The notes below the pieces were generated by a model. That model was given only the letters and a program-made list of their open reading frames with translations. It did not search any database and was not told where the DNA came from. Of a DNA stretch of 46,215 nt, positions 1-46,215 are shown in pieces; position 1 is the first letter of the stretch; each line of letters opens with the position of its first letter. The DNA is from Candidatus Latescibacterota bacterium. GTDB lineage: Bacteria; Latescibacterota; UBA2968; GCA-2709665. The position numbers were made by a program, and so were the translations under genes. The stretch lies in contig JAAXHW010000066.1 of the NCBI GenBank assembly GCA_012270675.1, forward strand, positions 1-46,215, in the 5' to 3' direction.

Positions 1-587
1 TTGTCCACCGCGTTGTGCCGCCCCACATCCTCGTAACAGGCCATCAGGTCGCCCGAGCCGGAAAACACCGCCGCGGCGTGCACCCCGCCCGTTTCGGCGA
101 AGGTGGGCTGCACCTCCCCAAGCCGCCTGAAAACCTCAAACAGCAGGTCCACCCCCACCTGCGGCCCGGGGCGCAGGGCCACACAGCGGGCCATCAAATC
201 CTCAATACTCTGCCGTCCGCACACCCCGCAGGCCGACGTGGTCAGCGTTCCCCGTCTTGTCGCAAGCACCCGGTCCACATCCAGCGAGACCCCGGGAGCA
301 GGCAGCACGTCAACCGCATTCCCGTAGCCTTCCGTGCCGGGCCGCCCGCAGTGGAACGCCCGCCCCACATCCTCGATTGACGCCACAATACCCTCTGCAA
401 ACAGGAACCCGACCGCCAGCCGCTCGTCATCCCCCGGCGTTCGCATGGTCACCGCCACGGGTTCCCCTGCAACGCGGATCTCCAGCGGCTCTTCAACAGC
501 AACCGCATCTTCCGCGCCGTGCGCCGGTTTCCCGTCCCGCACCCTGAAAACGACCCGCTGCGCAACTTTCTGAGCTTTGTCGGAAAT
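1..587 (-). CDS. fdhD: Formate dehydrogenase accessory sulfurtransferase FdhD (3' end cut by window edge)
   Basis: FdhD passes sulfur from a cysteine desulfurase to the molybdenum cofactor of formate dehydrogenase and is needed for FDH activity. Family hallmarks are visible in one minus-strand frame: VTMRTPGDDERLAVGFLFAE near the N-terminus, a TSACGVCGRQ segment carrying the CxxC sulfur-transfer cysteines, and YEDVGRHNAVD where the window ends. About 195 codons are present, and the family is usually about 260-280. The start is odd. The frame is closed by TAA upstream and contains no ATG. A strong GGGAGGGG ribosome site sits six bases before an ATT codon (585-587), which would give an N-terminus I/M-SDKAQKVAQ. 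A GTG at 540-542 is the conventional alternative but has no well-placed ribosome site. It lies 42 nt after the FDH alpha stop, so it is probably the last known gene of the operon. Confidence 0.9.
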   Translation of the reverse strand, partial: MSDKAQKVAQRVVFRVRDGKPAHGAEDAVAVEEPLEIRVAGEPVAVTMRTPGDDERLAVGFLFAEGIVASIEDVGRAFHCGRPGTEGYGNAVDVLPAPGVSLDVDRVLATRRGTLTTSACGVCGRQSIEDLMARCVALRPGPQVGVDLLFEVFRRLGEVQPTFAETGGVHAAAVFSGSGDLMACYEDVGRHNAVD

Positions 588-629
588 GACCTGCCCCTCC
601 CTGGAATGCGTGCTTCTTACCGCAATTCT

Positions 630-3389
630 TTATAGAGCAGCCGGAGGAGGGATCTGGTCCACAGGCGCCGCTTCCGGTTTCTCGACCGGCTCCACGCGCA
701 CCGGGCAGACCTTGAGCTCGGCGGTTTCGGTGATCGGGTCGTAACCCGACCCCGTCAGGATGTTTACGGGCACATCGCTGAAGCTGAAACTTGCAAACAC
801 CGTGCCCCGCGGCGACCGCGCCGTGCGCTTGACCTTGATCACGATCGAACCGCGCGCACTCGACAGACGGCACCAGTCCTGAAGCCCCCATGCCGCCACA
901 TCGTCGGGATGCACCTCCAGGGTCTCTTCGGACAGCAGGTAATCGATCCCCGCCGCACGGCCCGTCTGCGTGCGTGTGTGATAAGACGGCAGCCGCCGCC
1001 CTGTTGTGAGCCACACCGGAAATTCCGCGCTGACGGTCTCGGCCGGATTGCGGTACCGGTGGCGGGTGAAAATCCCCCGCCCGTTCCGGAACGCCCCCTG
1101 GTGCAGAATCGGCGTCCCCGGATGGTCTTTGTGCGGCACCGGCCACTGGTATTCCCCCCGATCGATCCGGTCCCAGTCCAGACCGGAGTAGATTGGCGAT
1201 ACGCTGCACAGCTCGTTGAACACCTCTTTGGGAGATTCCCAATCGAAGCCTTTGAACCCCGCATGTTTCGCAATCTGGGCGACAATCCACCAGTCCGGCT
1301 TCGCCTGCCCCATCGGCGGAACGGCTGCGCGCAAACGCTGCACGCGCCGCTCCGTATTCACGCACACCCCGTCGGTCTCGGCCCAGGCCGTTGCGGGGAG
1401 CACAACATCGGCCAGCTGCGCCGTCTCGGTCAGGAAGATGTCAATCACCACCAGGTGGTCCAGGCTCTTCAGCGCGTGCTCACAGTGATGGCGGTTCGGA
1501 TCCGACAGCAGGGTATTTTCCCCGTTGATGAGCATCGCCCGGATCCGGTCTCCGCACATCTCCAGCGCCCTGACCTTCGTAATGCCCTTCTCTGCGTCGA
1601 TATCCCGGCCGTAGAGCGCCGAGAATTTCTTTGCGTTTTCAGCGTCGGCACACGGCTGGAAACCTGGAAAGTCCGTCGGAATCGCGCCGGAATCCCCCGC
1701 GCCCTGGATGTTGTTCTGACCGCGCATCGGGTTGATGCCCGTACCCTCGCGTCCCACATTGCCGGTCATCAGGGCCAGATTGCACAGGCTCTGCACGTTG
1801 TCCACGCCGCAGATGTGCTCGGTAATCCCCAACGTGTAATAGATCGCCCCCCTCTCCGCCTTCCCGTACCAGATCGCGGCCGTCTCGATATCTCTGGCGG
1901 GCACCCCGGTAATCTGCTCCGCCCACTCGGGTGGGTACTCCTTGACGTGCGCCAGGAAGTCTTCGCCCTTCACCGTACGCTCGCCGATGAACTGCGCATC
2001 CACGAGCCCTTCACGCTCAATAACGTGCGCCATCGCCAGAAGCAGGGATACATCCGAGCCCACCCGGAGGGGCAGGTGCAGGTCCGCCATCTCCGCCAGC
2101 GGGATGCGTCTGGGATCGGCGACGATCATCTTCGCCCCCCGGGCCAGCGCCTTCTTCAGGCCGGTCGCCGCCACCGGGTGACACTCGGTCATATTCGTCC
2201 CGATGCAAAAAATAACATCCGGCTTCTCCATGTCGGCCAGCGGGTTCGACGTGGCGCCCCGTCCGATCGTGGCTGCCAGACCGGCAACCGTTGGGGCGTG
2301 TCACGCACGGCTGCAGTTGTCGATCTGGTTGGTGCCGAACCCCGCCCGAATAAACTTCTGCATCGCATAGGCCGCTTCGCTCGGCGCCCGGCCCGAGGCC
2401 ACCCCGTAGACGCTGTGCCTCCCGTGCTTCTCCAACGCCTTCCGGAAGCCCGCAGCCGCCCGGTCCAGCGCCTCGTCCCAACCCGTCTCCCGAAACGCCC
2501 CGTTCTCCCCCCGCACAAGCGGCATCGTCAACCGGTCCGGGTGCTGCACGAAATCAAATGCGAACTGCCCCTTCACGCACAGCGCGCCCAGGTTCGCCGG
2601 GCCGTCCATCGCCGGCTGGATGCCCACGACCTGCTCCCCCTTTGTCATAATATCCACCGAGCAGCCCACCCCGCAGTACGTGCAGATCGACCGGGTCTTC
2701 TGGATCTCGTCCGGCACCCCGGACGCACGCATCGCCTTCTTGTCGCCCAACGCGCCCGTCGGACAGGTCTGCACGCACTGCCCGCAGAAAGTACATGACG
2801 AATCTTTCAGAATACCGTCGAACTCGGTCGTAATCTGCGTGTGGAACCCCCGGTTCATCACGTTGATCGCGTGGTCTCCCTCCTGCTCCGCGCACACCCG
2901 CACGCACCGGTAGCAGGAGATGCACAGATCGTAATCCCGCAGCAGAAAGGGATTGTCGTCCTCTTTGCTCACCCCCGACCGCGCCCCGGCAAAGCGGCCC
3001 GTACCCGCCCCGTACCGGTCCACAAGCGCCGAAAGCTCCTGCGAGGCATAGCCCCGCAGCGGGTCCACGTCGACCTCACGGTTTTCAGACACGACCATCT
3101 CCAGCAGCGTCTTCCGGTGCTTCTCGATCGCCTCCGTTGCCGTGCGCGCAACCATCCCCGGGGTCGCTTTTGTTGTACACGACGCCACCGGAGCGCGTGC
3201 GCCCTCCACCTCCACCACGCACAGCCGACAGCCCCCGAACGGCTCCAGTCTGGGATCGTAACAGAGCGTCGGGATCTCCTTCCCATGCCGTTGGGCCACT
3301 TCGTAGACTGTCTCGCCCTGGGTAAAACCGACCGCTTCGCCGTCCAGCGTCATCGTAGCGACCCGGACATCTGTTTCTGTTGCGCTCAT
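630..3389 (-). CDS. fdhA: Formate dehydrogenase alpha subunit, selenocysteine-containing (in-frame TGA at 2301-2303)
   Basis: Catalytic molybdopterin subunit of a cytoplasmic NAD(P)-type formate dehydrogenase (formate to CO2, possibly reversible). Two open frames, 3389-2301 and 2300-630, are in phase and separated by one TGA at codon 363. The context NCSRA-U-HAPTVAGLA matches the selenocysteine site of E. coli FDH-H (CARV-U-HGPSVAGL), so the product is about 919 residues. In order: NuoG-like [2Fe-2S] domain (C43, C54, C57, C71); two ferredoxin [4Fe-4S] sites (C156/C159/C162/C166 and C199/C202/C205/C209); the FDH [4Fe-4S] site (C236, C239, C243, C271); then the bis-MGD domains with GINPMRGQNNIQGAGD and a typical C-terminal dinucleotide-binding domain. 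The His-Cys3 cluster usual between the [2Fe-2S] and ferredoxin domains is not evident. The start overlaps the BKACE stop by ATGA, so translation is probably coupled. Translation past codon 363 needs SelA/B/C/D, which are not in the window. Confidence 0.95.
2255..2303 (-). promoter_or_regulatory. Bacterial SECIS element directing selenocysteine insertion at UGA
   Basis: Immediately after the UGA, the mRNA can fold an apical hairpin GGUUGCC-GGUCU-GGCAGCC (2271-2289), closed further out by CGCCCC (2293-2298) pairing with GGGGCG (2255-2260). The GGUCU loop and the CGGUUGC lead-in are the same as in the E. coli fdhF SECIS. Where E. coli has a bulged U in the stem, a U-G pair is possible here. Its position just downstream of the codon is that required for SelB recruitment in bacteria. 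Confidence 0.85.
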
Positions 3390-4267
3390 CGCACCCTTCC
3401 TGGTTGTGAGGTATTATCCAGATGAAGCAGCGACCGCGCCTCGGCCACCGTAGCGGGCCTCCGTCCGTGCGCCACGGCGATCTCGGCCGCGAGTTCCACG
3501 AGTTCCGCATTACTCCTGGCCAGGCGGGATTTGTCGTACCGGATATTGTCCTCCAGCCCGGTGCGCATATGCCCGCCCAGCTCTGCCGCCCAGTGGTTCA
3601 ACACCCGCTGGTTGCGCCCGATGCCCGCAGCAATCCACGTCGCGTCCGGCGCCAGCGCGTGGAGTTCGCTTACCATAAACGCCAGCGCCTCCCGCCGCCC
3701 GGGCAATGCATTGCGAATCCCCATCACAAACTGCACGTGCAGAGGCGGCGCCAGCAGCCCTTCCTCCGCCAGCTCCACCGCAATGTAGAGCATGGACAGA
3801 TCGAAGACCTCAATCTCCGGCTTGATGCCGTAATCCAGCATCTGTTGCGCCATATCCCGGATCAGCGCCGGCGGGTTCTGGTAGATGATATTCGGAAAAT
3901 TCACCGACCCGGTCGCCAGCGAAGCCATATCCGGCTTCAGGTGCAGCGCCGATGCCCGCTGCGCCGGATCGCGCCCCCGCCCACCGGTGGAAAACTGGAT
4001 GATCATCCCGGGGCAGTGTTTTTTCACCCCCGCCTGCACCCGGGCGAACTTCCCGGCATCCGAAGAGGACGCCTGGTCCGGGTCGCGCACGTGGATGTGT
4101 ACCAGCGTGGCGCCGGCCTCGAAGGCCTCGTGGGTTGACTCGATCTGCTCCGAAGGCGAAATCGGCACCGCCGGGTTGTGTTCTTTGCGCGGTACCGAAC
4201 CGGTAATCGCACATGCAATGATCACGGGCCGGGTCAGGGTCTCTGTGTCGGTCTCAGGACTGTACAT
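3386..4267 (-). CDS. BKACE-family (DUF849) beta-keto acid cleavage enzyme
   Basis: Members are zinc-dependent TIM-barrel enzymes that cleave a beta-keto acid with acetyl-CoA to give acetoacetate and a new acyl-CoA; the prototype is 3-keto-5-aminohexanoate cleavage enzyme (Kce). The 293-residue product shows the family start RPVIIACAITGS, the metal-binding VHIHVRDP, QFSTGG, a VQFVMGIRNA segment, and AAGIGRNQ followed by GGHMRTGLEDN near the C-terminus. The ATG at 4267 was chosen over an upstream TTG (4276). It overlaps the 3' end of the FDH beta gene by 14 nt, and its stop overlaps the FDH alpha start. It is therefore firmly inside the formate dehydrogenase operon, an unexpected place for this family. 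The substrate cannot be read from the sequence. Confidence 0.88.
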   Translation of the reverse strand: MYSPETDTETLTRPVIIACAITGSVPRKEHNPAVPISPSEQIESTHEAFEAGATLVHIHVRDPDQASSSDAGKFARVQAGVKKHCPGMIIQFSTGGRGRDPAQRASALHLKPDMASLATGSVNFPNIIYQNPPALIRDMAQQMLDYGIKPEIEVFDLSMLYIAVELAEEGLLAPPLHVQFVMGIRNALPGRREALAFMVSELHALAPDATWIAAGIGRNQRVLNHWAAELGGHMRTGLEDNIRYDKSRLARSNAELVELAAEIAVAHGRRPATVAEARSLLHLDNTSQPGRVR

Positions 4268-5921
4268 GCCGCCCAACCTGCTCGGGAAAATACGCCATCA
4301 GACTGTCCGTAACCAGGGGCGCCGCCACACCCAGACCGCAGGCGCTGATCGCCTGCATCGTCTCGCCGATATCGCGCACCTCATCCCGCCAGGCCGCCAC
4401 GTCCTTCGGACCTGCTTCCCCGGCGAGGCGTTCGACAAGCCGGTGTGTGCCGATCCGGCAGGGAAAACACTTGCCGCAGGACTCCTCGGCGAAAAAGGCC
4501 ATCGCGCCGTGCGCCACCCGGACCATATCCCGGCTGTCGTCGAACACCATAATCCCGCCCGCGCCCAGCATGGACCCCTTGCTCTGGATGCTCTGTTCGT
4601 CCAGCGTCACCCCCAGTGCGTCACCGGCGAGAAACCCCCCCGACAGCCCGGCCATCGTCACCGCCTGGACCGACCGCCCCTCCGGCGGACCGCCCGCCCA
4701 GTCGTAAAGCAGGGTCTTCAAAGGCAGCCCCAGCGGTACTTCGTAATTCCCCGGCCTCTGGATATCACCCGACAGGCTGATCACTTTCGTACCCGCCTGC
4801 CCGTTTTGCCCCAGGGCCTGGTACCATTCCGCCCCGTGGCACAGAATGGGCGGCGTGGCCACCAGCGTCTCCACGTTGTTCACCACCGTTGGCAGGTCAT
4901 CATACCCATGCGTCACCGGAAACGGCGGCCGGTTGCGTGGAAAGGGATGCTTGCCCTCCAGGCTGTTCAGCAGCGACCCCTCCTCGCCGCAGACATAGGC
5001 ACCCGCCCCCCGTCGCAGATAGATCCGGAAGCTGAAATCCGCCCCCAGGATCTTCTCGCCCAGCAACCCCGCCGCCGCCGCCTCCGCAATCGCCCGTTCC
5101 AGAGTCCCAAACGTCTCCGGATACTCGTACCGCAGGTAGATAAACCCGCGCGCCGCGCCGGTCGCGTACGCGGCCAGGGCCATCCCCTCGATCACCGCGT
5201 GGGGATCGTAATCCATCACCGCCCGGTCCTTGAAGCAGCCCGGCTCCCCCTCATCCGCATTGCACACAACCGTCTTCGGCCCGCGCGACTCGTCAGCCAC
5301 CGCCTTCCACTTCACCCCGGTCGGGAACCCCGCGCCCCCGCGCCCCGCCAGCTTGCTCCGGGTAATGAGCTCAACCACCCCGGCCGGGCTCATCTCCCGG
5401 ACCGCCTTGATCAGCCCCCTGTACCCGCCCGTCTTCCGATAGCCCTCGATCCCGGCTCTTCCCGGTTCACGAATCCCCGCAAAAACACACTCCTCACACC
5501 TGTCCGGATTCGGTGGGGGCAGAGGCGAGGGTTGGGACGTCAGCGCGTCCGCCCGCGTGCCCACCAGCACCCTGTGCCCCTCAAGAACCGGAATCGGATC
5601 GTCGCAGCGCCCGGCGCAGGGCATCGCCGTCGCCCCATCTCCCAGCGCCTCCAGAAGCTCCGTCCCTCCCCCCAGGCAGCAGATCGGCCCCGTACAGACC
5701 CTGGGGGCGCTCTGTCCGGGCGCCGTCCGGGAGAAATGGTGATAAAAGGTCACCGTTCCGAACAACTCGGCCAGGGGAATCTTCAGGCTCTGAGATATTT
5801 CCCGGATGGCCTCGTCGGAAACAAACCCGTCCCGATCGTGGAAGGCGTGCAGCAGGGGAAGCAAGGGCGCCGGTTCGTCGCGCCAGCGCTCAACAAGCTC
5901 ACCATTTGTCGGAACAGCCAT
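4254..5921 (-). CDS. fdhB: NAD-dependent formate dehydrogenase beta subunit (NuoE-NuoF fusion)
   Basis: Diaphorase subunit that moves electrons between FDH alpha and NAD(H). The 555-residue product has a thioredoxin-like [2Fe-2S] NuoE domain at residues about 10-125 (C76, C81, C102, C106). A NuoF domain follows, with the FMN loop GRGGAGFPTG, an NADH-binding CNADEGEPGCFKDR segment, GAGAYVCGEE, and the [4Fe-4S] motif ESCGKCFPCRIGT with a later ISACGLG cysteine. Start: ATG 5921 follows GGAG at eight bases. A GTG at 5945 adds eight residues but has no ribosome site. It is the first gene of the FDH operon. The 81-bp AT-rich gap before it (5922-6002) probably holds the promoter, but no pair of boxes there is convincing. 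Confidence 0.93.
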   Translation of the reverse strand: MAVPTNGELVERWRDEPAPLLPLLHAFHDRDGFVSDEAIREISQSLKIPLAELFGTVTFYHHFSRTAPGQSAPRVCTGPICCLGGGTELLEALGDGATAMPCAGRCDDPIPVLEGHRVLVGTRADALTSQPSPLPPPNPDRCEECVFAGIREPGRAGIEGYRKTGGYRGLIKAVREMSPAGVVELITRSKLAGRGGAGFPTGVKWKAVADESRGPKTVVCNADEGEPGCFKDRAVMDYDPHAVIEGMALAAYATGAARGFIYLRYEYPETFGTLERAIAEAAAAGLLGEKILGADFSFRIYLRRGAGAYVCGEEGSLLNSLEGKHPFPRNRPPFPVTHGYDDLPTVVNNVETLVATPPILCHGAEWYQALGQNGQAGTKVISLSGDIQRPGNYEVPLGLPLKTLLYDWAGGPPEGRSVQAVTMAGLSGGFLAGDALGVTLDEQSIQSKGSMLGAGGIMVFDDSRDMVRVAHGAMAFFAEESCGKCFPCRIGTHRLVERLAGEAGPKDVAAWRDEVRDIGETMQAISACGLGVAAPLVTDSLMAYFPEQVGRHVQS

Positions 5922-6002
5922 TTTCTGCACTCCAAAACGGGACACAGGGGAATTTACTAAAATAATATACTATAAATCAACGACATGCCACCTCTTTTTT
6001 TG

Positions 6003-7217
6003 TCAACTCCCCACCCCACCCTCGCCCTCCTCCATCCGCACCGGCACCACCACCGTAAACGTCGCTCCCTCCCCCACCTCGCTCTCCACCTCGATCTTCC
6101 CCCCGTGCTTCTCCACGATCCCGTAGCTGATCGACAGTCCCAGACCGGTGCCTTTGCCCACGTCCTTCGTCGTGAAAAACGGGTCGAAAACCTGCTTCAG
6201 ATGCTCCGGATCAATCCCCGCTCCTGAGTCCCGGACCGAGACCCGTACAACACCGACATCCACCGCAGTTGTAATCCAAATATCTCCTTCTCCCTCAATC
6301 GCATCCGCCGCATTTATCAACAAATTCATGAAGACCTGATTGAGCTGCCCCGCGTAGCACTCCACCCGGGGCAGCTCACCGTAGTCCCGGTGCACCTCGA
6401 TGCGACCCTTCAGGTGGTACTCCAGCAGCCCCAGGGTGCTGTCGATCCCCTCGTGGATGTCCACCACCTTGCGCTCGGCCTCGTCCAGGCGGGAGAACGT
6501 CCGCAGCCCCTGCACGATCTTCTTGATCCGGCCCGCCCCGTTGGAACAGCTCTCAACCAGCCGTCCGAGCACCTCAAATGCCCGGCCCGCCCGCTCGGCC
6601 GACTCCGCGGGCAACGACCCCGCGTCGAAGACCGCCTGCAGCTCCCCCACGTAGCGCCGGAAGTGGTCCATATTCGCATAGATGAACCCGATCGGGTTGT
6701 TCAGCTCGTGCGCCACCCCCGCCACAAGCTTGCCCAACCCGGCCATCTTCTCCGAATGCACAAGCTGCACCTCCGCCGCCCGCAGTTCTTCCAGGGCCTG
6801 CCTCAAATCGTTGCGCTCCTGCGCCAGCTCCTTCTGAAGCTGCCCGATCCGCAGTGCGCTGCGGATGCGCGCGTGCAGGTCCTCCGGCTCGAACGGCTTG
6901 GTAATATAATCGTCCGCGCCTGCGTCCAGCCCCTCCACCTGCGCGTCCAGGCCGGACTGCGCCGTAAGCATAATCACCGGTGTGGTCACATACCGTTCCG
7001 ATTCACGAAGGTGCTGCACCACCTCCAACCCGCTCATCCCCGGCATCCGCACGTCTAACAGAATCAGGTCCGGATCGCACGCTTCGGCCTGCTGAAGCGC
7101 CCCTTCGCCGTCCTCCGCCTTCACCAGCTCGTAGTCATCAATCAGCTCCTGTTCCAATAGATCCAGATTGAACGGCTCGTCGTCTACAATAAGAATGGTC
7201 AACCTGTCTCCTGTCAT
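6003..7217 (-). CDS. Hybrid response regulator/histidine kinase (REC-HisKA-HATPase)
   Basis: Cytoplasmic two-component protein of 404 residues. An N-terminal receiver (residues about 8-125) has the acidic pocket VDDEP, phosphoacceptor Asp in LLDVRMPGMSG and the conserved Lys in ITKPFEP. A coiled coil follows (about 130-165), then a HisKA-type segment with GLGKLVAGVAHELNNPIGF, whose His is the expected phosphorylation site, and an HATPase with N, G1 and G2 boxes (NLLINAADAI, DSGAGI, GKGTGLGLS). There are no membrane segments, so its input must come through the receiver, probably from a partner kinase. Start ATG 7217 is preceded by AAGAGGGCG; an upstream start at 7274 would run into the previous gene. 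It follows the single-domain regulator by 46 nt and probably shares its transcript. Confidence 0.9.
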   Translation of the reverse strand: MTGDRLTILIVDDEPFNLDLLEQELIDDYELVKAEDGEGALQQAEACDPDLILLDVRMPGMSGLEVVQHLRESERYVTTPVIMLTAQSGLDAQVEGLDAGADDYITKPFEPEDLHARIRSALRIGQLQKELAQERNDLRQALEELRAAEVQLVHSEKMAGLGKLVAGVAHELNNPIGFIYANMDHFRRYVGELQAVFDAGSLPAESAERAGRAFEVLGRLVESCSNGAGRIKKIVQGLRTFSRLDEAERKVVDIHEGIDSTLGLLEYHLKGRIEVHRDYGELPRVECYAGQLNQVFMNLLINAADAIEGEGDIWITTAVDVGVVRVSVRDSGAGIDPEHLKQVFDPFFTTKDVGKGTGLGLSISYGIVEKHGGKIEVESEVGEGATFTVVVPVRMEEGEGGVGS

Positions 7218-7263
7218 CGTATCGCCCTCTTCTTTCGCCTCCACCGTCCATCGCCCATGCGTT

Positions 7264-7626
7264 TCACTTCCCAATCAACTTTTCGACCTTCTCCAGGAGT
7301 TCATCTTCGTTGATCGGCTTGGCCACATAGTCGTCGCAGCCCACCGCTTTGGACCGTTCCTCGTCCCCGGCCATCGCGTGCGCCGTCACCGCAATAATCG
7401 GCACCTCCTGAAGCCCTTCCGTCCGTCGGATCATCGGCGCCAGTTCCCACCCGTTGATCTCCGGCAGGGAAATATCCATCAGAATCAGGTCCGGCCGCTC
7501 CCCCCGCGCCACCTCCAGCCCCTGCTTCCCATCCTCTGCCTCCACCACCCCGTAGTCCTCCTCCAGAATCTGCGTCAGCAGGTCCCGGTTCCACTCGATG
7601 TCTTCGATAATCAAAATCTTCTTCAT
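7264..7626 (-). CDS. Single-domain response regulator (CheY/DivK-like receiver)
   Basis: A 120-residue stand-alone receiver: IIEDIEWNRDLL provides the acidic pocket, LILMDISLPEINGWE the phosphoacceptor Asp, AVTAHAM the Thr switch, and YVAKPIN the conserved Lys. There is no output domain. It resembles DivK-type phospho-relay receivers and could pass phosphate to or from the neighbouring REC-histidine kinase. The ATG at 7626 is preceded by a CGGGGGTCGG ribosome site; an upstream in-frame start at 7665 would overlap the SelA-like gene's end. Pairing is inferred from adjacency only. Confidence 0.88.
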   Translation of the reverse strand: MKKILIIEDIEWNRDLLTQILEEDYGVVEAEDGKQGLEVARGERPDLILMDISLPEINGWELAPMIRRTEGLQEVPIIAVTAHAMAGDEERSKAVGCDDYVAKPINEDELLEKVEKLIGK

Positions 7627-7661
7627 GGCCGACCCCCGGCGAAAAACGCAACCCCTGTGGA

Positions 7662-8771
7662 TCAAACCACCCCTTCCAGCACCTCCCTCAACCGCCCCGC
7701 CACAACGACCTCTTCATCCGCCTCCATCATATACGGCATCACGGAAAGCCCGCCCTCGTTCGTGGGCATCTCGATCCGCGGATCACCTTCGTAAAGCTGC
7801 TTCCGGGCCTCCTCCGGGCTCATCCGAACCGTATCCGGGTCCCACCGGATGGCCAGCACCGGCGCCACGTTGGACCGTCCGGGCTGCTCCACCTCCGTTC
7901 TGATCGACGGGATGTCCGATATCGCATCCGCAATCACCCTCAGGCGCCGCTCCCACTCCTTCCACTCCGCTTCGTGGTCCCGCACCACCCACTGTTCCAC
8001 TGCGGCCAGGAGGCCCATAATCTCCTCCTTGCCCGCCTTCATCGGCCGGGCCAGCGCGTGGTGTGGCGCCCCGTTCAAAAAGGCTGCCTGCAGCAGGTCC
8101 TTCCGGCCCAGCACCAGCCCCGACGCCTGGGGGCCGCGCAGGCACTTCCCTCCGCTGTAGGCCACCGCATCCGCCCCTTCGGCAATGTACCGGTTGGGCA
8201 CATCCGGACGCTCCGCTGCTGCATCCACAAAGGTCGGAACCCCCCGCTTGTGCCCGATGCGGGCCATCTCCTCCACCGAAATCGTGCCCCGGTCCCCTGC
8301 ATCGCCGAACACCGCAATCATCGCCGTCTGCTCGCCGATCGCCGCCTCCAGCGCTTCCGCAGTCTCCACCTCCACCATCCGCACGCCCACCATTCGAATC
8401 GCATGGTCGTATATGTGCCGGTGAGACGGCTGCACGATCACCTCATTTTTCATCCCCGTCGTATCCGGCAGGCGCCGCATCTTCTCCAGATCCGTGCCCG
8501 CCACGCACGCGGCCGTAACCTGGCACAGCGCCGCAGCGCAACCGTTGGTCACAATCCCCCACTCCACCTGCATCAACTCCGCAATCCGCTCTCCGACCCT
8601 GTCCATCAGTTCATCCAAATGCACGTAAGCCTTCGAGGCTTCGCACATCGCCTGCACCGCCTCCGGCAACATCAATGACCCGCTGATAATCGTAAACGTC
8701 CCCTTGCAATTAATCAACGGCCGCACCCCAATCGATTCATACGTCGGAAAACTCAGCGACGACGCGTCCAT
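7662..8771 (-). CDS. SelA-like PLP-dependent enzyme (DgaE/D-glucosaminate-6-phosphate ammonia-lyase type family)
   Basis: Fold-type I PLP enzyme of 369 residues related to selenocysteine synthase but shorter than true SelA (about 460). The Schiff-base lysine is in AVAYSGGKCLRGPQASG; an Asp in FVDAAAERPD should contact the pyridine nitrogen; LINCKGTFTIISGSLMLPEAV is the typical family N-terminus. Relatives act as lyases or aminotransferase-like enzymes on amino sugars and amino acids. It lies directly after a cog3964-type amidohydrolase, a pairing known from Enterococcus (EF0837/EF0838) and many other genomes, which suggests a two-step catabolic route. Despite the selenoprotein nearby, nothing suggests it charges tRNA-Sec: the N-terminal tRNA-binding region of SelA is missing. 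Confidence 0.82.
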   Translation of the reverse strand: MDASSLSFPTYESIGVRPLINCKGTFTIISGSLMLPEAVQAMCEASKAYVHLDELMDRVGERIAELMQVEWGIVTNGCAAALCQVTAACVAGTDLEKMRRLPDTTGMKNEVIVQPSHRHIYDHAIRMVGVRMVEVETAEALEAAIGEQTAMIAVFGDAGDRGTISVEEMARIGHKRGVPTFVDAAAERPDVPNRYIAEGADAVAYSGGKCLRGPQASGLVLGRKDLLQAAFLNGAPHHALARPMKAGKEEIMGLLAAVEQWVVRDHEAEWKEWERRLRVIADAISDIPSIRTEVEQPGRSNVAPVLAIRWDPDTVRMSPEEARKQLYEGDPRIEMPTNEGGLSVMPYMMEADEEVVVAGRLREVLEGVV

Positions 8772-8892
8772 AAACCCTCCTTCTGAATATGAGCGTTGGT
8801 CTTTCTCCGCGTCCTCCGCGCCTACCCCACCCCGGACGATTGGCTAACGCCTGCCTCCGGCTCACAGCATCGTCTCCCTACCCTGGTGAACA

Positions 8893-10035
8893 TTACAATC
8901 CCAGTGAATAATCCGGAAAACTCCGCCCGTTCAAATCCCACACGATCTCACCCGCCCGCAGGGTCAGGTGACACTCTAATTTCTGTGTACCCCGCTTGCT
9001 GTTGCGGCCGGAGTCCACAAACCCGAAGTCGCCCTCGATCAGTTCGAGCACTGCCACATCCGCCTCCGCGCCCACGCTCAAGTGGCCCAGTTCAGGCCAG
9101 CGGATCACCTGGGCGGGCACCTGTGTGGACCGGTAAACCACCTCCGTCAGCGACATATCCAGGGCCAGGAACTTCGACATCGTCGTCAGCATGGTCGCAT
9201 TGGGGATCAGCCGGCTGGATTTGTGGATATCCGTGCTGATCGTATCAGGCGGAAAGCCCTGCTGGATGGCCGGTTCGGCAATCCGGAACCAGAAGCTGCC
9301 GGCCCCATGCCCTGTGTCGAAGACAATCCCCCGCTCTCGCGCCTCCCACACATAACCGTTGACCTTCTTCTCCTCATCCAGCAGCGGAATATGACTGGAA
9401 TACAGGTGCGTATGAATATCCCCGGGACTCATCCGCCCTAAGAGCTCTTCGTAGGAACGCGTCGGCTTCGGCTCAAAGTCGATCATCGCGATCGTCTCAC
9501 TCATCCGCGCAGCCTCGATCGCCCCCCCGGCGGCCTCCCATCCCGGCCCCTGGAAATGCGCGGACTTGGACCCCACGACGCAGTCCGGGTAGCGCCGGAT
9601 CATCTCCGCACACGGCTCCGGCTCCATCTCACTCGTATCCTGTTCCGGAGGCCCGATCATCCCCACTCCGACGATATTGACAAATGCCAGCACGCGGGTG
9701 GCGGAGGGATCGATAATCGTCGCCTTAAAATCCTCGAAACTCTTCCACCCGGCCCCCCCGGTATCCACCACCGTAGTGACGCCGTTTGGAAGGGCATGCT
9801 GGTCTGGAAACATCCAGCCCCGGTACCCGCCGTACACGTGTACGTGGATATCGATCAGCCCCGGCGTCACATAAAGCCCGGAAACGTCCAGGATCTTGTC
9901 TGCGTCTCCCACAAGGTCCTGATCCACCGCGGCGACCCTCCCATCCCGAACCGCCAGATCCGCCGGTCCGTCCACATTGTTTTTGGGATCAATCACATGG
10001 CCGCCTTTGAGCAAGAGACCGTATGGTGTGCTCAT
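8893..10035 (-). CDS. Amidohydrolase/deacetylase family metallohydrolase (cog3964-like)
   Basis: Amidohydrolase-superfamily enzyme of 380 residues. The binuclear metal ligands are recognisable: HxH in LIDIHVHVYGG, the bridging carboxylated lysine in VVGSKSAHFQGPG, histidines in DIHTHLYSS and DTGHGAGSF, and the catalytic Asp in STDIHKSSR. The N-terminal LLLKGGHVIDPKNNVDG and C-terminal AGEIVWDLNGRSFPDYS strands form the usual beta-sandwich. Characterised cog3964 members deacetylate acetyl-(R)-mandelate-like esters (established for Atu3266); the real substrate here is unknown. ATG 10035 follows an AAGGCAG ribosome site. It is probably co-transcribed with the SelA-like gene 121 bp downstream, supporting a joint role. 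Confidence 0.85.
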   Translation of the reverse strand: MSTPYGLLLKGGHVIDPKNNVDGPADLAVRDGRVAAVDQDLVGDADKILDVSGLYVTPGLIDIHVHVYGGYRGWMFPDQHALPNGVTTVVDTGGAGWKSFEDFKATIIDPSATRVLAFVNIVGVGMIGPPEQDTSEMEPEPCAEMIRRYPDCVVGSKSAHFQGPGWEAAGGAIEAARMSETIAMIDFEPKPTRSYEELLGRMSPGDIHTHLYSSHIPLLDEEKKVNGYVWEARERGIVFDTGHGAGSFWFRIAEPAIQQGFPPDTISTDIHKSSRLIPNATMLTTMSKFLALDMSLTEVVYRSTQVPAQVIRWPELGHLSVGAEADVAVLELIEGDFGFVDSGRNSKRGTQKLECHLTLRAGEIVWDLNGRSFPDYSLGL

Positions 10036-10232
10036 CGCTTCTGCCTTTCAAAGTGTATTCCACCTCCACTGCCACGCGGTGGGTCTCTTCAAACTGATCT
10101 TCGCTCCCCGTCTGCCTGAGCCGGGCGCGCGACCCGAAAATAATTGAACATCCTTTTCAGGGGGTGGGAAACGAAAAGTGAAAAATGGAAAATATAAAAT
10201 GCAAAATGGGGGCACCATCCGATGGGCTATGG

Positions 10233-10278
10233 GAGTTAAGTCGCTGAATTTCAAGTGTCAAGGAGAATGTCATGACAT
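10233..10278 (-). promoter_or_regulatory. Possible operator palindrome next to a TTGACA box
   Basis: A perfect 12-bp inverted repeat ATGTCATGACAT (10267-10278) lies just upstream, in the minus direction, of TTGACA (10256-10261) with a poor -10 candidate TAACTC (10233-10238) 17 bp further on. It would read toward the amidohydrolase 200 bp away. The palindrome is real; its role as an operator is inference. Confidence 0.3.
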
Positions 10279-10365
10279 CCTTTTGTCGAATACAGTTCCA
10301 TTGGCAGGGAAATTGCAGATTCATTCAATGGCCTGACGCGCTGGGGGTTACCCTGGAGGTGTCGC

Positions 10366-10395
10366 GAATCCCCCTGGCCCCCTTTCTCAAAGGGG
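10366..10395 (+). repeat. GC-rich palindromic repeat, copy A
   Basis: The unit begins GAATCCCCCTGG and ends CTTTCTCAAAGGGG. It resembles the reverse complement of copy B at 10498-10538, so the two form an imperfect inverted pair upstream of the DUF559 gene. Such C-run/AAAGGGG palindromes are dispersed in many genomes alongside DUF559 genes. Confidence 0.6.
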
Positions 10396-10497
10396 TAAAA
10401 ATGCGCGTGGGGCATTGGAAAGCGGAAGCCTGAGCCTCACCTAATGAGACCCCTTCATGCCTACAATGCGTTAATTATCATCCATTCACTCGCCCAT

Positions 10498-10538
10498 GAA
10501 TCCCCCCCTTTCCCAAAGGGGGGGCCAGGGGGGGATTC
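10498..10538 (+). repeat. GC-rich palindromic repeat, copy B, supplies the RBS of the DUF559 gene
   Basis: A near-perfect palindrome: GAATCCCCCCC at one end matches GGGGGGGATTC at the other, with CCCTTTCCCAAAGGG inside. Its last G-run lies just before the ATG of the DUF559 gene and can serve as its ribosome binding site, so repeat and gene are physically coupled. Confidence 0.7.
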
Positions 10539-10540
10539 CC

Positions 10541-10912
10541 ATGCGCTACTACAACCACAACCTCAAGCGCAACTCAAGACGCTTGCGTTCAACGATGACC
10601 ATCAGTGAAAGACGGCTGTGGACACGGGTTCGCAGAAAACAGATCCTGGACGTGCAATTTTACAGACAGAAACCACTTGGAAACTATATCGTCGACTTTT
10701 ACGCTCCCAGAGCCGGGCTCGTCATCGAAGTGGACGGCGCACACCATCTGGAGGCAGAACAGGCGGCAAAAGACACACTACGGGATGCCTATATGAAGGC
10801 ACAGGGATTACTGGTGCTCCGCTTCTCCAACCACCAAGTGCTGCAACAAATAGATCGTGTGGTGGAAACAATCTATCAGACGGCATCCCAAAGACTGGGG
10901 GATTTCCAATGA
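10541..10912 (+). CDS. DUF559 (Vsr-like) endonuclease domain protein
   Basis: Small protein of 123 residues in the PD-(D/E)XK-type DUF559 family, structurally related to Vsr mismatch endonuclease. Visible motifs are the N-terminal RRLRSTMTISERRLWTRVR, FYRQKPLGNYIVDFYAP, LVIEVDGAHH (the catalytic E/D strand) and VLRFSNHQVL. Cellular roles are not settled; the genes spread widely, often singly. The ATG at 10541 was preferred to 10496 because the extra 15 residues would be encoded by the palindromic repeat. It is a plus-strand gene between minus-strand operons, and its stop is two bases from the end of the NtrC-type gene. Its repeat-embedded position suggests mobility. Confidence 0.85.
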   Translation: MRYYNHNLKRNSRRLRSTMTISERRLWTRVRRKQILDVQFYRQKPLGNYIVDFYAPRAGLVIEVDGAHHLEAEQAAKDTLRDAYMKAQGLLVLRFSNHQVLQQIDRVVETIYQTASQRLGDFQ

Positions 10913-10914
10913 CC

Positions 10915-12336
10915 TCACCCCCTGATCCCATATTTCTCAATCTTCTGCACCAGTCCCCACCGGCTGATCCCCAGCGCCCGTGCCGCATGCGTTCGGTTGC
11001 CGCGGGTGCGCGCCAGCGCCTCTGCGATCATCTCCCGCTCGATCCGCGTCACTTCCCCCTTCAGCGTGCCTTCCAACTCGCCCGGCGCGGCACTCTCGCG
11101 CACCGCCTCCGACAACAACTCCGGCCCGATCCGGTCCGTATCCCCGGCCAGCAACAGGGCGCGCTGTACCTCGTTCTCCAGCTCCCGCACGTTGCCCGGC
11201 CAGGCATACCGGCACAGCAGGTCCATTGCCCCGGGGGTGATCCGGACCTGACGGTCCGGCGCGTACGTGCCTAAAAAATGGGCGGTCAGAGCGGGCACGT
11301 CCTCAATGCGGTTCCGAAGGGGCGGGACCTCGATCGGGAACACATTCAGCCGGAAGTAGAGATCTTCCCGGAACCGGCCTTCCCGCACCTCGGCCCGCAG
11401 GTCCCGGTTGGTCGCTGCAATCGCCCGCACGTCCACCTTCCGGTCCGTGGACTCCCCCACCCTGCGGATCTCGCCGTCCTGCAGCACCCGCAGCAGCCGT
11501 ACCTGCATCGCCGGGGAGGTCTCGCCGATCTCGTCCAGGAACACCGTGCCCCCGTCCGCGGTCTCAAACAGCCCCGGCCGGTCTTCCACCGCCCCGGTAA
11601 ACGCCCCCTTCCTGTGCCCGAACAGCTCGCTCTCCAGGAGTTCCGGAGGCAGTGCCCCGCAATTCTGCGTGACAAAGGGGCCCTCCTTGCGTGCGCCGTT
11701 GAAATGGATGCACCGCGCCAGTATCTCCTTGCCCGTGCCCGTCTCACCGGTAAGCATCACAAACGTATTGGTGTGAAGCACCTTCTCCACCAGATCGTAG
11801 GCCCGCTCCATCGCCGGGCTCTGCCCGATCAGTCCTTCAAACCGATACCGCTCCTGAACGGCGTGCCGGAGCTGCACGTTCTCCTGCTCCAGCTTCTGCC
11901 TCGCTTCCTCCAACGCCCGGTTCAACCGGAGAATCTCTTCATAGCGCCGGTCCAGCTCGGCCGCCATCTCGTGGCGCTCTACGCCCCGCCGCACGTCCAT
12001 CTTCAGCTCTTCCGCCTCCCAGGGCTTGGCAATATAGCGGTAGACCTGTCCCGCGTTCACCGCCGCAATCAGGGCGTCCATATCCGTGTACCCGGTCAGC
12101 ATAATCCCGATCGCCTTCGGCGCCAGCACCAGGGCCTGCTTCAGGAACGCCGTCCCGGTCATCTCCGGCATCCGCTGGTCCACAACCATCACCGCCACGT
12201 CCTCCCTCCGGAGCACCTCCAGACCCTCCCGACCGCTGGACGCCGTCAACACCTCATAATCGGCCTCAAGCGTCAGCCGCAGCGAATCCAGGATGTCGGG
12301 TTCATCGTCTACGACCAGGACCCGGGGCTTTTTCAC
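10915..12336 (-). CDS. NtrC-family sigma54-dependent response regulator (REC-AAA+-Fis HTH)
   Basis: Activator of sigma54 RNA polymerase, 473 residues. The receiver has [12 protein letters not shown], phosphoacceptor Asp in [12 protein letters not shown] and [10 protein letters not shown] coiled linker follows, then the AAA+ domain with Walker A GETGTGKE, the sigma54-contacting loop GAFTGA, Walker [10 protein letters not shown] and arginine finger region [17 protein letters not shown] Fis-type helix-turn-helix ends the protein ([20 protein letters not shown]). The GTG at 12336 follows AGAAAGGA at good distance. An ATG at 12378 would add 14 residues and overlap the previous gene by 20 nt. It is the last gene of the run that begins with the propeller kinase. 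Two perfect sigma54 promoters occur elsewhere in this window (29783 and 42354), but a regulatory link is only a hypothesis. Confidence 0.93.
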
Positions 12337-12358
12337 GGGTTTTTCCTTTCTGTGGTTT

Positions 12359-14038
12359 TCAACCTTCAATCGCCCCAATCACCACCAGCGTCAGATCATC
12401 ATCCGCCGGCGCATCGCCTGTGAATGCGTCCACCGCCTCACAGATCGCCTCCTGCACCACCGCCACGCCGTCCGCCCGGTGTTCGGCCACCACCGTCTCC
12501 AGGCGCGCCTCTCCGAACATATCCCCCCCGGACGCCCCCGCCTCGGTCACCCCATCGCTGTAGATCACAAGCACATCGCCTGGTCCCATTTCCACCCGCT
12601 GCTCCTCATAGCCCAGCCCGACGCCCAGCGCCGGATCCATCCCCACCGGCGGTCCGGCCCCGTTCACCCCGGCGATCCCCCCGCCCGCCCGCGCCAGCAT
12701 GGGGAACGGGTGTCCGGCGTTGACATAGGTGAAGGCCCTCACCGCCGCCGGTTCCAGAACGCCGAAGCAGAGCGTCACGAACACCTCCGGCGCTGTGCTG
12801 AGCCAGAGCCCCTCGCCGATCCGGCGCATCATCTCCGGCAGCGGCTGCTCCCGTTCCAGTTCCGTCCGAAACAGCGTGCGTAGCGTGGCCATCGTCAGCC
12901 CGGCCTGCATGCCCTTGCCGGATACGTCTCCCAGCGCCACCCAGAACCTGCCCGCTCCGTCTTTGAGCACGTCGTAATAGTCTCCACTCACCCTCCGACT
13001 GGGCAGGCTTGTGCCGGTCACCTCGAATCCTTCAATCTGCGGGATCTTTGCCGGCAAAAGGACCTGTTGAATCCGTGCGGCCGCGGCTTCCTCCTCCTCC
13101 AGGCGCTGCTTTTCCAGGGCCTCACCGTATAGCCGGGCGTTTTCGATCGCAATCGCCGCCTGGTCGGCGACCCCCTCAAGCAGTAGCCGGTCGTGTTCCG
13201 TCACCCACTCCGAACCTCCGCTGCGATCGGCCACCAGCGCCCCGATCTGACGCTCCCCGGCGCGCAGTGGGGCAGTCACAAAAGAACGAATGCCGATCCG
13301 GCGCACCGCCTCCCGGTCCAGCGCCACGGGCGGATGCGCCACATCCTCCACCAGGATCGGCCGGTTCTCCTGCACTGTCAGCACCACCGCCACATCCCTC
13401 CGGTCCAGCCCGTACTCCAGTTGCGAAACATATGCCAGAGCGTCTCCACTCATCCCGGCGCTCCCCCGACAGCGCAACACCCCGGCCTCTTCGTCGGCCA
13501 GCATCAGAAACGACCGATCAAACCCGAGCGCCTCCACCACCCCGTCCAGGATCTTCTGGATCACCTGCTCCAGGTCCAGCACAGACGTAATCGTGGCGCC
13601 TATCTCACACAGCGTGTTCAGCTCTTGCATGCGCCGATTCAGGGCGACCTGCATCTCATAGGCTTCCACGGCCCGGCGCACATCCACCTCCAGGTCTCGC
13701 GGTTCCCAGGGCTTGGAGATATACCGGTAGATCTGACCCGTGTTAACTGCCTCCACAATCGCGTTGAAGTCCGCAAACCCGGTCAGCATCATCCGGACGC
13801 TGTCCGGCGAAATCGCCCGCGCCCTCTCCAGGAACTCGACCCCGGTCATCTTCGGCATCCGCTGGTCTGAAAGAATCACCGCCACCTCGTGCGTTTTCAG
13901 CAGCCCCAGCCCCTCCTCTCCCCCGGATGCCGTCAGCACGTCGTAGTCCAGTTCCAGCGCGAACCGCAGCGAATCCAGGATGTCCGGCTCGTCGTCCACG
14001 ATCAGGATCTTCTGCCTTTTACCAGGATTTGTTTGCAA
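12359..14038 (-). CDS. Response regulator with GAF and SpoIIE-type PP2C phosphatase output
   Basis: 559 residues in three parts. The receiver (about 8-125) has [11 protein letters not shown], Asp in ILSDQRMPKMTG and YRYISKPWE, close to the receiver of the NtrC-type neighbour. A GAF domain (about 150-310) starts at LCEIGATITSVLDLEQV and ends with DQAAIAIENARLYGEA. The C-terminal SpoIIE phosphatase (about 335-555) has metal-binding GDYYD, GDVSGKGMQAG, VNAGHPFP, YSDGVTEAG and DDDLTLVV. Such proteins normally dephosphorylate an anti-anti-sigma factor in partner-switching; no such partner or RsbW-like kinase is in the window. The start is TTG (14036-14038) behind a GGGGGCTG ribosome site, and no ATG fits. 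It lies 54 bp after the sugar dehydrogenase gene, so it is probably in the same operon. Confidence 0.92.
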   Translation of the reverse strand: MQTNPGKRQKILIVDDEPDILDSLRFALELDYDVLTASGGEEGLGLLKTHEVAVILSDQRMPKMTGVEFLERARAISPDSVRMMLTGFADFNAIVEAVNTGQIYRYISKPWEPRDLEVDVRRAVEAYEMQVALNRRMQELNTLCEIGATITSVLDLEQVIQKILDGVVEALGFDRSFLMLADEEAGVLRCRGSAGMSGDALAYVSQLEYGLDRRDVAVVLTVQENRPILVEDVAHPPVALDREAVRRIGIRSFVTAPLRAGERQIGALVADRSGGSEWVTEHDRLLLEGVADQAAIAIENARLYGEALEKQRLEEEEAAAARIQQVLLPAKIPQIEGFEVTGTSLPSRRVSGDYYDVLKDGAGRFWVALGDVSGKGMQAGLTMATLRTLFRTELEREQPLPEMMRRIGEGLWLSTAPEVFVTLCFGVLEPAAVRAFTYVNAGHPFPMLARAGGGIAGVNGAGPPVGMDPALGVGLGYEEQRVEMGPGDVLVIYSDGVTEAGASGGDMFGEARLETVVAEHRADGVAVVQEAICEAVDAFTGDAPADDDLTLVVIGAIEG

Positions 14039-14092
14039 TTTCAGCCCCCTCTGCTGCCGTAAAACCTCCCAACCTCATCAAGAGGATGCTTC

Positions 14093-15250
14093 TCACTGCC
14101 TCCCGGGCAGAACCAGGAGAATCCGGTCGTCCCCCGATACCGGATTCCCGCGGCCGTCCCGGTTGCTGGTGGCCAGGTAGACCTCTCCGCGGGGGCCGAC
14201 CAGCACGTCGCGGAGACGGCCGAACCGGTCCTGGAAGAGCGTCTCCTGACTCACGACCCGGCTGCCGTCGGCAGAAAGGGTCAAACGGATGAGCGCAGCG
14301 CCCCTCAGCGTGGTGAACAGGAGGCTCCCCTTCCAGCCCGGGATGAGGTCTGCATTGTAGATATCCGCGCCTGCAGGCGCAATGGTGGGCGTCCAGGCCC
14401 TCAGCGGCTCAACCACATTGTTGGCCTGGCAGAAGGCCTGCTCGCCGGGCAGCACGTCGTTGTCGCAAAAACCCCGGACATCGGGCCAGCCGTAGTTCCG
14501 GCCCATCTCGATCCGGTTGACCTCATCGTTGTCAAGAGGACCGTGCTCGGTGCTGTAAAGCATCCTGGTCACAGGGTGGAACACCAGCCCCTGCGCATTG
14601 CGGTGGCCAAAGGAGTAGACGGCCGTGCCAAAGGGATTTTCCGGCGCGGGCAGGCCCTCTAAGGTAAAGCGCAGGACCTTGCCTGCCAAAGAGGTCAAAT
14701 CTTGCGGTAAGGCCCGGTTTTGCGCGTCTCCCGTGGTCATGTAAAGCAGGCGGTCCGGACCGATGGCCAAACGGGACCCATCGTGGTTGGGGGCGCCGGG
14801 GATATTGTCTACAAGGACCTCCAGATTGCCAAGCCGGGTGCCGTCGTAGCGCATCCGGACCAGCCGGTTTTGGATGCCGCTTCCACGCATATAGGAGTGC
14901 GTGAAATAGACGAAAGGCCGGGCGTCAAAGTCGGGGTGGAAGGCCATGCCCATCAGCCCGCTCTCGCTTCGTTCGACAATATCAATCTGGCCGACCCGGG
15001 TGATTCGACCCAGGGAAGTATCCACGCGGGAGATAACACCCCTGCGTTCGGTCACCCAGATCTGGTTGTCCGGACCCCAGGCCAGGTCCCAGGGGGTATC
15101 CAGGCCCGAGGCAAGCGTGCTGACCCTGAAAGGATCGGAAGCAAGCCCCCCCGATGTGCCATCCTGAGCATCGTCCGGATCCGTGGGGACCTTCTCACAC
15201 CCGGCGCTCAGAGCGCCTGCCAGAAGCAGCGCAAGAAAACGATTTTGCAT
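14093..15250 (-). CDS. PQQ-dependent sugar dehydrogenase-like lipoprotein (glucose/sorbosone dehydrogenase family)
   Basis: Secreted six-bladed beta-propeller of the soluble glucose/sorbosone dehydrogenase family, 385 residues. A lipoprotein signal peptide is clear: a hydrophobic stretch then LSAGC with the lipidated Cys at 18. Family motifs are LDTPWDLAWGPDNQIWVTER, GLMGMAFHPDF, NHDGSRLAIGPD, SFGHRNAQGLVFHP, YSTEHGPLDNDEVNRI, NYGWPDV and LLFTTLRGAALIRL. It should oxidise sugars or aldoses with PQQ on the outer side of a membrane; the substrate is unknown. ATG 15250 is preceded by AAGGTGAGG; a GTG nine bases upstream is possible. The gene begins directly at the propeller-kinase stop (15256), so the two are translationally linked and may share a sugar signal. 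Confidence 0.9.
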   Translation of the reverse strand: MQNRFLALLLAGALSAGCEKVPTDPDDAQDGTSGGLASDPFRVSTLASGLDTPWDLAWGPDNQIWVTERRGVISRVDTSLGRITRVGQIDIVERSESGLMGMAFHPDFDARPFVYFTHSYMRGSGIQNRLVRMRYDGTRLGNLEVLVDNIPGAPNHDGSRLAIGPDRLLYMTTGDAQNRALPQDLTSLAGKVLRFTLEGLPAPENPFGTAVYSFGHRNAQGLVFHPVTRMLYSTEHGPLDNDEVNRIEMGRNYGWPDVRGFCDNDVLPGEQAFCQANNVVEPLRAWTPTIAPAGADIYNADLIPGWKGSLLFTTLRGAALIRLTLSADGSRVVSQETLFQDRFGRLRDVLVGPRGEVYLATSNRDGRGNPVSGDDRILLVLPGRQ

Positions 15251-15255
15251 TTTCC

Positions 15256-18200
15256 TCACCTTATCCTTCCCCCTTCCCCCCCGTACACCACCGGCACTTT
15301 TACCGTAAACGTGGACCCCCTGCCAACCTCACTCTCCACGTGGATCGTCCCGCCCAGCAGCTCCGCCAACCGCTTCGTAATCGCCAGTCCCAACCCGGTG
15401 CCATGGTGCTTCCGCGTGATGGACCCGTCCACCTGGCGGAACTCCTCGAAGATCGCCTCAAGCTGATCCGCCGGGATGCCGGTCCCCGTGTCCGACACCG
15501 AGATCACCAGCGACGCACTCCCGTCCGGCGCACCGTCCTGTGAAGCGCGCACCACCACCTGGCCTGCGTCCGTAAACTTGACGGCGTTGCTCAACAGGTT
15601 GATCAGGATCTGCTGCAGGCGCGACTCATCCGTGTGCGCCTCTCCGATACCGTCGGCAACCTCGCAGTCCATCGTCACGTCGTCCTTGACCATGGGGCCT
15701 ACCGTGGCACAGGCGTTGACAACCGTGCGCTTCACGTCGAACGGCTCCGGCTTGACCTCCAGCCTCCCCGCCTCAATCTTGGACAGGTCCAGCACGTCGT
15801 TGATCAGGTTCAACAGGTGCTCCGCGCTCAGCATCACCTTCACCAGATTGTCCTGGTGCTGTTTGGACAGTCGGTCTGCGCCTCGCCGCAGCACCAGCCG
15901 GGTGAACCCGATAATCGCGTTCATCGGCGTGCGCACCTCGTGGGACATATTCGCCAAAAACTGTGACTTCAGCCGGTTCGCCTCCTGGATCTGCACATTG
16001 GCCTCAAACAGGCCCTTATTCGCCTGCGACAGCGCCGCATTGACCTCTTTGAGCTTCCGGTTGCTCGCCACAAGCCGGGACGCCTGGAAGCCTGTCACCC
16101 CCACAAAAACCACCACAAGGCCCAGCACCCAGGGGTGTTTCCACCAGGGCGCTTCCACGGCAAATGCATGCACCGCCGGTGTGGGGTCCACATTCAGGTC
16201 GTGGTCTACAGCCCGCACCTCAAACCGGTGCTGCCCGGACGAAAGCCCCGTAAACGTCCAATCCGTCCGGTCCGTCACGGGCGACCACGCACCGCCGTCC
16301 CTCCGCCACTGGTAACGCAGGTCTTCCGGCGGTGTGCCTTCCCACAGGTCGCGCCCGGACCACCTCAAGAGGATATTGCCCCCCGAGGAGGTCTCCCTGG
16401 ACGCCGAAGCAATCGTCGTCTCCGGGCCAACGTTGTCAATGGTGAACCCGGCCGCCTTTCCATCCCGTGTCTCGAACCACATCCTCCCATCTGCAGACTG
16501 CCAGATACGCCGGACGGTGTTGTCTGGCAACCCATTCTCTTCCGTATAGCTTATCCAGCTTGCACCATCGAACCGGCTCACCCCTCCCTCCGTGGCAAAC
16601 CAGAGCGCCCCATCGGACGCCCGGTAGATGTCCCGCACCCGGTTGTCCACCAGGCCGTCCCGTGTGGTGTAGGTCCTCCAGGCCGCCCCATCGTAGCGGG
16701 TGACGCCCGAACTGGACGAACGTGTATAATGAAACCAGAGATCTTCATAGCCCACCGTAAACCCCCCGGGCCCTTCACCGGCGAGCCCCCCCTCGTACGT
16801 GTAGCTGTGCCACGCCGACCCGTCGAACCAGCTCAGTCCGGCCCGGGTGCCCACCCACAGCGCGCCATCCGGCGACTGAAACAGGCCGTAGATATGGTTG
16901 TGGGCAAGGCCGTCTTCCGTGGTAAAAACAGTCCAGCGCTCCCCGTCAAATCGCAGCACGCCGCTCCCTCCCATGCGCCTCTCCGAACCTGTGCCAAACC
17001 AGAGAGCTCCGTTTTCCGTCTGGCAGATATGGCTCAACCGTGCGCCCACAAGCCCGTCTTCACGCGTGTAAACCCGCCACGCCTGCCCATCGTACCGACT
17101 GGCCGCACTGCTTCCGCCTGAACTCCCAATCACCCAGAACGAACCGTCCGCTGCCCGAAACACCCTTCTCGCGCTGTCCAGCCCTATCGCCTCTGAGGAG
17201 TATTGCAGCCAGGCGCCGTTCTCGTATCGACTCACCCCAAAAAATGTCCTGAATGCCGCAGCAAAGAACCAGAGGGAGCCATCGTCTGTCTTCTGCATAC
17301 GGTAGATCGGGGCATCCAGCAGCCCATCCGTTGCGGTATACCGGAGCCAGTGGGCACCGTCGTAGCACACCGCACCGCGCCGGGTACCAAACCAGATGCA
17401 ACCGTCGGCAGTCTCAGCACCTCCAAACAGAGGGTCCTCCAGGTCAAAGACCTGCCATTTTGAACTCGCATAGTCCAGCCGAAACACGCTGTCCCGACTT
17501 CGCTCCCAGACCCAGAACACGCCGTCCCGTGTCGATTGGCCGTGCAACCTGGTACCCAGCTGGGGCAGATCCCTGGAACTGTACGTCCGCCACCGGTCGC
17601 CGTCGAAACGGCTGATCCGCCCGTCCCCGCTTCCGGCCCAGACCGTGCCGTCATCCGTCATCCAGAGGGCCCCGATGGTGCTCCCCTCCGGCAGTCCGCT
17701 GCGGGCCGCGTACGTCTTCCATCGCTTCTCCTTGAACCGGCTGATTCCGTCCCGGCCGCAGGCGAACCACAGCGCCCCATCGGAGCCTTCCAGCATCTGG
17801 AGCACCACATCCCCGGCCAGCCCTTCCCCGGTTGTAAACCGCGTCCATTCCACCCCGTTGAACCGCAGCGCCCCCTCCCCCCAGGTCGGAAACCACAGCG
17901 TTCCATCGGACGCTTCGAAGATACTGTTCACATCCAGAGAAGGGCCGCCGGGCACCTCAACCATTGTCCAGGTCGCTCCGTCAAATCGGCTGACCCCGCT
18001 TGCCTCCTGTCCCCCATTCGCGTCCTCTCTGTCGCCTGCCGCCCAGAGGGAACCGTCCTGTGCCTGCACCAGTCCTCGCCACCAGATACGATCGCTCGCC
18101 AGCCCGTCCCCCGCCGTATAGGTCGTCCAGCTCGTCCCATCAAACCGGCTGATGCCCCGGCCGTACGTCCCGAACCACATTGCCCCGTCCTGCGTCTGAA

Positions 18201-18522
18201 TCATCGTACGCACGTCATTGTGGGCCAGCCCGTCTTCTTTCGTGTACGTCACCCACCGGATGCCATCGTAGCGCTGTGCCCCCCGGTCCGTGGCAAACCA
18301 GATATTCCCGTCCCGGTCCTCAAAGACGTCGTACACCTGTCCCGCAAGCCCGTTGCTCCGGTTGAACACCGTCCACCGCCACGGCTCCAGCACCCGATCG
18401 GGTGAGGAGACCTGGAGGGTGTCCACGGCGAGGGCAGGAGAAACAGCGGTCAGGAAGAGGAGCAGGAAGGGAAAGCGTTGTGGGCCGACGCGGTGACATG
18501 TTTGAGGGCCAGTGGTCTGCAT
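15256..18522 (-). CDS. Two-component propeller sensor histidine kinase (Reg_prop-Y_Y_Y-TM-HisKA-HATPase)
   Basis: 1088-residue membrane sensor. A signal peptide (FPFLLLFLTAVSPALA) leads to about fifteen Reg_prop repeats of the type DGALWFGT...GVSRFDG (residues about 35-690), enough for two seven-bladed propellers in the periplasm. Next come a Y_Y_Y domain (about 700-790), one transmembrane helix (WVLGLVVVFVGVTGFQAS), a coiled coil, HisKA with NMSHEVRTPMNAIIGF (phosphorylated His near residue 859) and an HATPase with NLLSNAVKF, SDTGTGIP and GTGLGLAITKRL. There is no receiver or HTH, so output must go to separate regulators such as the two REC proteins downstream. Relatives in Bacteroidetes-like hybrid systems sense oligosaccharides. 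ATG 18522 follows AAAGG; an earlier ATG at 18555 has no ribosome site. It is first in its operon, with a promoter at 18620-18649. Confidence 0.93.
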   Translation of the reverse strand: MQTTGPQTCHRVGPQRFPFLLLFLTAVSPALAVDTLQVSSPDRVLEPWRWTVFNRSNGLAGQVYDVFEDRDGNIWFATDRGAQRYDGIRWVTYTKEDGLAHNDVRTMIQTQDGAMWFGTYGRGISRFDGTSWTTYTAGDGLASDRIWWRGLVQAQDGSLWAAGDREDANGGQEASGVSRFDGATWTMVEVPGGPSLDVNSIFEASDGTLWFPTWGEGALRFNGVEWTRFTTGEGLAGDVVLQMLEGSDGALWFACGRDGISRFKEKRWKTYAARSGLPEGSTIGALWMTDDGTVWAGSGDGRISRFDGDRWRTYSSRDLPQLGTRLHGQSTRDGVFWVWERSRDSVFRLDYASSKWQVFDLEDPLFGGAETADGCIWFGTRRGAVCYDGAHWLRYTATDGLLDAPIYRMQKTDDGSLWFFAAAFRTFFGVSRYENGAWLQYSSEAIGLDSARRVFRAADGSFWVIGSSGGSSAASRYDGQAWRVYTREDGLVGARLSHICQTENGALWFGTGSERRMGGSGVLRFDGERWTVFTTEDGLAHNHIYGLFQSPDGALWVGTRAGLSWFDGSAWHSYTYEGGLAGEGPGGFTVGYEDLWFHYTRSSSSGVTRYDGAAWRTYTTRDGLVDNRVRDIYRASDGALWFATEGGVSRFDGASWISYTEENGLPDNTVRRIWQSADGRMWFETRDGKAAGFTIDNVGPETTIASASRETSSGGNILLRWSGRDLWEGTPPEDLRYQWRRDGGAWSPVTDRTDWTFTGLSSGQHRFEVRAVDHDLNVDPTPAVHAFAVEAPWWKHPWVLGLVVVFVGVTGFQASRLVASNRKLKEVNAALSQANKGLFEANVQIQEANRLKSQFLANMSHEVRTPMNAIIGFTRLVLRRGADRLSKQHQDNLVKVMLSAEHLLNLINDVLDLSKIEAGRLEVKPEPFDVKRTVVNACATVGPMVKDDVTMDCEVADGIGEAHTDESRLQQILINLLSNAVKFTDAGQVVVRASQDGAPDGSASLVISVSDTGTGIPADQLEAIFEEFRQVDGSITRKHHGTGLGLAITKRLAELLGGTIHVESEVGRGSTFTVKVPVVYGGEGGRIR

Positions 18523-18619
18523 TGGGGAAATACCTTTATCTGGAAAGCCGGGCATTACGGAATGCGGAATAAGGATTTTCTCAATCCGCTCTGTCTACCA
18601 TCCAATATCGACATCGTAT

Positions 18620-18649
18620 AATATATTACATTCCAGCCAGTTAAATCAA
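18620..18649 (-). promoter_or_regulatory. Sigma70-type promoter of the kinase operon
   Basis: TTGATT (18644-18649) and TATATT (18620-18625) with an 18-bp spacer, about 100 bp upstream of the propeller-kinase start. The -10 sequence TATATT recurs in other promoters of this window. Confidence 0.55.
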
Positions 18650-18915
18650 GTCTCCGGCTGTGAGGCATTGACCCGGCGCAGAATAAAGGGCAAATTTTCT
18701 ACTGGCTCCTGTATCCGGAATTCGGCAGTAAACTAATTCTGGTATAAAAAAATGTCAAGGCAATTGGGAAAATCGGCGAACTTCATAAGAATCGACACCA
18801 TCGCGTAATATTATATATAAATAACGTATAATCAATATGTTAATTTTAGAAAAGGGGTCCAACACTACATTTTTGTCCACCTTTCCAACAGGTGTAAATC
18901 CCGGTAAATTTTATC

Positions 18916-18945
18916 TTGCGTCACCCCGTGTTTTAACTCTATATT
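18916..18945 (+). promoter_or_regulatory. Sigma70-type promoter of the HU gene
   Basis: TTGCGT (18916-18921), an 18-bp spacer and TATATT (18940-18945), giving a start of transcription near 18952 and a leader of about 33 nt with a GGGAGG ribosome site. Confidence 0.6.
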
Positions 18946-18984
18946 ATACTCCGGCTTGTTTCAGAAAATTACAGGGAGGGTACA

Positions 18985-19275
18985 ATGACCACAACAAAAA
19001 AAGATCTCGCGATTGAGATCTCCGAGAAACTCGGCGTCAAAAAACAACTGGCCTATGAAGTTGTAGACACCCTGTTTAAGGCGATGCGCGAAAGTCTCAT
19101 CGCAGGGGATCGGATCGAGATCCGGGGATTTGGCGTGTTGGGGGTCAAAGACACAAAACCCAAACCCGCTGCCCGCAACCCCAGAACAGGAGAGATCGTC
19201 TATGTTCCTGCCCGCAAAAAGAGCTATTTCAAGGCTGGTGTACTGATCAAAAAGGCCCTGCACGAACCGCTGTAA
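18985..19275 (+). CDS. hup: HU-family DNA-binding protein
   Basis: 96-residue nucleoid protein that bends and packages DNA as a dimer. The family pattern is complete: TKKDLAIEISEKLGVKKQ as the N-terminal helices, IEIRGFGVLGV as the saddle strand, and the DNA-gripping arm with KPAARNPRTGEIVYVPARKK where the intercalating proline lies. Start ATG follows CAGGGAGGG at seven bases. It is transcribed alone from the promoter at 18916-18945 and ends in a strong shared terminator. GC content at the arm codons and spacing look native. HU versus IHF subunit cannot be separated by eye, but the length and lack of IHF-specific features favour HU. Confidence 0.95.
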   Translation: MTTTKKDLAIEISEKLGVKKQLAYEVVDTLFKAMRESLIAGDRIEIRGFGVLGVKDTKPKPAARNPRTGEIVYVPARKKSYFKAGVLIKKALHEPL

Positions 19276-19292
19276 ACACCTGCAAAGAAGAA

Positions 19293-19332
19293 AAAGACCG
19301 GGGCACGGCCTTCAAGCCGTGCCCCGGTCTTT
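19293..19332. terminator. Bidirectional intrinsic terminator between HU and aldehyde dehydrogenase genes
   Basis: A perfect 17-bp stem (AAAGACCGGGGCACGGC with its complement) around a six-base CTTCAA loop. It has A-runs on the left and T-runs on the right of the stem, so it can stop transcription on both strands between the convergent genes. Confidence 0.88.
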
Positions 19333-19349
19333 ACAGTCCTGGCAACTTC

Positions 19350-20759
19350 TCAGTGAAACACCACCAGCTTCAACTCCGTCATCTCCTCTACCGCATACCT
19401 GGGGCCTTCCTTCCCCATCCCGCTCTCCTTCAACCCCCCATAGGGCATCAGGTCCGCCCGCCACTGGGGCCCCCAGTTGATCATCAGATTGCCCGAGTGG
19501 ACCTTCCGCACAAATTGCATTGCCCAGTCCAGTTTCTCTGTAAAAAGCGCTGCGCTCAGCCCGTAGTTCGTGTTGTTGGCCATCGCAATGGCCTCATTGA
19601 TCGCCTCGAACCGGGTAAGCGCCACTGCCGGGCCAAACAGCTCATCGCAGGAGATTCGCATCCCGGGATCCACGTCGGCAACGATTGTGGGCGCGTGCAT
19701 GGTGCCCTCACGCGCGCCCCCGGTCACAATCCGGGCGCCCCCGTCCTGGGCCTCCCGGATCCACTCGTTCACACGCACCGCGTCCCCTTCTCGAATCATG
19801 GGCCCCATGTCCACCGATTCATCCAGCGGATTGCCCGGCCGGATCGCCTCTACCTTCTCCTTGAGGGCGCCGATGAAATTCCCGTACACCGCCCGATTGA
19901 CCAGCACCCGCTGGGCGGAAATACAGACCTGACCCGCATTGGCAAACCCCGTCGCCGCCGTCGCCGCAGCCACCTTCTCCAGATCGGCGTCCGGCATCAC
20001 AATCAAAGGCGCATTGGATCCCAGCTCCATCGTCACTTTCTTCAGACCGGCCACGTGGCAGATATGCTCCCCCACATCCCGACTGCCCGTAAAGGAGATC
20101 TTCCGCACCCGCCCATCGCTGCACAGGGCGTCTCCAATCGTCCCTCCAGACCCCGTGATACACTGAATCGCCTCCGGCGGTGTCCCCGCTTCCAAAAGGA
20201 CCTCGGTCAACTTAAGGGCCGACAGCGGCGTGTCCGTCGCCGGTTTGACGATCACGGCATTCCCGGCCGCCAGCGCCGGTCCCACCTTGTGACAGACCAG
20301 GTTGAGCGGAAAGTTGAACGGCGTAATGGCCACCACCACCCCGCAGGGCACCCGGAGGGTAAATCCGAACTTCCCCTCCCCTGCGGACGACCCGTCCAGC
20401 GGCAGAGTCTCCCCGCAAAGCCGCTTGGCCTCCTCTGCCGACAGCGTGATAGTCTCAGCCGCCCGGGCCGCCTCCCCCCTCCCTTCGGCGATTGCCTTCC
20501 CCTCTTCCAGAGTAATCGTACGCCCGAACTCCTCCACCCGCTCTTCCATCAGTTCAGCCGCTTTGTGGAGGATGCTGTACCGCTCGTACCCTGGCATTGC
20601 AGCCATAATCTCGGCGCCCCGGGCCGCAGCCGCCAGAGCCGCCTGAACGTCTCTTGCCTCGGACCTGGGCACGGTATCCACAACCGTGCCGTCAAACGGA
20701 TTCCGGACCTCAATCTTCTCCGACCTGTCCACCCACTCCCCATCAACATACATCTTCAT
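19350..20759 (-). CDS. NAD(P)-dependent aldehyde dehydrogenase family protein
   Basis: 469-residue soluble ALDH oxidising an aldehyde to the acid (or, in some relatives, a phosphorylated aldehyde). It shows the NAD-site ITPFNFPLNLVCHKVGPALAA, the Rossmann segment SFTGSRDVGEHI, the general base Glu in VTMELGSNAPLIV, the catalytic nucleophile in NAGQVCISAQRVLV, and ELFGPAVALTRF. The closest family feel is the lactaldehyde/non-phosphorylating glyceraldehyde-3-phosphate/phosphonoacetaldehyde group; the substrate is not decidable. ATG 20759 follows AAGGGGGA. It sits 45 bp after the SpoIIE-type phosphatase and probably shares its transcript, which ends at the terminator at 19293-19332. Confidence 0.92.
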   Translation of the reverse strand: MKMYVDGEWVDRSEKIEVRNPFDGTVVDTVPRSEARDVQAALAAAARGAEIMAAMPGYERYSILHKAAELMEERVEEFGRTITLEEGKAIAEGRGEAARAAETITLSAEEAKRLCGETLPLDGSSAGEGKFGFTLRVPCGVVVAITPFNFPLNLVCHKVGPALAAGNAVIVKPATDTPLSALKLTEVLLEAGTPPEAIQCITGSGGTIGDALCSDGRVRKISFTGSRDVGEHICHVAGLKKVTMELGSNAPLIVMPDADLEKVAAATAATGFANAGQVCISAQRVLVNRAVYGNFIGALKEKVEAIRPGNPLDESVDMGPMIREGDAVRVNEWIREAQDGGARIVTGGAREGTMHAPTIVADVDPGMRISCDELFGPAVALTRFEAINEAIAMANNTNYGLSAALFTEKLDWAMQFVRKVHSGNLMINWGPQWRADLMPYGGLKESGMGKEGPRYAVEEMTELKLVVFH

Positions 20760-20804
20760 AGCGTTCCCCCTTGGCAAATGCGTCTCACGCTACGCGCTCA
20801 CACT

Positions 20805-21725
20805 TCACTTCTTCTTAATCACCACATAGCTGATATCGTCCGACGGCTTATTGAACGCCATCAGGTCCGCCCTGATCGCCTCGAAGATCTCTTTGGCAGA
20901 CCGGCGTTTCACCTCCCGGAGCTTTGTTTCCAGATGCGTGGGAAAATAAGATTCATCCCCTCTGGTGTGTTCGGAAAAACCATCCGTATACAGCAGCAGG
21001 ATATCTCCCGACCCCATCAACCTCCACTCATTGACCTCATACCTCTCCTTATACCCCAGCACACTCTGTACGGCCCTGCGGTCGATATCCTCCTGAGAAG
21101 GCAGCGTGCCGATGGGAGGAAAGACCGTACACAGCTCCCTGCTGATGTCCACAATCCGGTCGTATTCGCTGGAAAACACAATCGGTAACGGGTGGGCCGC
21201 AGAGACAAATTTGAAGGTACCATCTTCTGAAATCTCACCGTAAATCATCGTCAAAAACTTGCTTACGCTGGACGAGTTGTAAAACCGGGTGTTCAGGTTC
21301 TCGAACAGCCGTTCCGTAATCTGGCCATAATGGTCCAATTCGTAAATCGTCCCCAGCAAGAACGCCTGGTGCAGCATGGCGGCCAGCAGCGCATCCGTAA
21401 CCTGATGTCCCGAAACGTCCACCACCGCAATCCCGGCCTTCCCCTGGCAACGTATCAGGTCCTCCACCACCTCCCGGCGGCCTTCTTCCCGCGCTTGCCG
21501 GATCCGGGCCTCCAGATCGTAGCGCTTTTTAAAATCCACATAAATGATGTGATCCCCGCCGACAATCCCGTTCAGGGGCAGAGACTCTCCGTACACATCA
21601 ATGCCATTCAGCTCCGGAATCTCTCCCGGAGGCGGTTTGATGTACAGCGCAATATCCTGAAAATTATCCAGCTCACGCGTCAACCTGAGCACAGACGCCC
21701 TGATTTCCTGAATCATATCCTTCAT
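20805..21725 (-). CDS. SpoIIE-type PP2C protein phosphatase, single domain
   Basis: 306-residue serine/threonine phosphatase of the RsbU/SpoIIE class with an atypical lead: GIDVYGESLPLNGIVGGDH supplies the first metal-binding Asp, AVVDVSGHQVTDALLAAML the second, then FVSAAHPLPIVF, LLLYTDGFSEHTRG and SDDISYVVIKK. An insertion rich in charged residues (about 85-110, RYDLEARIRQAREEGRREVVEDLI) follows the first motif and sets it apart from the REC-GAF-SpoIIE protein at 12359. There is no sensor domain beyond about 45 N-terminal residues. The ATG at 21725 is backed by a weak CAGGG; a TTG at 21761 is an alternative. No anti-sigma or anti-anti-sigma partner is adjacent. Confidence 0.85.
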   Translation of the reverse strand: MKDMIQEIRASVLRLTRELDNFQDIALYIKPPPGEIPELNGIDVYGESLPLNGIVGGDHIIYVDFKKRYDLEARIRQAREEGRREVVEDLIRCQGKAGIAVVDVSGHQVTDALLAAMLHQAFLLGTIYELDHYGQITERLFENLNTRFYNSSSVSKFLTMIYGEISEDGTFKFVSAAHPLPIVFSSEYDRIVDISRELCTVFPPIGTLPSQEDIDRRAVQSVLGYKERYEVNEWRLMGSGDILLLYTDGFSEHTRGDESYFPTHLETKLREVKRRSAKEIFEAIRADLMAFNKPSDDISYVVIKKK

Positions 21726-21839
21726 ACGAATGCCCTGAATCTTTTCGTAAAACAGCCCCAATCAGCCCTGTACGGTTTAAGAAGAAGATAATGCGCCCGG
21801 GAAGGAAATGCAACGGAAATGCACGCCTGCTTCTGCGCC

Positions 21840-21884
21840 AAAAAACAGGAGGAGACGCCGCCGTTTTGACGACCTCTCCTCCTG
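21840..21884 (-). terminator. Intrinsic terminator after the 86-aa gene
   Basis: On the minus strand a 10-bp stem CAGGAGGAGA/TCTCCTCCTG (21846-21855 with 21875-21884) encloses a 19-base loop and is followed by six T residues. It separates the surface-protein/86-aa transcript from the SpoIIE phosphatase gene. Confidence 0.75.
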
Positions 21885-21909
21885 TGCAATCGGCCCCTGT
21901 TTGGCCACG

Positions 21910-22170
21910 CTATGCCTTGGCTTCGGCCTCGGCTTCAACCTGTCCGTTGGACGTCAGGTATTCGTACGCTTTGTTCAGCACCAGGACGGCCTTCGGGATA
22001 TCGTTGACCTTCAGATAGCTGGTTGTCTGCCAGTCTCCGTTCTTATCCCGATAACGCCGCTGGAACGAGACATCCCGTACGGAAAATGACTCCTCGCCCC
22101 GCTGATATTCCTTCTGGAAAATCGAGGCGCTGCACGCACCGTGCCGGAACGTGATTTCAGGCTGTGCCAT
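21910..22170 (-). CDS. Small conserved protein of unknown function
   Basis: 86 residues without signal peptide or membrane segment. The body reads ITFRHGACSASIFQKEY, then a predicted beta-rich stretch with VSFQRRYRDKNGDWQTTSY and KVNDIPKAVLVLNKAYEYL, ending in an acidic alternating Glu-Ala tail. The pattern of an aromatic/basic strand, KDK-x-GxW and NDIPKA-x-x-x-L-x-KAYEYL is one I recall from short uncharacterised proteins in diverse bacteria and archaea; no function is established to my knowledge. The start is unambiguous: GAAAGGAGGTGA lies at ideal distance from ATG 22170. It follows the giant surface-protein gene by 36 bp and precedes a terminator, so it may be the last cistron of that transcript, but its strong ribosome site suggests independent high expression. 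Confidence 0.8.
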   Translation of the reverse strand: MAQPEITFRHGACSASIFQKEYQRGEESFSVRDVSFQRRYRDKNGDWQTTSYLKVNDIPKAVLVLNKAYEYLTSNGQVEAEAEAKA

Positions 22171-22206
22171 TTCGCTCACCTCCTTTCACAGGTGGAATTT
22201 CTGCTG

Positions 22207-25200
22207 CTACCGAAGGAGCAGCACACGCATCGTATGGGTGGTTTGACCTGTCTCGATACGGATCAGGTAGACCCCCGAGCCTGCCGGCCGTCCCGCATCG
22301 TCCCTTCCATCCCAGACCACTTGGTGGCGCCCGGGCGGGAACGCTTCCCGGACGAGTTGGCGCACAGGCTGGCCCAGGATGCTGAAAACCGTCAGCCGGA
22401 TTTCCCCGCCGTCCGTCCGGAACCCGACCCTCGTGTTCCGGTTGAAGGGATTTGGGGTTGGAAGCTCGAATGGAGAGGATGTATCTGCATCTGCGGATAT
22501 GAGGGTGTCGGCCCCGGCCGGGTGTGCTTCCGATGTATCCGCCTCTGTGGGGACGACCGCCTCCACCGTTCCTGGGGAAAAGCGGCGGTTCGACACGGCC
22601 GTATGGGCGACCCATTGCCCCTCCCGGCGCGGGTCCGGCACCAGCGACGCCCCCACCTTCCCCCCACTGTAACCGGTATCGATCAGGGTATCGGGCCCCG
22701 CAGGCGCGATCAGGAGGATGCGGTCCGACCCCGCCAGCCCGTTCCCAATCCGGCCCCCGGCCGAAAACCGTCCCGCATCGATATCCGTGGTGCCTCCGCC
22801 GAACAGCGTGAACAGGCCTTGAGGCCGGATCACCGACCCCACCGGAAATCGGAACGGCGCGCCGTCGTCGTCGCCAAGCGACCAGCCCGACAGATCCATC
22901 GGATGCCCCCCGGCATTGAACAGTTCAACAAACTGATCCTTCAACGCGTCCACCACCCCGTCCCCATCCACGTCCTGGGGTGGATCGACCAGGACCTCCG
23001 TCACCTGTAAGTGCGGGTGGGGCAGCACAAATACCCGGTAGGCCACCACCTGTTCCTCAAAACTGTTTCCACTGACCGACACCGCCACAATCCGTTCCCC
23101 TTCGTCTTCCGGGCGTGGCCGCCAGACCAATACCCTGCCCGAGCGCGCCAGCACAGGTCCCCCCTCCACCTGGACTTCGAAATCCCCCTTCAAAACGAAC
23201 GGCCAGCGCCAGGTCAGTCCCACAAAGGCCAGACTGTCCGGCGCCCCCCCCAGCAGACCCTCCGGCTCCAGTACCCGGATGCGAAAGCGCTGCTCCGACC
23301 GGTCTTGTCCGTCCCCGGCCTCCACAACAACTTCCGGGTTTCCCACATCTCCCGGCAGTGGCGTCCCCTCCAGGGTCTCCCCGTCCAGCGCCAGCCAATC
23401 GGGCCGCACCGGCGCATGCAGGGAGACCGGGTCGCCATCCGGGTCTTCGGCCCTCGGTCGATACCGGTACCTCAGACCCACGACAGCGATCGTATCGGGT
23501 AAAGAGAGGATCTCCGGCGGTCGGTTCGGTCCGTGCCCGGCAGAATCCCGGGCTGAGACGCCTGTGGAGTCTGTGACCGCAAGTGAATCGGCCTCCTCCC
23601 GAGTCGGACCGACTGCCACCCGGGCAAGGGCCGCTATGTGCTCTCCCCAGTACGCTGTCAGCCCCGTACTCCCCCCGGCCACCCCCCTTACAGTGCCCGT
23701 CGAATCCACCTTTGCCACCGCGGAATCCTCCACGGTCCACCGCACCCACGCTGTCAGGTCGACTTCGGTCGAGTCGCTGAATCCGCCGAAGGCCTGGAAG
23801 GTCCCCTCTGTGCCGGGCGTCAGGCGCAGGCTATCCGGCAGCAACCGGAGGCCCGTAAGCTCCGGCCTCGGATATCCCGGTGAGAACGCTCCCTTTCCGG
23901 GTAGCCGATCGTGTTCCACCAGCGTCCCATCCCTCCCCCGAACCCATGAGATGCCCGGCCGGCCCTTCCCAAAGCCCACCACCTGCAGCGTATCCACGCC
24001 ATCTGCAGAGACCAGCACCACCCGGTCTCCGGCGTTGGAAAGCCCGTCCCCGATTCGCCCATCGTCCACAACCACGCCTCCTGCAACCCCCTGCGGACTT
24101 CCACCGCCAAAGAGGGTTACATACCCTCCCACCGGCAGGAGGCTGTTTTCCGGAAACTGGAAGAGCCGGTCCGGCCCCACATCGTCATCTCCCAGCCGCC
24201 ACCCGCTCAAATCGGCCGGCTCCGTCCCGGAATTCCAGAGTTCGACGAACTCATCCTCAAACCCGTGGCGCACCCCGTCCCCATTGGCGTCCCCTGCCGC
24301 ACCGGAAGGTGGATTGGCCAGAATCTCATTGATCACCACCCCTTCCGGCCGACGTCCGGGTGGGCGTTTTGTCGGGCTTGCAGCCGTTTCGCGGGGGCGG
24401 CCCGGCGAAAAAAGGCCTATCCCGGGAGGCTCCGCGTGTCCGACCCAGCGCGTGCTGTCCCGCACCAGAGACTGGTTCAGGTCCCCTTCCACCCTGTATT
24501 CGGCCTTTGCCACCGTATCCTCAAAGGCCGGATCAATCAGCAGCACCACATCCCCCGAATTCGTCAACCCATTCCCAATACTCCCATCGTCAACAAACAC
24601 AAGCCCCGCAACCCCCAGCGGCTCCCCACCCCCAAACAGCACCGCACGCTCAAGAGATTCCAGCACCGTACCCTCCGGAAAACGAAACCGCCGGACTTCC
24701 GAAACATCGTCATCGCTCAATGTCCACCCGCCGATATTCACCGCTTCCGCTCCCAGGTTGAGCACCTCCACGAACTCGTCCGCCTTGCTGTCCCGCAGGC
24801 CATCGCCGTTGGCGTCTCCCTCCGGTCCGGAGGGGGGGTCTGCCAGGATCTCATCGATAACGACCCGGGGCCGTGCCTCTACCGACAGGGTGAAGGTCTG
24901 CACGGCCTCTGCTCCGTGGGGGTCGGATGCGATGAGGGAGAACAGAAAGTCGCCTGTCCGGGTCGGCGTCCACAGGAAGGCTCCGGTTGATGCGTCCAGC
25001 CTGACCCCCTCTGCCTCAGCCTCTATCCGGACCTGTCCCCCGTCCAGATTGCGGACCTGCGGGGCGTAGCGGCAGGCCTTCCCCACCCGTGCCCGGAGGG
25101 GTGGGACGCCCACGATCCGGGGTGGACGGTTGAGCACCTTGATTTCAAAGGCTGTCTCCAGCCGCACCCGTCCGTCGGTTACCGCCACCACCACCCTGGC

Positions 25201-27540
25201 CTCTCCCACGTCCGCGTCTGCCGGTCTCCCGCGCACGCTCCCGGTACGGTGTACCGACAGCCAGGCCGGGCCGGATACCTTCCGGAAGCTCAGCGTGTCC
25301 TCATCCGGGTCTGAGGCGGCCAGATGCATCTGAAACACCGAATCCTCCAGGGCCGTCTGCGGGGACACCGGCGTTACCACAGGCGCCTGATTTGGTCGAT
25401 CGATCACCACGATCTCCTGTTTTGCCACAGCCGTATACCACGTCCCGGAAATCTCGGCACGACCGACAGATACCCCGGTCAACGCTCCATTCTCTCCCAC
25501 CTTCAGGTGGGCCGAATCCACATGCCAGCTCACCTCTTCCGTCACCTCCCGGTGGGTGCTGTTGCTGTAGTACGCAATCGCCTTCACAACGCCCCTTGCG
25601 CCTACGTGCAGGGAATTGGGCGCGTTCAACGCCAGCCGCTCCAGCAGCGGACGGGGAAGCCCTGGAGAAAAGCGCCCGCTTCCGGGAAAGGCATCGTGCG
25701 GCACGTATGCTCCGGATGCCTGCCGGGCAAGGGACACATTCACGTCCCCTTCCACTTGATAGTCGACATAGGCCACCGTATCCTCAAAGGCCGGATCAAT
25801 CAGCAGCACCACATCCCCCGAATTCGTCAACCCATTCCCAATACTCCCATCGTCAACAAACACAAGCCCCGCAACCCCCAGCGGCTCCCCACCTCCAAAC
25901 AGCACCGCGCGCTTCAGAGACCCCAGCACCGTACCCTCCGGAAAACGAAACCGCCGGACTTCCGAAACATCGTCATCGCTCAATGTCCACCCGCCGATAT
26001 TCACCGCTTCCGCTCCCAGGTTGAGCACCTCCACGAACTCATCCGCCTTGCTGTCCCGCAGGCCATCGCCGTTGGCGTCACCCTCCGGTCCGGAGGGAGG
26101 GTCTGCCAGGATCTCATCGATAACGACCCGGGGCCGTGCCTCTACCGACAGGGTGAAGGTCTGCACGGCCTCTGCTCCGTGGGGGTCGGATGCGATGAGG
26201 GAGAACACCACCTCTCCCGCCCGGGTCGGCGTCCACAGGAAGGCTCCGGTCGCAGCATTCAGCCTGACCCCCTCTGCCTCAGCCTCTATCCGGACCTGTC
26301 CCCCGTCCAGATTGCGGACCTGCGGGGCGTAGCGGCAGGTCTTCCCCACCCGTGCCCGGAGAGGTGGGACGCCCACGATCTCAGGCGCCCTGTTCAGAAC
26401 CTCGATCCGGACGGTGCCTTCCGTTTCAGCTTCGCCGTCTGAGACACGAATCCGCACTTCGTGCACCCCCACATCGGCATCCGCAGGCGTGCCGGTCAGG
26501 CGGTCTGCGTCGGCATCCAACCCCACCCATCCGGGCGCCGACGCGAGGCTGAAGGTCAATACGTCCCCATCGGAGTCCGAAGCCGGAATCGGCCATATGA
26601 AACCGGAGTCTTCAATAGCAAAAACAGTCTCCGGCAGAAGGAGTTCCGGAGATCGGTTCGGACGGAACATCACCTCAATCTTCCCTGCCCTGGCAACGAT
26701 CGGCAGGGCCACGCCTTCAGCATCCGGCAGCAACGCACGGGCGATCCGGAGCGGGACCTCACCAACGGCTGCACGATCGAAAATCCGCAACCGCACGTGG
26801 AGCACGGCACCCGCACCGGCCGGCAGCAGGGAGGTCCCCGACAGGTCGGTCAGCAAGACCGTAGCCTGCCCCGCCTGCCGGGATCTCCCGTAGGCGGTGA
26901 GATCGCCTCCCCGCCCCCCGGACGCGGCGTCAACAAACGCAAGCACCTCTCCGTCCCATGCCAGCTCCACCTGAAGCCCGGCGGCCGGCTCGGAGTTCTC
27001 CAGCACCAGCGCAACAGCCACCGTATCTCCCGGCAACCCCATGGCCTGTTCCATACGCGCTACAAAACCGGTCACCTTGACCTCTCCGTCGATCCGGATC
27101 GGCTCAATCCTCCCGGGGGGATGGGCGTCGTCGCCCAGGTCGGCCTGGATCAGGCGCAGGGGGTAGACCCCGATCCTTGCCTCACTGTCGATCAGGAAAC
27201 GCATCCGGGCGATGGTCCCCTCTCCCGGAGGCACGGCGCTGCCCAGCGCAGGGTCGAGCATCAACACGCGCAGAGAATCGTCCGCTGTATGGGAATACGC
27301 CTCCATCGTCTCCGTCCGTTCCGCGGGTTCCACCTCCAGAGGCGTCATCGTCCCCTTCTCAAAGCCCACGGTCCACGCTGCTCCCGAAATCGGGCTCAGA
27401 TTCTTCAACACAACCTCCGCCATCAGGGTATCTCCTGCGCCCGCCACACCGCCCCGCACCCACAGGGTATCGGTCTGCGCAGGGACTTCACCCGTCCCCA
27501 ACACCAACCCCATCGCGACCAGACCGAGCCCCCGTCGCAT
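22207..27540 (-). CDS. Giant secreted protein with cohesin-like, putative-Ig and four lamin-tail domains and a C-terminal sorting domain
   Basis: 1777 residues with signal peptide (GLVAMGLVLGTGEVPAQ). Two N-terminal modules (about 22-150 and 155-290) look like cohesin domains. Putative Ig/cadherin-like repeats follow (ATGAFLWTPTR, DADVGVHEVRIRVSDGEAE), and Big_2-like stretches lie at about 650-700 and 1230-1290. Four lamin-tail domains sit near 470-590, 890-1008, 1067-1187 and 1513-1627, each opening with VVIDEILADPPSG-type sequence then DGxxD, EFVE and GGWTLSDDD. The C-terminal ~90 residues (PNPFNRNTRVGF ... GRDDAGRPAGSGVYLIRIE) are the FlgD-Ig/type A sorting domain of type IX secretion cargo. 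Residues 387-590 and 808-1011 are almost identical, reflecting a recent DNA duplication. One base separates it from the upstream dockerin-containing gene, so both are likely driven by the sigma54 promoter at 29783. Probable role: surface scaffold or adhesion; inferred. Confidence 0.85.
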   Translation of the reverse strand: MRRGLGLVAMGLVLGTGEVPAQTDTLWVRGGVAGAGDTLMAEVVLKNLSPISGAAWTVGFEKGTMTPLEVEPAERTETMEAYSHTADDSLRVLMLDPALGSAVPPGEGTIARMRFLIDSEARIGVYPLRLIQADLGDDAHPPGRIEPIRIDGEVKVTGFVARMEQAMGLPGDTVAVALVLENSEPAAGLQVELAWDGEVLAFVDAASGGRGGDLTAYGRSRQAGQATVLLTDLSGTSLLPAGAGAVLHVRLRIFDRAAVGEVPLRIARALLPDAEGVALPIVARAGKIEVMFRPNRSPELLLPETVFAIEDSGFIWPIPASDSDGDVLTFSLASAPGWVGLDADADRLTGTPADADVGVHEVRIRVSDGEAETEGTVRIEVLNRAPEIVGVPPLRARVGKTCRYAPQVRNLDGGQVRIEAEAEGVRLNAATGAFLWTPTRAGEVVFSLIASDPHGAEAVQTFTLSVEARPRVVIDEILADPPSGPEGDANGDGLRDSKADEFVEVLNLGAEAVNIGGWTLSDDDVSEVRRFRFPEGTVLGSLKRAVLFGGGEPLGVAGLVFVDDGSIGNGLTNSGDVVLLIDPAFEDTVAYVDYQVEGDVNVSLARQASGAYVPHDAFPGSGRFSPGLPRPLLERLALNAPNSLHVGARGVVKAIAYYSNSTHREVTEEVSWHVDSAHLKVGENGALTGVSVGRAEISGTWYTAVAKQEIVVIDRPNQAPVVTPVSPQTALEDSVFQMHLAASDPDEDTLSFRKVSGPAWLSVHRTGSVRGRPADADVGEARVVVAVTDGRVRLETAFEIKVLNRPPRIVGVPPLRARVGKACRYAPQVRNLDGGQVRIEAEAEGVRLDASTGAFLWTPTRTGDFLFSLIASDPHGAEAVQTFTLSVEARPRVVIDEILADPPSGPEGDANGDGLRDSKADEFVEVLNLGAEAVNIGGWTLSDDDVSEVRRFRFPEGTVLESLERAVLFGGGEPLGVAGLVFVDDGSIGNGLTNSGDVVLLIDPAFEDTVAKAEYRVEGDLNQSLVRDSTRWVGHAEPPGIGLFSPGRPRETAASPTKRPPGRRPEGVVINEILANPPSGAAGDANGDGVRHGFEDEFVELWNSGTEPADLSGWRLGDDDVGPDRLFQFPENSLLPVGGYVTLFGGGSPQGVAGGVVVDDGRIGDGLSNAGDRVVLVSADGVDTLQVVGFGKGRPGISWVRGRDGTLVEHDRLPGKGAFSPGYPRPELTGLRLLPDSLRLTPGTEGTFQAFGGFSDSTEVDLTAWVRWTVEDSAVAKVDSTGTVRGVAGGSTGLTAYWGEHIAALARVAVGPTREEADSLAVTDSTGVSARDSAGHGPNRPPEILSLPDTIAVVGLRYRYRPRAEDPDGDPVSLHAPVRPDWLALDGETLEGTPLPGDVGNPEVVVEAGDGQDRSEQRFRIRVLEPEGLLGGAPDSLAFVGLTWRWPFVLKGDFEVQVEGGPVLARSGRVLVWRPRPEDEGERIVAVSVSGNSFEEQVVAYRVFVLPHPHLQVTEVLVDPPQDVDGDGVVDALKDQFVELFNAGGHPMDLSGWSLGDDDGAPFRFPVGSVIRPQGLFTLFGGGTTDIDAGRFSAGGRIGNGLAGSDRILLIAPAGPDTLIDTGYSGGKVGASLVPDPRREGQWVAHTAVSNRRFSPGTVEAVVPTEADTSEAHPAGADTLISADADTSSPFELPTPNPFNRNTRVGFRTDGGEIRLTVFSILGQPVRQLVREAFPPGRHQVVWDGRDDAGRPAGSGVYLIRIETGQTTHTMRVLLLR
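24508..25118 (-). repeat. Internal direct repeat, copy 2 (residues ~808-1011 of the giant protein)
   Basis: Near-identical to 25771-26381 at a constant 1263-bp offset (421 codons), spanning an Ig-like region and a whole lamin-tail domain. Scattered differences include those near 24650 and 24945. Confidence 0.9.
25771..26381 (-). repeat. Internal direct repeat, copy 1 (residues ~387-590 of the giant protein)
   Basis: Partner of 24508-25118. Identity persists at third codon positions, so the duplication is recent or homogenised by gene conversion. Frame and domain boundaries are kept. Confidence 0.9.
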
Positions 27541-27541
27541 C

Positions 27542-29743
27542 TTACCGCAACAGGACCATCTTCACCACGGCCCGGTAGGTGTCCGCTTCCAGACAGACGA
27601 GATAGACCCCGCTGGCGACCCGTCGGCCACGCCGGTCCCGGCCGTCCCAGTATACCCGGTGGGTGCCTGCGCGCACCGATCCGTCCACCAGCCGGGCTAC
27701 CTCCTGGCCGAGGCAGGAAAAGATCCGAAGCGCCACCCGGCTCTCCTGCGGCAGGTCGTAGGCGATCACCGTGGCGCTGTTGAACGGGTTGGGATGGTTC
27801 TGGCTCAGGGCATAGGCCGTGGGCAGGGCCGGGGCCTGTTGAAACCTCACCCGGGCGCCCCGGAGGTCGACGCCCTGTATACTCACCACACCCACAGGGT
27901 CCCCCACCTGCTCCCCATCGGACAGGGACAGGCAGATCTGCCCATCCCGACCCCGCACGCCCTGCTCGGACAGGGTATAGATCAGGGCTTTCAGCGTCCC
28001 GTGCGGCGTACGCCGTGCGGTCAACACGGCCTCACCCCCCTCTTGTAAGCGCACCTCCTCGACCGGCCCCTCTACCTCTAAGGAGATCGCCCGCAGCGCC
28101 ACCGGGACCTCCACGCTGAGGACTGTGCCACCCGCTTCCATCCGCCATGTGGCGATCCCCGGCGGCACTGCCTTTGCGCCTGCGATGGGCTTCCCCAGAA
28201 TCCACCCGATGAGTTTGGCCAGGTCGAAGATATCGATCTCGCCGTCCCCGTTCAGGTCTGCCGCGCGCCGTTCAAAAAGGGTCGCCGACGCGTCTAAAAT
28301 CAGGTGAACCGAATGGAGGGCGTCCAGCAGATCACGCGTCCCATCAGCGTTCAGGTCTCCCACCTCGGCAGCCCGCAGTAACGCCTCCCCCAGCAGCGCC
28401 TCCAGGCCTGCCCACACCACCGTCGAGCCCGGCCCCAGGGCCAGCACCCCGTTTCCACCCACCGGGCGGGCCACCGAGGAATCCGACACCGTCCAGGCCA
28501 GCCCCCCGTCGATGCGTTCCCGGCTGCTGTCGGAGTAGACCCCTTCCACAGCGTAGACAACCGAGTCTCCAACCAGCACCAGCGTCTCAGAAGGTGCAAG
28601 CACCAGGCCGGCAAGCCCGGGGGCGACCACCTCTACCCGGGCCTCCGGTGAACGCAGCTCGCCGGCAAGCGCGGTGACGCCGACCTCTCCCAGCCCCCTG
28701 GCCTCTGCGTGCCCGCCTTCCAGCGCGAGAACCGTCGTGTCGGACACCTCCCAGCTCACCTCGTCCTCCAGTGTCCGCACCTCCCCATCCCCAAAGATCC
28801 CCCTGACGTCAAAGGTGAACGTCTCTCCCAGCGCCACCGATGTGTCCGAAGGCAGGATTTCGATGCCGGAGAGCATAATTCTGGGTGTCCCTGGAGAGAA
28901 AAGTGCCCCATTCGCCGGGAATAATTTGTGCAGGACAAACTCGCCCCGCCCCTCCGGATGACGCACCAGGGACTGGTCCTTACCCCCCTCCGGTCCGTAT
29001 GTAGCCCGGGCCAGCGTATCGGACTGATCGATCAGATAGACGGCATCTCCGGAATTGCTCAACCCGCTCCCGAGCTTGCCATCATCCGTAAAAACCTGTC
29101 CCTCGATTCCCACGGGCGTTCCCCCGCCAAACAGCACCACCCGCTCCCCCGGCCCGATCCGGGTCTCCGGCGGGAAGGTGAACCGCCTGTCGGGAGCCGT
29201 CCCTTTGTCGCTGAGCTGCCATCCGCTCAGTTCCACGGACCGCAGTCCGATGTTCAGCAACTCCACAAACTCGTCCTGGCTGCTGTGCCGGATACTGTCC
29301 CCATTCGCGTTCCCGGCCTCCCCGGAAGGCGGGTCTGCCAGGATCTCATTGATCACCACCACCTCGAAGGCCCCCTCGCCGTCCAGGTCCACCCCCACGG
29401 AGCCACCGTTCGTCCCCACCTCCAGGCGTCTGGCAAACCGTCCGGTATCGGGTGGGGCGAACCGGACCGGGAGGTCCAGCACACCGGCCGGGCCCAGGAG
29501 AATCGAATCCCCGGAGAAGGGCGCTGTGGGCAGTGTGTACACAGAGTCGGGCAGCGTGGCGGACGCCACCAGGAGGTCCACGGCTCCGGTGTTGCGTATG
29601 CGCACCGTATCCACCGCCTCGGTGCCCACACGCACCGGCCCGAACACAAGCGTGTCCGGCTCGGCGGTCCCATCCGCCCCGGCCCCGGCCTGTAGAACCT
29701 GTAGCGCTGCCCAAATACCCATTGTGGCAACCTTTCCCTTCAC
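27542..29743 (-). CDS. Secreted protein with lamin-tail domain, dockerin and C-terminal sorting domain
   Basis: 733 residues. A likely signal peptide (KGKVATMGIWAALQVLQAGA) is followed by an ASPM/choice-of-anchor-like beta domain (about 28-128; LVFGPVRVGTEAVDTVRI, LPVRFAPPDTGRF). A lamin-tail domain (about 129-245) opens with VVINEILADPPSG. Two bacterial Ig-like segments (about 290-450) come next. A type I dockerin at about 460-517 has two calcium loops, DLNADGTRDLLDA and DLNGDGEIDIFDL. A cohesin-like beta stretch follows, and a FlgD/type A sorting domain (NHPNPFNSATVIAYDL ... DGRDRRGRRVASGVYLV) ends the protein. The dockerin could dock onto the cohesin-like modules of the next gene. The GTG at 29743 keeps the basic N-region of the signal peptide; ATG 29722 is the alternative. 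A perfect sigma54 promoter lies 40 bp upstream. Confidence 0.87.
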   Translation of the reverse strand: MKGKVATMGIWAALQVLQAGAGADGTAEPDTLVFGPVRVGTEAVDTVRIRNTGAVDLLVASATLPDSVYTLPTAPFSGDSILLGPAGVLDLPVRFAPPDTGRFARRLEVGTNGGSVGVDLDGEGAFEVVVINEILADPPSGEAGNANGDSIRHSSQDEFVELLNIGLRSVELSGWQLSDKGTAPDRRFTFPPETRIGPGERVVLFGGGTPVGIEGQVFTDDGKLGSGLSNSGDAVYLIDQSDTLARATYGPEGGKDQSLVRHPEGRGEFVLHKLFPANGALFSPGTPRIMLSGIEILPSDTSVALGETFTFDVRGIFGDGEVRTLEDEVSWEVSDTTVLALEGGHAEARGLGEVGVTALAGELRSPEARVEVVAPGLAGLVLAPSETLVLVGDSVVYAVEGVYSDSSRERIDGGLAWTVSDSSVARPVGGNGVLALGPGSTVVWAGLEALLGEALLRAAEVGDLNADGTRDLLDALHSVHLILDASATLFERRAADLNGDGEIDIFDLAKLIGWILGKPIAGAKAVPPGIATWRMEAGGTVLSVEVPVALRAISLEVEGPVEEVRLQEGGEAVLTARRTPHGTLKALIYTLSEQGVRGRDGQICLSLSDGEQVGDPVGVVSIQGVDLRGARVRFQQAPALPTAYALSQNHPNPFNSATVIAYDLPQESRVALRIFSCLGQEVARLVDGSVRAGTHRVYWDGRDRRGRRVASGVYLVCLEADTYRAVVKMVLLR

Positions 29744-29782
29744 GTCGTCTCTCCGGTCGGGTGGTTGTGCTTCGGGTCACCC

Positions 29783-29798
29783 TGCAAGCCCCGTGCCA
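29783..29798 (-). promoter_or_regulatory. Sigma54 (-24/-12) promoter of the dockerin/cohesin surface-protein genes
   Basis: The minus strand reads TGGCACGGGGCTTGCA, matching the sigma54 consensus TGGCACG-N4-TTGCW at every fixed position. Transcription would begin about 29 nt before the GTG at 29743, with a GGAGAG ribosome site in the short leader. Such promoters need an NtrC-type activator, one of which is encoded at 10915-12336. Confidence 0.85.
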
Positions 29799-29907
29799 CC
29801 CCCGTTCAATTTGTCACAACCATAAATTTATAAGCCCGTTACGGGTACTCCTGAAAATTCCACAGAGGCCGGAAAATTGAAAAGGGTTTGCAATTCGCTC
29901 CTGTGAA

Positions 29908-29926
29908 CCTGAACACCTATTTCAGG
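29908..29926. promoter_or_regulatory. Dyad upstream of the sigma54 promoter (possible enhancer site)
   Basis: Perfect inverted repeat CCTGAA-N7-TTCAGG centred about 125 bp upstream of the -24/-12 promoter, the usual distance for NtrC-type activator binding sites. The dyad is visible; its role is inferred. Confidence 0.4.
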
Positions 29927-29938
29927 CTCAATCGGAAT

Positions 29939-29973
29939 AAAAAAAGGCGCTGACCACTTTCTGGTCAGCGCCT
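29939..29973 (-). terminator. Intrinsic terminator, second of a tandem pair
   Basis: On the minus strand a 12-bp perfect stem AGGCGCTGACCA (29945-29956 with 29962-29973) and five-base loop are followed by seven T residues. It backs up the terminator at 29988-30018. Confidence 0.85.
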
Positions 29974-29987
29974 GTCCGGGCATCCAC

Positions 29988-30018
29988 AAAAAAACCGCTG
30001 CAGTCACACCTGCAGCGG
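29988..30018 (-). terminator. Intrinsic terminator, first of a tandem pair
   Basis: A 9-bp stem CCGCTGCAG/CTGCAGCGG with a six-base loop (29995-30018), followed on the minus strand by seven T residues, 30 bp after the stop of the 85-aa gene. Confidence 0.85.
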
Positions 30019-30047
30019 CCCGGACGCTTCTGTGGCGTTCTCCCGAC

Positions 30048-30305
30048 TCAGTCCTTTTCAGCTTCTCCCATGGGATAGAGCCGAACAACCCCATCTGTTG
30101 CGGGCACCATGATCTCCACAATCCAGCCGTTGACCTCTTTGCCCATCACCCGAACCTGCTTGGGAATACGCCGCAGCACCCGGGCCTCTTTCGACACCCT
30201 GGAAAACGCCCGGCACTCCTCATCGTCAATACAGAAATAGCGCTGAATACGCCCCTCAGGCGTTCCGCCCAACTGGGCCGTTTCACCCGATTGCCCTTCA
30301 GCCAT
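30048..30305 (-). CDS. Hypothetical protein, 85 aa, in the bamD-nadD transcript
   Basis: Not recognised. Acidic ends flank a basic middle (VSKEARVLRRIPKQVRVMG). The sequence FCIDDEECRAFSRVSKE suggests a helix, followed by a strand-rich WIVEIMVPATDGVVRLYPM. There is no signal peptide, membrane segment or metal-binding cluster beyond two isolated cysteines (FCIDDEEC). The start is well supported: AAGAGGTGA lies six bases before ATG 30305. It begins 14 bp after nadD and ends just before two tandem terminators, so it is the last cistron of bamD-nadD-orf85. Its place suggests a housekeeping or envelope-linked role, but no function should be assumed. Confidence 0.75.
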   Translation of the reverse strand: MAEGQSGETAQLGGTPEGRIQRYFCIDDEECRAFSRVSKEARVLRRIPKQVRVMGKEVNGWIVEIMVPATDGVVRLYPMGEAEKD

Positions 30306-30319
30306 AGTTCACCTCTTCT

Positions 30320-30907
30320 TTAACGATAAAGTCCATGCGTTTCGATAAAGCGGGCCACCTGCTCCGGCACCAGGTGACGAATGGGCTGTCCGGCCTTCAC
30401 ACGGGCCCGAATATCCGTAGAAGAGATTTCCAGAAGGGGCGTCTCCAAAAACGTCATATGCCTGGCCAGGTGAGGGGCGATTTGACGCCGATCGAATTCA
30501 GGGCGATCCACCACCGTAACCTGCGCCAGCCCAAGCACCCCTTCCGGATCGCACCATGTGGGCATCTCCACGGCATTATCTGCCCCAAGCACCAGGTAGA
30601 GGTCCACGCCCGCTCCCAGCCTCCGGCGCAACCGCCTCAGCGTCTCCACCGTATAAGACGTTCCCGGGCGCTCAAGTTCAATCCGCGACAACTCAAACGC
30701 GGGATTGTCCACTACGGCCAACCCCACCATCTCTGCACGCGCTTCTACGGACGCCATCTCAGGATACCGCTTGTGCGGCGGCTCTGCGGAAGGCATAAAG
30801 AACATCCGCTCCAGCCCCAGACGGCGCAGAACCTCCTGTCCGATGATCAGGTGTCCCGTGTGAATCGGATCGAACGTCCCACCCAAAATACCGATCCTGC
30901 GCCCCAT
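30320..30907 (-). CDS. nadD: Nicotinate-nucleotide adenylyltransferase
   Basis: Converts nicotinate mononucleotide and ATP to deamido-NAD in NAD biosynthesis. 195 residues, normal for the family. Nucleotidyltransferase motifs are clear: GILGGTFDPIHTGHL with the (T/H)xGH site, FMPSAEPPHK, LVLGADNAVEMPTW, and the C-terminal ISSTDIRARVKAGQPIRHLVPEQV, which carries the second ATP-binding SxTxxR signature. Start ATG 30907 follows GAGGGCGC and lies six bases after the bamD stop, so the two are probably co-transcribed. Nothing is unusual. Confidence 0.96.
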   Translation of the reverse strand: MGRRIGILGGTFDPIHTGHLIIGQEVLRRLGLERMFFMPSAEPPHKRYPEMASVEARAEMVGLAVVDNPAFELSRIELERPGTSYTVETLRRLRRRLGAGVDLYLVLGADNAVEMPTWCDPEGVLGLAQVTVVDRPEFDRRQIAPHLARHMTFLETPLLEISSTDIRARVKAGQPIRHLVPEQVARFIETHGLYR

Positions 30908-30913
30908 GCGCCC

Positions 30914-31738
30914 TCACTTGCCATCCACCGGGCCTTGTTCGGGTTGCTGCGCTTCTGTCGATGCCGGACGAACCGATTGCTGTTTGGCAACCGATGCCAG
31001 CGCCTTCTCCATCTCCTCCTCAACCTCTTGTCTGAAATCGTCCGGAATATCACTCGACAGCAGAAGCCTCAAACTCTCCACGGCCTTATCCGGTTCTTCC
31101 ATCCGGTGCTGTGCCCGGGCGAGTACAAAACGCGCGAGATTCACAACATCCGTATCCTCGAACTCGGTCAGGATAATTTCGCAATAGCGTACAACCGAAA
31201 GCAGGTTCTCCCACTTCAGGTAGCTTTTGGCAACCATCAGCTTTTTGGCCGCCAGCTTATTGCGCAGCTCCTGGATACGCGCTTCGGCGTCTGCAACCCG
31301 TTCGCTGTTTGGAAAATCCTCGGCAAACCGCCTGAATTCCCTGATGGCCTTCCACGTGTCATCCTGGTCGTGGTGAATCCCTCGAGATTGCCTGTAATAA
31401 CAGATCCCGATCTGGTAGCGGGCTTCGTCTACAAAGGGGCTGGTGGGAAACTCGTTGATCAATCGCTCGTATTCAAAGATGGCCGTCACATAGTCTTTGG
31501 AACAAAAATAGGCCTGCCCCAGACTGTACTGTGCATCGTCTACCAGATGGGACCCGGGAAAATCCGACAGCAGATTTTGAAACAGCTGTTGCGCCTGCCA
31601 GCACTTCCTCTTGAGCAACGCTTTGTTACCTGCTTCGTAATAGCGCTCTGCGCTGGGGTGCCTGTACTTATCCTGCCCGCATCCCAGCACCCCAACCAGG
31701 CAGAGCCCCCACAGGATCGCCAGTTTATGGTTTGACAT
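30914..31738 (-). CDS. bamD: Outer-membrane assembly lipoprotein BamD
   Basis: Lipoprotein of the BAM complex that inserts beta-barrel proteins into the outer membrane; its presence indicates a diderm cell. 274 residues. The signal peptide ends in LVGVLGC with lipidated Cys20. Five TPR-like repeats follow, for example AERYYEAGNKALLKRKCWQA, LVDDAQYSLGQAYFCSKDYV, FVDEARYQIGICYYRQS, and a REFRRFAEDFPNSERVADAEARI segment typical of BamD. The C-terminal tail (RPASTEAQQPEQG) is low complexity. GAGAGG precedes ATG 31738. A sigma70-type promoter lies about 115 bp upstream. It heads the bamD-nadD-orf85 transcript. Confidence 0.92.
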   Translation of the reverse strand: MSNHKLAILWGLCLVGVLGCGQDKYRHPSAERYYEAGNKALLKRKCWQAQQLFQNLLSDFPGSHLVDDAQYSLGQAYFCSKDYVTAIFEYERLINEFPTSPFVDEARYQIGICYYRQSRGIHHDQDDTWKAIREFRRFAEDFPNSERVADAEARIQELRNKLAAKKLMVAKSYLKWENLLSVVRYCEIILTEFEDTDVVNLARFVLARAQHRMEEPDKAVESLRLLLSSDIPDDFRQEVEEEMEKALASVAKQQSVRPASTEAQQPEQGPVDGK

Positions 31739-31852
31739 GCCCTCTCATATTCCGTCATAATCACAAGGTCAAAGCCCTGTCCAAATCTTGCGAATCGCCG
31801 AACACCTGTCTCTCTTTAACGATACGAAAGCCGAAATGTTCCGCTTATGTCC

Positions 31853-31881
31853 ATAATAGGCAAACGCCTCCGGCAAGTCAA
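31853..31881 (-). promoter_or_regulatory. Sigma70-type promoter of bamD-nadD
   Basis: TTGACT (31876-31881), 17-bp spacer, TATTAT (31853-31858) on the minus strand, predicting a leader of about 108 nt before bamD. Confidence 0.6.
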
Positions 31882-31918
31882 GAGAATAACCCGCATGCCG
31901 CAGGTGGACAGAATCGGC

Positions 31919-31947
31919 TTGACGGTAAACGCGAATCATGATACCTT
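31919..31947 (+). promoter_or_regulatory. Possible promoter of the ribokinase gene
   Basis: TTGACG (31919-31924), 17-bp spacer and a weak TACCTT (31942-31947), about 70 bp before the ATG. The -10 keeps only the three most conserved positions. Confidence 0.3.
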
Positions 31948-32015
31948 CACGCTGCCGGCTGATTCGCCGATTTTGATCCCCACTTCAAACACTACATTGC
32001 CCGGAAACCGCCGCA

Positions 32016-32966
32016 ATGACACCCTCCTCTGCGCCTGAAGTGCTGGTCATTGGCAGCGCCAACACCGACCTCGTCGTTCAAACCAAACGCCTGCCCGGCC
32101 CCGGTGAGACGCTCCTGGGCGGCACCTTTTTTGTCGCGTCTGGCGGAAAGGGCGCCAACCAGGCCGTGGCCGCGGCCCTCGCCGGGGCCAATGTGACCTT
32201 TGTGGCCTGTCTGGGGGACGACGCCTTCGGCAAACAGGCCCTGGAAGGGCTTCGGCAAAAAGGGATCGACACCACGTACACCCTTACCGACCCCGACCTC
32301 TCCTCCGGCGTCGCCTTTATTCTGGTAGACGCGCAGGGAGAGAACAGCATCGTGGTGGCTTCCGGTGCAAATGCAGCACTCTCTCCCGTGCACCTCAACG
32401 CTGCCGCGCCGGCCTTTGACCGGGCTGCCATCTGCCTCCTCCAGCTTGAAACCCCCCTGCCTACCGTGACCCGTGCGGTCGAACTGGCCGCACAGCGCGG
32501 CCTGCGGGTTATCCTCAACCCTGCCCCTGCGCGGGCGCTTCCCCCCGACATCCTTTCCGGCCTCTTCCTCTTAACGCCCAACGAGTCCGAAGCCGAACAC
32601 CTGACGGGCATTCGCCCCCACACCGAAGAAACCGCCCGTCAGAGCGCAGAAATCCTTCGAAACCGGGGCGTCGAGTCCGTCCTGATCACCCTGGGCGCCC
32701 GGGGCGCCCTGCTGGTAACGGGGCAGGGGGCCAGACGCATCCCGGCGCCGCGCGTCCAGGTGCGGGATACCACGGCCGCCGGAGACGCTTTCAACGGGGC
32801 CCTTGCCTGTGCGCTGAGCTCCGGTACCCCTCTGGAAGAAGCCGTTGCGTTTGCCAATTGCGCCGGCGCTCTCGCCGTCACCCGCCAGGGCGCCCAGCCC
32901 TCCCTGCCCTCCCGAAGCGAGATCCGGGAACTGCTGGTAAAATGTCCGGGAAATCCCGGACGGTAG
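32016..32966 (+). CDS. rbsK: Ribokinase (PfkB-family sugar kinase)
   Basis: Phosphorylates ribose (or a related sugar) with ATP. 316 residues with the family's full set: VIGSANTDLVV at the N-terminus, the substrate loop ASGGKGANQAVAAALAGA, LLQLETPLPTV, LNPAPARALP, LTPNESEAEHLTG, LITLGARGALLV, and the catalytic/anion-hole DTTAAGDAFNGALACAL with the base Asp. The NPAPA and TPNE motifs favour ribokinase over fructokinase or adenosine kinase. The ATG has no obvious ribosome site; the preceding GAAACCGCCGCA is poor, and no better start exists. It stands alone, divergent from bamD. Confidence 0.92.
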   Translation: MTPSSAPEVLVIGSANTDLVVQTKRLPGPGETLLGGTFFVASGGKGANQAVAAALAGANVTFVACLGDDAFGKQALEGLRQKGIDTTYTLTDPDLSSGVAFILVDAQGENSIVVASGANAALSPVHLNAAAPAFDRAAICLLQLETPLPTVTRAVELAAQRGLRVILNPAPARALPPDILSGLFLLTPNESEAEHLTGIRPHTEETARQSAEILRNRGVESVLITLGARGALLVTGQGARRIPAPRVQVRDTTAAGDAFNGALACALSSGTPLEEAVAFANCAGALAVTRQGAQPSLPSRSEIRELLVKCPGNPGR

Positions 32967-32988
32967 TCCGGCTGTCCCAAAATTTCTC

Positions 32989-33017
32989 TTGACTACTGAT
33001 CATTCGTTCAGTATATT
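32989..33017 (+). promoter_or_regulatory. Sigma70-type promoter, upstream member of a tandem pair
   Basis: TTGACT (32989-32994), 17-bp spacer, TATATT (33012-33017). It reads toward the 67-aa gene. Confidence 0.65.
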
Positions 33018-33033
33018 CATCCCGCTTTCTCCC

Positions 33034-33062
33034 TTGACCCTCTCGCCGGCTTGTCCTATATT
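33034..33062 (+). promoter_or_regulatory. Sigma70-type promoter, downstream member of a tandem pair
   Basis: TTGACC (33034-33039), 17-bp spacer, TATATT (33057-33062), exactly 45 bp after the first promoter. The predicted leader is about 90 nt. Confidence 0.65.
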
Positions 33063-33158
33063 TTGTTTTTCGGTGTGGCAAGTCTCCGTCTGGCATCGGT
33101 TTGTATATCAACTCCCCTCTCCTCCTCGTCTCCCCCAAAACAGAAGGGAGTAGCGATC

Positions 33159-33362
33159 ATGGCGTATCGCACCGATTCTACCCCCAACCTCGACTTTGAT
33201 GACCTGGTCGAGGCACTGGACCAGTTTGTACAGGAGGCGCAAACGCTTCAGGATCGGATTGCCTGTTTTATGGGCGATGCAAGAGAGACGATCGACAATG
33301 AAGCACTGCCCCCCGTCCGGGTGCACGAGGGTTCAGAGGTTCAGAACGGGGCAACACCTTAA
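33159..33362 (+). CDS. Hypothetical small acidic protein, 67 aa
   Basis: Not recognised. The centre (FDDLVEALDQFVQEAQTLQDRIACFMGD) looks like a single amphipathic, coiled-coil helix. The ends are polar and low in structure. There is no signal peptide or membrane segment. Support for it being real: AGAAGGGAG lies nine bases before ATG 33159; two near-consensus promoters stand upstream; and a strong terminator follows at 33384-33418. It is therefore a single-gene transcript with unusually good expression signals for a hypothetical protein. The longer frame from 33051 lacks a ribosome site and would extend through promoter sequence. Confidence 0.72.
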   Translation: MAYRTDSTPNLDFDDLVEALDQFVQEAQTLQDRIACFMGDARETIDNEALPPVRVHEGSEVQNGATP

Positions 33363-33383
33363 GCATGTACAGGGTGAGAAAAG

Positions 33384-33418
33384 AACAGGCGGGGCAGGTG
33401 CCCCGCCTGTTGGCTTTT
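33384..33418 (+). terminator. Intrinsic terminator after the 67-aa gene
   Basis: A GC-rich stem AACAGGCGGGGCA with its complement TGCCCCGCCTGTT (33384-33396/33099-equivalent partner at 33399-33411) and a minimal loop, followed by GGCTTTT. Confidence 0.75.
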
Positions 33419-33443
33419 AGCTTATGGATAGAAAATTTGACCG

Positions 33444-33662
33444 ATGCTCTATACGCTCCTCATCGTCGGTGCGCTCCTCATCGTCCTGGTGTCCAGGGTT
33501 CTCTTCCGATCGGTCGAAACGTGTCCAGAGTGCGGCCAAAAGCGGGAGGGTGACGGTCCGATATGCCCCTGTGGATGGGTCTTTGAGTATCCCGAAGACG
33601 ACGCGCCCCTGGAATATGGAGACCCCGACGACGATGTTACAAAAAAAGGGACAAACGGATGA
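33444..33662 (+). CDS. Small membrane-anchored zinc-ribbon protein, 72 aa
   Basis: One N-terminal transmembrane helix (MLYTLLIVGALLIVLVSRVL) is followed by a compact zinc ribbon, ETCPECGQ and GPICPCGW, giving four cysteines in two knuckles, then a very acidic tail (YPEDDAPLEYGDPDDDV). With no positive N-region ahead of the helix and an acidic C-terminus, the topology is not certain. Its stop overlaps the lyase start by ATGA, so the two proteins are probably made together. The ribosome site is poor. Function unknown; a partner or regulator of the lyase is a guess from coupling alone. Confidence 0.7.
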   Translation: MLYTLLIVGALLIVLVSRVLFRSVETCPECGQKREGDGPICPCGWVFEYPEDDAPLEYGDPDDDVTKKGTNG

Positions 33663-35791
33663 ACTGGACAGCGGAAGCGGTTCGTGCCGAACTGGACGTC
33701 CTGGAGCCCATTTTGAGGGAATTGGGGCTCAAAACGCCCTTTCAGAGGGCCAGGTTTCTGATCGATCGGGAAAAGGACTGGACCTCGGATGAGGTGCAGA
33801 TGCGCTGGCAGGAGCGGGTCGGGTACTGGCGGGACCTCCTGCCTGGAAGTGAACGGAACTGGGACACCCTCCTCGACCTGGATGCCCCCGGCCTTCGGCC
33901 GCTGAAAACCCGCTTCGAAGCGGGTGGAAAAGCCGCTCAGGATGCCTGGGCGTCATATATTGCCAAACAGGACCGCCTGGCACCCCACCTCCACAATACC
34001 GATTTCCGAATACTCCTGTTTGAAACGGACGACTGGGAGCTGTACGATCAGGATGGTGCCTATCAATCTGAACGCGCTGAAATGCTGCTTCAGGGGCAAA
34101 TCAGACTCCTGGCCCTGGAACCCGTTTGGAGGCACCCGGATTCGGATTACGACTGGTTGATTCAGCATCCCCGGGACAGGGTCTTCCAGAACGCCCACCA
34201 GAGCGCCTATTTCTTTATGTATCCTGCCCTGGCCTATTTTCACCGGCCCGATCCCAAATGGGCCCGGGCATGGGCAGGGATGGTCCTTGCGCTCATTGCC
34301 CAGTGCCCGCGCCTGCCGGAAGGCCACAACGACTTTGGGCCGGGCGACATCTGCGACACCCCCTCCAACGTGGCCTGGTCGCATTACGGTTATGTTGCCA
34401 ATCGGCTGAAATTCCTCGTGCTGGGCTACCTTGCGATGGCAGACAGCCCCGGGTTCTCCCCTCGCTTCCATGGGATCATCCTGAGGACCATTCGGGCGCA
34501 CGCCCGGCGTCTCCACGAATTGGATCGAGCCGCCTACAAAGACAACCTCCTCAGTGCAACCGGCAAAGCACTTTACCTGACGGTATCCCTGCTCCCCGAA
34601 CTCAAAGAGCGCGACGCCTGGCTGCACCGCCTGTGGCCCCACCTGCTTGAGGGCATGCAGCGGGAGTTGCTTGACGACGGCTGCCACCTCCACCGGTCGA
34701 TCTCCTACCACCTGACCTTCGTCAGACGCCCCCTGTCCATGATCTACCTGGCCCGGCAACGGGCGGATGAACTGCCCGACCGATTCCTCTCCCTGGTCCG
34801 GCGCGCCGTAAATGCCTTCGTCCAGGTCTCCACCCCGATCCGTTCCACGCCCGGAATCAACGACGACTGGACGGTCGCAGTCGAGGCTCGCGGTCTCCTG
34901 AGTCTTGCAGCGGACGCCTTTCAACGCGACGACTGGCGCTACCTGGCCACAGACGGACGGGAAGGCACCCAACCGCACACGCGCTCGTCCCTGCTGCCAG
35001 ACGCCCGGCTTGTGGCCATGCGCTCCGGCTGGTCCAGGAACGCCCGCTACCTCCTCTTCAACGTCAGCCCGGATGGGGGCCACCACCATCCGGACACCCT
35101 CTCCATCCAGATCTGGGCAGGCGGCGAGCACGTCCTCATCGACCCCGGCGTGGGCCATTACTACACCGGCGAGCGGGAGATCTCCAGGCAAAGCTGGTGG
35201 CACAACTGCCCCACCCTCGGCGCAGAGCCCCTGCCGAACGATCCGAACCCGGAAATCCTGCACTGGCAGACCGAACAGGACCTGGACTACGCGATCGGAC
35301 AGATTCAGATCCCGATTGAGGGGGGTGTCCCCCCGATCACCGTACGCCGACACGTATTTTTCCTTGACCGGCGCTGCTGGGTCATCTGGGACGAATTTGA
35401 GGACCTGCCTCAAAACCGCCGGATCTGGGAAAACTTCCACTTCACCACGGAGGATGTCAGCATCTCCCGGGACGGTGGGGCCGTACACACCAGCCTGCCC
35501 GACAGGACCAATCTCTCCGTATGCCTTGGACAAAAAGACTGGCACCTCTCGTCTGAGAAGGCGCAAAAATGGCTGTCCTACGGCGGACCGGGCATACCCA
35601 CCCGGCTTTTGCACTATCAGGCGGATCCGAAAACGGCCTCACGCGGCTTTGCCGCCCTGTTCGTGCCCTTTGAAGGGAAAACACCCCCCGAGAACACCTC
35701 GATCGACCGCATCGAGCGGTTGCCCGACAACCGCGTGCGGCTGCACGTCACGGTCGAGGGGCACCCCCGACAGATCACCACGGTCGGATAG
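33659..35791 (+). CDS. Heparinase II/III-like polysaccharide lyase family protein
   Basis: 710 residues. The N-terminal half is an all-helical (alpha/alpha) toroid: DWLIQHPRDRVFQNAHQSAY, GDICDTPSNVAWSHYGYVAN, DDGCHLHRSISYHLTFVRRP. The C-terminal half is the beta-sandwich heparinase II/III domain with the conserved GGHHHPDTLSIQIWAGGEHV, LIDPGVGHYYTGEREI and RRHVFFLDRRCWVIWDEF. Family members cleave uronate-containing glycans such as heparin, heparan sulfate or alginate by beta-elimination. No signal peptide is seen, which is unusual for a lyase that meets polymer outside the cell and may mean a cytoplasmic oligosaccharide lyase. The start overlaps the zinc-ribbon gene. Confidence 0.85.
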   Translation: MNWTAEAVRAELDVLEPILRELGLKTPFQRARFLIDREKDWTSDEVQMRWQERVGYWRDLLPGSERNWDTLLDLDAPGLRPLKTRFEAGGKAAQDAWASYIAKQDRLAPHLHNTDFRILLFETDDWELYDQDGAYQSERAEMLLQGQIRLLALEPVWRHPDSDYDWLIQHPRDRVFQNAHQSAYFFMYPALAYFHRPDPKWARAWAGMVLALIAQCPRLPEGHNDFGPGDICDTPSNVAWSHYGYVANRLKFLVLGYLAMADSPGFSPRFHGIILRTIRAHARRLHELDRAAYKDNLLSATGKALYLTVSLLPELKERDAWLHRLWPHLLEGMQRELLDDGCHLHRSISYHLTFVRRPLSMIYLARQRADELPDRFLSLVRRAVNAFVQVSTPIRSTPGINDDWTVAVEARGLLSLAADAFQRDDWRYLATDGREGTQPHTRSSLLPDARLVAMRSGWSRNARYLLFNVSPDGGHHHPDTLSIQIWAGGEHVLIDPGVGHYYTGEREISRQSWWHNCPTLGAEPLPNDPNPEILHWQTEQDLDYAIGQIQIPIEGGVPPITVRRHVFFLDRRCWVIWDEFEDLPQNRRIWENFHFTTEDVSISRDGGAVHTSLPDRTNLSVCLGQKDWHLSSEKAQKWLSYGGPGIPTRLLHYQADPKTASRGFAALFVPFEGKTPPENTSIDRIERLPDNRVRLHVTVEGHPRQITTVG

Positions 35792-35952
35792 TCCCGGCGT
35801 ATTTCAGATTCACGTATCTCCACAACCGATTCTGGTATCGCACGTTACGCGCCTTTATTCGTGCATCCGATAAAGGGCAATCCAGCAGGTCAAAAATTTT
35901 CCCCCTGTCGAATCGCTTCCAGTCCCGGATCGTGATCCGGCCCACCTCCTTC

Positions 35953-36044
35953 AAAAAAAGCGGGCCTCGCTGTGCATTTCTCCATTTATCGGGAGGGATG
36001 AAATAAACAGAGATTGCACGGAAGCCCGCATGGCATCGTTTCTG
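35953..36044 (-). ncRNA. Candidate small RNA (~92 nt) ending in an intrinsic terminator
   Basis: On the minus strand, TTGACA-N17-TACCTT (36051-36079) would start RNA near 36044. It would run into an extended hairpin built of GCGGGC/GCCCGC, GTGCA/TGCAC, TCTC/GAGA and TTTAT/ATAAA arms around a 13-base loop, and stop at seven T residues (35953-35959). No minus-strand gene needs this terminator. The match of promoter, structure and T-run is the evidence; no known RNA family was recognised. It could instead be a remnant inverted repeat. Confidence 0.4.
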
Positions 36045-36050
36045 CTTTAA

Positions 36051-36079
36051 AAGGTACCCAACTTGCCCGATCCTGTCAA
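36051..36079 (-). promoter_or_regulatory. Promoter of the candidate small RNA
   Basis: TTGACA (36074-36079), 17-bp spacer, TACCTT (36051-36056) on the minus strand. Confidence 0.4.
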
Positions 36080-36157
36080 GAGAGGGCATCAAGATTTTAT
36101 CTCCCCGACGGTCGATACCCCCCGGGTGAATTCACTTGATTGCCGTTACGAAAACGG

Positions 36158-36186
36158 TTGACATCGAATCATATCCCATCCATATT
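36158..36186 (+). promoter_or_regulatory. Sigma70-type promoter of purL
   Basis: TTGACA (36158-36163), 17-bp spacer, CATATT (36181-36186), giving a leader of about 72 nt. No riboswitch-like fold was recognised in so short a leader. Confidence 0.65.
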
Positions 36187-36264
36187 CTAACATCGCGTGT
36201 CGGCAGTCGTTTATGCGATTCACCATCCCCCTGAACCTCCGCCCGTCCAAACCGAGGTATCCTC

Positions 36265-39200
36265 ATGAGCCTGCATCATCTCTACCGCACGCCCGGGCTC
36301 TCCCCCGTCCAGAAGCGCACCCTCCTCCAGGGCGCGGTGGAACGCGTCTCCGCCGACATCCACAGCATCCAGACCGAATACTGCTTCAACATCCAGACCG
36401 AAGGCGCGCTGACCCCGGAACAGGAGAAGGTCCTCACCTGGCTGCTGAGCGAAACCTTTGAACCCCATCGGTTCGGACCGGAATCCTTCCTCAAGGCAGA
36501 GGGCACCCTCCTCGAAGTCGGTCCCCGGATGAATTTCACCACTGCCTGGTCCACCAACGCCGTCTCCGTCTGCCGCGCCTGCGGCCTGGACCGCATTGTC
36601 CGCATCGAGCGTTCCAGGCGCTACCTGATCGCGCCTGCCCTGAACCGGGCACAACAGACTGCATTTCTGGACCTGGTCCACGACCGCATGACCGAGTGTC
36701 CTTACCCTGAACCTCTCACCACCTTCGAAACCGGCCTTGAACCCGAACCGGTCACCCAGGTCCCCCTCATCCAGGAAGGCAGGGCGGCCCTCGAGCGGAT
36801 CAACCGGGAAATGGGACTGGCCTTTGACGCGTGGGACCTGGACTACTACACCGACCTCTTTCTGGACACCATCCTCCGCAACCCCACCAGCGTCGAATGC
36901 TTCGACATCGCCCAGTCCAACAGTGAACATTCCCGCCACTGGTTCTTCAAGGGCCGGCTGGTCATCGACGGCCGGGAGGTGCCCGAGCCCCTGATGGCCC
37001 TCATCCAGGAGCCCCTCAAATCGAACCCGAACAACAGCATCATCGCCTTCAAAGACAATGCCAGCGCCATCCGGGGCTACACCCTGAAAACCATCCTCCC
37101 CGCAGGCCCGGGCGGGCCCTCTCCTTTTGCGGAAGCAAATCTGGACTACCACATCATCTTCACCGCCGAAACCCACAACTTCCCTTCCGGCGTGGCCCCC
37201 TTCCCCGGCGCTGAAACCGGCACCGGCGGCCGCATCCGCGACGTACACGCCGCCGGCAGGGGCGCCCTCGTCGTTGCCGGAACCGCCGCCTACTGCGTGG
37301 GCAACCTCCGCATCCCCGGCTACAACCTCCCCTGGGAAAGCCCCGATTTCCTCTACCCGGACAACCTGGCCTCGCCCCTCCGGATCGAGATCGAGGCCAG
37401 CAACGGCGCCTCCGACTACGGCAACAAATTCGGAGAGCCGGTCATCCAGGGCTACACCCGCGCCTTTGGGCTGCGGCTGCCGGGCGGCGAGCGCAGAGAA
37501 TGGCTCAAACCGATCATGTTCAGTGGAGGCATCGGACAAATCGACGCCCGGCACGTGGAAAAAGGCAGCCCCCAAAAGGAGATGTGGGTGGTCAAAATCG
37601 GCGGTCCGGCCTACCGCATCGGCATGGGCGGGGGCGCCGCCTCCAGCATGGTCCAGGGTAAAAACGTCGCCGAACTCGACTTCAACGCCGTCCAGCGTGG
37701 CGACGCGGAGATGGAGCAGAAGGCCAACCGGGCTATCCGTGCCTGCATCGAACTGGGAGATGGCAACCCCATCGTCAGCATCCACGACCAGGGCGCCGGC
37801 GGCAACTGCAACGTCCTCAAAGAAATCGTCGCTCCCCAGGGCGCCCGCATCAACGTCAGGGCGATCCCCGTAGGCGATAACACCCTCTCCGTACTGGAAA
37901 TCTGGGGTGCCGAATACCAGGAACAGGACGCCCTCCTCCTCCGCCCGGAACATGCCGACCGCTTCAAGGCCCTGTGCAAGCGGGAAAAGGTCCCGGTCGC
38001 CTTTGTGGGCCGGATCACCGGAGACGGAAAAGTCATCCTCTACGATGAACACGACAACTCCACCCCGGTCAACCTTGACCTGGACAGAGTACTGGGCGAC
38101 ATGCCCCGGAAGACTTTTAAGCTCGAGCGTATTCCGACGGTGTTGCAGCCCCTCGCGCTCCCGGAAGGCCTCAGTTTCAAGGCCGCCTTAGAGCGGGTGC
38201 TCCGCCTCCTTTCCGTCGGCTCCAAACGCTTCCTCACCAGCAAAGTCGACCGCAGCGTCACCGGCCTCATCGCGCAACAGCAGTGCGTGGGCCCCCTCCA
38301 GCTTACCGTCGCCGACGTCGCTGTGATCGCGCAGAGCCACTTCGGCCTCACCGGTGCAGCCACCGCCATCGGCGAACAGCCCATCGTGGGCCTGGTCAAC
38401 CCCGCTGCCATGGCCCGCATGGGCGTCGGCGAGGCCCTCACCAACCTCGTCTGGGCGCAAGTCAGCGCCCTGGAAGACGTCAAATGCTCCGGCAACTGGA
38501 TGTGGGCCGCCAAACTTCCCGGCGAAGGCGCCGCCCTCTACACCGCCGCCGTGGCCCTGCGCGAGGTTCTCCTCCGGCTCGGCATCGCCATCGACGGCGG
38601 CAAAGACAGCCTCTCCATGGCCGCTATCGCTCCGGATGGACCGTGCGGGGAAGAGACCGTCAAGGCCCCCGGCGCCCTCGTCATCTCCGCCTACGTCACC
38701 TGCCCCGACATCACCAGAACCGTCACCCCCGACCTCAAACACCCGGGCAGCGGCCGCATCCTCTACATCGACCTGGGCGGCGGGAAATACCGGCTGGGCG
38801 GTTCCGCCCTGGCGCAGGTCTTCGAACAGATCGGGAACGACGCGCCCGACGTGGACGATCCGGACCTCCTCAAGCGGGCCTTCAACGTCGTCCAGACACT
38901 CATTGCCGAAGACGCCATCACCGCCGGTCACGACCGCAGCGACGGCGGCCTCGTCACGGCCCTCCTGGAGATGGCTTTTGCCGGGAATTGCGGCGTTGAA
39001 GTCGACCTTGACGCCACAGACGCACACGACCCCTTCCCCGTCCTCTTCGCCGAAGAACTCGGCTTCCTTCTCGAAGTCAGCCCTGAACACGAACCCCGCG
39101 TCCTGGAGGCCTTCCGGAGGGCAGACGTACCCTGCCTGGCCATTGGCACCGCAACATCGGACGAAACCGTCCACATCCGCATAAACGGCCAGCTCGTCCT

Positions 39201-40221
39201 CGAAGACCACGTTCAGAACCTCAGAGACCTCTGGGAAGAGACCAGCTACCGGCTCGACCGCCTTCAGGCCAACCCCGACTGCGTGGACCAGGAACGGACC
39301 GGCCTCCGGAAACGGACCGGTCCCGCATACGCGCTCCCCTTCACCCCCGAACCACCCCCCATCCGCCTGGCGTCCAAAAGCAAACCCCGCATCGCCATCC
39401 TTCGAGAAGAGGGCAGCAACGGCGACCGGGAGATGGCCTCGGCCTTTTACGCGGCCGGGTTTGAGCCCTGGGACGTTGCCATGTCCGACCTCCTGACCGC
39501 AACCATCGGCCTGGATGCCTTCCAGGGCGTCGCCTTCGTGGGTGGGTTCAGCTACGCGGACGTCCTGGACTCGGCCAAGGGCTGGGCCGGAGCCATCCGC
39601 TTCAACCCCACCCTCTGGAAGCAGTTTCAGGACTTCTACAACCGCCCCGATACCTTCAGCCTGGGCGTATGCAACGGCTGCCAGCTCATGGCCCTCCTGG
39701 GCTGGGTGCCCTGGCAGGGCATCGCCCACAGGGTGCAGCCCCGCTTCATCCAGAATACTTCCGGCCGCTTCGAGTCCCGCTTCGCCACCGTGCAGATCCA
39801 GAAAAGCCCGGCGGTCATGCTGCAGGGCATGGAAGGCGCCACCCTCGGCATCTGGGTCGCCCACGGAGAGGGACGGGCCTTCTTCTCCGACCAGGATATC
39901 CTGAACAAAGTGAAAGCCCGCGACCTGGCCCCCATCCGCTATGTGGACGACAACGGCCGCATCACCGGGACCTATCCCTTTAACCCCAACGGTTCTCCCG
40001 ACGGCATCGCGGCCCTCTGCTCGCCGGACGGCCGCCACCTGGCCATGATGCCCCACCCCGAGCGGACCTTCCTCAAATGGCAGTGGGGCTTTATGCCTCA
40101 GAACTGGAGGCGCGATCTCAACGCCTCCCCCTGGCTCACCATGTTCCAGAACGCCAGAGCCTGGTGCGAGCAGATCCAATCCGATATCACCAAGGAGGTA
40201 ACCCGTGGCAAAACCGTCTGA
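36265..40221 (+). CDS. purL: Phosphoribosylformylglycinamidine synthase, large single-chain form
   Basis: Fourth step of purine synthesis: FGAR, glutamine and ATP to FGAM. 1318 residues, the large form (PurS-like, PurL and PurQ-like parts in one chain) as in Gammaproteobacteria and eukaryotes. Seen in order: a PurS-like N-terminus; AQSNSEHSRHWFFKG; ETHNFPSGVAPFPGAETGTG; the ATP/Mg loop region SIHDQGAGGNCNVLKEIV; a second synthase half with QQQCVGPLQL and GGKDSLSMAA; and a C-terminal glutaminase with nucleophile Cys in LGVCNGCQLMALLG and the His/Glu pair in MMPHPERTFLKWQWG. ATG 36265 follows CGAGG. The 3' end overlaps the rraA-like gene by 17 nt. Codon use is strongly C-ending, like the GC-rich core of the genome. 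Confidence 0.97.
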   Translation: MSLHHLYRTPGLSPVQKRTLLQGAVERVSADIHSIQTEYCFNIQTEGALTPEQEKVLTWLLSETFEPHRFGPESFLKAEGTLLEVGPRMNFTTAWSTNAVSVCRACGLDRIVRIERSRRYLIAPALNRAQQTAFLDLVHDRMTECPYPEPLTTFETGLEPEPVTQVPLIQEGRAALERINREMGLAFDAWDLDYYTDLFLDTILRNPTSVECFDIAQSNSEHSRHWFFKGRLVIDGREVPEPLMALIQEPLKSNPNNSIIAFKDNASAIRGYTLKTILPAGPGGPSPFAEANLDYHIIFTAETHNFPSGVAPFPGAETGTGGRIRDVHAAGRGALVVAGTAAYCVGNLRIPGYNLPWESPDFLYPDNLASPLRIEIEASNGASDYGNKFGEPVIQGYTRAFGLRLPGGERREWLKPIMFSGGIGQIDARHVEKGSPQKEMWVVKIGGPAYRIGMGGGAASSMVQGKNVAELDFNAVQRGDAEMEQKANRAIRACIELGDGNPIVSIHDQGAGGNCNVLKEIVAPQGARINVRAIPVGDNTLSVLEIWGAEYQEQDALLLRPEHADRFKALCKREKVPVAFVGRITGDGKVILYDEHDNSTPVNLDLDRVLGDMPRKTFKLERIPTVLQPLALPEGLSFKAALERVLRLLSVGSKRFLTSKVDRSVTGLIAQQQCVGPLQLTVADVAVIAQSHFGLTGAATAIGEQPIVGLVNPAAMARMGVGEALTNLVWAQVSALEDVKCSGNWMWAAKLPGEGAALYTAAVALREVLLRLGIAIDGGKDSLSMAAIAPDGPCGEETVKAPGALVISAYVTCPDITRTVTPDLKHPGSGRILYIDLGGGKYRLGGSALAQVFEQIGNDAPDVDDPDLLKRAFNVVQTLIAEDAITAGHDRSDGGLVTALLEMAFAGNCGVEVDLDATDAHDPFPVLFAEELGFLLEVSPEHEPRVLEAFRRADVPCLAIGTATSDETVHIRINGQLVLEDHVQNLRDLWEETSYRLDRLQANPDCVDQERTGLRKRTGPAYALPFTPEPPPIRLASKSKPRIAILREEGSNGDREMASAFYAAGFEPWDVAMSDLLTATIGLDAFQGVAFVGGFSYADVLDSAKGWAGAIRFNPTLWKQFQDFYNRPDTFSLGVCNGCQLMALLGWVPWQGIAHRVQPRFIQNTSGRFESRFATVQIQKSPAVMLQGMEGATLGIWVAHGEGRAFFSDQDILNKVKARDLAPIRYVDDNGRITGTYPFNPNGSPDGIAALCSPDGRHLAMMPHPERTFLKWQWGFMPQNWRRDLNASPWLTMFQNARAWCEQIQSDITKEVTRGKTV

Positions 40222-40948
40222 GCAGGAAATGTTAGAGGCGTTGCGAAACCACGACACACCGTCAATCACCAATGTCGTGGCCACCTATCCCGAAAGCCCT
40301 CTCTGCCTGGGTCTTTACAACCCCTGGACCGAAAACTGGTACACGGACCAATCCATCCGCTGCATCTATCCTGAACTGGGCAGAACCGTTGGATATGCCG
40401 TCACATGCGTATTCGGGTTGCCCGACCCGAACTATGCGCGCCTGTCCTTTATGGATGTGATTGACGCGCTGGATCAATCAAAAAAACCGTCGATTCTGGT
40501 CTTTCAGCAAAAATTCCCACCCGACATAGCCGGTAAGGTCGGACTGTCCGGGGGAAATATGACAACTGCAATGAGCGCTGTGGGGTGCGTGGGCGCCATC
40601 TCCAATGGTCCTTCAAGGGACATCGATGAAATACGTCCGATGAAATTCCAGTATATGCTCAGCGGCGTCAGCGCGGGACACGGCGCCATGGCCGTGCATG
40701 CGGTCAACGTACCCGTCACCGTGGCGGGCATGGATGTCTCTCCGGGTGAGATTATCCACATGGATGAAAACGGCGCCTGCAAATTTCCAGGCGACAAGCT
40801 TGAGGCTGTCCTGACCCGTGTTCAAGCGCTGCAAAAAGAAGAAGAAACCCGAATTCACGCATTGCAAAATGCGAAAACGGCGGCGGAGGTCAGAGCGATC
40901 TTCGGCGGGCATTCATACGCTGCGGAGGAAGATGAGAAAGGGTCATAG
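40205..40948 (+). CDS. RraA/HMG-aldolase-family protein
   Basis: 247 residues of the RraA-like fold, which covers 4-hydroxy-4-methyl-2-oxoglutarate aldolases, oxaloacetate decarboxylases and RNase E regulators. The central GGNMTTAMSAVGCVGAISNG-PSRD corresponds to the family's GxN...A...G..G.V.DG..RD substrate and metal site, though the usual DG is replaced by NG. HMDENGACKFP matches the conserved HxDxxGxxxxP. The N-terminus carries DTPSITNVVATYPESP, typical of this enzyme-like subgroup, and the C-terminus is a charged helix (LQKEEETRIHALQNAKTAA). The GTG start has an exemplary AAGGAGGT ribosome site inside the purL coding end. It is a lyase more likely than an RNase regulator; the substrate is unknown. 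Confidence 0.82.
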   Translation: MAKPSEQEMLEALRNHDTPSITNVVATYPESPLCLGLYNPWTENWYTDQSIRCIYPELGRTVGYAVTCVFGLPDPNYARLSFMDVIDALDQSKKPSILVFQQKFPPDIAGKVGLSGGNMTTAMSAVGCVGAISNGPSRDIDEIRPMKFQYMLSGVSAGHGAMAVHAVNVPVTVAGMDVSPGEIIHMDENGACKFPGDKLEAVLTRVQALQKEEETRIHALQNAKTAAEVRAIFGGHSYAAEEDEKGS

Positions 40949-40955
40949 CAATACA

Positions 40956-40988
40956 AACACCCCTGGAGGAGATCCCTCCGGGGGTGTT
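40956..40988. terminator. Hairpin between convergent rraA-like and glutamate dehydrogenase genes
   Basis: A 14-bp stem, AACACCCC plus TGGAGG pairing with CCTCCG plus GGGGTGTT, around a five-base loop. The following T-tract is weak on both strands (TT, then GTTTGTATT on minus), so termination may be partial. Its place between two 3' ends supports the call. Confidence 0.6.
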
Positions 40989-41014
40989 CATCGTCGACCT
41001 CTACCGCAGCCTGC

Positions 41015-42307
41015 CTACGGGTACACGCCCAGCGTCTTTCCGGCCTCGGCCGTCCGCGATACCGCCAGCAGATAGGCTGCAACCCGCATATCCACTTTCT
41101 CCCGGATGGAAACTTCCAGGGTATCGTGAAAGGCCTTACGCATCACAGTCCTCAATTTCTCATTGACTTCCTCTTCCGACCAGAAAAACTGCATCAGCCC
41201 CTGCACCCATTCAAAATAGGAGACCGTCACCCCGCCGGCATTCGCCAGAATATCCGGAATCAGGAAAATACCCCGGTCGTACAGGATCTCATCCGCAGCC
41301 GGTATCGTGGGTCCATTGGCCCCTTCGGCCACCACGCTTGCCCGGATGCGATCCGCATTCCGTTCTGTAATCTGGTTCTCCAGGGCCGCCGGAATCAGCA
41401 CGTCGCAGTCCACCTCCAGCACCTCCTCGTTTGTCACCTCATCCGCCCCCGGGAACCCCGCCACCTGCCCCGTCTCCGCCTTGTAAGCGGCAACCTTCTC
41501 CACATCCAGTCCGTTCGGATTGTAGATCCCCCCCTGCGAATCGCTCACGGCCACAATGCTGGCCCTCCTTCCCTGCATCAAACCGGCCGCGATCCTTCCC
41601 ACATTCCCAAACCCCTGCACCGCCACCCGCACCCCCTCCACCTCGATCTCCAGGTGCTTCAACGCCTCCAGCACGGTGCGAACGCAGCCCCGCCCCGTGG
41701 CCTCCTCCCGCCCACGGGACCCGCCCACGGCAAGCGGCTTGCCCGTTACCACGCTTGGAACCGAATGGCCGACATTCATACTGTAGGTATCCAGAATCCA
41801 GCCCATCGTCTGTGCATTCGTATTCACATCAGGCGCCGGAATATCCTTGTCTGGCCCCAGGATAATCATCAGCTCCGACGTCAACCGGCGCGTCATCCGC
41901 TCCTGTTCTCCCAGGCTCATCTCCTTCGGATTGCAGACCACCCCCCCTTTGGCGCCCCCGAACGGGATATCCACCAGCGCACACTTCCACGTCATCCACA
42001 TCGCCAGGGCACTCACCTCATCCAGCGTCACGTCCGGATGGTAGCGGATGCCCCCCTTTGCCGGCCCTCTAAAGAGGTTGTGGTGCACCCGATACCCGGT
42101 AAAAACCTGAACGGAGCCGTCGTCCATCACCACCGGAACAGAAACGCTGACCGTCCGCCTCGGGTGCCTCAGCAGTTTGTACACGCTCTGATTCAGGTTG
42201 AGCCGCTCGGCCACATTGTCCAGTTGCTGCCGGGCAATCGCCAGCGGATTCAGCGCCTCACCCACTTCCATCACCATCACGTCATTGCCACCACTGAGTT
42301 GGCTCAT
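41015..42307 (-). CDS. gdhA: Glu/Leu/Phe/Val dehydrogenase (glutamate dehydrogenase-like)
   Basis: Catalyses oxidative deamination of glutamate or the reverse amination with NAD(P)H. 430 residues, usual for the hexameric GDH. Substrate-binding and catalytic segments are intact: YRVHHNLFRGPAKGGIRYHP with the first Lys, VDIPFGGAKGGVVCNP with the catalytic Lys, DIPAPDVNTN, and the nucleotide-binding VAVQGFGNVGRIAA. VAEGANGPTIPAADEIL and ANAGGVTVSYFEWVQ complete the GDH pattern. ATG 42307 follows TAGGAGAG; a GTG one codon upstream is less likely. A perfect sigma54 promoter 47 bp upstream points to nitrogen control. It converges on the rraA-like gene. Confidence 0.93.
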   Translation of the reverse strand: MSQLSGGNDVMVMEVGEALNPLAIARQQLDNVAERLNLNQSVYKLLRHPRRTVSVSVPVVMDDGSVQVFTGYRVHHNLFRGPAKGGIRYHPDVTLDEVSALAMWMTWKCALVDIPFGGAKGGVVCNPKEMSLGEQERMTRRLTSELMIILGPDKDIPAPDVNTNAQTMGWILDTYSMNVGHSVPSVVTGKPLAVGGSRGREEATGRGCVRTVLEALKHLEIEVEGVRVAVQGFGNVGRIAAGLMQGRRASIVAVSDSQGGIYNPNGLDVEKVAAYKAETGQVAGFPGADEVTNEEVLEVDCDVLIPAALENQITERNADRIRASVVAEGANGPTIPAADEILYDRGIFLIPDILANAGGVTVSYFEWVQGLMQFFWSEEEVNEKLRTVMRKAFHDTLEVSIREKVDMRVAAYLLAVSRTAEAGKTLGVYP

Positions 42308-42353
42308 CACGCTCTCCTATCTGCTGTGTGGGAAACCCTTTTCTGTTTACTCG

Positions 42354-42369
42354 TGCAATAGGCGTGCCA
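42354..42369 (-). promoter_or_regulatory. gdhA: Sigma54 (-24/-12) promoter of the glutamate dehydrogenase gene
   Basis: The minus strand reads TGGCACGCCTATTGCA, matching TGGCACG-N4-TTGCW at all fixed positions. The predicted start of transcription is about 37 nt before the ATG at 42307. Confidence 0.85.
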
Positions 42370-42466
42370 GGGAATCAAAATGCGGAGTGCCAAATATTAA
42401 CATATTGTTTTTAAAATTGATACGGAAATCCCCGGCCGGACATGAGCAGCTTTGGGAAGAATAATG

Positions 42467-42482
42467 GAGACAAATCTGTCTC
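42467..42482. promoter_or_regulatory. Dyad GAGACA-N4-TGTCTC upstream of the gdhA sigma54 promoter
   Basis: A 16-bp perfect inverted repeat about 110 bp upstream of the -24/-12 boxes, a standard place for an enhancer-binding activator. It is followed by ATTTTTT on the plus strand, so a weak plus-strand terminator is the alternative, but no plus-strand gene lies before it. Confidence 0.4.
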
Positions 42483-42676
42483 ATTTTTTCATCAGATAGA
42501 TCCTTTTTTGAAATATAAGACAGTTTTCGGATAAAGAAAAGACCAAGTACCTCGCTTCACGCCCTCCCACGGTGAATTATTTTGAGCCGACGAAGCAACG
42601 ACCACACGCGCAGCGGGAAACGCGCCTGTCTGTACGTTACACGCAGACAGGTCCTTCCGGTTCCACCGCGAACAAT

Positions 42677-42715
42677 AAAAAAAGCGGGCCTGTCTACCTC
42701 CTGACAGGCCCGCTT
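42677..42715 (-). terminator. Intrinsic terminator downstream of the ABC exporter
   Basis: A 13-bp stem AAGCGGGCCTGTC/GACAGGCCCGCTT around an eight-base loop, followed on the minus strand by a seven-T run. It lies about 205 bp beyond the exporter stop. Confidence 0.8.
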
Positions 42716-42918
42716 CGCATCAGCCCCAAGCTCACGGGATTCGACCACCTCATATCCCTGGCCGCGCAGCCATTCTGCCAGACGGCGGGAGGTTCATCAG
42801 GTTTTCGGATAGTGTCCCTGTGGGCCATGTGGTTTAAGGATCGGGCCAGAGATACCTGGGAGGCACCCGAAACCCCAGGAGTTCTTGAAGACACCGTCTC
42901 GATGACATCTTGCCAATC

Positions 42919-44736
42919 CTACTGCCACCCTGATGAATTGTAAAGTCGCGCTTGTGTGGTGAACATATCGTGGTACAGGCCTTTCAGGTCCATCAACTCA
43001 TCATGAGAGCCTTGCTCGACGATTTGGCCATCATCCATCACTGCCACAATATCCATGCTACGTACGGTGGAGAAACGGTGTGAGATCAGGACTGAAGTCC
43101 TTCCCTTCGTTATGTCTGCGAATGTCTCAAAGATCTTCTGCTCTGTGTAGACGTCAAGAGAGGCGGTCGGCTCATCCAAAATCAAGATATCCGCCTCAGT
43201 CTTCACAAGCGCTCTGGCCAGGGCCACCTTTTGCCACTCCCCCTCGGACAACTCGACACCGTCCTTATAGCCTCTCGACAGCACTGTTTCCAGTCCGTTC
43301 GCCATTCCCTTGAGCAGGGACTCGGCACCCACGTCTCTTATTGCTGAAACGATCACCTGATCATCCTGAAGCGCTGCCTGGTTGGCGATACCGACATTCT
43401 CCCGAAAAGTGAGTTCATACCTTACGAAGTCCTGAAAAATACCACCAATGTGCCGGTAGTACTCTACAACCGGAATGTTCTTTATTGGCGTTCCGTCTAT
43501 CAGGATTTCTCCGTCTGTCGGATCATATAGACGTGTGAGTAGCTTGATGAGCGTTGTCTTTCCCACCCCATTACGCCCGACAAGGCCAATCGACGCGCCT
43601 GCTGGAATCTCCAGATTGAGGTTGTGAAGAACACCTGCTTTGGTGCCTGGATATGTGAAAGAAACGTTCCGAAACACAATGCCCCTTTCGAGCGAAAAGC
43701 ATCCTCCCGGTGATGTGGGACGTGCGAGAGCACCGGGTATCCTGGATTCGTCCAGATCAAGGAAGTCGAATAAGTGCTTCAAATAGAGCCGGTTGTCAAG
43801 CAGGTCTCTGAATCGAATCGCTAAGGAAGCAATGGTCACGTTACCAGCCACCGCTGTTTGCAGATAGAGAGCAAGATCTCCAATTGTATCCTCGCCCCCA
43901 ACCGCTTGTCTCACAGCGTAGTACCAGACTCCGGCGACGCCCATCGAAGAAATGATGGAGACGATTACATTCCATTTCTGTCGTGCAAACATCAGACGCC
44001 TTGTTTCCTCCCAGAACCGCTCCCAGAGAGAGGTGGCTCTGCCAATCAGCATGGGACCGGAGTTGAAGATACGGACCTCTTTGGCTGCAGCGGCGGAAGT
44101 TAAGATCCGGGCCAGGCTGTTACCCATCCTTCGCTCGGGGGTGTGATCCAGAAAAATCCTGAAGTATGCCCGAGAATAGTAGAACCCCCAGAAGACTCGT
44201 GGGAGAACGCAGACAATAATGGCGACTGGAGCGAGTGGAGAAAGCCGTGAGAGCAAAAGCATCAACCCAATGGCGGATAGGCCGATTTTCAGGATCTCCG
44301 TGGACGCAAAACAGGAGTTGATCGCTGCCGGCTCGGCCCTGCCACTGGCGTTCTGAAGCTTGTCAAGGAGCTCAGGATTCTCATAAAGTGGATAGTCGAC
44401 AGTGGACAGCTTACGGAGGACTTCTGCCCTGATGTGGTTAGCCACCTTGAATCCCAGCAGCCGGTATACTGTCTCCGAGAACCCGCCACACATTTCGGCA
44501 GACACCCACAGGCCGCCGACCGCCAGCACAACCGCAACTGCGTATTCGATCGCTTCCCTGCCTGAAATTGATACGGAATCGATCAATAATTTTGTCAACC
44601 ATATCTGCGCAGGCTGAATCGCTGCGGCTACTGCAGTCAGTGCGAACAACGCGATGACATATGGAGGGCTGCAAGCAAAAACCAATCGAAAAGCTCTGAT
44701 ATAGGCTGGGAGAATACCAGTGTTTGTCTCACTCAT
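42919..44736 (-). CDS. ABC exporter, fused membrane and ATPase domains
   Basis: 605-residue half-transporter. The membrane domain (about 1-320) begins with an N-terminal hydrophobic helix PYVIALFALTAVAAAIQPAQ and has six likely transmembrane spans. The ATPase domain has Walker A GLVGRNGVGKTTLIKL, Q-loop GGIFQDFVRYELTFREN, a signature in the variant form LSEGEWQKVALARAL, Walker B ILILDEPTASLD and H-loop LISHRF. The EGEW signature and overall length resemble exporters found beside peptide natural-product genes, but no modification enzyme is present here. GGTGAG precedes ATG 44736, and a sigma70-type promoter is at 44797-44825. Codon use is clearly less C/G-ending than in the purL or FDH genes, suggesting horizontal origin. 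The substrate is unknown. Confidence 0.9.
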   Translation of the reverse strand: MSETNTGILPAYIRAFRLVFACSPPYVIALFALTAVAAAIQPAQIWLTKLLIDSVSISGREAIEYAVAVVLAVGGLWVSAEMCGGFSETVYRLLGFKVANHIRAEVLRKLSTVDYPLYENPELLDKLQNASGRAEPAAINSCFASTEILKIGLSAIGLMLLLSRLSPLAPVAIIVCVLPRVFWGFYYSRAYFRIFLDHTPERRMGNSLARILTSAAAAKEVRIFNSGPMLIGRATSLWERFWEETRRLMFARQKWNVIVSIISSMGVAGVWYYAVRQAVGGEDTIGDLALYLQTAVAGNVTIASLAIRFRDLLDNRLYLKHLFDFLDLDESRIPGALARPTSPGGCFSLERGIVFRNVSFTYPGTKAGVLHNLNLEIPAGASIGLVGRNGVGKTTLIKLLTRLYDPTDGEILIDGTPIKNIPVVEYYRHIGGIFQDFVRYELTFRENVGIANQAALQDDQVIVSAIRDVGAESLLKGMANGLETVLSRGYKDGVELSEGEWQKVALARALVKTEADILILDEPTASLDVYTEQKIFETFADITKGRTSVLISHRFSTVRSMDIVAVMDDGQIVEQGSHDELMDLKGLYHDMFTTQARLYNSSGWQ

Positions 44737-44796
44737 CGGGGCTCACCGTGATTCGGTTAAAAATCGAATAAGGATGACGAACCGCTCTCCATGGAT

Positions 44797-44825
44797 GTTA
44801 TAGAGTACCATGAAACCAGGCTCAA
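44797..44825 (-). promoter_or_regulatory. Sigma70-type promoter of the ABC exporter
   Basis: TTGAGC (44820-44825), 17-bp spacer, TATAAC (44797-44802), about 55 nt before the start codon. Confidence 0.55.
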
Positions 44826-44911
44826 AGCAATTGTAAAAAAGGCTCCAAATCCTGACCATGCAACATACTTGAAAACAATAAGGTTGCATAAATACAGGAA
44901 AGGAGCTCAAA

Positions 44912-45031
44912 ATGGATCTGGCCACGATGATCAAAACCGCCGCCAGTAAATTTCAACAAAATCGCCCGGGTGGCTCAGATGCCCCCGGGCTATGCACTCA
45001 GTGTTTTCTCAAGTTCGATCAAAAAGGCTGA
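44912..45031 (+). CDS. 39-aa ORF with perfect RBS: short peptide or truncated gene start
   Basis: AAAGGAG stands six bases before ATG 44912, the best plus-strand ribosome site in the region. The product begins MDLATMIKTAASKFQQN, a convincing helical N-terminus, then turns into RPGGSDAPG and a cysteine pair CTQC near the end. The second half overlaps the terminator and 3' end of the TerB-like gene on the other strand, which suggests a gene whose 5' end survived while the rest was lost by rearrangement. Alternatively it is a genuine small peptide divergent from the exporter. No clear plus-strand promoter was found. Function unknown. Confidence 0.4.
   Translation: MDLATMIKTAASKFQQNRPGGSDAPGLCTQCFLKFDQKG
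44957..44990 (-). terminator. Likely terminator of the TerB-like gene
   Basis: The hairpin GCCCGGG (44964-44970) with CCCGGGC (44984-44990), extended by GGC/GCC with one bulge, starts at the stop codon and is followed on the minus strand by GATTTTG. The T-run is short. Confidence 0.5.
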
Positions 45032-45391
45032 CTCATAGGAACTCCCGCTCCAGCCGCCGTGACTGCTGATATCGCTGCACGCGGCAAGTATTGTGGAGAC
45101 AACTTCCTTGCTGGAGATCTTGTCCTTGATGTCATTTATGTACAGGGACAATCCCTTATGGTCCCGAATTGTAGCAACCTTCCGATAGATTCTCGAAATC
45201 TCGTCATCAACATCAAACTTCCACTCAACTTTTCTGACAAACACTCCTAACACCATTTCTTCGCCTAACCTGCGACGCCCATCGACACAAATGGTCATAA
45301 TGGCTGCCTCAAGGAATGCCATCTGTTCATCTGCCGAGGCTGCGCTCAGCCGGGATGCCCTCGATCTTCTTTTCCGGAATCCGAATAACAT
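44990..45391 (-). CDS. TerB-like protein
   Basis: 133 residues, no signal peptide, with a basic N-terminus (FRKRRSRASRL). The helical body (EQMAFLEAAIMTICVDGRRRLGEE, then FVRKVEWKFDVDDEISRIYRKV) resembles the TerB/tellurite-resistance fold, in which a DGR(x)EE segment follows the first long helix. Many TerB-like proteins link membranes to stress or phage-related systems, but the fold alone gives no activity. GAGGAAAC leads directly into ATG 45391. It follows a four-helix membrane protein gene by 30 bp, so the two are probably in one operon. The assignment is by pattern and is uncertain; sequence similarity is weak. Confidence 0.6.
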   Translation of the reverse strand: MLFGFRKRRSRASRLSAASADEQMAFLEAAIMTICVDGRRRLGEEMVLGVFVRKVEWKFDVDDEISRIYRKVATIRDHKGLSLYINDIKDKISSKEVVSTILAACSDISSHGGWSGSSYESAFLIELEKTLSA

Positions 45392-45420
45392 GTTTCCTCA
45401 AAGACGGCGCGCCTGCGGGC

Positions 45421-45861
45421 TTACCCGTCCCCGTTGCCGCACAGCAGGGATATGCCCATCGCGCCCGCAAGCAGCGGCAGCCCCGCGTCGATGATGATCC
45501 ACGCAAGAGAGACCGTATCCATTCCCACTGCGGTGAATGCGGGACTGAGGAGGTTGAACCAGTTCCAGAAGAACAGGATGCCAATGAACAGGAAACCGTA
45601 GAACAGCGTGTTGGCTGCCAGAAACTCGCGGGTCACCGGCGCGTTGCGGCCCTCGCGGTCAACGCTTCTCTTGCGGATATAGCTGAAAATCACGCCCAGC
45701 ACGACCGCCAGCACCGTAAGCAGGTTAATCTTGCTCCAATGCGGGCTGTACGGACTGGCTTCGGTGGAAGCGTAGTACAGCGGCTCGATAACCGTGTGGA
45801 CCGCGACCACAACCGCAGTGACGATGAGAACCACACCGACGATTCGCCTGAACGTATGCAT
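45421..45861 (-). CDS. Hypothetical membrane protein with four transmembrane helices
   Basis: 146 residues, not recognised. Helices are near IVGVVLIVTAVVVAVHTVI, INLLTVLAVVLGVIFSYI, ANTLFYGFLFIGILFFWNWF and IIIDAGLPLLAGAMGISLL, with a basic loop RKRSVDREGR after the second that should face the cytoplasm. There is no catalytic or metal motif. AAAGGGG precedes ATG 45861 at nine bases. It sits between a small single-helix protein gene (upstream) and the TerB-like gene (downstream) in the same direction, and may form an envelope-linked operon with them. Confidence 0.8.
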   Translation of the reverse strand: MHTFRRIVGVVLIVTAVVVAVHTVIEPLYYASTEASPYSPHWSKINLLTVLAVVLGVIFSYIRKRSVDREGRNAPVTREFLAANTLFYGFLFIGILFFWNWFNLLSPAFTAVGMDTVSLAWIIIDAGLPLLAGAMGISLLCGNGDG

Positions 45862-45934
45862 AAGACGCTGCCCCTTTCACAGCATGCGATGTCCCAGCCG
45901 GTCCTGGACTCCGGGCCTCGGGACCTTGTGGTGG

Positions 45935-46063
45935 TCAGTTCTCGTCTCCGGCCTTGTTTTCATCCGAAGGCGAAAAAAGAAAACGGTACGCGAGAAGGCC
46001 CACAATCATCGTCAGAACCAACCCTATCATACCCTTAAGAAAAGACTTGCTGCCAAAACTCAT
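45935..46063 (-). CDS. Small single-helix membrane protein, 42 aa
   Basis: A short frame MSFGSKSFLKGM... with one transmembrane helix (IGLVLTMIVGLLAYRFLF) and a polar acidic C-terminus (SPSDENKAGDEN). The basic residues before the helix predict N-in topology. The ribosome site AGAGAGA is modest. It precedes the four-helix gene by 73 bp in the same direction. The clean helix-plus-charged-tail design argues for a real gene, possibly a small subunit of the neighbouring membrane protein. Confidence 0.5.
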   Translation of the reverse strand: MSFGSKSFLKGMIGLVLTMIVGLLAYRFLFSPSDENKAGDEN

Positions 46064-46116
46064 AACGTCTATCTCTCTGATGGTCTTCAACTTCGTGATG
46101 TACTGATCCTGGCTGC

Positions 46117-46169
46117 AAAAGCGCCTGCCTGCAGCGCAGTGCGCCGCGCAGGCAGGCGCCCTTCTTTTT
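46117..46169. terminator. Strong hairpin near the right edge, possibly bidirectional
   Basis: A 12-bp stem GCGCCTGCCTGC/GCAGGCAGGCGC encloses a smaller GCGC-AGT-GCGC hairpin. CTTCTTTTT follows on the plus strand and TTTTGCAG on the minus strand. With no plus-strand gene before it, it most likely ends a minus-strand gene lying beyond the window. The remaining bases to 46215 show no supportable gene. Confidence 0.65.
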
Positions 46170-46215
46170 CGGCCTTTTTTCTGGGCGAACCAGTAGTTTC
46201 CGGTTAGAAAATTGC

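Follow-up and report, generated by a model that had tools for sequence, protein, structure and literature searches.

Two adjacent genes of a Candidatus Latescibacterota bacterium encode a pair of proteins with lamin-tail domains (LTDs), one bearing a dockerin and the other two cohesins, and in related genomes the same order of LTDs is found on a single chain from which both kinds of module are missing. We give a probability of roughly 55% to the reading that the pair is one LTD surface protein made in two docked halves, with the dockerin on one half and the cohesins on the other. The case is built from domain profiles, predicted folds, gene order and an LTD tree, and is weighed below against three other explanations of the same modules.

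Domain Organization of the Gene Pair

The features of the pair are given in Table 1 by their position in the window, which is the whole stretch of 46,215 nucleotides that was analysed. Gene A runs in the order signal peptide, Ig-like domain, one LTD, two-loop dockerin, degenerate module and type IX secretion (T9SS)-type tail, while gene B opens with two cohesins, continues through four LTDs and Ig repeats, and likewise ends in a T9SS-type tail.

Table 1. Features of the gene pair and its surroundings, by window position
Feature	Residues (aa)	Position	Strand	Basis or remark
Gene B, 1777-aa cohesin/LTD protein		22207..27540	-	ATG start; ORF list, Pfam
T9SS type A sorting tail, gene B	1689-1777	22210..22476	-	TIGR04183
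LTD 4 of gene B	1509-1662	22555..23016	-	Orthologous to LTD5 of fused chains
Big_2 domain of gene B	1232-1296	23653..23847	-	Pfam
LTD 3 of gene B	1066-1227	23860..24345	-	Pfam
LTD 2 of gene B	891-1052	24385..24870	-	Pfam
LTD 1 of gene B	470-632	25645..26133	-	Pfam
He_PIG Ig-like repeat, gene B, best of five stretches	304-380	26401..26631	-	Pfam
Cohesin 2, gene B	169-273	26722..27036	-	PF00963, 25.6 bits; local HMM, 6e-24 (cohesin 2 is itself among its seed sequences)
Cohesin 1, gene B	34-156	27073..27441	-	PF00963; AF2 and Foldseek
Probable signal peptide, gene B	1-21	27478..27540	-	Read from sequence (MRRGLGLVAMGLVLGTGEVPAQ)
A/B junction TAA-G-ATG (stop of A, one base, start of B)		27538..27544	-	Sequence
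Gene A, 733-aa dockerin/LTD protein		27542..29743	-	GTG start, GGAGAG immediately 5'; ORF list, Pfam, orthologues
T9SS type A sorting tail, gene A	643-733	27545..27817	-	FlgD_ig; TIGR04183 borderline
Module X, gene A, ~110 aa	528-636	27836..28162	-	Between dockerin and tail
Two-loop dockerin, gene A, DLNADGTRDLLD ... DLNGDGEIDIFD	461-517	28193..28363	-	PF00404
Two Big_2-like domains, gene A	291-458	28370..28873	-	Weak Pfam match, E 0.04
LTD of gene A	127-290	28874..29365	-	Pfam; orthologous to LTD1 of fused chains
HYDIN/choice-of-anchor-D-like Ig domain, gene A	29-113	29405..29659	-	Profile match below cut-off
Probable signal peptide, gene A	1-24	29672..29743	-	Read from sequence (MKGKVATMGIWAALQVLQAGAGADG)
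Two strong terminator-like hairpins 5' of gene A		29945..30021	-	12-pair stems, then T runs

The LTD family (PF00932, cut-off 34.3) scores 64.7 bits in the small protein and 196 bits in the large one, and the cohesin family (PF00963, cut-off 24.1) matches two stretches of the large protein at 44.2 bits. Dockerin_1 (PF00404, cut-off 22.9) reaches 27.6 bits in the small protein in the Pfam scan and 32.5 bits in another search, with two calcium-loop repeats of the pattern DxNxDGxxxxxD. When a profile running from the dockerin to the tail was compared with the PDB, the best matches included dockerins, several of them from cohesin-dockerin complexes (2y3n, 4dh2, 4fl4); the best dockerin match cited is 2y3n_B (E 1e-8). 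An AF2 model of residues 22-300 of gene B consists of two beta-sandwich domains (mean pLDDT 70), to which the closest structure found by Foldseek is the cohesin dyad 3l8q (E 8.6e-8). The single cohesins 5nrm and 3ul4, both solved together with their own dockerins, match the model with a TM of 0.68-0.69 on the target at 2.5 Å. Pfam and TIGR profile searches detected neither a glycoside hydrolase nor a carbohydrate-binding module in the two proteins, and the pair thus lacks both the dockerin-borne glycoside hydrolases and the CBM-bearing scaffoldin of a cellulosome.

These results confirm what the original prediction had observed and support part of its interpretation; it was made from the letters of the window and its open reading frames. 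It had described neighbouring cohesin-like and dockerin genes (now seen as ORFs with Pfam matches above cut-offs), a two-loop type I dockerin in the 733-aa protein, two cohesin-like modules at the start of the 1777-aa protein, five LTDs without glycoside hydrolases (Pfam finds four in the large protein and one in the small), and a non-cellulosomal make-up. The structure prediction that it had put forward as a check returned cohesin folds for the N-terminal modules of the large protein. It had also placed type A sorting domains at the end of both proteins. This holds for the large protein, in which FlgD_ig lies above the curated Pfam cut-off and TIGR04183 (cut-off 23) scores 25.4 bits by hmmscan and 31.2 bits in the genome search; the small protein matches FlgD_ig (31.5 bits) but is borderline for TIGR04183 (18.3 by hmmscan; 22.8, or 23.2 with neighbours, in the genome search).

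No clear ribosome site for gene B was seen at the A/B junction, and a spacing of 1 nt without such a site suggests translational coupling of the two genes. The terminator-like hairpins upstream of gene A suggest a separate transcript for the pair. Elsewhere in the window, near the pair, lies a heparinase II/III-like gene (33659-35791, + strand) in which no dockerin or sorting tail was found, and a stand-alone small protein of the DUF559/restriction-endonuclease fold is encoded at 10496-10912 (+ strand).

Paired and Fused Forms among Relatives

All 21 available genomes of the order were searched for the locus (G000 is the genome of the window). A dockerin gene upstream of a cohesin gene is found in three genera (G000, G019 and G016), in each case with a stop-G-ATG junction (an identical TAAGATG in G019, TAGGATG in G016), and dockerin and cohesins are retained together in 3/3 pairs. 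Gene A has orthologues in G019 (46% over residues 27-733) and in G016, where the second Big_2-like domain is missing. Identity among the orthologues of the pair is 57%-65% in the LTD, 47%-57% in the dockerin, 34%-47% in the tail and 23%-32% in module X, and the calcium-loop residues of the dockerin are conserved. The cohesins, at 19%-35% identity, have diverged faster than the dockerin.

At the syntenic locus of 13 of the 21 genomes there is one gene, whose LTD chain is collinear with the pair and has no dockerin or cohesin. Five LTDs are present wherever the frame is complete; the chain of G011 is split over two frames and the ORF of G014 has three LTDs. The fused gene lies at the same locus as the pair, with spoIIE and aldehyde dehydrogenase downstream at 66%-79% identity, in G001, G003 and G004, and in fragments in G005. 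Its first part in the G001 group resembles the small protein up to the first Big_2, and the remainder resembles the large protein from the LTDs on. A single LTD chain adjoining a glyoxalase-like gene is found in G006, G008-G014 and G017, and the same glyoxalase-like gene also flanks the locus in G016, G007 and G001-G005. Genomes with a fused chain still have cohesins elsewhere. The large gene of G007 (L200:4909-7869), with one cohesin left, the signal peptide and small gene lost and the flanking gene in place, is probably a decayed remnant.

Positional orthology was read from clade support in a tree of 80 LTDs. Among the LTDs of the fused chains, LTD1 groups with the LTD of gene A (100/98), LTD5 with the last LTD of gene B (100/99) and LTD4 with the third of gene B (92/83); the first two of gene B fall near LTD2 and LTD3. 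The fusion breakpoint is inside the first Big_2 in G001 and G003 and after it in the G006 group, and this difference between the two fused groups indicates that fusion happened at least twice, separately. An ancestral pair followed by two separate fusions would require the fewest events. A single-chain ancestor with two later splits is less likely, because each split must add a dockerin, two cohesins, a tail, a signal peptide and the same 1-nt junction. Unrooted LTD quartets fit the family grouping (G000 with G001-G005 versus G007, G016 and G019), and with these quartets there is no need to invoke a recent horizontal transfer that brought the pair into G000. When the LTD clades are rooted, the pair-type copies instead come together, which we put down to long branches.

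Components of the Probable Export Route

The genome of the window is a MAG of 318 contigs, 94% complete and 7% contaminated. SprA is present (640 bits), as are 11 PorV-family genes above the cut-off at 11 loci and 16 T9SS sorting tails (TIGR04183 search); a PorU-like protein of 1951 aa gives 238 and 61 bits in two matches, against a curated cut-off of 420. On the strength of SprA, the PorV family, the PorU-like protein and the sorting tails, a T9SS-like outer-membrane step is likely to exist in this host. For the GldL/GldM motor, TIGR03513 and TIGR03517 found no match in the genome; these models are Bacteroidota-trained, and diverged homologues could escape them. The type IX-like export originally predicted, to be checked by a genome search for PorU, PorV and SprA, is therefore upheld by SprA, the PorV family and the tails, with a PorU-like match below the cut-off, but is weakened by the unmatched motor. 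For a T9SS shuttle protein, a set of eleven PorV-family genes is unusually large.

Other Dockerins and Cohesins of the Genome

A search for further dockerin proteins, also proposed at the outset, found about 15 more dockerin-like modules in the genome (L105-L119). They form one class, with ADFDGDGxVDFxDFVxFAxxFG occurring twice, and lie at the N- or C-terminus of secreted proteins that are unrelated to one another (metalloproteases, propellers, LRR, vWA/VIT and heparinase-like proteins). The genome in all has 16 dockerin matches, carried by secreted proteins such as proteases, propellers and LRR proteins, and only 3 cohesin loci; the other dockerin-like modules have hardly any cohesin available to them.

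From these numbers one might take the large protein for a small scaffoldin that serves the many dockerin-like proteins of the genome, the small LTD protein being one client. The dockerin of gene A, however, is of a class clearly different from the others, with their DFxxFAxxFG, and the cohesins are missing wherever the two genes are fused, though those genomes keep cohesins at other loci. We think a general scaffoldin very unlikely.

Proposed Assembly of the Pair

If the pair is a protein in two docked halves, both halves would be made together from one coupled operon and exported by the T9SS-like route via their sorting tails. The tail of the small protein would be used for export and then removed, as happens with known T9SS cargo. 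Close to its C-terminus the small protein has the dockerin, which would bind one or other of the cohesins at the N-terminus of the large protein; the small half would thereby be held at the membrane-distal end of the large half, and the C-terminal tail of the large protein would be the anchor, as in the fused chains, in which the small-protein part would be distal. Docking would restore, without a covalent bond, the order in which the LTDs follow one another on the single chain of sister genera. Two cohesins per large chain could accept one or two small chains, and since no dockerin is present in the large protein and no recognisable cohesin in the small one, the complex would be closed, at 1:1 or 2:1. 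The same domain anatomy rules out an open polymer, so the self-assembling structure of the original prediction does not stand if it was meant as open-ended. We infer the binding, its stoichiometry, the export, the location and the LTD ligands from the sequences.

The pairing is independently supported by how well the dockerin is conserved compared with module X, by the distinct class to which that dockerin belongs, and by the conserved, apparently coupled operon. The joint loss of dockerin and cohesins from the fused chains is circumstantial, supportive but not decisive, because any in-frame deletion between the LTDs removes both. Against a split protein stand the small number of known pairs (three), the faster divergence of the cohesins, the borderline tail of the small protein and the unmatched GldL/GldM, and also the fact that dockerins of relatives often adjoin a cohesin in the same chain. 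We hold more tentatively, at somewhat short of even odds, that the cohesin-dockerin contact is an exchangeable joint, such that the LTD array occurs either docked or, through at least two fusions deleting the modules, covalent.

The viability of fused forms without dockerin and cohesins would also fit a purely structural role, in which the dockerin is a calcium-binding spacer segment and the cohesins are Ig-like beta-sandwich spacers, in the unlinked products of a tandem LTD duplication. Both proteins are indeed largely Ig-like modules and paralogous LTDs, and the cohesin sequences are poorly conserved. Yet conservation covers the calcium-loop residues and also the entire dockerin, and dockerin and cohesins lie on partner chains of one operon in three genera, which would be unexpected of spacers; on balance such a role seems distinctly improbable.

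Comparison with Known Systems

Cohesin-dockerin pairs are known mainly as links between enzymes and scaffolds, and for most non-cellulosomal modules we know of no partner. Here the operon supplies a candidate partner for the dockerin, and the fused orthologues offer a natural control for the role of the link. The GH84C system of Clostridium perfringens is a non-cellulosomal hetero-assembly of two secreted proteins through one cohesin-dockerin contact, as is proposed here. Its proteins are glycoside hydrolases of a Gram-positive, with no LTD and no T9SS, and we know of no fused orthologue for it. With the clostridial cellulosome the pair shares the type I cohesin and dockerin folds and the two-loop dockerin; unlike the cellulosome it has no cellulose-binding module, no glycoside hydrolase and two cohesins only, and the putative anchor is a T9SS tail rather than SLH or sortase.

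The original statement that no system of such design had been described was too strong. Ca. Stygibacter (Cloacimonadota) has a T9SS-tail-anchored cohesin scaffoldin and dockerin enzymes, inferred from MAGs (PMC8542988). Both cases combine a cohesin protein having a T9SS C-terminal domain with dockerin proteins in a non-Bacteroidota lineage. The Ca. Stygibacter scaffoldin is a 3,755-aa protein with tandem cohesins and CBM2/3 whose clients are enzymes (PMC8542988), whereas the pair described here consists of two LTD proteins from adjacent genes, with no enzymes and with fused orthologues. With T9SS-anchored cohesins and dockerins already known, the LTD pair is a variant within a known category, not a new category.

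Noncellulosomal cohesin and dockerin modules have been widely described, for example in ANME archaea (PMC9012536) and in a survey (Peer et al. 2009, as cited in PMC9012536). These modules, like ours, occur outside cellulosomes on variable proteins. Most such accounts survey scattered modules, unlike the present partners, which are neighbours, kept as a pair and replaced by a covalent fusion in relatives. ExeM is a secreted nuclease with one LTD, and bacterial proteins with several LTDs in tandem are known (PMC6085458); unlike ExeM with its single domain, the pair here carries an array of five, divided between two proteins. Links to membranes or to DNA have been reported for LTDs of bacteria, whose role is unsettled (PMC6085458, PMC4486849). 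In the open-access literature we found neither an LTD pair nor a docked pair that had given way to fusion. If the two-halves reading is true, the locus would provide a small and testable cohesin-dockerin system of two components that is not cellulosomal, from an uncultured lineage that has T9SS-like export, and would mean that docking and covalent fusion are interchangeable in evolution.

Module X and the Dockerin-Cohesin-Tail Cassette

Module X was absent from the original account of the small protein. In relatives, a cassette made of a dockerin, a cohesin 33-37 residues on and a sorting tail ~22 residues further recurs in many proteins. This layout is also that of the small protein, where X stands at the cohesin's position and has the right length. 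Among the fetched loci, 21 of 112 distinct cohesin matches lie 22-55 aa after a dockerin (mostly 33-37) and ~22 aa before a sorting tail. Compared with cohesins by hhalign, the modules at this position in zixibacterial relatives match at 89%, those modules with the window's X added at 74%, and the window orthologues alone at 0.5%. Given the cohesin-like module at the same position in the zixibacterial relatives, X may represent the cassette's cohesin in degenerate form; as a plain cohesin it is not supported by the profile of the window orthologues. X is beta-rich in the AF2 model, with low to moderate pLDDT, and weakly matches the cohesin-FnIII structure 2w1n, a structure linked to the GH84C cohesin of C. 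perfringens that was also among the matches of the gene B cohesin model.

The shared layout and the 21 cohesin matches that show it raise the possibility that the dockerin acts in cis, with dockerin, X and tail forming one compact C-terminal unit or swapping from one copy of the small protein to another, and with the cohesins of the large protein binding others. One would then hardly expect X to be the least conserved part of the C-terminal half of the small protein next to a conserved dockerin, nor its orthologues to fall outside the cohesin profile, and the AF2 model is of low overall confidence (pTM 0.47). We therefore consider a cis role unlikely, and retain docking between the two proteins as the preferred reading.

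The cassette itself, with its near-fixed spacings, closes many long secreted proteins of the lineage (L103, L108, L227, L229, L231-L238, L246, L251, L252, L254, L255 and L258). It is more widespread than the gene pair of the window, and may be a compact structural unit. Runs of adjacent cohesin- or dockerin-bearing genes at L032, L034 and L062, from named Zixibacteria and unclassified MAGs, show that such neighbours exist beyond this order as well.
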